The notes beneath the pieces are model-generated. The model made no database searches, was not told the origin of the DNA, and saw only the letters and a list, made by a program, of their open reading frames with translations. From Massariosphaeria phaeospora (Eukaryota; Ascomycota; Dothideomycetes; Pleosporales), in the NCBI GenBank assembly GCA_011032825.1, contig JAADJZ010000009.1:1-64000 (forward strand): a stretch of DNA of 64,000 nucleotides. Reading direction: 5' to 3'. The translations under genes were made by a program, and so were the position numbers. Shown here in pieces: positions 1-64,000 of this stretch. How positions within the stretch are numbered: position 1 is the first letter of the stretch; each line of letters starts with the position of its first letter.

Positions 1-407
1 TCTCGGTGGTTTGTCGCTCTCGGTAGTAGATTACGTTATTGTAAAAGCGAAATTTTGTATTATAGCTCTCGTAGGTAGTAGCTTTTGCTTTGTTAAGTCT
101 CTAATGTAGAGTACAAGCTCTTTCTTTTGTCGTAGCGTGAGTTTTTTCTAGTCAAAGTTTTTAGTAGTTCGCGAGCCCTGACGACCTTGGTGTTTTCAAG
201 CTAAAGTATTTCTATCTACGCTGAACATGTCAGCATATTCTTGGTATACAAGATTATCTCTTAGCTTGCGCAAGTTAATTGCTGCAATCGCCTCCTCGAT
301 TAGAGTTATATTGAGAAAGTTATGGCGTGTTGAAGTTGGGGTGTAAGTCGCGTCGATTGAAAGTCGGCGGTCGGCACGCGACGCGGTCGGCACGTGCACG
401 AACACGG
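1..407 (-). mobile_element. Fot1/pogo-type DNA transposon, N-terminal transposase part, truncated by window edge
   Basis: On the minus strand this encodes the start of a Tc1/mariner-superfamily (Fot1/pogo) transposase. A helix-turn-helix psq-like segment (…EEAIAAINLRKLRDN…) is followed, after a stop at about 196, by a second DNA-binding segment of the type usual in these enzymes (…KELVLYIRDLTKQKL…PTRAIIQNFA). Several stops interrupt the frame and look like RIP changes, so it is a pseudogene. The right end lies at a TA dinucleotide (408-409), the target of this superfamily; beyond it the sequence matches the hAT copies at 37.7 and 39.4 kb, which lack this segment. I infer insertion into the hAT element. 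The catalytic DDE part would lie left of the window. Confidence 0.75.
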
Positions 408-409
408 TA

Positions 410-716
410 GTTGACTCGTACGCCTGCCCATCGGGGGCCAAAACAAACACTAGAAATCTTATTACGAACTCGCCATACGCTAATCTCTACAGCCTCAAAA
501 ACGGCTCTATCTGTACGAGTGCTATATGGGCCCTTTGGCTAACTCAGATCTCTAATAGAAAAAACAATTAATCTGTTTCTAACTTTCCAATCAGGCTGGC
601 CATCACTGATTGATTTGACTGCAAAAAATCAAGAGAGTGAATTGATTTGATTGACTTATTATATAATCAATCAATCAATCAGTCGACTGCAACGAGACTG
701 ATTGTTAGCATCTGTG
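410..716 (-). mobile_element. hAT transposon, right terminal part (copy 1)
   Basis: This stretch aligns along its length with the right ends of two RIP-damaged hAT copies (37.73-38.03 kb and 39.40-39.70 kb) but is far less mutated, so it serves as a near-ancestral reference. Its last bases, read inward on the minus strand, are CACAGATGCTAACAATCA, matching the left terminal repeat CACAGTTGCTATCAATCA of the copies at 33,632 and 34,987 with two changes. The transposase would be transcribed on the minus strand. It is interrupted at 408-409 by the Fot1 element. Confidence 0.8.
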
Positions 717-1792
717 ATGGTTTGGGGGAAGAGAGGTAAGAGTGTTTGGGATGGGTGTCGTAGATGCGGGGGGGGAGGGGGGTGGGGACAGGTATTGGGA
801 ATTGAGGTGGCTTGGAGGTTGGTGATGATTGAGTCATTTAGTATGGACGTACGGGGACCTACGGTTCTAGTACTACAATCCGTAGACGAGGCAACAGCAT
901 CGTGGTTCTCGGTTTACTCCGTCTTGGTAGCCTTCCGATGGCAGTGTTCTGTATACCGCCTTTGCATTATCGTGTACATTGTCCTGAAGCATCAATCCAG
1001 CCCCTGGAATCTATAGACAAGTTGGAATCTGTAGCCATGGTATAGCAATCCGTCGATGGGGCCATAGGATCGTAGTCCTAGACCTACTTCGGCCTGAAGG
1101 CCTTCCCCATCCATCGTCCCGTATACCCTACCGATGGCCGCTGGTTCAGCTTCTGGAACGATCGCCACTGCTTGCCTTTCCGGAAGTCGATCATGAGCGC
1201 GGTGCGCGATCCCACGCGGATACGTCCCTCACTAGTTCGATTATAGTAGAACTCCTGCCGGCTTATGAAAGAATTCACGGCGCTCCCGTTGGGGCGCCTG
1301 CACTTCCCCGGTTTTCGTGGTGGACCATCGTATGTCCTTGCGTCTGCTCGTCATACATCAAATCTATCCAATGCTTCTGTTTCTTGTAGGTCTTCGAGGC
1401 GGAGCCACGTTGGGTTGAGCCACCCTCGCTATTTAACCAGCGCCTCTTCCCTCTCGCGTTCTCGATCCGCAGAATTTCTACCACTTCCTATTCCTGCAGG
1501 TCCGAATTCTCTTCCGCTAGGGTCAGCACTGGTCCTCCGTGGACGCATCGTAGTACCCGGTCTTCTCCGGCTTGGTAGCCTTGGCCCTTCCCTTGCATTA
1601 TCGTGTATATCGTCCAGAGCGTCCATCCAGCCCCTGAAAAATGTGGAGAAGCTGGAACCCTGTAGCCGTGGTACATCGATCCGTCGAGAGCACCATGGCA
1701 TGGTAGTTGTAGACCTACTCTGGCCTGAAAACCTTCCCCTCAGCATGTGCTTCCGCACGAGGGAGCGGCGGCAGCGCATTCAGAATCTGGAA
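717..1792. other. Intergenic region with a diverged segmental duplication
   Basis: I see no convincing intact gene. It holds two diverged copies of one segment (see repeat at 895-1110). In both copies a minus-strand reading ends in a similar short C-terminus (GKAFRPK stop; GKVFRPE stop). This hints that the duplicated piece covers the last codons and 3' flank of an ancestral gene, possibly an extra terminal exon of the gene at 1793-3420. The minus ORF at 1084-1278 (64 codons) has a protein-like composition but no recognisable homology. Confidence 0.5.
895..1110. repeat. Diverged direct duplication (partner at 1543-1743)
   Basis: Segments 895-1110 and 1543-1743 share many matching blocks in the same order (for example TTGCATTATCGTGTA and ATCCAGCCCCTG) with small indels. 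They lie in the same orientation about 650 bp apart. The copy next to the coding gene appears to be its 3' flank. Divergence contains both transitions and indels, so it is an old duplication. Confidence 0.6.
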
Positions 1793-3420
1793 TTAATGCC
1801 ACTGATCCCCATGCACAAATTCCACGATCACCGACATCCTTGTCTCGCCACATGAATGCGAGATCCTCAAGGACGCCAGAAGCCTCTCGAGCCTCTCTCT
1901 GTAGTCCTGACCATACAACTTTGAAATCTCGTGGCCTCGCTCGAAGATATATGCCACGGTACAGAATATGCACGGCAAGGTCTTGTGGAAGTTACCCCGG
2001 AAGGCGATCGAGGCTGCAGAGGTGTGGTGACAGAGAGGGAACTTTGGGGGTTGCTGTGCGCAGCATTCGATCGGTACTTCTTTGGAAGATGCTTGCGAGG
2101 TGGATGCTTTTGGCAGTGTCTGGAGCAGGTCTTGGAGATAAGTGTGGATCTTAGTCTGATGACGGGTGTATATAGGGGCGGACTTGACGAAATCATCGTG
2201 CCTAGACTGCAGCAGTGTCTTCTGCTCCTTGTTGTGCCACATCAGGGCCGTGCCACGAACCAGGAGGTATGGCTTGCGGCTGATTTTGTCCTGGTCGAAG
2301 AGCACATACACGGTGATAGGCAAGAGGTTTTCGTCGATGAGCTTCTCTGATGACCGCCGCTTATTTTTCAGGAGATCGTTGTCGAGTTTGAATATATTCA
2401 ACGCCGACAGCGTTACCACTATGTTGCATTAGTACGAGGATCTAATAAGAGGAGAAATTCCCATGACTTACTTCCGCCAACAATTGTGTTGTACCCGGGG
2501 GATGACTCCAGCAGGGGTCTCAACTTCTCGCCAAGCTCCAACTGTAGCTGGATCTCGGCCATCGTCATCGCAGTGACATTCATACCACGCTGGTACTTTT
2601 GCCGCCATTCTGGCGCGAGCGTCGGCCACAGCGACTCCAAAGCAGTTTTGTAGCCGCTTATGGCAGCAATCATGCGCCGGCTCAACTTCTTACTGGCATG
2701 TTTTTGCAGCTGGCTTGTCCACGGTTCCATCATCTCTTCCAATAGAGCCGAGCCTAATAGGTACATATCTAGTAGATACGGCTGTGCATTATCGTTGGCG
2801 GAGGCGGAGCGGTTAGGCTGGGCGAGTTGTGCTTTCATGGAAGCTAAACACATGGTTGTCCCTTTCACGGTTCTGATGAGAGACTCCGCTGCAACGTCCC
2901 ACTTCTTGATATTGGTCCCAAATTCCATGGCGTATTCGAGCGCGGTATCGGTAGGCAGGGGGGCACTGAACTTAGGTGGGCTCCACTTTAACGGCAACCG
3001 GATTTGGTAACCACAGGCGCATGTGTACGGGGCCGTCAAGTTGTTTAAAAATGTAGGCTGTAGTCGTCCGCAGGGGCATCTCCATCTACCCGTCTCGTGT
3101 AGCGTTGGGACCCGTGGCCGGTCAGAATCTGGCTTCCATACAAACTGGCGTATGATGCTTCTTGGAAGGACGCGAATAGCACTCTTGGAACAAAGTTTGT
3201 ACGACGAGGCTCTAATCGTCGGTACGGGCCGTATTCGGACTCGACTAAGCATCTTGTACTTGCGATGTGGGTTGGGCTCACGGTAGTAGTTTGGTGCGCG
3301 GTGGTACTGGTCAGAATATGTGTCGAGGTGGAGGTTATAAAAGTACGTCGGTAGCCACGGAACAGCTCTCTCACGATACAAAACCTTCAAGTCCCACTGA
3401 AACTGCTTTTTCACCGACAT
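1793..3420 (-). CDS. Hypothetical protein with a CXCG...CXCG putative zinc-binding motif
   Basis: I model two exons, 3420-2472 and 2418-1793, joined by a 53-bp intron with donor GTAAGT, a TACTAAT-like branch site and CATAG acceptor; the joined frame stays open for 524 codons. I chose the start MSVKKQFQW because the upstream in-frame extension runs into the divergent neighbour at 3602. Near residues 170-200 lies CPCGRLQP…TCACGYQI, two CxCG pairs that could coordinate one zinc ion. The rest is rich in basic and aromatic residues without recognisable domains. An alternative 3' end skips the stop with a further intron and finishes near 1727 in VFRPE. Function unknown. It shares a roughly 180-bp divergent promoter with the next gene. 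Confidence 0.65.
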
Positions 3421-3601
3421 TGCCTGCGAGACCGGGCAAGCACATGGAAGCGCTATCTGCCTAGCCCGATCGAGGCTAGTGCGCCAAGAACAAACGATCG
3501 CACCTCTTGCGACCTCATCTCCGCTCTTCCACCTCGCATCGTCAACCACCTCGCCAGCCTCATAACCAACTCCCCCTTGAACACAGCCACCTTCTCTCTC
3601 G

Positions 3602-4954
3602 ATGCATTCCTCAATGCGAGCCGTACAGGGTGTGCGCACAACCATCGCTACAGCTGGTTTAGTGAGTCGCATCTCAAGCACACGACCGCACTACCAACGA
3701 AGCGCCATGGCTCTTCGCGACGACATCTCCGTCGACTGGGGAATATTTGAGCGGAAGCGTGTCTACGACCCAGCGTCAATTTCAAGACACATACAGCGCT
3801 ACTTCCAGGTGGGCGCTGCCGAAGCTCGGCGCATGGCATGCCAATACCTCGACTGGAGAGACGCGCAACGTCTCAACATCGGTGTCCACTCACTCTTGAA
3901 AAATAGCTGGAACGACCGTGAAGTCAGGCAGGCGATGACACCCGTTGCGAAATCACCGCCAGGGAAACGATCTTACTCCACCCAGGATACTCGGACAGCT
4001 GATCTCAAGACCGATCCTTACCTTCACGCCATGCCTCTTCCCTTTGACTGGGAGAGGTTCGATCAGGAGCGCGGTTCCAGCATCTTCCTGAGCCTGGAAG
4101 AGGTGCAGGATCACTTCAACGTGCAGGGTCGCGAAGCTGAAGAAATATTGTGCAAGTACGCAGACTGGAAAGAGGAGAAGAGCCACGATATCGACGTAAT
4201 TTCACTTACTAAGAAGAGCTGGAACGAACTAGAGACTAGGCAGAAGATGTCAGATGCTCTGGACGTTCGACGCAACCTGGAGGACCTCGGCCACTCGGGT
4301 GAAACGACCGTTGACCTCAAATTGGCACCTGCATTCTCTGCACCATATTTCCGGCCCAAGGAACTGGAAAATGTTGAGGGTGATTTCTCGGCTTGTGGAC
4401 CCGTCTTGCGTACCAATCTGCCCATCCAAGTGTTCGAGCGAGCCATGGCTTGGGAGCAAACTCGCGAAAATTCACATCCGGCCACTCCAGCCTCGGGACA
4501 CCACGTAATCACTTCACCTGTCGCGAACTCACCGCTGGGGAACCGATCTTACACCACCCAGGCTACTCGAGCAGGAAGTGTCAAGACTGATCCTTTCATT
4601 CCACCTGAGCTCGCCGACTTTACGACCCGGTTCGTTCACCTCGGACAGCCCCTAGCTACTACGAATGAAGACGACATTCTGACAGCGGCACCATACGCTT
4701 GTATTGGGCCGCTCAACGATGATGGGCTCATTACGGGTATCTTCTCCATCCCTGTCGATGGCCAGCGCGGCGGGGAAATCGCCGACGACTGCACCGAGTC
4801 CGTCGTGTGGGAGCCGAAGGTTCGCGGTGTCTACTACCTGGGGAAAGACTTGCAGGAGGCGGCGACGCGCGAGTGGATTTTGGTCGAGCCGCGGGACCGG
4901 GTCGATGTGATTCAACTCGAGGACCGCGAGGACCGCGAGAACCGTGGGGACTGA
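3602..4954 (+). CDS. Hypothetical protein with two internal repeat pairs, possibly mitochondrial
   Basis: Intronless 450-codon ORF. The first 35 residues are rich in Arg, Ser and Thr and nearly free of acids, like a mitochondrial presequence; a second possible start (MALRDDISVDW) lies at 3707. The body contains an internal duplication: roughly residues 45-110 and 148-215 align (pattern …DW..F…R……A.…C.Y.DW…..I.V.SL.K.SWN..E.RQ.M). A second, shorter pair follows (SPPGKRSYSTQ.TR and SPLGNRSYTTQ.TR), each ahead of a KTDP motif. The C-terminal third is acidic and ends in an ED/RE-rich tail. I do not recognise the family. The repeats suggest a duplicated helical module of about 70 residues. It is divergently transcribed from the gene at 1793-3420. 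Confidence 0.75.
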   Translation: MHSSMRAVQGVRTTIATAGLVSRISSTRPHYQRSAMALRDDISVDWGIFERKRVYDPASISRHIQRYFQVGAAEARRMACQYLDWRDAQRLNIGVHSLLKNSWNDREVRQAMTPVAKSPPGKRSYSTQDTRTADLKTDPYLHAMPLPFDWERFDQERGSSIFLSLEEVQDHFNVQGREAEEILCKYADWKEEKSHDIDVISLTKKSWNELETRQKMSDALDVRRNLEDLGHSGETTVDLKLAPAFSAPYFRPKELENVEGDFSACGPVLRTNLPIQVFERAMAWEQTRENSHPATPASGHHVITSPVANSPLGNRSYTTQATRAGSVKTDPFIPPELADFTTRFVHLGQPLATTNEDDILTAAPYACIGPLNDDGLITGIFSIPVDGQRGGEIADDCTESVVWEPKVRGVYYLGKDLQEAATREWILVEPRDRVDVIQLEDREDRENRGD

Positions 4955-7900
4955 CTCACTCCCCTGGCTGTTTCCCGGACAGTTGGCATGGGTTCTTGAT
5001 CATGCGGCACGAGTGATGCGGCTTTTTTCTCTCTCCTCTTTACGTTGCGGTTATGCATAGCTCGGCTGGGCAAGGCGCATGGAATGGTTCAGGCTGGCGT
5101 GGAGCATACAAGGACATCTGGGTCTCCACTAAAGAGGCGTGCATCTACATGATCAAGGCGATTGGCCTCTCTAATGAACTCGATTCAACTCATTTTTCCT
5201 GTTTCTACTGTCAAATCAGTGCGTTGTCCTGTCTATCCTCAAATTCAACCCAGACTGATAGGTAGGCGTCAAATATCTAATCCAAACTCAGCTCCATGGA
5301 TCCGTCTCCCTCTACAGCTAGCTCCATACCCACGCCTCAGTCCATTTTACTTTCGTTCTGGTCGCGCGTGCTCACAAGGAGCAAGTAAAGCGAGGAGCTA
5401 TTACTGTGGGGTCCTTGTTTCTTTTCTCTTGAGGCCGATGAGTGGAGTGAGTGGAGCGGAAGAGGCGTGTGTAGCTGGGTTGGGTGGGGATGAGCGTGAA
5501 ATAAGACAGAAATTCGAACGCAGAGGATAGGCGCCGTGGGGGCGGCAGAAGCAGAGGACACATGAGAGTATTTGTGCGATTTCGCTGCAGGAACCCGCAG
5601 TAGGAGACCGGAGTGGATCGCTGTCACGGTTTATAGCTCTTACTCTATGAGATAGTTGAGGGTACTACGCTTATCTAGGACTAGCGCTGTCTGTGCTTTC
5701 GCACCTACAAACTCCGTAGCTTCTAGATAATACAATCTAAGTTCAATCCTTCAATATTCCGCACATGCACGTTGCCCACAATCCCCGACAATCGCGTTGT
5801 TCAGTTTTCGCGGCTGTGGATCTGCATGTACTCGCTTTGTCTTACGGCTTACACTGCGGTCCGCTGGTTTGTAGAGCGAGCTAAGCTGAGGAAGCTACTG
5901 GTAATATGGTTTGGTTCCGCAAGCAAAGCAGCCGTCGTACAAAATTCCTCTTCTCCATTCTGCTTGCTTCCTCAGCCTGACACAGCAATGCATCATGCGA
6001 AACATCCCCCCCAGAAGACCTTCCACCTTCCGTACTTTCCACAACGACAATCCACCATGTCCAACGGCCCCCGCCCCCAGCTCCTGAACGCGCAAGATGC
6101 GCCGCAGCTATACCAACCTCTTCCGCGACACCGAAACAACCGCCGCCGGCTCCGGCCCCATATACTTGCCTGCCCGATTGGCCAAATTGAGCATGTTGGC
6201 TGGCATGAGCTGGAGCCGTTCTTAGTGGTAATTCCGCAAATGCTTAACGATTGAACATTGTTGGCCGTTCGACGGGACGCGTATGAGGAGTGCGGCTGGG
6301 TTGAAGCGCGTCGGGCGAGTACGCTTTACGACATAGTAGGTGGCGGGGGTTGTGGGCTTGAGGCTTAAAAGTTGAGGCTTGAGGCTTGAGGCTTGCGGGA
6401 AGATGGTTCGACGGAGGTTAGTCGGTAGCATCTAGACCCGCTCCAGCCTCAGCAAACTTGACGTGTATGGATCTGTCTGGCTGAGAACATGGCCGTCCGA
6501 TGAGCTGGAGCGAAGGGCGTCGCCGGAGAGACAGGGTAGGTGGGCTGTTTGCTGGTGGCTTCTTGGAGCCTTGATCTCGAGCTCTGGGGATATAGTGTGC
6601 TATGCGGGACTGCTATAGTATCCGTCATCGTGGCTCCTCTGCAGTCCTTCTGGCTGATGCGGAATTTCCGAGGGTACTTGCTGCACACTTCCCGTCGCAG
6701 GCCATGGATGCAGCTCCGTAAGCTCGAGCAGATGTTCTGCAGAGTAGCAGCCATTTGCATTCAAGCTGAGGCAGCGCGTGGCGTTTGCCTCCGCTTGAGG
6801 GCATGGCGGTGACGAGTAGCTGCGGGCGGATGTCTACAAATGCGCGAGGTTGATGTGAGCTGTGAGAGGCATCGAGGGAACAAGACCATAGACAATGTGT
6901 GTGCAGAGTAGCGAACTGATAGCCCTATGCATCGTGAACCCGCCCAGCCAATTCCGCCCTCAGCATTCTGCAACAAGCGGTCAGTCGACCCACCCACACC
7001 CAAAGCCCGAAGACCCACTCACCCCACGCCCACCCCCGCGCGCACGTCACCCACCCACGCACCTACCACCCAAGCTCCAACCTTTCTTTTAACCCTTCTA
7101 TATAATGCCGTAACTTCCCAAATCCTCTATACGCTAACAAAAGACAGGACAAAAAAAGCAGTTCGGCAAGAGGGCTTATGACCATTCCTTTACTGGGCTG
7201 ACACGGTCATAAGGGCGGGCCGCCTCGAGTTCGAATCTCGGCACCGTCGGGTCAGCAGCTGCTTTCTCGGGTATGTGTTTTTTGGAGTATTTTTTGGCCT
7301 AGGCTGGGGAGGGGGGTGGGATTATTTTTGGCGCTTGATTTAGGGGCGGAGAGAGGATGGGGCGTTGTGGGTGGGGTTGTGGGTGGTGGTGGATGTTGGG
7401 GTCACGTGATTGACGCGTTTGGCTTGTTTTTTGAGCTACCCTTTGACCCTTCAAACATACCTCCCTATCTGCGATGCAATAGACTCAGCTTAAAACATCG
7501 TAATTAAACGAGTACCTGCGCTCCGGAGCTAGTAGACACACCTCGTTTACTTTTATACGGTCTATACTCTCTACATCGTTTCCGCCAAGGCTGCCCAATG
7601 ATCCCACTATATATCCAATATGTACTATTAATACCTCGACTATTTATTCTACAGAATCTTGCCCAATCTGTCTCTATCTGTCTGCAGTGTGAATCAAACG
7701 AGTCTCAACAACTACAGTGGCCAAACATTGTATCGTCCATTATCCTGCAAAGTCAGGTATCCTTAAAAACAAACATTCGACATATCCAACACGCAATAAT
7801 CCGTACCCTTCCTAGGGTCGGAGATATCAACGATACGCACAGCGAGTGACTGTAGGTGTGCATTTAGCATACAGCCTCTTCAATCTCCAGGTTCCGAATG

Positions 7901-10180
7901 ATCCTTCCTGGCTGACAATCTATCTGACCCACCGGAGGTCGACTGCGATAGTTGCTTCAAAAGGAGTTGTGCTGTGTGAGGAGTAGAGAGTGTTTAGATG
8001 AGCGCAACGTTGAGCCGAGCGTTAGCGGAAAAGGCGCAGGGATTTGGGCATGCGAGTTTGATTGGCAGAGGACCGATGTCTGTTGCCATGAGGTTGATGT
8101 TTTTAGCAGGCTTCCTTTGACGGAGATTCAACCCTTGTATCCTTCATCCCTTCCCACCAAACTACTAATGTACTGCAATGAAAAGAAGCTATACACTCTC
8201 TTCCCTCCCGAGCACGAACTCCAGTCGCTAGACGTGATCGCCCAGCCAGGGTCTTGTATCAAGTTCTTTGCTGGACCATGTAGGCCACTATCCGATCGTG
8301 CACCAAGATGTAATCGCTCAGGTCGTCTTCAGTCGTATGTCACCCTTCTCCATGGGCATTCTGGAAGTCGAAGTTTCTCCTAGATTGCTCCCGTGGAGGT
8401 CTGCTCGATATGTGACATAAGATGTAGCCAAACCAGCGGATTTGACGACGTATTGGACTACAATTATGAATTTCGGGAAACTAGATGAAAGTCTTGTGGG
8501 GCCTGGCGGTCCAGATGGAAGGAAAGCGGAGCCGAGGATGCTTGGTCAGCTAGCGCGGCGGGGCAGGTGATGATGCGGATCTGAGGTCGACCGCACGACA
8601 ACCACCAGGCGACGTCGACGACTCCCGAAGCCCACTGCAGATTCTCCAAAACCAGCAAGACATCATGCACCTACAGCACGACCGACTCATGGCGTTTGCG
8701 CCATCGCTGTATGCAGGCACAGCGGCGATCGGATCAGGCCAAGTCAAAGTCATCCGGGACTCTAATTTATAACCAACAAGCATAGATTGCGGGCACGCGC
8801 CGGGAAGCACTGGTAGTAGAATCTTACCGTGGGCCGATGACCACAGCGATGAAGAAGGTGCGAGCGAGGGTGGAGATGCGCCGATGAAGGCAGCGGTGCT
8901 CCGGGAAGGCGCTGCAAGCAACGAGGCTGCGACTACAAGATAAGAGCGTGGAGACAGGACAGGACAGGCTATCGAGATGAGAAGGCAAGATGTGGATATT
9001 CAAGATGTGCATCAAGTGGAACCGAGTGTATCGTCAGCCCCGTTGCACCCGTTGCACTCCTCGGACTGACTCATTCCACCACGACCGCTCCGTCTCAGCC
9101 GTTGTTCTTCTCTTGTGTGCGACATGTCCGCCTACGTTCCGCACTCTACCGGCCCCGACACCCTCACCACCGCTATCCAAAACCGCATACTTACCGGAGT
9201 CGTCGGGCGGTAGCAAGGAAGCTTTGAGCAAGGGTGTATTGTATCCTACATAGCACGCCTTCGTACTGTTAGCACTTCATCTCTGCCCCCTCTAGAACTA
9301 TCCTATAGCTTCTAGAGCTTCCTCTTTACGCTATTTTAACAGCTAACAAAGCTAGTCACGTGGGATATGAAAGATTTCAAGATCCTGTATTTTGACTAGG
9401 AGATATCGTGTAAAAGGAGGGCGGAACGTTATTAGAGCAGAGGACCCAATCCGGCGGCGGTTAGTGCGATGCGCATTGGGACAGAGACGGGCATCAAGAG
9501 AGTATTCCGACTCGACAGTATCGCAAATGCTTCAACGCTCGCAAGACCAGTGTTCGTGTTGCCGCGTTTAAGGCCGCGGCCGACAACATGCGGCTGGCAT
9601 ATGGTCAACCATGTCCACCGGCTCCATACAATGCACGTAGGCTATCCAGTAATATATCAGCTCCAGATGCTTAGTCCGAGCAACAAGACCCGCGTCTGCC
9701 GACCTCTCAATTGTGTCGATGAAGACGCCTCCAGAAGAGAGTCTACTTCTTCCAGAGACGAAACGCCGGATACTCGAGCAGTGCATCGGAACTAACGGCT
9801 ATAGGGCTATCGATGTCAACTTTGAGCGTAGAGGGAACAGTATATCCGCTCCGAACAACGGCATCATCATGTTTCGCGGACAGGCTGGATATCTATCTAT
9901 GTCCATACCATGCACACAGTCGGAGATGTTTGTGGCCGTCCGAGCACATCTCCGGCCCTGGTCTCGCAGATATCGATCAACAATCTGAGCTGCGGTGGTG
10001 CAGCTCCCGAGCAGTGAGAAAGTGAAACCTCGGCCGAAGCGTCGGAGATGTGCTGGCGCTCGGCTCCGAGCGCTGAACATAACACCAAGCCATGCTCACA
10101 GAAACAATGAGATACCACACGCTCTTACTTACACGTATATCCTCGCTAGTACTGGACGCCGTACTTCCATTCTATTCGCA
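4955..10180. other. Long intergenic stretch without a supported gene
   Basis: I find no ORF with clear coding character or recognisable domain. Weak candidates are a minus-strand reading from Met at 6754 to 6449 with a mitochondrial-presequence-like composition, which might splice to 6410-6222; a plus ORF at 7952-8383 (143 codons); and a 29-codon plus ORF from 9124. A perfect 9-bp inverted repeat (CTTATGACC…GGTCATAAG) lies at about 7173-7213, next to a tRNA B-box-like GAGTTCGAATCTCG. At 6361-6396 there is a short tandem of TTGAGGC. The remainder may hold regulatory DNA or decayed genes. Confidence 0.4.
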
Positions 10181-11503
10181 ATGCAGGAGAAACGCGACTC
10201 GAGTCCCAGCAGTCTCACCCACCACGACGCACCACCCACACACGACAGCCACCCCCTCGCCACGCCTCCACCAGCTCCAAGTCCCCCCTCCGGCCCTCCC
10301 CCGCCTCCCAATGGCGGCCCCAAAGCCTGGCTTCATGTGGCCGGCTCGTTCATGCTATACTTCAACACGTGGGGCATCATGAACGCCTTCGGCGTGTACC
10401 AGACATACTACGAGTCCGGCGCGCTATTCACCACCTCCTCGTCCAGCATCTCGTGGGTGGGCTCCATCTCGGCGTTCCTGCTGCTCGCCATGGGCGTCGT
10501 TGCGGGCCCCGTCTACGACCGCGGCCACCTGCGCTTCATGCTCGTCTTTGGCACCTTCATGGTCGTCTTCGGCCACATGATGCTCAGCCTGTGCTCCGCG
10601 TACTGGCAGGTGGTGCTCGCGCAGGGCGTCGTCGTCGGCGTCGGCGCGGGCGTCCTGTTCGTGCCGTGCGTGGCCATCCTGCCGCAGTACTTCAGCACGC
10701 AGCTCGGGACGGCGTTGGGCGTCGCTGCGGCGGGGTCTGCGCTCGGCGGAGTCATCTACCCCATCGTGCTGTTCCGGCTCATCGGCTCAATCGGCTTTCC
10801 CTGGGCGGTGCGCGTCGTCGGCTTCATCGCGCTGGGTACGCTGATCGTGCCCATCGCCGTACTGGAGATGCGCGTGCAGCCGCCGAAAGTGCGTGCCGCC
10901 ATCGACATGTCGGCCTTCGCAGATCTATACTACGTCGCCTTCGTCATCGTCACCCTAGTCGCATACACGGGCCTCTTCGTCATCTTCTTCTACCTGCCCT
11001 ACTTCGCCGAAGCCACGCACATCACCAACCACGCCCTCGCCACCTACCTCGTCCCCATCTTCAACAGCGCCTCGCTCTTCGGCCGCACGCTGCCCAACAT
11101 GCTCGCCGACCGCACGGGGCCCCTGAACCTGCTCGCGCCCGCGGCAGCCACGTCCGGCGTGCTCATGCTGTGCATGATGGCGGTGCGCTCGCAGGGCGCG
11201 GTTATCGTCGTTGCGCTGCTGTCGGGCTTTGTGAGCGGCGCGCTGATCGGGCTGCCGCCGCTGGGGTTTGTCGCGCTCACGCGGGATAAGAGTAAGTTGG
11301 GGACGCGCATCGGCCAGGGGTATGCGCTGGTGGGGTTGGGCGTGCTGGCTAGTGGGCCGAGTGCGGGGGCGGTTTTGGGGGTGGGGGAGCGGTTGGATTG
11401 GCAAGGGCTGTGGGCGTTTGGGGGGGTGTGCACGGTGGTGGCGGGGGTGGGGTATGCGGGGTTGAGGGTTGCGAGGTATGGGGTTGGGATGGGGAAGGCT
11501 TGA
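10181..11503 (+). CDS. MFS transporter, monocarboxylate (MCT)-like family
   Basis: A 440-residue plasma-membrane-type major facilitator in one exon. The N-terminus is a roughly 45-residue Pro/Ser/His-rich cytosolic tail ending in GGPKAWLHVAGSF, the fungal version of the MCT-family entry to TM1. About 12 hydrophobic segments follow, with the intracellular loop 2-3 motif GPVYDRGHLRFML and a central loop after TM6 (MRVQPPKVRAAID). Fungal MCT-like proteins carry carboxylates, riboflavin or other metabolites; the substrate cannot be read from sequence. I chose Met 10,181 because the frame upstream lacks transporter-like sequence and the N-tail length then fits the family. The GC-rich third positions create long but meaningless ORFs on other frames here. 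Confidence 0.93.
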   Translation: MQEKRDSSPSSLTHHDAPPTHDSHPLATPPPAPSPPSGPPPPPNGGPKAWLHVAGSFMLYFNTWGIMNAFGVYQTYYESGALFTTSSSSISWVGSISAFLLLAMGVVAGPVYDRGHLRFMLVFGTFMVVFGHMMLSLCSAYWQVVLAQGVVVGVGAGVLFVPCVAILPQYFSTQLGTALGVAAAGSALGGVIYPIVLFRLIGSIGFPWAVRVVGFIALGTLIVPIAVLEMRVQPPKVRAAIDMSAFADLYYVAFVIVTLVAYTGLFVIFFYLPYFAEATHITNHALATYLVPIFNSASLFGRTLPNMLADRTGPLNLLAPAAATSGVLMLCMMAVRSQGAVIVVALLSGFVSGALIGLPPLGFVALTRDKSKLGTRIGQGYALVGLGVLASGPSAGAVLGVGERLDWQGLWAFGGVCTVVAGVGYAGLRVARYGVGMGKA

Positions 11504-12080
11504 GGGGTGCGGCGGACGTGTGCGAGGGGGTTGTCTGGCTGGTTGTGGTGGGGAGGACGAGCTTGGAAGATGGATGGAGTGGGTTTGTCGAGTTGTAAGT
11601 GTAGCGTGTACGATAGTAAATTGCGAAGAATAGACATTAGAATAGTTGACATGGAAGCATAATCGAGCAAAGACGTTGTCGGACATTCTTCCTTTTCTCT
11701 CCACTTCTCTCCTCTCCTCTTCTCTTCTCTCGCTCTCATTAATCTGTTTTAGTTTCGTTCTCTTTTTTTGTGTATTTGTTTTCTATACGAAGGAAACTTA
11801 CAGCCTGTCTTAGTCGTGCTACTTAGCCCTTTTCCGTCCTTCTCACGCGTCTTATAGGTAGGTAGGTGTATGCGCAGCGAATAAACAGTAATGTCGCTGT
11901 CTTTACGTAGTTAGTCCTTCTCTTTTTACAAGTATCATACGCAATATAGGTAAGAGAAGAAGTTTCATTCTCTTAGTCAAGGACAACATAGACATCTACA
12001 AGACTCCAGATACTACTCTTCTCTCTCTCTCTCCCTCTCTCTAATTTCCCCTTCGCTTATCTCAACCCGCCCCTCCTTCC
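11504..12080. other. Convergent 3' intergenic region
   Basis: This lies between the 3' ends of the transporter and the minus-strand gene at 12,081. It contains CT-rich simple sequence (about 11,690-11,735 and 12,015-12,055) and nothing else I can assign; it probably holds the two 3' UTRs and poly(A) sites. Confidence 0.6.
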
Positions 12081-12636
12081 CTACTCCCCTCCCTTCATCC
12101 CTTTCGCTTTCCCCTCCCTCTTCCCCTCCCTCCACACACCCTTCGCCTCCCTTAAAACCCCCTTAATCTCCTTCTTCAACGCCTTACGCTCCGCCTTTCC
12201 CAACTTCATCATCTCTTCCTTTTGCTTCTCCTTCCCATCCCCCTCCTTTGCCGTAGCTGTCTTCGCCACGCGCCTGACCTCCATTCCCCACAGCGTCGCC
12301 GTGCGCGCAGCTTCCGCCACTGAGGTGCGGCCGTCAGCGAGGTCCGCGAGCGTGGCGCTGAGGGCGCGGAGCGCGGATTGTGCGGAGGGGTGGGAGAGGA
12401 GAGAGTGTAGGAGAGGCGTGGGTGTGGGAGGGCTGGGTGGGGTTAGCGGAGATGAGCTGAGCTGAGCTGGTAGAGTAGGAGATGGGTTGGAGCGGAGGGA
12501 CATATCAAAGGGGCAGTACGGACCTGTGGTTCTGCTTCTTCAGGTCGTCTACGTCTACGTCGGACGCGCTCAGTGCTTCTTCGTGGTGTAGCTGCGTCGC
12601 TTTTTCGGCGGGGAAGGTGGCGGTTTTGGTGGACAT
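12081..12636 (-). CDS. Small hypothetical protein with a highly basic, Lys/Glu-rich C-terminus
   Basis: Two exons, 12,636-12,524 and 12,432-12,081, with a 91-bp intron (donor CAG|GTCCGT, branch CGCTAAC, acceptor CCCAG). The splice joins frames exactly and gives 154 residues. The N-terminus MSTKTATFPAEKATQLHHEE is acidic and polar. Residues 50-90 are Ala/Leu/Ser-rich and likely helical (SAQSALRALSATLADLADG). The last 50 are charged (KAERKALKKEIKGVLREAKG…), suggesting a coiled coil or nucleic-acid/ribosome contact. No family recognised. The second exon alone would read as a 140-residue ORF, but its intronic start lacks the conserved-looking N-terminus. Confidence 0.65.
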
Positions 12637-14599
12637 GGTTGGTGCTGACGGGCGGTTGGCGATGGAGCCAGTTCAGTTGAGTTTGGCTGCGTTTAGTCCA
12701 GTTTATTGGTTGCGTTGCGTTGCGTTGAATTGCCGTTCGGTCAGGGGCCTTTCCTCTCGGTCTAGGTGAAGCAAAGTAGAGATGTAATAAATGACCTGCT
12801 CTGATCGGATTGGATTGATGAAGTAGGAGTTTGAAGAGGAGAGAACCAGCAAGTACTTTCTTATCTTATTTACACACTTTGCTTACTTGCTTGCACATAT
12901 GCTTCGGAACGGAGCTGCCTCATGTCGGCCGAGTGGACGTTTCTCCGAGCTGCGCTCAGGTGTGTAGTTTTCTCCTCGCCTACTTGCTTGAAAGAGTTGG
13001 CCAAGCCGAGTACATGTTTCTCCGGGCTGTAATATCTCCGATGCAGCCTCTCTCCTTGCTCCAACATAACTGTCCAGCGTCGTGGCGGACTTTCAGCTCG
13101 GCTCCGCTCGGCTTCGGATATAGATGAAAACATACTTGAATATGAAAAGACTGCTTCTTTCTAATACCGCTTCTGTCATTCTTCTTATCTCTTAGAAAAC
13201 ACACACACGCACACTTGCTTAGAAGTGTCTACGAAGTAACAGCCCGCCCCCGCCCTCATAATTAGCTCGCTTCCTCACTACCTCTCGACCGGCCCATTCC
13301 CGAAGAAGAGAGGAGTAGTGCTCAAAAACGTCCCTGTACCCTCAACAGCCGCGTCCTGAGACTTCGCGCGCGGAGGTGGTTCGGCGCATGTTTTTTGAAG
13401 CGACTACAGCAAGTTCAATGCACCAGGAGTGCGGCAATGCATTACTAGAAGACGTGTGGGGTGCGCATAGCAGATGGAGCAACGTAACGTTGGCGGTGGT
13501 GCTGTCGGGGCGGGAACTGGGACGAGATGAGATGAGACGAGGTGGAATCAAGAACGACGCCAAGCCTTACGTCATCTCGGCATCGCTTTCCCGAAAGTTC
13601 GGACGGCCACCACGCCCAAGACCCACGACCTCAGCACATCCGTGCAGGGCATCTCCACGCACTCTTCTCTTCAGAAGCAACATATATCCGACACTGCACT
13701 GCCCGTGTTATCCCGTTCGCCTGGCCGCTAGAGTGTGGTCGTCTCCTCAGGCAAGCACCTCCGAACCACCCTCTCCACGACAAACCCCCTGAACTTCCGA
13801 TTCACTGTCCGCCAGCAAGCAGTCACCACCGCTAGCTGTCACCTCGCAGGCACCACCACCACCATGACGCGCATCGATCTTCTGCATGTCGACATTCCGT
13901 CGATTGGAGTAGGTAACCGAAGTGCTGCCGTTTAACCGGCCGTTGCTGTCTTCTCCGCCACCATCTCGGTACGGACCCCTACCCCACACTGCGGGGATCG
14001 CGGGGAAGGGGTCGACGAGGGCAGGGCGAGGGGGCAGGCATGGGCTAATACTTCTTGGCCTCGCGCTATACACATGCCCCTAGCCTTATAGAAAATAGTA
14101 GCCTCAAGCTCGTTCCTTCTCCAGCGCCTTGCGCGCTTTTTTGCAACTATCTTCTTGGCCCTGTTGCTCTTTGCCTTTGCGGTGCGTGAGTTTGAATCGC
14201 GGGGGAGGGTCGATGACCAGAGCTACCCCTGTAGACTAAGAGCTATGCATTCAGCCGCGGATGTATCGAGACGACCTCGCGCATCGAAGCGAACTCGCGA
14301 TTGGGACAAGAGGAACCCGCAATTGGGACAAGAGCCTCGAATACGAGGGAAGCAATTGTTGGCCAATATCCGGAACCTGGTCTGGTTCATCACCAAGTGG
14401 AGCCAGGGCCCTCGATCATCACCACTACCACCATTCTTTACCCGGTCGACATCGCAGGGACCTGGGCCTGGAATACAGTAACTGCTGAATTACCCGGTTC
14501 GTTGGGACGCAGCGTCAGGGCCCGCGTCTTCGGCATGTACTTAAGACTTTCCAGAGGATGCTTGTTGGTTGACCAACTCGACCCGAATCGACCTCCAAG
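12637..14599. other. Intergenic region, no supported gene
   Basis: No ORF shows a domain or a clean splice chain. There is an (AC)n run near 13,198-13,215 and a short two-copy tandem of ATTGGGACAAGAG near 14,299-14,335. The last few hundred bases are the promoter and 5' UTR of the gene starting at 14,600. Confidence 0.5.
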
Positions 14600-15841
14600 A
14601 TGCTTCTCTCCGCCCTAGTCGCAACGGTAGTGCTCGCACACGACTCTCTCGCCCACCCCCCTCGGCCTCACCCGGATCGTCCAGATCACCCCAGCCAAAG
14701 CCCTCGGCCGTGGGGCTTCTTCACCAACAACACCATCTACCAGACCACGGGCACCGAGTCCATAACATATCCCCGCTACATCGAGCTCACCGACGGCACC
14801 ATCATCGCTACCTCGTCGCTCTCGGGCCACTCCCCCAACTACTTCCCCATCTTCGAGAGCCGGAATGGCGGCGCGAGCTGGAAGTACATTTCGAATCTGA
14901 CCGACCAGGTCAATGGCTGGGGCTTCAGCGCGCAGCCCGCGTTGACGGAGCTCACCTTCCCGCTCGGCGGCTACCCGGCCGGCACGATTCTGGGGACCGG
15001 CAACAGCTGGAGCGACAACGGGACCCGCATCGATCTCTACGCGAGCACGGATCGGGCGCGGACGTGGAAGTTCGTCAGCCATATCGCCCAGGGTGGGCGG
15101 CCGAATACCACCAACGGCGCCACTCCGATCTGGGAGCCGTACCTGCTGTAAGTAGCTCCTAGTTCCGTTCGCGGTATCAACGTTAATAGACAACGCAGAC
15201 CATACGAAGGCCAACTAGTAGCCTACTACTCGGACCAACGCGACCCCAAGCACGGCCAAAAGCTCGCCCACCAAACCTCTCACGACCTCCACACCTGGGG
15301 CCCCGTCGTCAACGACGTAACCTACGAGCTGTACGAAGCGCGCCCAGGCATGACGGTCGTCGCCTACATCCCGCCGCTCGACCAGTGGATCCTCGTGCAC
15401 GAGCGGCCCATCGGCAACTCATCCTCCTACGGCGTCAACTACCCCGTCTACTACGTCATGGCCGACTCGCCGCTCGACTTCCGCAACAGCGTCGGCCGCC
15501 CCATCGTGATTAACAACGCTACGGCGCCGAATGCGAGCCCTTACGTCGTGTGGAGTCCTGTCGGCGGGCCGAATGGCACTATCGTCGTGTCGGACGCGGA
15601 TCGCAGGCAGGTGTACACTAATACCGCGGGCGGCGCGCTGGATAAGTGGGAGGAGCACGGCACGCCTGCGGGCGCGGTGTACTCGCGCGCGATTCAGATC
15701 TTTAAGGATAGGCCGGATAGCTTGATGGTGTATGGCGGGGAGGTGTATGATGATTTTGGGAAGGGGCTGCATGTGCCGTTTTCGGCGACGGTGGTTAGTT
15801 TGAAGAAGACGTTGCGGACGAAGGTGGATGCGTTTTCGTAG
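14600..15841 (+). CDS. Secreted Asp-box (BNR) sialidase-like / GH93-like glycosidase
   Basis: Two exons, 14,600-15,147 and 15,199-15,841, with a 51-bp intron (GTAAGT…GCAG), give 396 residues. A signal peptide (MLLSALVATVVLAHDSLA) precedes a Pro/His-rich linker and a beta-propeller-like domain. Three Asp-box motifs are visible: SRNGGASW (about residue 87), STDRARTW (about 148) and SHDLHTW (just after the intron), each normally the turn of one propeller blade. Overall length and the Y-P-R / W-E-P-Y landmarks fit the fungal GH93 exo-arabinanase-like group, which releases arabinobiose from arabinan; sialidase activity is less likely. Several N-glycosylation sequons fit secretion. The catalytic acids are not assigned by me. 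Confidence 0.85.
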
Positions 15842-16463
15842 GCGGGAAGGGAGGGGAGATGACGGAGTGACTGCGGGATGGGATGGGATGGGGGGATCGT
15901 GGATTACTTACTGCCTCAAACCAAATTCTACACATGTTACTCTACTCTAGGAGCTGTAGACGTTAGTGTGTATACCGCAAGGACGGCTTTATTATTCCGC
16001 TGTTCTGTGTATTTCAGGGATGTGGGCTACGTGACCTGTAGCTTAGAATTTCTGTCCTTCGTCCTCCTGCTCGTAACTCTCATGCTGAGTATAGTCACGT
16101 AGTAGAGATGCTGTAGCCTAGGAACCGCATGGATTGACGCGTCTACTAGATAGGGGATATACGTATGAAAGAGTAGTAGTATAGAGAAGCTGTTAGAGGT
16201 ATAGACGGTGCGGTGTAGCGTGTGTGATATGCGGCGTGCGGTGCATGCGGTGATGTCAATGTGTACGGACTTCTTTTGGATTCCCTTATTGTCCTTGTCC
16301 TGTTCCTTGATCTTGCCATCGCCCTCGTCCTCCTTCTCCGCGTCCCGTTTCTCCTTGTTTTCTCTCCCGCTATCCTCCTTCTCCTCGCCGTCTTTCTTCC
16401 CATCCTCCCCCTCTTCCCCCTCTTCTTCTTCAAGCCTCCGCCCCAACGACGAAGCACTCAATG
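15842..16463. other. Intergenic region with a pyrimidine-rich tract
   Basis: The first 400 bp after the glycosidase hold nothing I recognise. From about 16,270 to 16,440 the plus strand is strongly C/T-rich (degenerate CTT/TCC runs); readings in all frames give low-complexity peptides. On the minus strand this is a purine-rich tract directly downstream of the T10 stretch described next. Confidence 0.6.
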
Positions 16464-16484
16464 AAAAAAAAAACCTGGCCAGGC
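16464..16484 (-). terminator. Possible minus-strand terminator: GC palindrome followed by T10
   Basis: Read on the minus strand, the palindrome CCTGGCCAGG is followed directly by ten T residues (plus strand A10 at 16,464-16,473). A T-run of this length stops RNA polymerase III. It lies at the 3' side of the hairpin array if that array is transcribed on the minus strand. It could equally be a chance homopolymer. Confidence 0.3.
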
Positions 16485-16608
16485 AAAGGGGGCTCAGTGG
16501 TCAGGGACCGCGGGCAGACTTGCACCCGCGCGGTGTGACGTGAGCGAGAGGCTAGGCCTCCCATACCAGAGTTCAATCAGATCCCTCTGGGTGTCGGCGT
16601 ACAGCAAG

Positions 16609-17645
16609 CGAATGAATTTCAAGCAAGCCAGACGCCAACGTGCAAGACGAATGAATTTCGAGCCTCGCGGGGGTTGGGCGAATGAATTTCGAGCCCGGGG
16701 TTGCAAGACGAATGAATTTCGAGCCTTGCGGGGTATGGACCTCGGAGGAGTGACGAAAGCCACAGCGACAGGGCGAATAAATATCGAGCCCTGCCACCTC
16801 CGAACAATAGTGAATGAATTTCAAACCATTGTGACAGAGCGAATGAATTTCGAGCAATGTCAGCCCAAGGGGTTCGTTGCAGAGACGAATGAGTTTCGAG
16901 CCTCTACTGTGAGCGAATGAATTTCAGACCCACAATCCTGCGGCAGTAAAGTCCTTGGGCGCAATACTCAGAGACGAATGAATTTCAAGCCTCTGCAGAC
17001 ACACAAGCCGAAGCAAGTCAATCTGACTGTAGGAAACGAAGTTATGGCGAATGAATTTCGAGCCACTGACAGAGCAAGCTCCATCGGGGTTCATTACGAA
17101 GGCGAATAAATTTCGAGCCAACGCTGCGAGCGAATGAATTTCGAACTCACAATCCAAAGGCTGCGAAGACCTTGGGCCAACGCACAGAGACGAATGAATT
17201 TCGAGCCTCTGCAGGCACACGAGCCGAAGCAAGTCAACCTGACCAAAGGAAATGACGGGGTTTCATTACGGAGACGAATGAATTTCGAGCCTCCGCTGCG
17301 AGCGAATGAATTTCGAGCTCACAATCCAAAGGCTGTGGAGACCTTGGGCCTCCACACAGAGACGAATGAATTTCGAGCCTCTGCAGGCACACGAGCCGAA
17401 GCAAGTCAACCTGACCGAAGGAAATGAAGGGTTGTGGCGATTAAATATCGAACCACAGCGGCAGGCAAGCCTACCAGGGGGCCACCCAGGGAGCAGAAAA
17501 CAACGCAAGCCCGAGAGCGAGTGAGGTCCAAAGACGAATGAATTTCGAGCCTTTACAGGCAAGACCGAGAGGTCAAGCCTGCCTGCCCCGAGGGCGGTGC
17601 CAGTCCAAGGCCAGAGAGCCGGAGCCCAGAAGCGAATAAATATCA
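16609..17645. repeat. Array of about 20 quasi-palindromic cores (CGAATGAATTTCG) with variable complementary arms
   Basis: Cores start at 16609, 16648, 16679, 16709, 16774, 16811, 16840, 16886, 16914, 16975, 17048, 17103, 17131, 17191, 17275, 17303, 17363, 17438, 17535 and 17633. Variants include CGAATAAATATCG and CGATTAAATATCG. A two-base bulge (usually AG) follows each core, then an arm complementary to the one before the core. Examples are CAGGGC/GCCCTG (16,774 copy), TGTGG/CCACA (17,438), AGAAG/CTTCT (17,633), CGGAG/CTCCG (17,275), GCAAG/CTTGC (16,709) and GAGC/GCTC (17,303). Arms differ between copies but match within each copy; only the first copy lacks matching arms. Spacing varies from 26 to 97 bp, so this is neither a CRISPR array nor a minisatellite. 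Confidence 0.85.
16910..17440 (+). repeat. Higher-order tandem units inside the hairpin array
   Basis: Two to three units of about 172 bp (start near 17,127 and 17,299; a diverged one from about 16,910) repeat the same succession: core, CACAATCCAAAGGCTG, CCTTGGGC, core, GCCGAAGCAAGTCAA, core. Thus copies 10, 14 and 17, and copies 13 and 16, are related by unit duplication and are not independent evidence for arm covariation. Confidence 0.75.
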
Positions 17646-17683
17646 AGCTTCTACAGACAAGACCCCGAAGGATCGAGCCTGCC
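17553..17683. repeat. Second hairpin type, two copies
   Basis: At 17,553-17,585 the sequence reads AGGC-AAG-ACC-GAGA-GGT-CAA-GCCT, a hairpin with inner and outer stems. A diverged copy occurs at about 17,650-17,683 (GACAAGACCCCGAAGGATCG then GCCTG). They alternate with the last two core hairpins. Confidence 0.6.
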
Positions 17684-17692
17684 TGACCAAGG

Positions 17693-17830
17693 GTGGCGGA
17701 GAGCGACAGCGATCAACTCTCCGGCGGAGGTGTGAGCCTCCGCGACAAGGCGAGCCCGGCTCGATCTTGTGTGGGGGTAAAAGAGAGAGAAGACAAGGTG
17801 AGCGCGGCTCGGTCCTTGCCAGGGTCGCAA
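17693..17830. repeat. Consecutive GC-rich hairpins
   Basis: Four adjacent stems can be drawn: GGAGAG/CTCTCC (17,698-17,722), GCGGAGG/CCTCCGC with a 6-base loop region (17,723-17,743), ACAAG-GCGAGC/GCTCGA-CTTGT (17,745-17,771) and ACAAGG-GAGC/GCTC-CCTTG (17,793-17,820). The last two share the GAGC-NCG-GCTC tip and are probably copies of one unit. Confidence 0.6.
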
Positions 17831-18414
17831 AGAGTGGAAGAAGGGATGCAGCGGGCGAAAAAGAACGCGAGGGTTAAGTCGCTATTACGTGCTGGGGGAG
17901 GGATAAGAAGAGAAGAGCGTGAGTGTAGCAAAGGCAAAGATCGCGAGGCGTCGAGGTGGTGGGCGGTCGGTGGAGTGTGGAGGAAGAGAGAGAGGGAGGA
18001 AACTTCGTGGGAAGCGGGGTTTATGAGGCGAGGTGAAGGCAGGCCTTGGCGCCCGCGCCACCGTGGCCGGGCTAGTCTGCTTTGGGACTAGTCCGAGTAC
18101 CGCGAAGCAGAGGGTGAAGACAAGTGAGAGAAAACTTCCACCAAGTGAGATCAGTCAATCTCACGAGCCACGTAGGTAGAGTCACCTTGGTCAGCTCTCG
18201 TAGTGTCAAAAGCTACAAAGCTCTGACTTTGGACGGTCTCCAAAGCCTCAGCTACGGTTACTACGCTACTACAGAGCACACTGCGCGAGGAGCTGCCCTA
18301 CAAAACATATTACAACCAGTGCGTGAGTGAGATACGTCACTGCCAAGAGCTACAAGTCACCCAGCAATTGGGGCGGGCCGAGATCGCAGGTGAAGGTGGA
18401 TCACACGCCTGAGT

Positions 18415-18507
18415 GCGAGCTTATATCCTGGCCGCACCCTCTCACCTCCCACCTCTCACCACCACCCACCTTTTCCTACACACACACTACAACTAGCCCA
18501 CCTCACA
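18415..18507 (+). promoter_or_regulatory. Likely core promoter and 5' UTR of the CCCH-like gene
   Basis: TTATATCC at 18,421 lies 87 bp before the ATG, followed by a C/T-rich leader (CACCTCCCACCTCTCACCAC) as is usual upstream of highly expressed fungal genes. The hairpin region ends just before it. Confidence 0.45.
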
Positions 18508-19149
18508 ATGGCTAGCACCCCGATCATCCCCAACACCGCCTCCAAGCGCGCCGCGTCGGCATCCGCCTCGCCCGCGCATCCAGGTGAAGCTGACGCGTCC
18601 GGCGACGACCCCAACTACGACGAGCTCGAGGACGACGAAGCAACCAATGGCCTCTTTGTCACCGACGACGAGACCAACGACGATGCCAACGTCACCAACC
18701 CCGCCCCAGCCGCCCACCCTCTCTCCCTCATCGCGTTGAACCACGGAACCGAAAGGGTTCTCGCGACCGCCCTCGCCGCCGAAGTCCTCAAGAATGAGGC
18801 GCTCACCAACGAGATCGCGCAGCTCAAAGCGCAACTCGCCCTCACCACCACCGCCGCCACCACCACCGCCAGGCGTGGCCGAAAACGCACCCCCGCCAAC
18901 CCGCTCCGGCCAGACGGCGTCATTTCAGGCAGGGTCACCAAGGGCAAGGCGTCTGGCGGCAAGGGCCCTGAAGCCACTGCGGGTAAGTTTCGTGCTGCCG
19001 CCGTACCCACTGGCTGCCCGCGCGAATACGGCACCCCTCCAGGACGATGCCACCGCAAGGGCTGCAACAAGCTACATCCGGACCAGTTCGCCAGGTACCA
19101 GGCGATGGAGGGCAAATTCGGGCACGTTGTGGACGCCCTGCTCAAGTAG
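18508..19149 (+). CDS. Small protein with coiled coil and CCCH-type zinc-finger-like C-terminus
   Basis: Intronless, 213 residues. Residues 1-75 are Ala/Ser-rich then acidic (DDPNYDELEDDEATNG), probably disordered. Residues about 82-112 form a likely coiled coil (LAAEVLKNEALTNEIAQLKA). A basic linker (ARRGRKR) follows. Near the end, C170-X10-C181-X4-C186-X3-H190 (CPREYG…GRCHRKGCNKLH) resembles a CCCH zinc finger with a slightly long first spacing; such fingers usually bind RNA. I do not recognise an orthologue. Its place just beside the structured-RNA candidate, transcribed away from it, makes an RNA-binding role worth testing, but that link is only positional. Confidence 0.75.
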   Translation: MASTPIIPNTASKRAASASASPAHPGEADASGDDPNYDELEDDEATNGLFVTDDETNDDANVTNPAPAAHPLSLIALNHGTERVLATALAAEVLKNEALTNEIAQLKAQLALTTTAATTTARRGRKRTPANPLRPDGVISGRVTKGKASGGKGPEATAGKFRAAAVPTGCPREYGTPPGRCHRKGCNKLHPDQFARYQAMEGKFGHVVDALLK

Positions 19150-20580
19150 GGCGTGCGGCTGGAGCTTGGGGGGTAGGGGACTATGGGGGCTATGGGGGTG
19201 GCAATGGGGGGGCGGGGGGGTACATAGGGCGGCAGCGACGATAGAAGTAGCCTGCAGCGCCCAATTCATGAAATTAAGAAACTATGAGGCCCTCTTCGTG
19301 ATATACAACGTATGATCTGCAGCTTCGCTATACTAACACGCTTTCGTATAGGTATCCTCTCTGTACTAGACATGTTGCTTATATAGAAGATTGAGCTAGA
19401 GCTAGGAGGATAGTCGACTATATACGATATTGAGGAGAAAATAGGTAGTAAGTTAGAGTACATAGCATCAGTTACGTGATATGTAGCCTGCATCTCTCAA
19501 TTCATGAAATTCAGAAACTATAAGGCTCTCTTCGTGATATACAACCTACTGTCTACACCTTCGCCATACTAACACGCTTTTGTATATGTATCCTCTATAC
19601 AGTAGACGCGTTAGCTAATGTAGTTTAAAGGCTAGAGTATCTACAATATCTGGCTATACTTATCATGGAGGAGGCTACGAGCAGGGAGACCGTGTACGTA
19701 TATTTTCAGCTATAGGCTATGTAACCCACATCCGTAGAGTCTATAGAAATATTGGAACCTCAGAGCCCTCCCTACGATCTACCCCCTATCTTCTACAGCT
19801 CTACTACTACACCGCCACTCTACGCAAGTCTACGCGAGGTACTCAAGGTTGGCGGTGTTGTTGACGGGCTGGCCCGCATGTCCATCCATCTATCTGTCAA
19901 CCCCAAGCTCACGGCTCCCCCTCCAAGCCCATTCATTCATTCATTTCCAAAGGCGCCGGCGCCAGCGCGTCTTCCCTGTCTTCACTTCTCTTCTCTTCCC
20001 CATCTTGTCTTGTCTTGTCTAGGCTCCGATCCGATCCGATCCGGCCACGGCTCTTTCCCTTTCCCTTTCTCTTTCTCTTTCTCTAGCATGCCTGACCTTT
20101 CTACTCAGTCATGTACCTCAACCGAACCAAACCGAACCGAAGGGTCGCCGTGATAGTAAGTCCCCCTCAACTCGAGTAGCCCACCAACATAACAGGTTGA
20201 GTTGATATCGAATCGGTGGACGGCGGACGGCAGGCGAGGCGAGGCGGTAGAATTTGGATCGCGGAACCTCTCTTTGTCGATCGTGGAGTCGCGGGACCCA
20301 ACCAAGCAGGCAGATGAACGAGTAAAGTTGTGCAAAAGCCGATGTCGGGTGCTGAGCGTTTCAGCTCAGCGCAGCCCACGTTAGCGCAGCTCGCAAACTC
20401 ACCACCACAGACGCAACCTCGCTCGCTATCCGTGTATATCGCATTCCGGCAGATTGATTGACGAAACGGCATGCACCACCTCTTGATTTCATCAATTGGC
20501 GGACGGACGAACGTGCCGCGACAACACCGACGCGACGCGATCCCAGCCTTCACACACGCGCCCATCCATCCCCCACTCTT
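19150..20580. other. Intergenic region with a spaced duplication and simple repeats
   Basis: It contains the duplicated segment at 19,247-19,621 and, at about 19,980-20,145, a run of pentamer/hexamer microsatellites (TCTTC, TGTCT, GATCC, TTTCCC, CGAAC motifs). No supported gene. The last part is downstream of the convergently oriented receptor gene. Confidence 0.6.
19247..19621 (+). repeat. Two spaced direct copies of about 139 bp
   Basis: 19,247-19,385 and 19,483-19,621 align without large gaps (offset 236 bp), sharing for example CAATTCATGAAATT, CTCTTCGTGATATACAAC and ATACTAACACGCTTT. Differences are mostly transitions. No coding potential. The copies look like 3' flanking DNA or remnants of a short repeat family. 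Confidence 0.7.
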
Positions 20581-21952
20581 CTAGTACCCCACCCCTCTTA
20601 CATCCCTCTCCTCCGTCTTCCACCCGCCATTCTTCGCGCCGCTGCCCTTCCCGACAATCGGCGCCCCATCCCCATCCCCATCGCCTAGCCCGCGGTCCTC
20701 GAGCGAGATGAACGTGGTCCGGGTGCGCGACTTGGTCGACAGCGACAACGACAGCCCGCGCTTCGTGGCATCGAGCGCCTTGCGCAGGATCGGGCGTAGG
20801 ATCGGCAGACAGGCACAGATGAGCACGGTGCCGGCTTCGGCGACGCCGAGCGCGGCTTCCGAGTAGAGGTGGTAGTGCGGGGCCCAGTGTTTTGCTTCGG
20901 GGAGGACGCTGCGGATGGCGCGGACGAGGGAGGCGATGGTGCCGCTGCGTGGGGATGTTAGTTGGAATTCATGGGGGACTGGCCTGTTGGATGTCGGTGG
21001 CCGTTTTGTGGAGCCTCTCAGAGCCAAGGTTCAGCAGCCTCTGCAGCGTTTTCTACGCAAAAAGCACCACGCCACGACTGAGAAAGAAAAGGGACACGTA
21101 CACCAAGCCGAGCGCAAAGATGCCAATAACACCCGCCTTCTGCTTGACCGGCAGCTGCAGATTCTTCGTCACGCCAATCGGCAGCACCAGCACCGCCAGA
21201 TCCGTCGCCGTGTTGATAAACGACGCGAGCGGGACCCCGTACGTATACTGCCACACGGGATCGAGGCGGCCCGCGCCCACCAGCGCCGACCAGGTAAAGC
21301 ACATGGCCAGCCAGCACGGGAACAGCACGACGAAGATGGCATACCAGCTGGTGCGGAACCACGGCTGGTTGAGGGTGAAGACGCGCCGCAGCAGGAAGAG
21401 GAAGGACAATTTGCCGGCGACCATGCTGACGGGGAAGGCGTAGCTTACGGTCGTGAAGGCCTGGGGACGTTAACCCTCTGGGATCGTGGTCGGCAGGGGG
21501 AAGCAAGGAGTGTAGGATGAGAATGGTGCTGTGTGGGTGGGTACCTTTTGGATGCGTAGAGCCTCGACGGCGGTCGCAGGTGTTGGAGAAAGAGCATGGC
21601 TTGTGGCCACTACTCAGGGTGAGACGCCATCCAGGGAAACAAGGGATGCTTCCAGGAGCACCTACATATGTAGTTCGGGATTATATTCGCAAGAAGAGCC
21701 AACTATACAAATCAGTCAGCATGTATAGAGAATGCATGGCTACATCTAGCGAAATGGATGGGCCACACGAACATAGGACACCCAGGCCAGTCCATCGTCG
21801 ACACCCCACGACATAGTCCCGCGGAGATGGCGGGCATAAGTCCTTGCCGCGATGGAAGCCGAAGAGAGAATGAGGATGACGGTGGTGATGGCGATGAGGG
21901 AGTTGGCGTAGTCGGTGCCTGGCGCTGCGTCCACGGCCCCAGATTGAGCCAT
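20581..21952 (-). CDS. PTH11-like / fungal rhodopsin-domain integral membrane protein
   Basis: Four exons: 21,952-21,769, 21,609-21,545, 21,460-21,102 and 20,944-20,581, giving 323 residues. Introns 2 and 3 have good signals (GTACCC…CCCCAG; GTACGT…ACTAAC…CGCAG); the first donor (GTGTGG) is weak. The product has seven hydrophobic segments and family landmarks: DDGLAWVS after TM2, KAFTTVSYAFPVSMVAGKLS at TM3, WYAIFVVLFPCWLAM, the long extracellular-type loop, TDLAVLVLPI, and HYHLYSEAALGVAEAGTVLI followed by CLPILRPIL at TM7. The 70-residue tail is Ser/Thr/Gly-rich and cytosolic. Members are surface receptors or sensors of unknown ligands; no CFEM domain is present here. Confidence 0.88.
21028..21050 (+). 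repeat. Exact 23-bp dispersed repeat (second copy 22,378-22,400)
   Basis: The same 23 bases (beginning GGTTCAGCAGCCTCTGCAG) occur in the third intron of the receptor gene and again 1.35 kb away in intergenic DNA. The internal CTGCAG is palindromic. Origin unknown: a small insertion or template-switch copy. Confidence 0.8.
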
Positions 21953-23429
21953 GACTTCCAGTAGATCGAGTTCAGACGGCTAGCGACGATGGGGTTTGGC
22001 GGAAAGATAAAGGTTGAAGGAAAGACCCCGGGAGGGGTGAGATTTTAGTCAAACCAGATATATTGAGCGCAGATGCATGAGAAATCATGCATGATCATTG
22101 ATGAGTGAGCAACAGCGAAGAGCACCCATCATCCCTGAAGCGAAAGCCGCTCTGCAGTGTGCCTTTCTAGCAACAATCCATCGCTGTCCGAAAAACATGA
22201 ACAGTGCATCGATCGAACATCAGACGGCTGACAGGGTTGAGGCAAGTTGAGGCGCAGAGGCTGCTGGACGTTTAGGTTAGTTCTGCGTAGTTTAGCTTCA
22301 CTCAGCGCAGCGCAGCTTGCAGTCTTACTACCTACCGCAGACCAACCGTGCTGTCCGTCAAGGCATTGTACCTACCTGGTTCAGCAGCCTCTGCAGCGTT
22401 CCCCGTCTCATGATCGACTGCCGCCCTTCACAACATCCGGACATGGTGCGTGGCTTGGTTTCTGTTCCTCCCGTTGTTCCGCCCGCCCCCACACTCTGTT
22501 TTTACCCACGATGCGCTCGTGCCAGGGCTCCTCCATGGGTACTGTACTTGTATGGTCCGACGATGGATTCGTTCGTTCGATCCGACCCAAGCGCACACAG
22601 TACCGAGAAATCGGGATACCGAGTCCAAAGTGCCAGGCACTGGATATCCTGAAGACCTGGGTCGATTCTCGTGGGACAGACCACGCCATACTTTGAAGCA
22701 CACAATACTCTTCTCCTGCGCTGTGCTGTCGGTTTGAGCCTCCAAGGTGCAATAAAAGCCATGTGTGAACTCCGATAACACTGCTTCGTTCATTGGCCCA
22801 CGACCCAGTCAGTTGATGCCCGCAGCGCTCACCCACATGTTCTCGTGCGAAAGACGTTTGCGCGAACGAGCCAGATCCCCAGAACGGCGAGGGAAGCGCG
22901 GGACGGCACGTCTGGTCAGCACGGCCAGCACGCTATTTGCGGGCGAACCAGCAGCGGGCGGGGGCGGGAGAGGGAGGGAGGTACGGCTTGCCGTCAGCCC
23001 CGTACGTCCGAAATACGAGGCGGGGCATAAAGCGACTCATTCGAACTGCGCGGCACGGTTCATGGAGAGGACTCCGATAAGACCGCTTCTTTCATTGGCC
23101 CGCCACACATCCCCTCGCCTTCCCCTCCATCTCCCCCACCCGCCATCCCCGGGGCATAATAACCCGACCAACTCGTCAAGATCCTTCAAATTGCGAACGA
23201 ACGATTAACCCGATTCAGCTTGTCCGGATCCTTCGAACTGCGAGTGACGACGCGTCTGACCTATCGTGGTTGTTCGGTTAAAGCACTGAAACGCTAATGC
23301 ATGGGATCGCTTGCCTTGGCCACCTTATAACCTGGAATTATGATTATGGGCATCGCCGATGCGGGCATAGATGTCGGACTGCGAGCACATGTAGGTACGC
23401 CGGTCTGGGTTGATCGAGCACTATACTTC
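21953..23429. other. Intergenic region between two minus-strand genes
   Basis: No supported gene. It holds the second copy of the 23-bp repeat and two related boxes of about 35 bp, near 22,768 and 23,069 (CTCCGATAA…TTCATTGGCC), each containing CATTGG, the inverted CCAAT element. The first 150 bp are the promoter of the receptor gene. Confidence 0.5.
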
Positions 23430-25360
23430 TCACGCCCTCGACACCAAAAACCCCGAACTCTGTAACTTTTGAAAAACTTGTCGAGGATCGTACTTTCCCG
23501 CGACAGTCTTCAAGTGCGCCAGGCTATCAGCCCCATAACTTCTCAGCGGCGACTGACTGTACGAGGCATCGTTCTGAAACTGGAAGGGAAGTAGCAGGCC
23601 CCGCGATCGCGCTGTGGATTCGATGCGCGAGATGAGCTCGCGGAGCTTCGAGCGCGCCGCTTGGTCGTCAGCGGAGTCGGTCCACTGCGCTACGAGAGCG
23701 AGCCCTGGGGTGCGAGTAAATGTCAGTAAGAGTGTCTGGGAGATCTGCCGCGGTGTAGATAGACGTACAAGATTGCGGTTCGGGACGGATGTTCACTGCG
23801 TTGCTGCTTTTCGCCTGGCCTTGTCGAGCAGCCGGTGCACCGAGCGGTTGGTATGTGAAGCCTAGATTGAGATTGCTATTACCAACGATCTGCTGCAGAA
23901 CCAGTTGCAAGTCCTGGTACAACTGGACGTCAGGCTTTATAGTCAACGCGCCTATTTCGAATCTGTACGTCTGATCATTAGCACCGCGCGTACGCACATA
24001 CAGGGCCGCTGGGGACTGACTTTGCAGTGCCGAGCCCGCCAGCACGGGAGAACGATGCCTGGGTGCCGTTGGTAGCTGGAATTGCATCCAGCAACACTGG
24101 TATCCCATCGAAGGCGCGGAATGCAGCGGGGAACGTGGTCCACTCCCGGTACACAAGGCCCGCCGTTAACGTACCAACACCTTGGTTCAAGAAGAAGCCG
24201 ATCTTATCGTTAGTCTCCATGGCTTTTTGAACCTCGATGGTGGCTTGCATGACACGCTTGACGTTGCTGGTGTTGTAGACTTTGTAGTTGTACCATACAC
24301 GGTAATCTGGGTAGGTGTGAAGGTCGAACCTTGTCACAATGCCTTTCGGAAAAGTCAGACGACTCAGGAGAAACCCCGCAGTCTACGTACCAAAGTTGGG
24401 CCCGCCTCCCTTGAGAGCTTTGAATAAGTCAAGGTGACTTTTCGAATTCGCCTGGACGATCGTCGAATTGGCAAGAACCACCTTCATGATGATGAGCTTG
24501 CTTCGCTTTGCACATGCTGCAACATACCTCGAAGTTTTTCACATTGTCACACACGAGACCCCAGTGGTTAGAGAAGTGAGACATGCCACCTAGATGTGCA
24601 CGTCAGTTCCACCGCCACCAAAAGAAGAGGCACTCAACACACCTCCGAGGACAAGTCCGCCAGCACCAACACCAGCAGCGCGCCCACCGGCAACTGTGAG
24701 TTGATGTTGCTCAACATAATCGTAGATGTTCTCCCATGTAGCTCCGGGGCCGACGGAAGCAATGGACTTATCCGCAGAAATCCAAGCGGAGTCCATGGCC
24801 CCCAGGTCGATCAAGACACCCGATTGGTCGATGCTGCCAAATCCAGGGCTGGGGTTGTGCCCACCGCTGCGGACGGCGAAGGGCGTCTGGGTGAAAACCA
24901 CGAGTCCGAGAGCGATGGATACCTCAAGAGCGTTGCGCACATTCAGAAAGCAAGCCGCGGGAAGCCAGCAGGTCGTGGACCAATTCTCCTGCTTTTCTTC
25001 CTCGTATGTCGGCTGCTGTGGCGTCACAGCGCGCGATCCGTAAATGAGTTGGCCAGCTTTGCAGACCAGAGCCGTACGGCGAGTCTCCGGGGCGCTGTCG
25101 ATCTGTTTCCCTATGTCGTTCAGGGCTTTGGCGTTGTTGTTGATGACTTGACGGAGTTCGCTGTCTCGGGTAGCGAGGGTGGTAGACGAGAGGTTGTCTT
25201 GAATAAGGCCGAGGAGGTGGCTGGACAGGGACTCTACGGTCTGTCGGCGGTCTGCAAACTGGGGAAGGTGGTCGTCGTGGATGCTGTTGGGTAGCGCCGA
25301 GCAGATTCCTAGAGCGAGAGTCCACAGCATCGCGAGGAGTATCGTCCGACAGTAAGGCAT
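23430..25360 (-). CDS. Secreted FAD-linked oxidoreductase, berberine-bridge (BBE)-like
   Basis: Six exons: 25,360-24,643, 24,589-24,528, 24,481-24,391, 24,342-24,021, 23,962-23,769 and 23,704-23,430, giving 553 residues; introns 46-64 bp. A signal peptide (MPYCRTILLAMLWTLALG) precedes the PCMH-type FAD domain. RSGGHN places the usual flavin-linking His at residue 168, followed by GVLIDLGAM and GGRAAGVGAGG. Where bicovalent BBE enzymes carry a Cys in this last loop there is none, so only His attachment is expected. The C-terminus ends SYGADSLAHLKTVAGKYDPRQVFQ, the BBE signature. Family members oxidise alcohols, sugars or cyclise secondary metabolites. The second intron (46 bp) has a weak branch site. 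Confidence 0.9.
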
Positions 25361-27037
25361 GACCAGGTAGCGCTGGATCTTGACGCAGAAGCGCTGAAAA
25401 CGTTACTGTGCATGTATCAAAAGACGCAATTGGCGCAAAACCTTCCGCGTCTGACGCTCCTTTGCTGCAGTTAAAGTATTTGAGGAAAACACAACAAGGA
25501 ATGTAAGACTTTCTTGGCTCCCACTCGTCCAGGGGATGACTTTGTTTTTCGGGAACTGGATGCGGAGGTACGGCTAGCGCGGTTATTGTTGGATCACTTA
25601 GGACATCGGATATTGACCTTGCCGCTGCTTTGGGCGAGTTGCATGCGCAAATGCAGGCCATCAAGCCAAGCACCAATTGCTGACACCATGGCGTCTAATC
25701 ACAATCAAGCAGAGCGGCAAAGCATGACACGATAGGATCGCTTGACGCTTATGGCGTCAGACACATGTTCTCGGCCGAGTCCGTGGTCGTATTGCATGGG
25801 CGTCCCCAGCCTCACGTGGGAGTCCACCATGCGAAGGATCGCGGGGAGTGTTTGCGAAGCAATCCAGATGCTCGCCACTCAGCACTTGTCCAAGCGAAGA
25901 GGCCTCGAAAACATCCATACACTCACTTGGCACTGGACGTCGCCTCCGAATAAGCCGATGCGATAAGAAGAGCGACAGAAACTGTAGGCTGACGATGTGC
26001 TATCGATCAGTATCAGATCTGGAGGCGTTTCCGCCATTTGGGGTGGAGTCCGTCCGTGGGTTCTTTCCGCCTTGCTGAGCTGCGGCTCACCCACCCCGGC
26101 CATCCAGTATCGCTCTTCGCCATCCAATCTTCCCTTTGTACCTCCTGTATTCCAAAGGCCGGGCGCGTGTCACAGCGCAGCTCGGGCCATCGTGAACGAA
26201 GTGGGCGGTATCGGATAGCAACCGGTCGTGGGAGCAGCGCGCGACGTCTCGAGGAAAATCGGAGGAGGCGGCTACATGGCTTTCATCCGGCTGCAGCATC
26301 ACGGTGATCTGTTCATCACATCAGCATAGATCCCTAGAGTTCCACACGGGGAGCATTGCGTACCTTGAGGGACTGCCGCTGGTGTCGTGGGCAATGACGA
26401 TGGGGCGGCGAGGGCGGACTGGCTGGCCGAGCTTGCGCTCAAGCCATCGATGGAGGAGACTACACGTCATTTTCGACAAGGCGGTCTGGTTCGTGTGCTT
26501 TGTGGGCAATGGTGTCGTCGACTCGCTTCTCGGTCGGTGGTGTTGGTGTGGTGTGGGTGGGTTTCGGCGCGTCATCGGAGGAAGCAAGGTCTTGGCAGCC
26601 CAGCTCCGGCGCGCTAGACCTCTGCGGGAAAGCGCGTGTGCACGTGTCGGCCGTCGAGAAGAAACCTTGGAAGTTCTCACAAAGCTCAAACTTGTTGCGG
26701 AGAGCCTCGTTTGTTTCCTCAAGGCAACGACTCATTACCAACATGTACACACTCCACCTGTAGGTATCCATCGCGAGTTCTTCAGGTTTCGATATGGTTT
26801 CTTCAGCCATGCCGTCGCGGCACCACTCGCCTTTACGCCACGCCCACGCCTCTCCCCCGTCCGATCGCCATGTCCTCCCGGCTTGCCAGAAGGTTACCCG
26901 CATAGGCGAAGTGATTCATGCGCTCGGGAACCCTCACCATCACGTAACACAGCATACCTCATGTACCAGCGAACCATGAGCCCCAGGCGGCCTTCATTTC
27001 TTCATAACGTACTAATGAGCGAATGCTTTAGGACCCT
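25361..27037. other. Intergenic region with possible decayed coding remnants
   Basis: No intact gene. Minus-strand readings at 26,870-26,470 (…MSRCLEETNEALRNKFELCE…) and 26,050-25,760 (…PDLILIDSTSSAYSFC…) have protein-like composition and could be pieces of one decayed gene, perhaps a cluster regulator, but I could not join them with convincing splice sites and saw no Zn2Cys6 motif. Confidence 0.35.
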
Positions 27038-28953
27038 TCACTCTCGGAGATTCCTCTCTGTGAAGACCATATTCAAACTTCCCGGTTTCGCAACAAAACA
27101 ATCCGTCATGTCCCGTTCCAGACGATCTCCAACTTCGCCAGGTGCGAGGCAAAAGTCAAAAGCCATAACGATTCGAGCAACTGCTAAACGGATCTCGGTC
27201 TTTGCGAGGTGTTGACCGAGGCACACGTGGTTGCCTGGGTACAGTCAGTCACCGCTGCAAATGATGGCAACCAGATATTATACCATGACCAAATGGCACA
27301 AAAGCATGTCTGTTCAGGATCATGTTAGGTCTTGAGTACCACCGCTCTGGAACGAAGAGATGAGCATCTCGATAACAGTCCTCACCTAGAGAATACGTGA
27401 AAGATTAGCTCAACGCAGCGTTCGGAGCGCGGGTCACCTACGCCTGCCCAGACTATGTTGCGGTATGACGATCGTGACGCCAGCTGGAATATGCGATTTC
27501 CCGATCATCAACCCTCCTGGAGGCGTAACGCGAAGACCTCCAGATGGCACTGGGAGGTGCAGTCGCAGCGTTTCATTGATGATACCGGCAAGTTGGCGAA
27601 GAGTTTTTAGGTTATCATCATCGGATATGTCCTTTGTCTGCTCCAACTCATCTCTAAGCCGCGATGTATAAGAGGGGTATTTCGACAGATAGTAGAATAT
27701 ATAGACTAATGTCCCGAATACGGGCTCGCTAATCCGGAGTGAGCATCTTAATTTAGGTGCGCAAAAGCTTCATAGAAAGGGGAATCTTCTACTAACTTCG
27801 CCGCAGCAAGCATGGAGAAAAAGTCCGCCACAAGCGTGTGTGGATTATTCGCTTTGTTCTCAAAGCTGATGATATGTGCGAGGACCTGAACGCCTTTAGA
27901 TCGGGTGTATGGGCTGTTGGGAAGCCTACATCTAACTTCGCATCTTCACTAGACATCCTCGTTTCAAGCATCTCCGAACAGGCAGCCTGGAGTTTATGCC
28001 AATCGCTCTTTAGGCCTGGAAAACTAGCAAGCAGAACGAAGAGCCATGGTACTGGTGTGAAAATACCAAGGAGGGCCAACGACGTCCGATGTTGCTTCAT
28101 ACATTCGTTGTACTTTCCGGTTCGTACCATCCCAAAATCAAGACTGAAGACTGTTTCTGCCATGAAATCAGTTGTATAACACTCAAAGGTTTCAGTGGCG
28201 TCGATGGATTTTCCTGCCCTGGTCTTTAGATGTTGTACGAAGCGGTCAATCAACCTTAGCATTCGTGGACGGTAGTCGCGCAGTGCTTCGAGTATCAGCA
28301 TGAACTCAATTCATTGCAGTATTGCGTAAAACACCTTTGATGCCGAACCCTTTCTCCCAAGCCTTTCGACCCATTGCATGATCTTGCTTTGATCTGGTTG
28401 AGATCATGGAAACCTCAGGCCAGGGCATATTCCACCAGGAGGACTTGGAACAACGTGTCCGAATCCCGTAGAGCGGTTCGATTCCGTCCGGGGTGAAGAC
28501 GGTGACTTCTTCGGGGCCTGTGCGAATAAAATCTTCGTACTTCTTGTGTAACTCCTCGAGGTAAAGACATTGTTGGAGATTCCGAGCTGTATGCCACACC
28601 AGGTAGAACTTGCTAAGTTTGGCGAGTGGTGGTCCGGGGAACTGTTTCAAACGGTGGAAAAAGCAACGATAAACGATGATACTGGCAAACAAAGACGATG
28701 TGTATGCGGCAGCGATCAATGAAGCCGTCGTGAGTGCATGGTAAAGCTGCATGTCGAAAGTTCCATATTCAAGTGATACGAGGAGGACGTAGGAACCGAA
28801 GTAAACGCGCGCAATGAACGGTACCGAATAAAATATCTCCCCGCGAATGAAGAATAGTAAGTGCGACAGTATTCCGCATAGGCCAGCGCTACAATATTGA
28901 TAAACCGGATACATCCTCAGTAATGTCTGAAGTCGCTGAGTCGCTTCCGACAT
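27038..28953 (-). CDS. Cytochrome P450 monooxygenase, membrane-anchored
   Basis: Six exons: 28,953-28,335, 28,285-27,930, 27,885-27,797, 27,746-27,442, 27,385-27,284 and 27,234-27,038; 555 residues, introns 44-56 bp. The N-terminus has about three hydrophobic segments, then the proline-rich hinge FPGPPLAKLSKFYLVWH. Later landmarks are EALRDYRPRML (helix C region), INETLRL (ExxR in helix K), FVPERW (PERF-type) and the haem loop FGHGNHVCLG with Cys495. The usual Arg of FxxGxRxC is His here (GNHVC), a known variant in some fungal families. The I-helix sequence is unusual (SEPVFGTLVYIFYYL). It probably hydroxylates or desaturates the cluster product at the ER. It is divergently transcribed from the O-methyltransferase. 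Confidence 0.92.
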
Positions 28954-29538
28954 GGCGATGAACGAAACGACGGGTCTGCCCTTCGCCGCGTTGCCAAATC
29001 TCGGAGCCCACTACGCCGCATCGTATAAATCAGGATTCCGGTACCAAGGAATTTAGAACATGGGAGCTTGTCGGACGGACTTCGCTTGTATCGATTGCTA
29101 CATCAATCGCCGTGCAGTATTCCTGCAGTATTGCTGTGTGCAGAATCACTGCAGTATGACTGCAGGTAGTTCAGCATACAGTCTGACTCGGCAAAGATAA
29201 TATAATGCGGCACAGGAGACTGGGCAAGTCCGGGTGGAACTCATTGGAGGGGATGAAGTCAGCCGTGGTTTCGGGTGCGCTGCGCCTCAATATATCTTGA
29301 AAGCATGGCCTCGCGTATTTTGACAACAGCGTAGACCGAAGATAACAGCGGTGAGCCGAAGGCGGAAAAGGCAAGTGGTACATGAAGGTGGCCGTGATAT
29401 CAACGAAGATATGGAATGAAAGAGCACACCTTTCACACACATACGGGAACATCGCTTTCTACTATCTCGCTTGACTTTTCATCGCACCGAAACCACTAAA
29501 GCAAGTGTTTGTCGATACAATCTCACTCCTTCGCCAAT
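28954..29538. promoter_or_regulatory. Divergent promoter shared by P450 and O-methyltransferase, with repeated TGCAGTAT
   Basis: This 585-bp gap separates two divergent cluster genes. It holds three copies of TGCAGTAT (29,113-29,120, 29,124-29,131, 29,150-29,157) and a partial TGCAGG right after, within 55 bp. Two of the three lie in the context CTGCAG, a palindrome. Clustering in a shared promoter suggests binding sites of a pathway regulator. Confidence 0.5.
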
Positions 29539-30887
29539 ATGGCTGCTTCCGAAACTCTAAAGACCCTTACCGCCCTCGCCAATTCTCCCCCCGAGATCTT
29601 CAAGGACGAAGATCGATTAGCCGCTCTGGCAGCATGCACCAAGCTTCAGGAGAGGCTGGAGAGTCCTTTAGAGACCTTCTTGCGGTTTATGTTTGGAGTG
29701 CGAACAACAAGCCCATCTTAGTAGAGTGATCGCTGACATACTACTAGGGACTCCAGGGGATGGTACTCAGAGTGGGAGTGGAGACCAAGATCCTGCAGAA
29801 GGCTGTTGAAGCCAAAGGTCCAATTGAAATAGTGCAATTAGCTGCAAGCACGTCTGCTGATCCTGATCTCGTCCGTAAGTACATTCGAAGTCCAAGACTT
29901 GCGTTGTTGAACAGTGTCGATTTTTGAAGGCCGTATTGTGAGAATTCTAGCGGCAATGAAACTGTTCGAAGAAACGGGAGAAGACGTGTACTTGGCGACT
30001 CCGTTGGCTGGCGCGTTTGTGGCTCCATCTCCATTGGAGTCTGCTGTGCTGCATATGTGAGTCATCCACTTAACATACTTACATGACTCGAAATGAACTG
30101 ATCAACTACCTTCAGAGGGTCCTCACTCCCCACAGTGGCATCGATCCCGGAATATCTGGCCGAGAAGGGTTATCACAACCCAAATGATGCCTTTGACGGT
30201 CCGTGGCAATACACCAATCGAACCAATGATCATTACTTTGACTGGGTCGCCAAACGACCCGTATTGCAACAGGCGTTCAACACTGTTATGACCATTTCCC
30301 GCATGGAACGTGGTGAAGAGTGGTTCGAGTTCTTTCCGGTGAAAGACAGACTGAAGGTTCGATCACCTGATGATACCTTACTGGTAGATATTGGCGGTGG
30401 GGTCGGGCACGATGCCATTGCGTTCAAAAAGCATTTCCCGGATCTGCCAGGAAGACTGATCGTCGAGGACCTCCCAGTTGTCATAGCTGATGCTAAAGAC
30501 ATGCCTGATGGGATCGAGTTACTGGGTCACAGCTTTTTCAATGAGCAGCCGCAATTGGTCCACAAAGCGAGGGCCTATTACCTGCGCACTGTCCTGCATG
30601 ATTGGCCGGACAAGCAGGCTAGGGTCATCTTGGAGAATATTCGAAACGTGATGGCAAAGGAATCCATTCTCTTGATCAACGAGAACTCGCTTCCAGCTGC
30701 TGAGGTGCCACTTTACCCCGCTCAGTTGGATATCTTGATGATGGCTTGTTTCTCTTCGTTGGACAGAACAGAGAAGCAGTTCGCTCAGCTTCTGGATTCG
30801 GCGGGATTTGAGCTTGTTCATGTGTGGCGACCGAAAGTCATGCTTCCTGGTACTGGGGTTCTTTTCGAAGCAGTTATGAAGGGATGA
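29539..30887 (+). CDS. S-adenosylmethionine-dependent O-methyltransferase (class I, fungal sterigmatocystin/plant COMT type)
   Basis: Four exons: 29,539-29,697, 29,748-29,874, 29,930-30,056 and 30,116-30,887; 394 residues. Introns are 50, 55 and 59 bp with GT..AG ends. The N-terminal dimerisation helix bundle (ETLKTLTALANSPPEIF…) precedes a winged-helix segment. The Rossmann motif LVDIGGGVGHDA (Asp229, Gly231-233) binds SAM, EDLPVVI contains the acidic ribose contact, and LHDWPD contains the usual catalytic His299. Such enzymes methylate phenolic hydroxyls of polyketides or other aromatics. Start chosen at MAASETLK; the upstream in-frame region has only non-ATG starts. Confidence 0.93.
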
Positions 30888-31237
30888 CATATGAGCAAAG
30901 TACCGCACACTCTCCTTACTTACAATCATCTACTATGTCTCATTATATGAAGACTCGTCGCACAACAAATTATCCTTATCGGAAGATGAACGGAAACTAG
31001 TATGTGATTTCTGCTCCGCTGGGCAATGTTCCTCCCGAAAACATATTTGGATATGTACATTTAAGCAACTCCAAGTCATGTGGATCTGCTTTGGCGCTTG
31101 AAGTAGCGCTGTAATCATCCTAACATATGTAGTATATGGGACCACTGATTCATTATATTGACCACATCACTCTTAAATACGCAGTACATAATCAAGCGCG
31201 ACAAGTAATATATCCATCTCCTCTCGTGAACCCACCT
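30888..31237. other. Convergent 3' intergenic region
   Basis: AT-rich 3' UTR-type sequence between the O-methyltransferase and the oppositely oriented PTH11-like gene; ATATGTA motifs occur near 31,125. Nothing else assigned. Confidence 0.6.
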
Positions 31238-32488
31238 TCAAATAGCCTCCCGAGTGCTGACTACGTCTGTGTCTGCGTCGGCTGATGACAAAACTTCGTA
31301 GGTGTTTCCAACATAGGTCTCACGATCTGACCTTGGGTTGCGCCATAAGTTGCGCTCATCATCATCTGTCCCTACACAAGTAGTGTGTCCGCTGCTGCCG
31401 AGTTTCTTGAGCGCCATTGTAGACTTTATTGCGGAGTTTTCAGTTCCTGACGCTCGTGTATTGCGTGAAGAAGGCTTCAATGGTTTGCCAGTTGTAAAAT
31501 AATCGAAGAGAGGTTTGACCGATGGAACTGAACCACAAATAGTTACGATTGCTTGCTCGACGCTGGAGATGAATACTCAGTACTTTCATTGCATCCTGTG
31601 GTTTCAGTTTACTTACGAAGACCAAATAAACGCATCATACACGGCCCATGTAAAATCCTCACGATTAGAGAAGTTTACAATCTCAGCTGTTTTGATTGAA
31701 GCGCATATACCACCACTGTGTCGAGATCAGCGTCCATCGAGCCTAGAACCTGACAGCACTTACATAATGCCTAGACCGAGGAGCACACAAAGTGCGAACT
31801 TCTGGCGGTTGTTGAGCTTCAGCTGCATGATGATTGTGATCGGTAGCAGCGCAAGCACGAAGGCTAGCAGTGTAAGCATTGTACCATGGAGTAGCGCATG
31901 ACGACTTACCAGACTGGGTAACCCCGATAATGGCTGCAAATTTGGGGTTCCAGCATTTAGCGCCCACTACTGGTTCCCACAAAGCACGAGTAGGAATGCA
32001 TTGGATAAGAACGCAAATAGCGGCGACCACGGACAAGACTCCGAAGATGGCTGTGGTCACATAAAGGAGCCTTTTCCGCCAAATCATTGCTGGGCTCATT
32101 ACACGGAATGTCAGGAACATTGCAATACTGATCTTTGCAAGTGCATTGGCAAAAACTCCAAAGGGCTGTGCGAGGAAGTTGTACTTCAGGACTACCTGAA
32201 GTTTATCTGGTTCGATATAGTAAACGTGTCGAGTGCCTCCGTAGATGACATAGACCGATGAAAAGGATAAGGATACACCTAGAAAGATCTTGAAACTGTT
32301 TAGTGGCTGTCTTTTCAAGTGATGCATCACTGACCGTGGCTAGGACCATAAGCCAATCGTCCAATCCAACGTTTCTCATCTTGGATCGGACGAGCATTCA
32401 CAAAAGCAACGTCAATGGGGAACAGAGCCCATAGAGCTGCATGAAGTTGCGGAGCCCTGTTCTCGTCTGGTGCTAAAGGTGGTGACAT
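31238..32488 (-). CDS. PTH11-like / fungal rhodopsin-domain protein, apparently frameshifted after TM1
   Basis: From Met 32,397 the exons are 32,397-32,331, 32,278-31,910, 31,863-31,764, 31,715-31,617 and 31,562-31,238 (319 residues; introns 46-54 bp). Family landmarks are clear: MRNVGLDDWLMVLATV, YVIYGGTRHVYY, KYNFLAQPFGVFANALAKIS, FVLALLPITIIMQLKLNNRQK, DFTWAVYDAFIWSSVEQAIV and VPSVKPLF. The expected first membrane segment (APQLHAALWALFPIDVAFV, from Met 32,488) lies directly upstream but in another frame, and a TGA abuts Met 32,397. I infer a small deletion near 32,398, so the gene is either broken or produces a receptor lacking TM1. The C-terminus is Ser/Thr/Asp-rich and cytosolic. Confidence 0.8.
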
Positions 32489-33423
32489 TGCAAAGGGTGA
32501 GTTGAGAGAGAACCACAGTAATTTGGTGAGGATGAGGGGTGCAGCAAGCAAATGCACATGTAGAACGCTGTTGTGGAAAACAAATGGGTGGAATATCCAA
32601 CCTAAACGTGCACCCGTCCCAAGGTGCATTGAGAGACACCTGTCGTTACTGGTTCGGACCCCACTCAAGCGGGGCAAAATAAGAGGCACAAACAGACATG
32701 TAGTACTTTGCGCGCTTAAATTCAATCAGTGTACCTGGAAAGGAACCGGCGTCGCAGGCCATAAGCGCATATTTGCAATATTGTCCGTTTGCCTCTGTGA
32801 TCGTACATGAGGCGAGAGGGACCGATGCATGGAGCTACAATAAAAATAGAAAATTTCTGACGGTTCCAGTATCAAGATATGCCACATGTGCAACTAAACC
32901 CTCTTGGTTGCGGACTTGCTCGCCTTGCCGCCCACATTCTGCATGTGTAAGGCGCTGAAAGCGAATCTTTCGTCTGACATTGAGGCGAGGACACAAACTC
33001 GGGGTTTACTCGGGCCTAAGGTTTCTCTGAAGGATCTCATGAGATTGCTACCCACGGGCAATCTCGCAGAGGATTTTCGAAGAAACACTGGGCCCGAGTA
33101 GTGTCTCCCCGCTTGCATCCCTGCATGCGCGTCGTTACGGAGGATCTGGGCCTGTCGTATCCAATAATGCAAAAGTGATTTGCCCTTCGCTTCGGAAGTG
33201 CCTCGATCATTGACAGGTATAATGTGCTGGTTATGGACTCAAGGGGTCGCTCATTGGGTTCGTTGGATGTGACGAACATGCATACGGCTAGTAGCTAGGA
33301 ATTCCAGTAACCAAACGGCGGTCACGCGTGAAGGATCCAGAGAGTATAATTACCTTGTCACCCATTACAACCACAAGCATACTTCCGAAAACCGTGGCTA
33401 CTGCAACCCCACGAATCAAAACT
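32489..33423. other. Intergenic region between cluster genes
   Basis: No supported gene. It should include the divergent promoters of the PTH11-like gene and the prenyltransferase. ORFs here are short and have no domain. Confidence 0.5.
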
Positions 33424-33631
33424 ATGAGTCCTCTGCAAGCTCTGATACCCTATGCGGAGCTTGTCCGACTCGATAAGCCAGTCGGCATTCTCAATATCTT
33501 TTTTCCATACTTCTACGGCTTTGCATTTGTCGTACTCACTTCTGAGCCAATCCCGACACTCCCTGACATATTGGCCAAACGTCTTCCGCTTTTGTTTTAC
33601 TCTGCATTCATGCTCCGGTCTGTGGGATGCG
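33424..33631 (+). pseudogene. UbiA-type prenyltransferase, 5' end only, cut by hAT insertion
   Basis: Starting at MSPLQALIPYAELVRLDKPV the frame gives 69 codons before running into the hAT terminus at 33,632. The visible part is the UbiA N-terminus: Y-A-x-L-x-R-L-x-K-P-x-G followed by the first membrane segment (NIFFPYFYGFAFVVL). The first Asp-rich motif (NxxxD) that binds the prenyl diphosphate would lie beyond the break and is absent. I do not find the remainder on the far side of the transposons. Intact relatives attach isoprenoid chains to aromatic acids, so it fits the neighbouring oxidases and methyltransferase. Confidence 0.8.
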
Positions 33632-33847
33632 CACAGTTGCTATCAATCAAATCAATCAGGCCGAGGGCCTCGGCCTGATTTGACTGGTGTTTTCAAGGAG
33701 GGTGAATTGATTTGATTGACTGATTGCTCAGCAGCTCTCGGCCTGATTGAGATCAGATTGATAGACTGCAAACAGATTGATAGACTGCAGTCCAAATAGC
33801 GGAAATTGCCGGCAGATGGGAGGGAGGTCAGATTTGTATGAGATTAA

Positions 33848-34114
33848 CTAGGCGCTATCACCCCAGTCCCATATACTGTACAATTGATCAATTGCCTCTT
33901 CAGTAAGCGGAGTCGTAGTCCTATCTTTGAAGCCAGCTCTGAGCCAGCATCGTATACAGTAAATTGCCGCGAGTAATTGAGGCGACAGAGCTCTACGCTT
34001 TGGCTCTAGGAGATCGCTAACCTCGCTAAACATACGCTCACATTCACAGCTAGATGCCGGAATTGATAGTACGTCAATAGCCAGCCTGCTGAGGTTGGGA
34101 TAGAGCTGCTTCAT
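33848..34114 (-). pseudogene. hAT transposase C-terminal dimerisation domain
   Basis: An 88-codon open segment with the hAT C-terminal signature LSIPASSCECERMFSEVSDL, then RRALSPQLLAAIYCIRCWL. It is the only long open part of the outer element; upstream on the minus strand (to about 34,985) the frame is broken. A nearly identical segment lies at 35,224-35,469 in the inner copy. Confidence 0.9.
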
Positions 34115-34986
34115 GCCTATCCAATAGGCAATCGGGTTAATTGAATGGGGGTGATTCGATGGGAGATGAGGCTCTCGTCTCCAAAGCTCAAACTCGTTAC
34201 TGCTATTAGCAACTGCTCTGCCTTGTACTGGATTTGTAAGGAGATCAATGCTTGCCTGTATATCCGATACTTTAACTTTCTTGCGCGAGCGTTCTAAATC
34301 TAGAGTCTCCTTCGGCTTGTACTCACTCCATAGCGCCTGAAAAGCGGCATCTGATGAGGCAATCCACCCAGGTTGATCTGCCCATGAGTTTTGACAGTAG
34401 AACTTCGTGTTTGGGTGCAGTATCGTAGCGGCGTAGTACGCTGGCGAGTTATTAAGTTTCTCTTAGTACCTTTGAAGCTTTTGCTATGCTGCGTATATGT
34501 TGATAGCTAGATAGTCCTCTAGCGAGTTCTCCTCGTTGTAATTGACGCTCTCGTATTGCTGCGCAATCTGCTCGTAGGTGTTGAGTACGTACTCAAAAGT
34601 AGAGATAACGTTATGTAGCGCACTGAATCTTCCAGTGTTGCCTCTGCCTTCGAGGCGCTTTGTGGCCACTTTCAATAGCTGTAGAACCTCAATGTACTAA
34701 GTAATAACACCCCAATCTGCTGCGCTTAATCTAGTTGACGTCATCTACGCCGAAGACTTAGCTATCTGATTCCCGCGGGCAGAGGCGTACGCAGCGGCCG
34801 TTCGTGTATTCTCGATATGATACTGTATGTAGGCATCAAGCGGATTCTTGAGCCTCTCAACAGCTCGCTCAAACGCAGAGCAGAAAGAGTTCTATCTATT
34901 TACTACTAGCTTAATCGGCTCAATCTTGTTTATATGGCTTCTGTTGAGCTTCTGCTTCCTTGCGTACGAAGCTGTATAGCAAATCG

Positions 34987-37900
34987 CACAGTTGCTATCA
35001 ATCAAATCAGTTAGGCCGAGGCCTCTGGCCTGATTTGACTAGTGTTTTCAAGAGAGGTGAATTGAATTGATTGACTGACTAATCAACAACTCTCGGCCTG
35101 ATTGAGATCAGATTGATAGACTGCAAACAGATTGATAGACTGTAATCCAAATAGCGGAAATTGCCGGCAGTTGGGAGGGAGGTTAGATTTGTATGAGATT
35201 GCCTAGGCGCTATTACTCCAGTTCTATATACTGTACAATTGATCGATTGCCTCTTCAGTAAGCGGAGTTGTAGCTCTATCCTTGAAGCCAGCCTTGAGCC
35301 AGCATCGTACACAGTGAATTGCCGCGAGTAATTGAGGCGACAGAGCTTTACGCTTTGGCTCTAGGAGATCGCCGACCTCACTAAACATACGTTCACACTC
35401 ACAGCTAGATGCCGGAATTGATAGTACGTCAATAGCCAGCCTGCTGAGGTTGGGATAGAGCTGCTTCATGCCTATCCAATAGGCAATCGGGTCAATTGAA
35501 TGGGGGTGATCTGATGGGAGATGAGGCTCTCGTCTCTAAAGCTCGTACTCGTTACTGCTATCGGCAACTGCTCTGCCTTGTACCGGATTTGTGAGCAGAT
35601 CAATGCTTGCCTGTATATCTGATACCTTGACTTTCTTGCGTAAGCGTTCTAAATCTAGAGTTTCCTTTGGCTCGTACTTACTTCATAGCGCCTAAAAAGC
35701 AGCATCTGATAAAGCAATCTAGCTAGGTTGATCTGCCTATGAGTTTTGACAGTAGAACTTCGTATTTGAGTGCAGTATTGTAGCGGCGTAGTACGCTAGT
35801 AAGTTATTAAGTTTCTTTTAGTACTTTTAAAGCTTTTGCTACGCTGCGCGTACGTTGATAGCTAGATAATTCTCTAGCAAGTTTGCTTAGTTGTAATTGA
35901 CGCTTTCGTATTGCTGCGCAATCTGCTCGTAGGTGTTGAGTAAGTACTCAAAAGTAAAAATAACGTTATGTAGCGCACTAAATTTTCTACTGTTGCTTCT
36001 GCCTTTAAGGCGCTTTGTAGCAACTTTCAACAGCTGTAGAACCTTAATGTACTAAGTAATAATACTTTAATCTGCTGCGCTCAATCTAGTTGACGTTATC
36101 TACGCTAGAAACTTAGCTATCTAATTTCCGCGAGCAAAGGCGTACGCAGCAGCTGTACGCGTATTCTCAATATAGTACTAGATGTAGGCATTAAGCGAAT
36201 TCTTAAGCTTCTTAACAGCTCGCTTAAACGCAAAGCAAAAGAAGTTCTATCTAGTTACTACTAGCTTAATCGGCTCAATCTGTTTATATAGCTTTTGTTA
36301 AGCTTTTGCTTCTTTGCGTACAAAGCTGTATAGCAAATTGTACTGTTAAAGTGTTTTAATGTAGTAGAGAACATCTATAAGAACACCTAGCGAGCTATAT
36401 TTGCGCTAATCTAGCAACAATTTCTTCTTAAGCGCATGCTAAGTTTTCTTGTTTTTAAAAGCTTTTTTATTTACTCTAAACATAATTGTTTGGCTTATAA
36501 AATTGAGAGTGTAAGAGCTGCAGCGAAGTTGCTAGTAATCTGCATCAAAGCTATACACTTTTGCTAAATAATCTACGGCAGTGTTGTTATTGCCTGCGTT
36601 ATTTAAAATAAAGTATTCTATTTTTTTAAAGTAAATATTAAAGCTTTGAAGAGTTTTTTGTATTACTAAAGCAATTTTTTTACTTGTGTAGGCACTAGAT
36701 AGCTGTAAAAAAGAAATTAAAATTTTTTAAATGCAACTCGTTGAATCCGCGTAGTAAGCAACAATACTAAAATAGCTTTTCTTACTTTCTTTTACAGTTT
36801 AGCTGTTAAACGATAGATGTATTTTACTTAGCGCGTTTAATAAGTTCTCTATTACTTAAAGTTGTAAGTAATTAAACAGTTGCATTGTATATCTAGCTAC
36901 ACTTTGATAATTCTTCTATAGCGCTCTAAAAGCTTTCGAATTAGCTATTTGCAATAGATTCTTAAAAGCAAGCGTTTCAAACTCTTTTAGAGAATAATTG
37001 TTTGCTACTAGCTACTTAATAGCTGCTATTTAAAACTTCTGTACGTTAAAGTTGCTTAGCGCGTTGCTTACTACTTGCGAAATAACAATGCTGCTGTGTA
37101 TAAGTTGCTGTATTGTACGCTAGCTACCTAGCAAAAGTGCTTCTATTCGCTTGCTTAACGGCGTAAAGTTGTAGCTTCGTTTTTTAGCTTGTAGATAAGC
37201 TGCAGTAGATAAAGTTGATATACTAACGTCGTACAACCTACTACTTTTTTAGTTTATTATTTTATTTCTATAGCAGTACGCGTATACGAAAAATATTCGC
37301 TTAAAAGCTTAGCAAAAGCATACGCAATAGCTATAACGATAAATCTACGATTTCTAGTGTTTCTATGTACGCAGCAGCGCTATATAGTCAAGCAACTAAT
37401 TCTAGTTAATTCTATTAAAGTTATTTTCAAATCGTACGTTAAGAGCTTTGTTAAAAGCAAGCAATTTACTCTTTGTAGCAAATAGAGCAACTAAAGTTGC
37501 AGCAAGTGCAAGCGATAAATTACAGCGCTTACGCATTTTTACTTCGAAAGTTTAAGTACTTTGCGTATTAGCGGCGGCAGCTACGGCAGCAGCGCGCTTA
37601 TAGTAGCAAGTAAAACGTTAGCTTATTGTAAATACAGCTAACAAAGTAAATAAAAGCAATTGATAGTAATAAGCGAAATTTTGCGAGTGCAAAGTACTTA
37701 AAAGCGTGCGCTACACTAGTTAACTCGTACGCCTACTAATCAAAAGCTAAAACAAATACTAGAAATTCTATTACAAACTCGCTATACGCTAATTTCTATA
37801 GCTTTAAAAACGGCTCTATCTATACGAGTGCTATATAGGCTCTTTAGCTAAATTAGATCTCTAATAGAAAAAACAATTAATTCGTTTCTAACTTTCTAAT

Positions 37901-38025
37901 TAGGCTAGCCATTACTAATTAATTTAACTGCAAAAAATTAAGAAAGTAAATTGATTTGATTAACTTATTACATAATTAATTAATTAATTAGTTAACTGCA
38001 ACGAAACTAATTGTTAGCATTTGTA
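34987..38025 (-). mobile_element. Inner hAT transposon with 8-bp target duplication
   Basis: It begins CACAGTTGCTATCAATCA and ends with the complementary terminal repeat, 3,039 bp. Flanks are GCAAATCG (34,979-34,986) and GCAAATTG (38,026-38,033): an 8-bp hAT target duplication differing by one C-to-T change. It interrupts the outer copy of the same family. RIP damage rises from left to right, and almost no frame survives after about 35.5 kb. The dimerisation domain at 35,224-35,469 is the last readable part of the transposase. Confidence 0.9.
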
Positions 38026-39701
38026 GCAAATTGTACTGTTAAAGTATTTTGATGTAGTAGAGAACATCTATAAGAACACCTAGCAGGTTATGTTTACGCT
38101 AATCTAGCAATAATTTTATCTTAAGCACGTGCTAAGTTTTTTTGTTTTCGAAAGCTTTTTTATTTACTCTAAACATTATTGTTTGGCTTATAAAATTGAA
38201 AGTGTAGGAGCTGTAGCAAAGTTGCTAGTAATTTACATTAAAGCTATACGCCTTTGCTAAATAATCTACAACAGTGTTGTTATTGCCTACGTTGTTTAAA
38301 ATAAAGTATTCTACTTTTTTAAAGTTAATATTAAAGCTTTGAAAAGTTTTTTGTATTACTAAAGCAATTTTTTTACCTGTGTAGGCACTAGATAGCTGTG
38401 AAAAAGAAATCGAGAAATCTCGAATGCAACTCGCCGAATTTGCGTAGTAAGCAACAATACTAAAATAGCTTTTCTTGCTTCTTTTTACAGTTTAGCTATT
38501 AAACGATAAGTGTATTTTACTTAGCGCGTTCGACAAGTTCTTTATTACTTAAAGTTGTAAGTAATTAAATAGTTGCATTATATATCTAGCTACACTTTGA
38601 TAATTCTTCTATAGCGCTCTAAAAGCTTTTGAATTAGCTATTTGCAGCAGATTCTTAAACTCTTTTAGAAAGTAATTGTTTGCTACAAGCTACTTAATAG
38701 CTGCTATTTAAAACTTTTGTACGTTAAAGTTGCCTAGCGCGTTGCTTACTACTTGCGAGATAACAATGCTGCTATGTATAAGTTGCTGTATTGTACGCTA
38801 ACTATCTAGCAAAAGTACTTCTATTTGCTCGCTCGACGGCGTAAAATTGTAGTCTTGTTTTTTAGCTTGTAAATAAGCTGCAGTAGATAAAGTTAATGTA
38901 CTAACGTTGTACAACCTACTATTTCTAGTTTATTGTTTTATTTCTATAGTAGTACGCGTACACGCAAAATATTCGCTTAGAAGTTTAGCAAAGGCATACG
39001 CAATAGCTGTAACGATAAATCTACGACTTCTAGTATTTCTATATACGCAGCAGCGCTATATAGTTAAGCAACTAATTCTAGTTAATTTTATTAAAGTTAT
39101 TTTTAAATCGTGCGTTAAGAGCTTTGTTAAGAGCAAGCAATTTACTTTTTATAGTAGATAAAGCAACTAAGTTTGCAGCAAGTGCAAGCAATAGATTACA
39201 GCGCTTACGCATTTTTACTTTGAAAGTTTAAGTACTTTGCGTATTAGCGGCGGCAGCTGCGGCAGCAGCGCGCTTATAGTAGCGAGTAAAACGTTAGCTT
39301 ATTGTAAATACAGCTAACAAAGTAAATAGAAGCAATTAATAGTAATAAGCAAAAGTTTGCAAGTGCAAAGTACTTAGAAGCGTGCGCTACACTAGTTAAC
39401 TTGTACGCCTACCAATTAAAAGCCAAAACAAATACTAGAAATTTTATTACGAACTCGCTATACGCTAATTTTTATAGCTTCAAAAACGGCTCTATTTGTA
39501 CGAGTGCTATATAGGCCCTTTAGCTAACTTAGATTTCTAATAGAAAAAACAATTAATTTGTTTCTAACTTTCTAATTAGGCTAGCTATTACTAATTAATT
39601 TGACTGCAAAAAATCAAGAAAGTAAATTGATTTGATTAACTTATTACATAATCAATTAATTAATTAGTTAACTGCAACGAGACTAATTGTTAGCATTTGT
39701 A

Positions 39702-40840
39702 GAAGCTACGATTAACAAAATACGCCTAGAATTAAGTTGAGCTTTTTGAACACTTATTGAACTAAAGAAGAAACTAACGAACGCTACTACCTAGCTAAGA
39801 AACTAGTATACTAAAAGAAAACGCAACGCTTTCTAGAATAAATAGTTGTACACTAAAGTAGCATGTCGAACCAAACCAAACTAAAGAGTTATTTTCGAAC
39901 TAGATTGCATAGAGCTTTTTCGCTGCTTTTTCTTTAAGCAGCTGTTTCTTTCTATTAAAGTATCTAGCTAGCTGCGATACGAACATTTATTGCTAAAAAA
40001 AACAATATTAAGCAATTCTCTTAATAGCTTAAGAGCTTCTAGCAACAAGTTTATAGTTTTTTTTTATTCTTTACAAAGCTTTTATGTATTTACTATACTA
40101 GGTATTGTAAAGCTAAGTAGCTTTACGTATTTGTTTTTTTTCTATTAATAGCTACTATAGGCTACAATAGGCTAGATTAGTTACGTGCAAAGCTTTTAAA
40201 AGTACTTCGCACTAAATTGCTGCTAAAACAGCAATTCGCTTTTTTTACACGAATAGTTATACTGTTATAGTATTTTCATTACTATACTATTAATTTATTT
40301 CAAGTGTTATTAAACCTACGATTAAACGTAGTTTTACAAGTATTGTTGATACAAGGCTTAAAAAAGTAAAAGTACGCTAGCGAATAGGTAGAAAGTACTT
40401 ACTGTTAGGTATAAATTAGGTTAGAATTGCACAAACCTAAAGTTAAAGTTAAGTTAAAGTAATTAAAGCGTAGGTTAAAGTTAAGTTATAAGTACTACTT
40501 TTAGGTTAATAAACTTGTTATAACTAGCTGTTATAATTATAAAAAGAAAATATATTAAAATATAAAATTGTAGAAATCTGTGCTAACTTTAAGTTAAGTT
40601 AGCACTAGAGTTTTACGTAAGCTAACTTAACTTTAACGTTTAGCTTTTGCTTTTTTGTTATTTTGTTAAATTGTATAAGCTAGTTAAAAGCTATTTAATT
40701 ATTGCTATAACTACTATTGCTAACGTGTATAAAGTAATTTTTAAGTAAGTTAAGTATCTAGTGCTTTATAACTATAGCTGCTTTGACAATAACTATAAGC
40801 GCAATTGCTTTGCTATTAGCTCTTTGTTATAAACAAAGAT
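39702..40840. other. RIP-degraded AT-rich DNA with a repeat shared with the window end
   Basis: No genes. The segment at 40,374-40,510 (GTACGCTAGCGAATAGGTAG, then GGTATAAATTAGGTTA and AAGTTAAG repeats) recurs at 63,712-63,900, so it belongs to another unidentified repeat family. The (AAGTTA)n-like part is probably a RIP product of a G/C-containing short repeat. Confidence 0.6.
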
Positions 40841-41325
40841 AATACTAGGTATCGTAAACTAAGCAACGACGTAGAAAAGTTGTTAGAGCTTGCAAGTTTG
40901 CAAAACGAAAGTACAGCAATGCGCGAAGCAGAATTAAGTTAGCAGTTACGTAATAGTAATTAGTGCGATTAAAGCTTTAGCAAACTAAGTATACTAAGTA
41001 GCAAGCGCTTAGCTAGCCTAAAGCGCTTAGTAACTAAGCATACTAAGCGAACTAAGCAAAACGCTTTTAGCAAAGAATTATAGAACTATATAAATTAGCA
41101 GAATTTCTTTTACAGTTTAGATTCTTTGTAGTTAACTTTTCTAAGTACATTTTATACATAGATTAGATTTATAAGCAACAAATTGTTACTTTGTTATTCT
41201 ATTTAAAATAGAATTGAGATTGTTTTTTTGTTGTTATTAAGCTTTTCGAACACAGAACAATTTCTTAGGCAGAATCTTTAAGTTTAATAACTCGTACCTT
41301 TAGTAAAAGAACACTTTTAATAACA
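40841..41325 (+). repeat. 5' LTR of the gypsy element at 40.8-48.0 kb (partner 47,509-47,993)
   Basis: The two LTRs align along their whole length with mostly transition differences, including AAGTTGTTAGAGCTTGCAAG and GCAGTTACGTAATAGTAATT in both. Boundaries are uncertain by a few bases because RIP has altered the expected TG..CA ends. Confidence 0.85.
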
Positions 41326-44129
41326 CGTTAACTACTTTAGGTTTAAAACTAAAACAACATAACAACTTTAGCAAGCTTAAGTAGTAGCAGCGCTAAAGCA
41401 CTAGCACGCACCGCAGCAATAGTACTAGTAGAGCAAGCTAACTAGATAGAACAAATAAGCAAGCAATTAGCGAACTATTAGAAATAGTAGCAATTTTAAA
41501 GAATTAAAAAACTAGTACTGCCGCAAAGGCACTGTTCCTAAAAAAATATAGCAAAAAAAAAAACACTACGATTATTCTTTACAAACATCGACTTCTACTG
41601 CTGTTACTATGCAACGAGCTTTTTTACAAAACAAAATAAAATCTTTGCAGCTAGAATGCACATAAAAGACAACGTAGCAAAGTAGTTTTAGCTACACGCA
41701 AACAACTATGTTAAAAGCAACAGCAAGCAAAAAATAAAGCAAAACACGCAACGCATTTTTAAAAACTAAAAATTGTTTAAAAAAAAGCTTTATACGATCT
41801 ACGAGAAAGTAAACGAAACACAATAAGCAATAAACAAACTTAAACTACTACAACAAAAAAAATCTGCAAGTGAATATACAATTAAGTTTAAAAAAATTTA
41901 AGCTAAAGTAGACAACGTAAGAGAACAAAGCTTATGCAAGTTTTACTACGCAAGACTAAAAAAACATGTAAAAAATAAAATTAGTTAAAACAAAAAACTT
42001 AAGAAACTTAAAAAGTTAATTAAAACTGCGGTACAAATTAACAACTAACTATAGCAACAATAGTAGAAACGCAAGTTCACTGTTAAACTATACATACGCT
42101 TAGTAGCTACGATCAAAAAAACTTATTACTATAATCTAATAAATATCGACAGCGTTAAACGAGTTTAAAACAATAAACTACTACAAAAGCAGTTTAACAA
42201 AAGGAACGCTACTTTAACAAAGCAAAACCTTAAAAACAAATTGTTAAAAGAAAAACGCTAGAGACGTTACGACAATAAAGTATACTTTTAATGCAGCAAA
42301 AACAAACACTTTTGCAAAAACTGCTTAGAAATACAACAAAAAGTAGCAAGCGCGCAAGCTGCTACTATTGCTATAGTTTAACTATAGCAAGTAGCTACAC
42401 TATACCTAAAAAACCTTAAAAAATTAAAGAACAATTAGATTTAAATAGAAAGTTTTAAAAACGTTACGAAGCTAACAAACAAAGACAACAAAAAACTATT
42501 AACTTTACAAGTTCTGAAAATTAACGAACAGCTATAGAACTACAAATGCTAAATGTGCAGCTAAAAAACCTACATTGCTTAGTATTGCAAAAACAAGTTT
42601 TATACGCTTTAAATTGAAGAACTACAAAAATAGAAAGTTGCAAACGCAGCAATAGCACAACAAAAGCTAACAAAAAAAAAATACAGTTCGCGAATTAAGA
42701 TAATTACAAAAACCTACTTTAGCACTAGTGCAAGAAAAAGAACTGTGTATACTACGCAAACAATAAAATTCTTACTTAGCAATAGCTAAGATTACTATTA
42801 TACGTTTTGCTTAAAGATAGCGAATGTACAGTAGCAAAATGCTACGTACATAACTACAACAATTAGTTTAAAAACTACAGTAGTAGCTGCGGATAAGCAA
42901 AGTGTTACAACAAGAAATGCTAAACACACTAGTTTTACAAGCATATTACAAAATAGTAGCTTATAAGTTTAAAAAACAAGGACTACTTAAAATGCAACAA
43001 CGAATTATGTATAAAAAACTACAATACGTGCTAAGCAGCACGCTAGCTTTTTTGCATTACAAAATGCACTATCTATAAGCTATAAAAAAATGCAACGAAA
43101 TAAAATTTTAAAAACTAAAACTACGATAAGTTTTTAAAGCTTTAGAAATGCTTCGCTAGCAAATGCAACTACTACAAATAATAAAACATTTTAAAAAAAC
43201 AAGCTTTAAAAGCTTTTTTAGCAAAAAACTAGCGAGCTACTAAACCTACGGTTAGAATAGTATAAGTACTTTTAACACAACTATACAAAGCGTACAAAAA
43301 ACGCAACTAGAATAAAATTATATAAAAGTAAAAGCAAAAGTTGCAAGCTAAAAGCTTACTGCACTACTTAATAGCAAAGCTGCTTAAACATTAGTCTCTT
43401 TAGAATAAGTAAAAAGAAATAGAATACTTTACTAAGTTAAAAATAGACTAATACGAACAGTGTTAGCTAACGGACAACTACTAGAATATAAAAACAGTTT
43501 AATTAACTTAAAAACTTAAAAAGTTAAGTTAAAAGTTGCGAGCATTAGACACTAACAGTGTATTAATATTATAAACTTTAAAAGTTTTAACATGTATATT
43601 AAGTACAACTAGCTACAAAAACACAACTTTAACATTAATTAAGAAAATAAAACAATACGCAGCTAAAGGCTTAGAAAGAAAGTTGCTGTAGTATTACAAA
43701 ACAGTTTAACAATTTAAAGCTTACTTAAGAATAAAAAAATTAGTTTAATTTTACTTTACAAAACTGCGAGAATTTGTAAAAAAAGCTTTTAGCAAATAAG
43801 AGTTATATAGATACAACAAGTTGCGCTTTTAAAAACAAGCAAACCGCGATTTAACCTTTTAAAAGAATAAAAAAAAAAGTTTAAAAACTTTTTCACTAAA
43901 TACTAAACAGAGTTTAGAAGCTTTTTTAAAAAAAACAAAAAGCACAACTTAGCAAACTACTAAAAATAAAATTACAAAATTATTCTTAAGAAAAGAATAA
44001 AACTGCGACTAGAACTAATGTATTCTCTAACTTACGACTAGCAGAAAGAATTAAAAAAATACATTTAAAGAAATATTTAACAAGAATATATACAACTAAG
44101 CGAAAGCTTAATAGCTTCGCTAATATTGT

Positions 44130-44700
44130 TTGTACTAAAGAAAAACAAAAAATTGAAACTGTGCGTAAACTATCAACAGCTTAACAACGTTACACGAAAA
44201 AACTAATACTTACTACCGCTTATTTAAAAGCTTATAGATTAATTTTAAAAAGTAAAATAAATTACGAAACTTAACGTACAAAACAGATACTATCGCATTA
44301 AAATTGCAAAAGAGCACGAATAGTTAACAGCTTTTAAAACTCGATATAGACTCTATAAGTACTAGGTTATGCCGTTTAAACTAACTAATGCCTTAGCTAC
44401 GTTTTAAGCTCTAATTAACAAAGTACTATATAAATACTTAAACATTTTTGTTACAGCGTACTTAAACAACGTATTAATATACTCTAAAAAAACGCTCGAA
44501 GAACATTAAAAACATGTTAAAAAAGTACTACAGAAAATAAAGCAGTACTAACTACTACTTTACTTGAAAAAATGTAAATTTCACGTTACAAAAACTAGCT
44601 ATTTAGAATTTATTATTTTAAAAGAAAATGTATTTATAAACCCGAAGAAAATTTAAACTATACAAAAATAGCTAACTTCTAAAACAATCAAAAACGTGCA
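44130..44700 (+). pseudogene. Reverse transcriptase remnant (gypsy)
   Basis: Reading through stops, family landmarks appear in order: V-x-Y-x-x-L-N-x-x-T near 44,165, P-L-I near 44,215, F-K-T-R-Y-G near 44,330, M-P-F-x-L-T-N-A near 44,370 and Y-L-N-N-V-L-x-Y-S near 44,460, where the active-site YLDD has changed to YLNN. No function remains. Confidence 0.8.
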
Positions 44701-47700
44701 GTTTTTTTTAAAATTTGCTAACTTTTATTAAAAGTTTATTAAGAATTACTCTAAGACTACAACACTGCTCTTAGAAGTTACTAAAAAAAATAAAAAGTTT
44801 AAATAGACAAAAGCACAAGAATAGGCGTTTTAAGAACTTAGAAAAAAGTTTACTACAGCACCAATGCTACAAATGCACAACCTAAAAAAAAAACTTAAGT
44901 AAAAACCAATGCTTTAGACTATGCATTAGAAGCAATACTTTTACAGCAATGCAACGACAAGAAATAAAAACTAGTGTTTTACTATTCTAGAAAGTTTTTA
45001 AGAGCAGAACTTAACTACGACGTTTACAATAAAAAGCTATTAGCAATAATAAACGCTTTTAAACAATAAAAAGCATAGCTAAAAAGAGCAAGGCATTAAG
45101 TACAAGTGTACTTAGATTATTAGAACTTTACTAGCTTTACTACAACTAAGAAATTAAATAGACAACAAGTTAAATAAGCTGAATTTATAGTAGATTACAA
45201 TATCAAGATATACTATTGCAAAAAAACTAACAATAGAGCTGCAAACGCGCTTAGTTGAAAATTAGATTTTATAAAAACTAACAAACTAGTTACGCACGAC
45301 TTAGTATTACAACGAAACTTAAACGAAACTCTTAAATACAACCAACTACGATTAGCTAAAATAGCTAAAGTTACAAGCATTAAAGAAAAAATGCACTAAA
45401 AATAGAGCAAAAACAACTAGCAAAGATAAATAGTTACAAACAATACTTAAGCTATATAGCTTATCTAGAAATTACATGCTTCACAAGCATATAAACACCT
45501 AAAGATTAACAAAATAGTTTAACAAATCTTGAACAAGTACTTAATGCTCTACGTACAAAACATAGTTTAAAAAGTAGTAAGCAACTATTTAGATTGTTTA
45601 AAAAACAAACTTAAAAAACACAAGCTTTACGGATTACTTTAACCGCTAGAACTACTTGCACGCTTATAGATTAGCGTTACAATAAACTTTATAGTAAAGC
45701 TTTTAAAATTGTTAAAACCTAAATTAGCACGGCTATGCAACTCGATCTTGGTAATTGTAAATTAATTAACTAAAGAATTACATTTTGTACCAACAGAAAA
45801 ATCAATTACGGCAGAAGAAATAGCTTACGAGGTTACAAAAGTACTCGTCGCTAATTACAAATTGCTAGAACAGTTTATTACTAATAGAAACAAGCTATTT
45901 ATATTAAAGTTTTAAAATACGTTTTTAGCCTAGTTAGAAGTTGCAAAGAAACTATCAACTAGCTTTCACTCGCAAACAAACGGCTAGACAGAACAAATAA
46001 ACTAAATACTAAAATAGTATCTACGAATGTACACTAACAAGTTGCAAAACAACTAGGTTAAACTTCTACTAATAGCACAATTGGCTTACAACAGCACAAG
46101 GTCTACGACTACAAAACACTCGCTTTACTACGCAAATCATAGATATAAGCTAGTAGCTTATTAAAATTTAAAAAATATTAAAAGCATCTTGCTAGTAGCA
46201 GATAATAAAGCTTCTAGAATGCAAGAATTACACAACGAATTAAGCTAACGAATCGCTTAAAAGAACTTTACGACAGCTAAGTTAGCAAACAAGAAAAAGC
46301 TTAAAAAACTAACTTTTAAAAAGAGAAATAGAGTTTTTCTCTTACGAAAAAACCTAAAAACTAAACAACTATGCAACAAGTTAAACAACTTTCAAATAGA
46401 ACCGTTCAAAATTCTAAAGGTTAAAAAACTTGTATTATTTAAACTACAGCTACCTACAAGCATGCGCATACACTTAGTTTTTTACAAATTACTTTTTAAA
46501 CTAGCACTACTAGACGCTAAAGTAGCAACTAATATTAAACTCAAAGATAAAGAGTACGAAGTCGAAAAAGTCAAAGACCTACAAAAGTTTAAACGTTAGT
46601 AGAAATACATAGTTAAATAGCAAGAATAGCCAAAAAGCTAGAATACATAGGAACTAATACGGAATTTTACAAACTGCAAGGAACTAGTACGAAAGTATTA
46701 CTAGCAAAATCTAGAAGCAAGAAATCCAAGTTCTCTAAAAAAGTAGAAAAGTTAAAAGAAAAAAAAACAAGTAGAGAAAAGTTAGTTTGTAACTAGCCTA
46801 AGTTAGCTAAAAGCGTTTTAAATAGCAGCGGTACAGAACTATTAGTAGAAGCTATACTTTTAAAATTAACAGCAGCGTTAAACTGCGCAGCTTCTAGTTT
46901 CTCTAGCTCTTTAATAGCAACTTACTTATTAGCAAAACGCTAATTTTTTTCTATTTTAGCAACAAAAAGCTCTACTCGAAGAGTAGCAGCACGAGACTTT
47001 GCTGCGAACACTAGCTAAGTAGCCTAGATTCGTGCAAATAGCACCTATTGCTTAGCTAGCAAAAGCTAATATTGCAAGTTGCAACGCTTTTGTTAAAAAG
47101 CTGCTTACTTTTTTTTTGTTAGAGCAAGACTGCAAGGCGCGCTAGACTAAAAGCATTTAGTACACTTATCTAACGAGAGATTAACTAGGCACTTTAGGTT
47201 CTTTTTAAAACAACAGCCGCAAGAAGCAAGCATTTTTAGACTAGTTTTACAAATACAAGCAACTTAATTGTAACAACAGCAAGTTAACTTAAAATACGAA
47301 TCTACAAAAAGCGAAGACTTAAGCATAGTTAAACTTAAAAACTCAAAAGAATACAAAAGAAAGCTACGACACGACGAGAATTAAAGTTAACTTACTTTTA
47401 TACAAAACAGCACTTTTAATGCAAAGCACAAAAAAAACTAGCATAGCATAGTAGAACAGCTATTAAAACGATATTCTTAAAGAAAGAAATAATGTTACAA
47501 ATAAAAACAATACTAGGTATTGTAAACTAAGCAACGACGTAGAAAAGTTGTTAGAGCTTGCAAGTTTGCAAAACAAAAGTACAGCAATGCGCGAAGCAAG
47601 ATTAAGTTAGCAGTTACGTAATAGTAATTAGTGCGATTAAAGCTTTAGCGAACTAAGTATACTAAGTAGCAAGTGCTTAGCTAGCCTAAAGCGCTTAGCA

Positions 47701-47993
47701 ACTAAGCACACTAAGCGAACTAAGCAAAACGCTTTTAGCAAAGAATTATAGAACTATATAAATTAGCAAAATTTCTTTTATAGTTTAAATTCTTTGTAGT
47801 TAACTTTTCTAAGTACATTTTATACATAGATTAAATCTATAAGCAACAAATTGTTACTTTGTTATTCTATTCAAAATAAAATTAAGATTGTTTTTTTGTT
47901 GTTATTAAGCTTTTTGAACACAGAACAATTTCTTAGGCGAAATCTTCGAGTTCGATAACTCGTACCTTCGGTAAGAGAATACTTCTAATAACA

Positions 47994-49052
47994 CTTTTAC
48001 GTACTTTGCAAATGTTATTAGCTTATAGTTGTTAGCGTTAGGTATGAAAATCTACTACTTATATTAGCTATATACGTACTAGCTAGTTGCAACGCTAATT
48101 TAGTAGCTAGTTTCGTTTATATTGTACGTATTGCAAAGCAAAACGCTTAGCTATTAAATAAAGCTTTTAAGTTTCGTAAACTAAGCGCGCAGCGCTTTTA
48201 GTTGCTAAGCAAGTTTTCTTTGTATTTCTATTAGCTTTACTTTAACGCGCTTGTATTTTAAGTGCTTTTGCAGCTAGCAGCGCGCTTAATTTGTACCTAG
48301 TAGTAAAAGCGCTTTGTTAATACTTAAATATAACTTTGCTAGTAGCGCTGTTGCTTGCTACTCTACCTAGCTGCAGCATATTCTTAAACTAATAGCGTTA
48401 ATAAAGTTAAAATAGCGCACAAGAGCAAGCTTTTAAGCAAGCAATAATAGCTAATTTAAAGCTTTACAATTTAATCGCGTTAAGAGCTTAAAATAAACGT
48501 AGCGAAAGCAATTGTAAAGTAGTTTGTAGATTGTAGCGTAAAATTTAAAGTTAAGCGCGTTGTACGCTTGTAAGCGCAACGCGTGCATTTGCAGCTTAAA
48601 TACTTCTCTAGCGTATTTCTTTGCAGCGAATAAATTGCAAAGCATAGATTTAAAAGTTTTATTGCGTTAGAAATTAATTATATAGCGTTGTAGCAAGAAT
48701 TGATTTATAAAAGAATATTTTGTTTGCATTAAAAAACTAATTTTAATTGAAAGAATAAGCTTGTGCTACGCACGAGCAATTTTATAAAAAATTTCAATTT
48801 TTTTTTAAACTTAAGTAAAGTAATAGTTTTTAAAATTCTAAAATTAGTAGCTTTTATAGCTGTCTAGAATAAGTAGCTAGTATATTTCTACTTAGCGCAT
48901 TTTTGTGTGCGCGTTAAAGTGCTTTAACTATTTTAAACCTAAAGCGTTGTTTGTTTACTTATTTTTTAATACTAAAAGCTTTTAATTGCGTAGTATTAAA
49001 GCTTTTTTGTACTACGCAAAAATGTAAACGCGTTTTTTGTAAATAATAAAAA
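47994..49052. other. RIP-degraded AT-rich DNA between gypsy elements
   Basis: No genes. Positions 48,812-48,960 are the reverse complement of a segment at about 57,750-57,895 (shared GTTAAAGTGCTTTAACTA), so a further repeat family is present in both orientations. A 64-codon minus ORF at 48,451-48,645 has only Lys/Leu/Tyr-biased RIP composition. Confidence 0.6.
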
Positions 49053-49057
49053 GCAAA

Positions 49058-49268
49058 TGTAATAAGCGGATACCTAATAGAATACCTTAGCTGCTAAGCT
49101 TTAGTTAAAGCAATCTCGTACGAAATTGCTTCGCTAACTTTTAACTAAGCTTCGATAAATTCTAGCGTAGCGTAGAAAGTATAAAAAGCTTTTTTATCTT
49201 ATAAATAAAACTGCATTAATTTATTACTTTTTATATTAGAGCTTGCTTACTTTGGCAATTCTCTTACA
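49058..49268 (+). repeat. 5' LTR of the outer nested gypsy element (partner 63,486-63,696)
   Basis: 211 bp, TGTAATAAGCG…TTGGCAATTCTCTTACA. It is related in its ends (TGTAATA…GGCAATT) to the 287-bp LTR of the inner element, so the two are sister families. Confidence 0.88.
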
Positions 49269-51689
49269 TTTAAATTAATCAACTTTTTTAAAATAAAAAT
49301 CGCGAGATTCTTTGAAAGTAGTAATATTTAGAAAGTTTAGAAACTTATTAAATTCTTTACGGCAACAATTAAATAAAAGTTTCTAAAACAAACCAAAGCT
49401 TACAACTATAATAGCTAACTTTAATAAAGTTTTAGTAGTAGTAGCATAAGTTAGGGAAATGCAGCAAAGTAGCGTTTTTACTAGCAAAATTAAGTTTGTT
49501 TTGCGTAAACAAATAGCTTATAAGAGTTTTAACTTAAAAACAATCTAGATTTGCATAAACGCAATAAGCAATGCGTTAAAAAAAAAGTTACTTTAAAAAA
49601 AAAGCTTAAACTTAAAACTTTTTAAAAAGCTTACAAAGTTTTAAAAAACATAAACTTTTGCAATATTTTAAGTACTATAGATTTCTTTGTAAACTAGCAA
49701 AGAATTTTTAAGCTCTAAAGCTTTAGTTAATAATAAGCTTTGCAAGCTAAACATAGTTAAAGCTATGCAATCTCGTATTCTTAAGCTTAAACAAAAAGTA
49801 GCTTACTATTGCAACACTTTGTATTTAACCTACTTAAGCTTTTTTTAAACTTCTACTACTTAGCTACTAACAACTTTGTTAAGCAAACTTTTAGCATAGT
49901 AAAAAAAATACAGAATTTCTAATTTAGCTTTGTTTAGCAGCGAGATTAAGAACTACGCAAAATTTTAAATACAAATAGAAAACACAATTTTTTACAACAA
50001 GAAATCTATCAAAACTAGCTGCAGTTACATTTTTAACTAGTTAAAAAAATTTACTTTTACTACAAAGCTAGCTTAGTACTAAAAAAACTAAAGTAAAGTA
50101 AGCTTATCTAGACATCTACTACGTAGATAAAAACTACGCAAATAAAGCTTAAACTCGCTTTTTTATTTTACTTATAAAAAAGTGCTTTTTAGAAGTACAA
50201 CAAAGAGTTTATAAAACTTACATACAACTTAAGTATAAATACAATTACTAATTTTAATATACTTAAAAACTATTACTTAGCTAGCTTTTAACTAAACCTC
50301 TAGAAACAAATAGGTATTGTAATTCTAAATTTTACTAGCTTTTTTTAAGAAGTTATAAACTACGTTGCTTTAATTAAAAAAAACTTTTAGCAAGCTAAAC
50401 ACGCTTCGTAGAACTAGCTAACAATTGCTAGTAGCGCTTTCGCTGCTAACCTAGATGCTATAAAATAAACGTTAGAAGTAACGGCTACTTAAATAGCTTG
50501 CTTAAAAGCAACAACTAAACGTACTCGTAGCAAAAAAAAAGCTGTTTAGCAAACTAAAAAAGAAATTAATTGCTGTTACTAACTAAAGCTTTGCTTTAAG
50601 TGCGTAGACTTTAGCTACTATAGCTTAAACTACTACTTAAACGCAGCAAAGAAACTATTGTTAGTTTAAACTACTACTACGCTTGCTTCTTAAGCAAAGA
50701 ACGCAACCGAAGTAAAAGATTTAGAAAACTAGTTACTTTTAGCACAAAACGTAGCTAAGAGTAGACTAAAAGAAATACGCAGAAATTGTTAAACTAGTAT
50801 CTTAGATTTCGCTAAAAATAGCTAAACATAAAACTTTTAACTATATACTTACTTATTAATTAGAATAGTTTTGTTTTAACATTGCTAGATTTAGAATGTA
50901 ATACGTATAGTATTGTAAGTAAAAAGTTTTACAACAAAGTGCGTTTCTAGCGTATTCTAATAAAATACTAGTTAATTATAAACTTAAACAACTACTAAGT
51001 AGTAGTTTAAAAAGCTACTTACTTTAACATAAACATTAACAGCTATAAAAAAGTAGTTTAGACTTTTGTTATAAGCGACAATAGTTTTAATATTATTCTT
51101 AGCTAGCTTTAGATAAACTACTACAACGTTACTATTGCTTTTGCAAAGAAATTAGTTTTTATGCACTCTATAAAAATATAAATTTAAAAGTAAAAAAAAA
51201 AGAACTTTTAAATAGTTCTAGAATTTTAGAATTGTTTGCTAAAGCTTTTAGCTACTTTATACAAAACGCAAAATAAAAAAGCTTAACAACTTAAGTTTTT
51301 GCAGTATTTATAGCAAACATCTAAAAAGTACTAGCGCTTAAAATTAAGCTTAACTTAAAAAACACATTTTTAAACTAGATGTAAAACTAGTACAAAGCTT
51401 TTTTGCAAACTAAAGCTAACAAGCTTGTACTATACTAAAAGAAAATAAACTACACTATTAAGCTTGTAAAAAAAAACAAAGTAAAGTTAAAAGTTTTGTA
51501 CAGCTTACTTTATAACATGTTTAAAAACAAACTTTTTATACTAAAAAAGCAGCTTACTTTTTATTTTAACTAAAAACTTATACAAGTTAGCTGCTTTTAG
51601 GCTAGCGCTTTTATTTTATTCGCAAAGAAATTAAAAAGCAGATTAAAATTTTGCGTAGATTACTAAGCACTTAGCGCAATTTAAAAAAA

Positions 51690-52000
51690 AAACTAATATT
51701 CTTTGCTACTAATTTACGAAACGCTAAACTAAATTAGCAAAGCTAAATAGCTTACTAAGCTAGACGTTGTTTAAGCGTTTTACAAAATCTAAATCGCACT
51801 TAAAAAAAAGTAAAAAACAGCGTTCTATACAAAATTCGAGCTGTACAAATAAATAGTTTATTTTTTTAAACTAGCTAACGCACTAAGTACTTTTTAGAAG
51901 TACATTAATTACGTTTTTGTAGCGTACATTAATATTAACGCTTTTGCGTACATTAACAACGTGCTTATTTACTTTAACAAAAGCTATAAAAACTACTACT
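51690..52000 (+). pseudogene. Reverse transcriptase remnant of the outer gypsy element
   Basis: Through-stop reading gives F-T-K/L-T-K-L-D, then a segment like A-F-Y-x-x-F-x-L-Y and Y-I-N-N-V-L-I-Y-F, parallel to the copy at 56,030-56,330. Frame destroyed by RIP. Confidence 0.75.
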
Positions 52001-52468
52001 AGAAAGTTAAAAACATTGTTTAAAAACTCTAAAACGCTAGCTTGCACTTTGATATTAAAAATTTAAAATTTAAAATTACAAAACTAAGTATTTTAGCTTT
52101 ATTACTAAAGTTGAGAAAAGTATTAGCATAGATTTTAAAAAAGTACGAGCAATTTTTAAGTAAAAGCGCTAGCTTTAGTTAAAAAAATACAAAGCTTTGT
52201 TAGCTTTGCAAATTTTTACAAGCAATTTATACGCTATTTTTTTGCTATTGTTTTCTTGCTAACGAAATTAACAAGCAAAAGCTACGAGTTTAGCTAAAGC
52301 TAAAAGCAATAAAAAGCGTTTGATACGCTAAAAAAGAAATTTATGTTTAGCTTATTGCTAGCTTATTTTAACTTAAACTTAAATACAGTAATTAAAGCAA
52401 ACGCTTTTAGATACGCTACAAGCAGCGCTTTTTTACAAAAAACTAATATATAGCACGTAGTAGCTTAC

Positions 52469-52755
52469 TGTAATAAGCTAGAAGCTTAATAAAAAAATTT
52501 AGTCGTAGAACTTTAGTAGCTATTAACGCTGTACGTAATAGCTTCGACAATACTCAAAAAAGCTTCGCTAGTTTTTAGTTAACGAAGGCTTTGCGGTATT
52601 AGGTTTTTACATAGCTTTTAAAAGCGCTTCGCAAGTGCTTTAAAAGCTAACTAACTATAAAGTATATAAAGCTCTTTTGTTCGCGCTGTAGATAAACTCT
52701 ATTAAATTTATTATATTCTATATTAGAACTAGCTATCTTTGGCAATTTTCTTTTA
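52469..52755 (+). repeat. 5' LTR of the inner gypsy element (partner 62,632-62,918)
   Basis: The two 287-bp LTRs have equal length and align without gaps; differences are nearly all C/T or G/A. Both contain TAACTAACTATAAAGTATAT, a likely TATA region. Confidence 0.9.
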
Positions 52756-53834
52756 TTTGAATTTAATTAATTTCTACGCAGTAAAGATCGTAAGATTTTT
52801 AAAAAGTACAACACTTTTAGAAGTTAAAAGCAACTTTCAAGAAACTCTACGACGCAGCGAAAAAAGTTTTTAAAACTAAATTGCTACGATAGATAGTACT
52901 TAGAATAAGTATATTTAAATGCTAGTTGTAGAAGCTCGTAAGCTAGAAAGCAAAAGCTAAAGTAGCAAAGCAATTAAAAAAGCTCTATAAAAGCTAATAA
53001 ATAACAACAAACTTAATGTAAAAACTTAAGAGATTTGTTTTAATGCAGCGAAAGCTACATATACAAAAATATTCGTTGCAAAACTCGTAACAAAACTACT
53101 TTAAAAAGTAACAAATAATTAGCTACTAGCAGCGAAGCTAGTTCTCGCAAGACTTTTGAATTCTAAGCAGCTAGTTAATAACAAGAGTACAAAAGTTTAG
53201 GCGCTTATTAAAATACTGCAAAATTAAGTTTAAATTCTTTAGAAAAAAAAAAGAGCTGCGCTAGCAATACTGCTAACTTCTTTTAGTATTTCAAAAGCTT
53301 CTACGCTAATTACAAAGCGCAATAAAATGCTTAATCTAGTTTAGTTCAACAAAGCAAAGTTAGACTATAAACAATTTAAAGTCTAAGTAAAAAACAAAAT
53401 GCTTAATAACAAAGATTTAATTGAAAACTTATGCGGCTATATCTACAACTGCTTAATAAAGCAAGTAGCTACTACTAAACTCGCTTAGTATTAGAAATAC
53501 TATAACGAAATAGCAAAAAAGTTTTAAAAGTACTTTAACGAGTACTACTAGAACTACATGCGAGCGCAAAAAGCGCTTAATTAATCTTTGCTTTTAGGCA
53601 AAAGAAAATGTTTTTTTAAAAGTATAATAAAGAATTTATGCTTTTTGCGTACAACGCAAAAATAACAAGCAACGTAGCTACATTAAAAAACTAGTACAAA
53701 GCAAAGCTTTGCGCTAATCTATAGAACAAAATAGTTAGCGTTATTATTTCTCTAGCATAGCAACTCTAGAACTTAATAAAACGAGTTATTTAAATTAAGA
53801 AAAACCTAAACTGCGCAAAAGCAAACAACTAGTA

Positions 53835-54749
53835 ACGTAAAGCACTAGCGAACCCGCCACACCAGCGAACCCGCCAAAATTTCTTAGCACTAAATTCTTA
53901 GGTTTAAAGCTTAATAACGTTACTAATAGTAGAGCTATTTAGATAGTTTTTACACCGTTTTAAAGCCTTACTCTAGCACTTTTAGACTAACTAAAAATTG
54001 CCTAAATAGGACTAGTATAGCTAGAGTTAAAAAGAGTTAAGTATAAAGAAACTCGCTTAGCTTCTAAACTCTACTTCTAGTACTAGACTACTATAATAAT
54101 TAGTAATACCCTCTAGTATTCTTTTCTATAGTTATTATTAAGTATTTATAAAGATTTTATAGCGTGCAGCCTAGAATTACACCTAGTAGAAAAGTTAGAA
54201 AGTTACTAATACTTCTATACTTTCTAAGTAAAAATATCTATATATAGCTTATATAATCTACTATATAGCTAATAAGTAATCTAGTTTATAGTCTACTATA
54301 GCTATATTAAGTTTGAAAAGTAATAAATACTTATTATTATAAATAATAATACTACTCTAAACTACTTAACTTTGTATGTAGAATCTAACTCTATTTACTA
54401 GCTTTAATTCTAGGCTGCAAGCTATAAAATCTTTATAAATACTTAATAATAACTATAGAAAAGAATACTAGAAGGTATTACTATTTATTATAGTAGTTTA
54501 GTACTAGAAGTAGGGTTTAGAAGCTAAGCGAGTTTCTTTATACTTAACTCTTAATAACTCTAGCTATACTAGCTCTATTTAGGCAATTTTTAGTTAGTCT
54601 GAAAGTGCTAGGGTAAGGCTTTAAAATAGTGTAAAAACTATCTAAATAGCTCTACTATTAGTAACGTTATTAAGCTTTAAACCTAAGAATTTAGTGCCAA
54701 GAAATTTTGGCGGGTTCGCTAGTGTGGCGGGTTCGCTAGTGCTTTACGT
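53835..54749. mobile_element. Foldback/MITE-like element with about 344-bp terminal inverted repeats and TA target duplication
   Basis: Arms 53,835-54,179 and 54,406-54,749 are nearly perfect inverted copies; the spacer is about 226 bp with no coding content. The outer end is ACGTAAAGCACTAGCGAACC, with a direct double of AGCGAACCCGCCA inside each arm. TA dinucleotides flank both ends (53,833-53,834 and 54,750-54,751), pointing to Tc1/mariner-type mobilisation. The arms keep CCC and GGG triplets that the surrounding retrotransposon has lost. Confidence 0.88.
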
Positions 54750-56029
54750 TAGCGAATAGTACTAAATTAATTAATAAGCAACACGAAAGCTATAAACTAG
54801 AAGCTAACAACTAAAGCTACTACTAAAGCAGCCCGCGCGGCTACTAATAACAAAAAAAAAAAGCGAGCTAAATAAGCAAACAACGCTAAAATAACAAAAC
54901 AACAAAAAAATTACTTTTGCTTTTAATGCGGTTTAGCGACTTACATGTTTAATAAATGCAAGCTTGCAACTTTAAAAAAGCCTAGTACAACTTAAAAAGC
55001 AACTTTTAAACTAGTTAAAAAAATAGCAAAAGTTAAAAAAGTTTTTAAGTTTAAGAACTTAGAAAACTAAACACTTCTAACTAAAAGCGTAGTTAAAAGT
55101 AGTAGAAAAAAAACATAGTTTCTTTATTAAATAAGTTTCTAAAGTTTTGCTAACGCTAGCTAAATAGAAAACTACTTATAGTACATGCAATTATTAATTA
55201 ATCTATTTTCGCTTTAGCAATGCTCGATTTTAGGTGCACTACCTATAGTTTTGTTAGTAAAAAGTTTTGTAAAAAAAACCGTTTCTTGCGTATTTTAGTA
55301 AAAGAAAATCTATAGTAAGCATTAGCGAACAAGTTGTTAAAGTTACAAAAGCTGCTTAGTTTACAATAAACCTAAAAATGTACGAACAAATAGTTTAAGC
55401 GTACGTTGTAACTAAGAATAACAAATAAAATATTATTCTAAAGCGCTTATAAATAAACGGAAGCTAGGTAACGCTAGCTTTAGCAAAAAAATTAGTTTTT
55501 ATCTATTCAACCAAAACACGCGTGCGGAGATAGAAAAGAAAAAAGCCTAAACAATAGCTCTAGCAAGTATTCGCAACTACGTTTAAAATAATAATGCAGT
55601 AGTTTAAAAGAAAAAACTTTAGCGTTAAAATTTTCGCCGCGTTTATAGCGAACATTTAGAAAGCTTTTTAAACTAAAGTAGTAGTTAACCTACGCTTAAC
55701 GCTGCTTGATTAAATAAAAAATTAGTATACAGCGTTTATGCAGTTTAAGGCTAACAAATTATTCTTTTACCAAAGCATAATAAACTACAGCATTAAACTA
55801 ATTAAAAAAAAAAAAAAAAAAGCAAAAGTCTTATAGAAACTTTTGTATAACATGTTTAAAAACAAACTATTAGTTTTGCAAAAGTAGCTTACTACGCATT
55901 TAAATCGCAGGTTTATTAGAGTAAGTTGCTTTTAGGCCAAAGCGCTAGTGTTGTTTGCAAAGAAACTTAGTAAAGAGCTACGCTTTTGCGTAGACTATTA
56001 GGCACTTAACGCTATTACGAAAAAAAACT

Positions 56030-56930
56030 AATACTCGCTGCTTTTAATTTACAAAACTCTAAATTAAATTAGCTAAGCTAAATAGTTTACTAAGCTAGAT
56101 ATTATTTAGGCCTTTTACAAAGTCTATATTGCTAAAGAAAACAAGTAAAAAACAGCTTTCTATACAAGATTTAAATTGTACGAATAAATAGTTTGCTTAT
56201 TTAGTTCTGCTAACGCTTTAAGTACGTTTTAGTAGTTTATTAACTACACTTTGCGTAATTACATTAACGTTAACGCCTTTGCATACTTGAATAATGTACT
56301 TATTTACTTTAAAAGGTTTTAAAAAGACTACTAGCAACGTGTTAAAAAAGTTGTTAACAAGTTAAAAAAAGCAAAGTTACAACTTAATATTAAGAAATGC
56401 AAGTTTAAAGTAACTAAAACTAAATACTTTAGTTTTATTATCAAAGTAGGCAAAGAAATTAGCATAGATCTAAAAAAGGTCTACGCGATTTTTAAATAAA
56501 AAGCTTTAGCTTTAGTTAAAAAAGTGCAAAGCTTCGTTAGTTTTGCAAACTTTTACTAGCAGTTTATTTACGCTTTTTTTGCAATTGTTTCTTTACTAAT
56601 AAAGTTAATAAAAAAAAGCATTAAATTTTGTTAAGAGCTTAAACAACAAAAAGCGTTTAACACGCTTAAAAAAAAGTTTATATCTAAGCTATTATTAGCC
56701 TATTTTAACTTCAATTTGAAAACCGCTATTAAAGCGAACGCTTTAGGAATAGCTACTAAAAAAGCGCTTTTTTAGAAAGCAAAAAACAACTTGTAGCAAG
56801 TAGTAGCTTACTACTTTGCTAAAATGTTACTTGTAGAATCTAACTACACTATTTACAACAAGAAATTATTAGTAGTAATTAAATGCATTACTAAGTAAAA
56901 AGCAAAGCTTAAAGTAGTAACGTAAACTAC
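56030..56930 (+). pseudogene. Reverse transcriptase and RNase H remnant of the inner gypsy element
   Basis: Through-stop translation shows FTKLDII, AFYK, KTAFYTRF, SSANALSTF, AYLNNVLIYF (active-site YLDD changed to YLNN) and, near 56,860, the RNase H-type YNKKLLVVIKCI. Many stops; no function. Confidence 0.8.
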
Positions 56931-58367
56931 TAGTAACTTAGCTAAACTAGTAACCTAGCTAAAAAACGCTAAAACTACGAATACTAACTTGCTTCTACTA
57001 TGCTTACACCTACGAACGCGCAATTACGTAAATACAAAAGTAAACTCTTTTTTGCTTTTAAAGCTTTTAAAGCTAGCAAATTCTAAAGCTTTCGCGCAGC
57101 TGCATAGTTTTTTACTATTAATTACTATTAACTTGCTAAACGCGATAAAGAAATACTTTTTAGTTTAAAAACTACGTTTACTCTCTATAAGCTTACAAGC
57201 ACTAAAAAAAACAATTGTCTAATACATTCTTAACTTTAACGCGCGAGAATTTGCGCTTTTTCTATTTAAAGTAGCTAATATAGCTAATAAACTGCTAGGC
57301 GAGCGTAGTAGCAAGCTAGTAAGCAAAAACTAGCTTGCGCGCTTCGTAACGCGTTTATCTAAACTTAAAATAGCTTTCAATTGAGCTAAAAATAAGCAGA
57401 GAATACTCTAAGAGAATTCAAAAATAATTAGCGCGTAGTTCAAGCTAGTAGAAAATATTAAAGCTAAGTACAACGTTTACAACAACAACGTGCACAACTT
57501 TAACAAAACTAGCTTTTAAATAAGCGTAATTGGTTCTATAAAAGTCGTTACAAGCTTTTAAAAACGTACTTAACTTAATTTTATTTAGCTAAGCAATTAA
57601 AAGTAGGTAATAGTTATCTAAAGCATTTGCGCCGCAAGGTACGCGATTTTGCTATTTATTATCTACAAAAAGCGCGTTTATATTTTAGCATAGTACAAAG
57701 AGAACTTTATACCTAGCAATTAAAAGCTTTTAGTTTCTAAGAACGGCTAGACAAACAACGCTTTTGGTTTTAAATAGTTAAAGCACTTTAACGCGCATAC
57801 AAAAGCGCGTTAAGTAGAAAAGTATTAGCTACTTATTTTAAACAGCTATAAAAGCTACTAATTTTAGAATTTCAAAAACTATTGCTTTAAAAACAAGATT
57901 TTTACGCTTTGCATACTAGCTTATTTATTTTATATTCTTTAGCTGCTAGATGTAGTTTGCTTTTTGCTGCTAAAGCTAAAGTACTCTTAACGCGTTTAAA
58001 ACTTAGCGCGCTAGCGCGTTTTTTATAATAACAAAAAAAGCTTTCTACTAGCTTTTAGAAACGCGTTTCTTAAAGTGTTTACAACAAAAAACTGCAAGAA
58101 AGCTTTTAAAGTTTTAAAGCTAGTTTTTATTAACGCGTAAGTAGTTTTTAGTTGTTTTAAAGTATAGCTGCGTACTTTGCTACTACTTCTCGCACTAGAA
58201 ACGCCGTAGCAGTTAAAAGCTCTAAGCAATATACTTAAATTTAAATCGCAATCAAAGCTAGTACGCGATTCTATTACTAAATCGCTTACTTTAGCGCAAA
58301 GTAGCTTCTTTTAGCTTGTAAAAAAAGCTAAATTAATGCTGCATTAGAACGCGCTTAAGAACTACTA

Positions 58368-60231
58368 ACGTACTTTACGAGCTCGCTAGACACACAGGTT
58401 CGCCAAACACTTTTGCTAAGCTCCTACCAAAACTACTCTATTCTAGCGCAAAACAGCTTACTTTAGCTTTATATAGAGCAATCTAACCTAAGATATTATT
58501 TAAAGTTTACTTTTGCTACTTGCTTACACGTACGTGCGTTATGCCTAGTTTAACTGCACTATTTACACTACCTTTGAAATAGTTCACCTGCTTTAGCGCG
58601 CACTTGCGTTTTTAGCTTTTTTTTATTACTACGCGCTCTAAACTCTTTTAGAGCAGTTAAACGAGTTTTATTTTCAACTATCAAAGTTTTTTCTACTTAA
58701 ACTTGCTTTCTTTTATGCGATCTACGTTGCGTAGCAGCTTTATTTGCTGCTTAAAGCTTTGCGATTTTCTTTTGCGCTAACACTAGCTTGTACGCGATAA
58801 TAGCTGCTTTCTTTAAAACTTTTTTAAAGGCTTTTACTATAGACGTTAGTAAGCTATTTATATGCTTTTAAATTTTTGCCTTTACAAGCGTCAATTGCAA
58901 CTTTAGTTTAAAAGTATTGCTTAGAGTTTGCAACTGCTAAGGCTTGTTGTTAATAGACAGTAGTAGTAATAGAGTACGCAACTAGACGTTAAAAGCTGTT
59001 ATAACTTGTTCTAGGTTAAATAGAACTAATCTAGCGCTTTGAAACTTTTTTTAGATATTACTAGAAGTAATTGCTGCATTATAGGCGCGTATAAAGCATA
59101 GTAGAAACTTAAGTTTTGTAATGTAAGTAATTTGGTTGCGCATGAGATTTTTAGCTTAGCGCCTGTACGCTTTTTTCAAAGAAGCAAAACAACTTACATT
59201 AAGAAGCTATAGAAAGTGCGATAAGTGCGAAAGCATATAAATAGTAATAATCTTGTTTTTCTTGTAGTATTGCTAGAATGCGAGCAAGTTATAGCTTTTA
59301 TAGCCGTTAATTGCGAGTAGTTAGTAGGCACCAACTACTCTTTTCTTTGTATACTTATTAAAGTGCTTTAACTACTATAAGCTAAGCTTATTTGTTGTCT
59401 AGCCGTTTTTAGAAACTGCAATAACCTAGTTTTAAAGCAGATTCTTTTCTTTGTACTAGGCAAAGAAGTAATAGCAGCTTTTAAAGATAATAAAAAGTAG
59501 AATAGCTTACTTTGTTGCGTTAATGCTTTGGATAACTGTTGTTTATTTTCTATTACTTTGCTGTATTGCCTTTAGCTGTCCTCGTTTCTCTAAAGCTGTA
59601 ACAACTGCTTTAGTTGTTATCTAGCCTATTATAAAGCTTGTTTTGTTAAAGTTATACGTGTTTTTATCTTAGATGCCGTACTTAGCCTTAATGTTAGCTA
59701 CTAGGCTAAACTAGCTTTAGATAACCTTCGAGTTCTCGCAAAGCGCTTTTTTATAATTGTACTTGCGATTAAACTTTATTGTAAACTTAAAGCAGTGCTT
59801 AACCTACGTACTAGGCTAGTTTAAGCTAACCTAGCTTAAATTGCGCTTTGCGCGCAAGGAATTGGCTATATTAGCTACAGCTGCAAGCCTAGAAAGAAAT
59901 TCGCGCGTAATAAGCTTAAGTATATACTCAACAACTACGCTCTCTTTAGTTTTTGTTAGATTTATTAATTTAGGCTTGTAATCTGCTTGTAAAGACCGTT
60001 TAGCGCGTTAATTGCTTAGTGTTGCTTAAGAGACGTTATAGATAGCTGCAGCGCGTTGCAAAAAAAGTGTCGCGTTTTGTTTAAAAGCTTAAAAAGCAGT
60101 TTGTATCTAACGTTTATTAGAAAGCTCTATCTAGTGTTGTTGTAGAAGCATCGTGTACATAGGTAGAGTTGGTAAAGGCTTAGCAAAAGTATTCGGCGAA
60201 CCTGTGTATCTAGCGAGCTCGTAAAGTACGT
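58368..60231 (-). mobile_element. Fot1/pogo-like DNA transposon, full length, RIP-degraded
   Basis: 1,864 bp with terminal inverted repeats of 60 bp or more (ACGTACTTTACGAGCTCGCT at both ends) and TA on both sides (58,366-58,367, 60,232-60,233). The minus strand encodes a decayed Fot1-type transposase: ITREFLSRLAAVANIANSL (DNA-binding region) and YNFNKTSFIIG, the RIP-altered form of the family YNFDETGFMMG box containing a catalytic Asp. Length equals that of intact Fot1 relatives. Confidence 0.88.
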
Positions 60232-61379
60232 TATATTAAAAAGCTTGAAAATTAATTAGCAGAAATAACCAAGCGGAAATTGCGCAAATAGAAGCGGATT
60301 TAGCATAGCAGTATAATAAAGTATAGTAACGAATTAGCGTAAGTAGCTGCTAAAGCGTTTACAGCGCTTTAGCTATTAAAGAAAACGCGTAGTAAAAAGA
60401 GTTAAGAAAAAGCACAACTAGCTTTACGGCGCTGTAGAAACTATAGTAATACAAAACACAATGCCCAAACCTACTAAAAGAATACAAAAAAAGTTTTTAA
60501 ATCTAAAGCTAGCACAACGTACGCAGGTTTCTTGTTTAATAGCAATTAATTTAATGTTCTTTGAAATAAGTTGGTTGTGCTAAGCATTTTTAGCTAAGTT
60601 ACTAGTTTAGCCAAGTTACTAATAGTTTACGTTACTAAAAATTATAGTTTACACTAATTACAAAAACTTTTTATACTTTACTATAGCGAAGTTACTAACG
60701 AAGCAACATGTTTGCTAGGCGAATATTTTTTCTAAATACAACCTAAAGTTTGTATACTACTTTAAAGTAGCTAATAAAAAAGCAAACGCATTTTTACAAA
60801 AAGATTAAGATTTTTTTCAAAACTAAAACAATGTCTAGCTAAAAAGCCGCGAATTCTAACTTCTCAAACTAACTAGTGTGTTAAATAAAAATAATATTAC
60901 AAAAAACACTTTAGGCGTAGTTCGCGCGTTCCTGCTCTATAGCACAAAAAACAATTTAAAAAATAATACAAAAAGCTGTTTTTAGATAAACTATAAAATA
61001 GAAAAGTTTAAAAAAACAATTTGTACTAGAAAACCTTAGAAGCCGTAAAGAAAAGTTAAACTAAAGAAAGTACTCGTAAGAAGTTTCTTTTGAGCTTTTA
61101 ATTAAAAGCGTTTTTAGCAAATTGCGCTATTAAAAACAACGCGCTTCTCTACTAAAAAAGAAAATAAGTGCCGAAAACGTATTAACTGCGTACTAAATTA
61201 ATTTTTAAAGCTTATAACCTACTTATCGCAAGGCACCTAAGCAAAAAAAACACTTACAATATTCTCAAAAGAAATTTCTTCTAGCTAGAAATAAGCTCGA
61301 ACATTTGATAGTACATTGCTAACTACTATGCGTGTAAACAAGCGAAACTATAGTAAAAAATAAAAAGTAGCTTTCTCTA

Positions 61380-62440
61380 CTTGCTTTTTGTTCTAGATAA
61401 AATTTAAAAAGAATTGTTTATAGATTTTATTACAAACCTGTTGAAAAACAACGAATGTACAAACTTACTAGTTATTACAAACTAATTAAGCAAGAATATA
61501 ATCTTAATCTCTATAGCAAAAATTAACATAGCAACTGTAGCAAAAGTATTTATTAAAAAAGTAGTAGCTTACTACTAGCTTTCTAACGCTATTGTTTTTA
61601 ACTAAAAAGCACAATTTGTAAGTAAATTCTAGAAAACGCTTTGCAAAAAGCTTAAAATCGTAAAGCAACTATCTACAGCCTTTTAATTAAAAACTAACCA
61701 AGCTACGAAAAAAGCAAATTTAATAATCAAAACTATTTTAAAACCGTTTGTAAACTAGAACTAGAAAAACTAAGCGCAGCTATGCTCTATCGTACAAATC
61801 GCAATTTAAAAACAAAAAATAGTGTTAACAAAAGTAAGCTCTTTTTTTCTGCAGCATAGCTATAAAATAAACTTAATTTAGCTTTAAGCAAAAAAAAAAG
61901 CGAACACGCTCTACTAGGCAACTTTAGACTCTAAGCAAAGCGCAGCGAAAATAGCTAAAAAAATAAAAAAAGTTATTAACTTTGCGCAAGCTGCTATGGC
62001 GGAAGCTTAACAAAAGCAAAAAAAACAAGCAAATAAACATAGAAAAGAAGCGCTTTTGCTTTGAGTAAAAAACAAAGTCTAGTTGCAGTATAGCAAATAC
62101 ATCTCTAATAAACGCTTAAGTAAAAAACTTAACTAGAAAAATAGCAAGTATACAGTTTTAAAAGTTAAATTCTTAAACAATGTCGTTTTGAATACTCTAC
62201 TAAAGATAAATCTAATATTTCTAATAAATAAGCTTAGACTTGCAGTAAACAATTTTTTAAAAAGCTAGCTAGTATTTAATTAGCGCTTAGAAAGCGTTAC
62301 CGTAGAAAGCAAGTAAAAATAGCTAGTTAAGCGCATTACTAGCGAGCGCTAAAAAAAAGTCGAAAAAAGCCAAAAGCTAAAATATTAGGTTAAATAAACT
62401 AGCTATAACTAGCTTATATAGAAACTAGCGCTAGAATTCG
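61380..62440 (+). pseudogene. Integrase core and chromodomain-like tail of the inner gypsy element
   Basis: Through-stop reading gives LDFI/FIDFITNLL, a region like TNLLVITN, the spaced Asp/Asn and Glu-containing segments of a retroviral-type integrase, then an Ala/Lys-rich linker (AKIAKKIKKVINFAQAAMAE) and a C-terminal segment of chromodomain character. Stops throughout. Confidence 0.65.
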
Positions 62441-63696
62441 AAAACACAAAAGCTTTATTTACTTAGTAATAATTTTAGCAGCTTACTAGAACGCTAATAA
62501 GAAATTGCTAAAAAACTTTTAAAACAGCACGCTTTTAAAAAAAACGCTAGAACAAAAGCAAGCTTTTTAAAAATATCGCTAATAATAACACAAAGAAAAC
62601 TGCTTTTACTATAAGTTACGAAAAAAGCTTATGTAATAGACTAGAAGCCTAATAAAAAGCTTTAGTTGTAGAACTTTAGTAGCTATTAACGCTGTACGTA
62701 ACAGCTTCAACGATACTCAAAAAAGCTTCGCTAGTTTCTAGTTAACGAAAGCTTTCTAGTATTAAGTTTTTACATAGCTTTCAAAAGCGCTTCGTAGGTG
62801 CTCTAAAAGCTAACTAACTATAAAGTATATAAAGCTTTTTTGTTCGCGCTGTAGATAAACTCTATCGAATTTATTATATTTTACATTAGAACTAGCTATT
62901 TTTGGCAATTTTCTTTTAATACATAAGCGTTATAACAAGCAAAGCAAGTTATTTTAAAACTACGCTTAAAAAGCATTATGTAAAGCTTAAAGTAGTAATT
63001 TATATTCTTTACGCAATAAGCGTAAAAGATTTAATTTTTATAAACAAGCGCGTAATTTTTTAAGTTACTTTTTTTTTAAGTTGCTTTTTGCTTTTTTTTT
63101 GCAAGTAGCAGAAACGCAACTAGCTGCTTGTTAGCAAAGCTAACATTACTAACTTTTAAATTAACAAAAGCTTTAACTTTATGCTAACGCTTTAACTAGC
63201 GCAACGTAAAAACAAGCGTAAACAAGCTAGCCAACGCAAATAGCTTTTTTAAAGTAGTATTTTTTTTTACTATAATAAAGCAGAAGCTGCGAAAACGCGC
63301 AGAAGCGAGAATAGCAAAGCAAAAGCTGCAAAAAAAGTAGCTAAAAAGTTTGTAGTTAAAAGAAAAAGCTTATAACAAGTGCAAGTAGCTTTAGTTGCTA
63401 CCTTGCTAGAGCAAGAATTCTCTAAAGAATTTTTCTAAAAGCTTAAGCGTTTTTGTGTTTACTTTAACAAACGCAAAAAAGCTTATGTAATAAGCGAATA
63501 TCTAATAAAATGCTTTAGCTACTAGGCTTTAGTTAAAGCAATTTTGTACAAAATTGCTTTGCTAACTTCTAGCTAAGCTTTAACAAATTCTAGCGCAGCG
63601 CAAAAAGTATAAAAAGCTTTTTTATTTTATAGATAAAATCGCATTAATTTATTACTTTCTATATTAGAGCTTGCTTACTTTGGCAATTTTTTTACA

Positions 63697-64000
63697 GCAA
63701 AGTTGCGTACTTAGTAGTACGCTAGAAAATAAGTAGAAAGTACTTATTAATAGGTATAAGTTAGGTTATAAGTTGCACAAACTTTAAGTTAAAATTAAGT
63801 TAAAGTTAACCTAGCGTAGGTAGAAGTTAAGTTAGAGTAGTTAAAGTTTTAAGTTAGAAATTAAGTTAGAGTTACCTAAATAGTTAAGAAACTATAATAA
63901 ATAAATGTAATAAATATACATAGAAAACTTAATATTAATATAAGTAGTAAATATTATGTAAAACTTAACTACAACTTTAAGCTTTAACTACTTTAACTTA
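63697..64000. other. RIP-degraded DNA at the window end, repeat shared with 40.4 kb
   Basis: It begins with the right GCAAA target copy, then repeats the AGTACGCTAG…GGTATAAGTTAGGTTA sequence of 40,374-40,510 and ends in AAGTTA-rich repeats. No genes. Confidence 0.65.

Follow-up and report, generated by a model that had tools for sequence, protein, structure and literature searches.

The DNA analysed here, a stretch of 64,000 nucleotides from the fungus Massariosphaeria phaeospora (hereafter the window), carries an array of 20 hairpins (array 1) at 16602..17654. Read on the minus strand, the hairpins share the form arm-G-[CU]-CGAA-AUUCA-UUCG-Y-arm, with covarying arms. The array lies within an inferred RNA gene of 2004 nt (16425..18428, minus strand), delimited by end elements that are shared with other loci. 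This gene would run from a TATA-like box (GGATATAAGC in minus-strand letters; 18419..18428, minus strand), which has counterparts at most related loci, to a conserved 3' end. Downstream of the array on the minus strand lie conserved hairpin II (16566..16590; loop GAUCUGAUUGA on a 6-bp stem) and conserved hairpin I (16507..16534; core GGGUGCARGUCUGCCC), both of which recur on contigs C12 and C1 of the same genome. These are followed, again on the minus strand, by a tract of 10 U (16464..16473), a 3' stem-loop whose stem sequence varies by locus (16436..16454) and an invariant GGCUUGAAGAAG at the 3' end (16425..16436). An earlier note on this DNA had set the limits of the feature at 16609..17645; the array instead sits in an inferred gene of about 2 kb that reaches well past both. 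Reading 16480-16590 as tRNA-like was rejected: an ARAGORN scan of the window gave no tRNA, and at C12 the stretch resembling an A box is, by eye, not preserved.

Divergent from this gene, on the plus strand, an open reading frame of 213 aa (P0001; 18508..19149) is predicted to encode a long helix and a C-terminal CCCH-like finger, the motif C-x10-C-x4-C-x3-H (19015..19077, plus strand) taking up all three cysteines of the protein. Elsewhere in the window, pieces of FAD-binding (24590-25402), P450 (27792-28310) and O-methyltransferase (30102-30887) genes between 23400 and 31000 possibly represent a metabolite gene cluster. A very stable plus-strand fold occupies 32961-33120 (z=-8.2), a piece of a hAT transposase lies at 33848-34462, and from 36000 to 64000 the G+C content falls from ~0.55 to ~0.26-0.34, resembling repeat-mutated AT-rich fungal DNA.

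Covarying arms in array 1

The 20 copies with a constant tip described in the earlier note are present where it placed them. Its build of a tip within variable arms also stands, with corrected dimensions: the tip has a 4-bp stem, a 5-nt loop and a 2-nt bulge, and the variable arms measure ~5-7 bp. At up to 3 mismatches, CGAATGAATTTCG has 33 matches in the window, 20 of them within 16609-17645 on a single strand and 11 exact, where chance would give a mean of 17.2 and at most 30 in the whole window. The exact 15-base tip pattern GAATGAATTTCRAGC has 12 matches in the 42-Mb genome, 12/12 inside array 1, and none in that genome either on the opposite strand or with a reversed control pattern. When the 20 copies are used to train a covariance model, it recovers all 20 of these training copies and gives no convincing 21st copy (next match E=0.031). 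One isolated match to the model, on C12 (C12:832802-832830; L047 2303-2331, plus strand; 21.6 bits, E=0.0015), falls outside any array and could be a target site or chance.

Within-copy matching of the arms was tested by permutation on 17 copies, after copies 14, 16 and 17 were dropped as duplicates. On the minus strand, 100/119 arm positions pair within their own copy versus 69.1 (sd 4.7) when permuted, and on the plus strand 85/119 versus 55.9 (sd 4.2); none of 200,000 permutations equalled the observed pairing on either strand. The signal holds among 8 mutually divergent copies (47/56 paired versus 32.4, sd 3.4; p=4e-5). The register of the arms is fixed, with a mean of 5.95/10 pairs at offset 2 and 2.35-4.05 at offsets 0, 1, 3, 4 and 5. 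Covariation scores reach 0.418 on the plus and 0.594 on the minus strand, versus 0.126 and 0.243 for shuffles (0/500 as high), and the score of 0.594 drops to 0.207 or less once the partners are slid. Two-sided changes occur at 8/11 pairs, a number equalled by 10 (plus) and 15 (minus) of 500 shuffles. The claim of compensatory change within copies is thus supported, and it persists after removal of the duplicates. Because a constant loop is carried on individually matched stems, selection appears to keep the presented loop and a helix, not the sequence of the helix.

Other readings that the earlier note had set aside fare no better here. Hairpin starts are spaced irregularly, 28-98 bp apart and without a common reading frame, which rules out a peptide repeat. 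CRISPR arrays have near-identical repeats at regular spacing, whereas the repeats of array 1 vary, at those irregular intervals and in fungal DNA. Nor is the array a plain minisatellite.

A second array and a family with common ends

A BLAST search of 16400-18500 against the fungus's own genome found one other place, C12:840519-840604 on the minus strand, 82% identical over 16500-16591. This similarity covers hairpins I and II, with one two-sided change in the stem of hairpin I. Adjoining it we found array 2, with 14 hairpins that have an inner stem GAG/CUC and the loop AAAYKUYG; the count of 14 is the union of two lists of 13, and 13 were aligned, leaving out a copy with a 7-nt loop. In array 2 the covariation score is 0.446 versus 0.231 for shuffles, two-sided changes occur at 10/13 pairs, and within-copy pairing stands at 94/130 versus 75.2 (sd 4.4) when permuted (p=2.5e-5; p=0.003 for 6 mutually divergent copies), with 79% of stem positions paired in the register used. 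Since the tip of array 2 is unlike that of array 1, the build recurs without the sequence. The earlier note had suggested looking for other arrays with the same tip; no further exact match to the 15-base tip pattern turned up in this genome, but the same build with a different tip exists at C12.

The end elements extend further than the arrays. Eight loci, namely the window, C12, C1:103388, C7:132272 and C7:143604 (the two C7 loci, C7a and C7b), C23:239275, C27:198735 and C29:215525, all carry on the RNA strand a run of 5-10 U, C(A/G)UU, a stem-loop and an identical GGCUUGAAGAAG. The stem-loop folds at 8/8 loci, with a summed MFE of -68.6 versus -30.5 (sd 5.7) for letter shuffles. Counterparts of the TATA-like box are GGTATATAAGC at C1 and C23, CGTATATAAGC at C7a, GGTATTTAAGC at C7b and GGTATATAAGT at C29; in same-strand letters the box reads TATATAAG at C1, C7a, C23 and C29, TATTTAAG at C7b, GATATAAG in the window and ATATATAT at C12, and C27 has no clear box. 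From box to 3' end the family loci span 206 to 2004 nt, and by eye GCTAG..TCAGC-like DNA lies upstream of the box at both C7 loci, C27 and C29. Members have common ends and mostly unrelated interiors. In the family RNAs of C29 (L089) and C27 (L088) a further hairpin, GUCC...GGAC, is by eye repeated a few times.

The six loci beyond the window and C12 were found by letter patterns in the fungus's own genome. At up to 1 mismatch TTCTTCAAGCCNNNGCC gave 38 matches versus 24 for the reversed pattern, so most of these are chance; in the 130 bases beyond TTCTTCAAGCCNNNGCC, read at 18 loci, the element was present at five (C1, C12, the window, C7a and the second C7 site). The pattern CTTCAAGCCN{12,40}ACTCAA gave 10 matches versus 4 reversed. 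From these we excluded C11:297967, C13:515489 and C23:1910019, which match with longer gaps; C13:515489 also has no A-run in 130 bases, and C11 and C23:1910019 were excluded on the matched letters alone. C1 fails this pattern (TTTAATG for ACTCAA) and entered through a near match to hairpin I. Both hairpins are present at C1 in swapped order, and the loop of hairpin II, which sits on the same stem at C12, there sits on a different one. A leader model trained on the window and C12, run on 11 loci that included near matches to hairpin I (up to 3 mismatches), scored C1 at E=0.0034 for hairpin I and E=0.066 for hairpin II. A combined hairpin I and II pattern had no match in viral contigs and matched 4 bacterial genome contigs. 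These scored weakly with the leader model (L029 E=0.23; L027 E=5.3 over 17 positions) or were absent at E<=10 (two contigs), and we therefore take them as chance. Pol III genes of the U6 type offered a comparison: among 6 U6 matches in the genome, 2 were read on both flanks, and another 3 over a short stretch upstream. The two read downstream have GGTTCGAG after the T-run, which by eye was not seen at family loci.

That the eight loci form a real RNA family is well supported, and we consider it highly probable that they are at least eight genes of a new structured RNA family, functional and read from the minus strand at the window. The choice of strand rests mainly on mispairs and on the 3' stem-loop. 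Expressed as G.U/(G.U+A.C), the minus-strand share in both arrays together is 0.833 versus 0.709 permuted (p=0.0002; p=0.0005 with the 17-copy array 1). It is 0.838 versus 0.719 in array 1 alone (p=0.002; p=0.024 with 17 copies) and 0.828 versus 0.699 in array 2 alone (p=0.004). The raw plus-strand count of 23 A.C versus 4 G.T overstates the strand bias because base composition alone favours it; composition accounts for some of the bias, permuted pairs also being richer in G.U than in A.C, and a plain test of the G.U-minus-A.C difference is not significant (p 0.17, 0.34, 0.24). The 3' stem-loop is more stable on the RNA strand at 7/8 loci (summed antisense MFE -46.2 versus -68.6). Other signs are neutral, opposed or mixed. 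Overall foldability does not pick a strand (mean z -1.21 plus, -1.47 minus; 23 windows). The TATA-like box is nearly palindromic and could therefore also serve a plus-strand gene; upstream of one U6 gene (on C23) CTTATATAC reads sense, an orientation that would be the plus strand at most family loci. In the window, a pyrimidine-rich stretch lies on the plus side of the box, before P0001, and not on the minus side; in favour of a minus-strand gene, pyrimidine-rich DNA by eye follows the box on the minus strand at C1, C7a, C7b, C12, C23 and C29. We give more weight to the wobble share and to the 3' stem-loop than to the opposing signs and thus prefer the minus strand, from which the RNA is most likely transcribed. 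The earlier note had read the plus strand; on the minus strand its A.C mispairs become G.U, and the end elements fit a minus-strand gene.

The best-placed rival is that the arrays are a product of DNA-level processes: a diverged quasi-palindromic minisatellite whose arms came to match through gene conversion or through mutation templated on the hairpin, and which has no function as RNA. Array 1 does contain three related tandem units of several hairpins each on the minus strand, at 16869-17041, 17086-17257 and 17258-17429; the second and third are 92% identical, and the first is 76-89% identical over parts. Several of the 14 differences between 17086-17257 and 17258-17429 come in matched groups, as copying could give. 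Such processes do not account for a constant loop and bulge on free stems, for the same build with another loop in the second array, for mispairs favouring G.U on one strand at both arrays or for the shared TATA-like and 3' elements, and we regard this reading as unlikely. Slightly less probable still is a family of non-autonomous mobile elements with conserved ends, in which the hairpins would be cargo or a by-product. Such elements would show what is seen here: ends conserved at eight loci around interiors that are for the most part unrelated, and a sharp left boundary at CTTCTTCAAGCC. Yet at the family loci, where the left boundary is the defined one, no target-site duplication was seen (shared edge words are absent at two and 5-7 nt long at six). 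In addition, one end resembles a promoter and the other the covarying 3' end of an RNA, and at least two members have structured arrays as their interiors. Hairpins following one another in one putative transcript would also suit a small-RNA precursor or other processed RNA in which each hairpin is a processing site; but the tip is conserved here and not the stem, and stems of ~10 bp are short for Dicer, so we give this reading a similarly low probability.

Divergent CCCH-like neighbours

If the array belongs to a structured RNA, as we favour, its neighbours may be informative. Only 1 of 20,000 shuffles of P0001 contained the CCCH-like pattern. In the 128,504 bases scanned (the window plus ten loci), C-x7-11-C-x3-6-C-x3-H occurs in 4/483 stop-to-stop ORFs of at least 80 aa, a figure that contrasts the neighbours with nearby ORFs and not with the genome, because the scanned DNA lies nearly all around family loci. 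The four ORFs are P0001, an exon of P0002 and its tandem paralogue at C12, and part of the C7b protein, so that CCCH-like genes lie beside three of the loci; all four are on the strand opposite the RNA and point away from it. The splice models of P0002 and the C7b protein were made by script. P0002 is the annotated hypothetical protein BDV95DRAFT_614360, and it aligns with P0001 by BLASTP at E=1e-4 (a single comparison; 17/56 identical) with the finger cysteines aligned. The C7b neighbour (L087 5534-6500) has by eye a coiled-coil-like stretch, Zn2Cys6-like cysteines and a CCCH-like finger, none of which Pfam reports, and the divergent ORF at C1 resembles, by eye, a coiled coil. No CCCH motif occurs within 10 kb at C1 or C7a, or in the 0.5-1.5 kb covered at C23, C27 and C29.

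The proteins thus have the cysteine-histidine spacing of CCCH zinc fingers but no significant match to a CCCH profile. P0001, the C12 protein with its paralogue, and the C7b protein all lack a significant Pfam family; the best CCCH profile for P0001 is PF22628 (E=0.2, not significant), and the 27 CCCH matches to PF00642 in the genome all lie away from the family loci. Among 5.77 billion proteins, in a search that needs shared 5-residue words, P0001 had no homologue but itself at E<=0.001. In the same kind of search P0002 matched its own annotated record alone at E<=10, and residues 175-275 of the C7b protein matched nothing at E<=1. P0001, P0002 and the C7b finger region therefore look like products of orphan or fast-evolving genes. 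A single-sequence AlphaFold model of P0001 gave helices at 80-124 and 191-212 and no usable finger, at a poor mean pLDDT of 52.5. Linkage of RNA and CCCH-like genes may descend from one ancestral cassette rather than reflect function, and that these proteins are the partners of the multi-hairpin RNAs is somewhat less than an even proposition. Palindromic sites near a divergent promoter, and the Zn2Cys6-like pattern of the C7b neighbour, might also suggest iterons, serial DNA sites at which a transcription factor would bind to control the adjacent gene, but DNA sites require neither variable arms that match within each copy nor mispairs that favour one strand, and bulged hairpin tips would make poor duplex sites, which renders this the least probable of the alternatives.

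Known systems and a proposed role

Long RNAs with repeated protein-binding modules are familiar from NORAD, meiRNA, the Xist A-repeat and roX. Unlike those modules, the ones here each consist of a constant loop with a covarying stem; the array RNA would moreover belong to a multi-locus family with common ends. In bacteria, the sponge RNAs CsrB and RsmZ bind an RNA-binding protein through one loop motif that recurs on many hairpins of the RNA (PMC7652899). The arrays likewise carry many hairpins sharing one loop motif (20 and 14 copies), but these loops (AUUCA; AAAYKUYG) contain no GGA, and the array RNA would be eukaryotic and 2 kb long, with no CsrA and only a candidate partner; by analogy, it would work like a CsrB-type sponge but is not one. 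Type III toxin-antitoxin systems (ToxIN) combine tandem pseudoknot repeats, a terminator and an endoribonuclease toxin in one operon (PMC5086642). A repetitive structured RNA gene is linked to a small protein gene here as well, but its hairpins have changing stems, the protein gene is divergent on the opposite strand with no shared operon, and the protein is CCCH-like, with nothing pointing to a ToxN-like endoribonuclease (no significant Pfam family, no usable structure model). Repetitive hairpin elements in the mitochondria of sponges keep the sequence of their stems and take substitutions in the loops (PMC2800124); the repeated hairpins here are nuclear and do the reverse, with free stems and conserved loops.

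Structured fungal non-coding RNAs, of which ours would be another, were surveyed by Li and Breaker in 2017, who described 15 motifs (PMC5640933); no section title of that paper names such an array, and the words 'array', 'tandem', 'repeat' and 'zinc finger' are absent from its main text. Rfam gave no match at gathering score in the window, in keeping with the earlier note, which had recognised no described element. At E<=1 across the eight loci (20,742 bases), two sub-threshold matches appeared, neither convincing: hammerhead III (E=0.031, 27.8 bits versus a gathering score of 48.5; L059 1725-1814, plus strand, antisense to the C7b RNA) and Giardia U1 (E=0.82). Among the open-licence papers searched we found no description of such a hairpin array or family. 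Because the known systems compared differ, Rfam has no match and no description was found, we regard the RNA family and its build as new; a sponge role by itself is of a known kind. The earlier note had mentioned neither the common 3' end and TATA-like box nor the family of eight loci, the second array with its different tip and the divergent CCCH-like genes.

We propose that array 1 is the body of a structured non-coding RNA of ~2 kb, read from the minus strand, in a family whose members would carry a common 3' end signal, at which the RNA may be processed, and mostly a TATA-like box on differing bodies. In two members a short loop motif would recur, 20 times in one and 14 in the other, with a separate stem for every loop. 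Repeated sites for one ligand would be expected to look like this, with a constant loop and bulge recurring 14-20 times on helices that change. The ligand would most simply be a protein, making the array RNAs multivalent protein-binding RNAs, a reading to which we give even odds. The likeliest partner would be the small CCCH-like protein whose gene diverges from the RNA gene across a shared intergenic region; the fingers of the protein would bind the loops, and its helical part would serve oligomerisation. By collecting many copies of this protein, the RNA could titrate or assemble them, as a sponge or scaffold. Judged from sequence, this whole scheme, with a minus-strand RNA of a new family bound multivalently by a CCCH-like partner, stands at an equal balance of probability. 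More tentatively, and with the chances rather against it, the loci may represent a eukaryotic class of two-gene modules, in which every divergent locus joins a multi-hairpin RNA particular to that locus with a CCCH coiled-coil protein of its own, loop and protein have co-diversified into mutually specific pairs, and the RNA acts as sponge, scaffold or antidote.

It is rare for covariation within a single gene to reveal what a long RNA does, and here the copies inside one array gene serve as their own alignment. With its common ends, its loop arrays that differ by locus and the CCCH-like genes linked to it, the nuclear RNA family offers a testable RNA-protein pair of loop and finger, and the family would be a model for the diversification of RNA-protein specificities.
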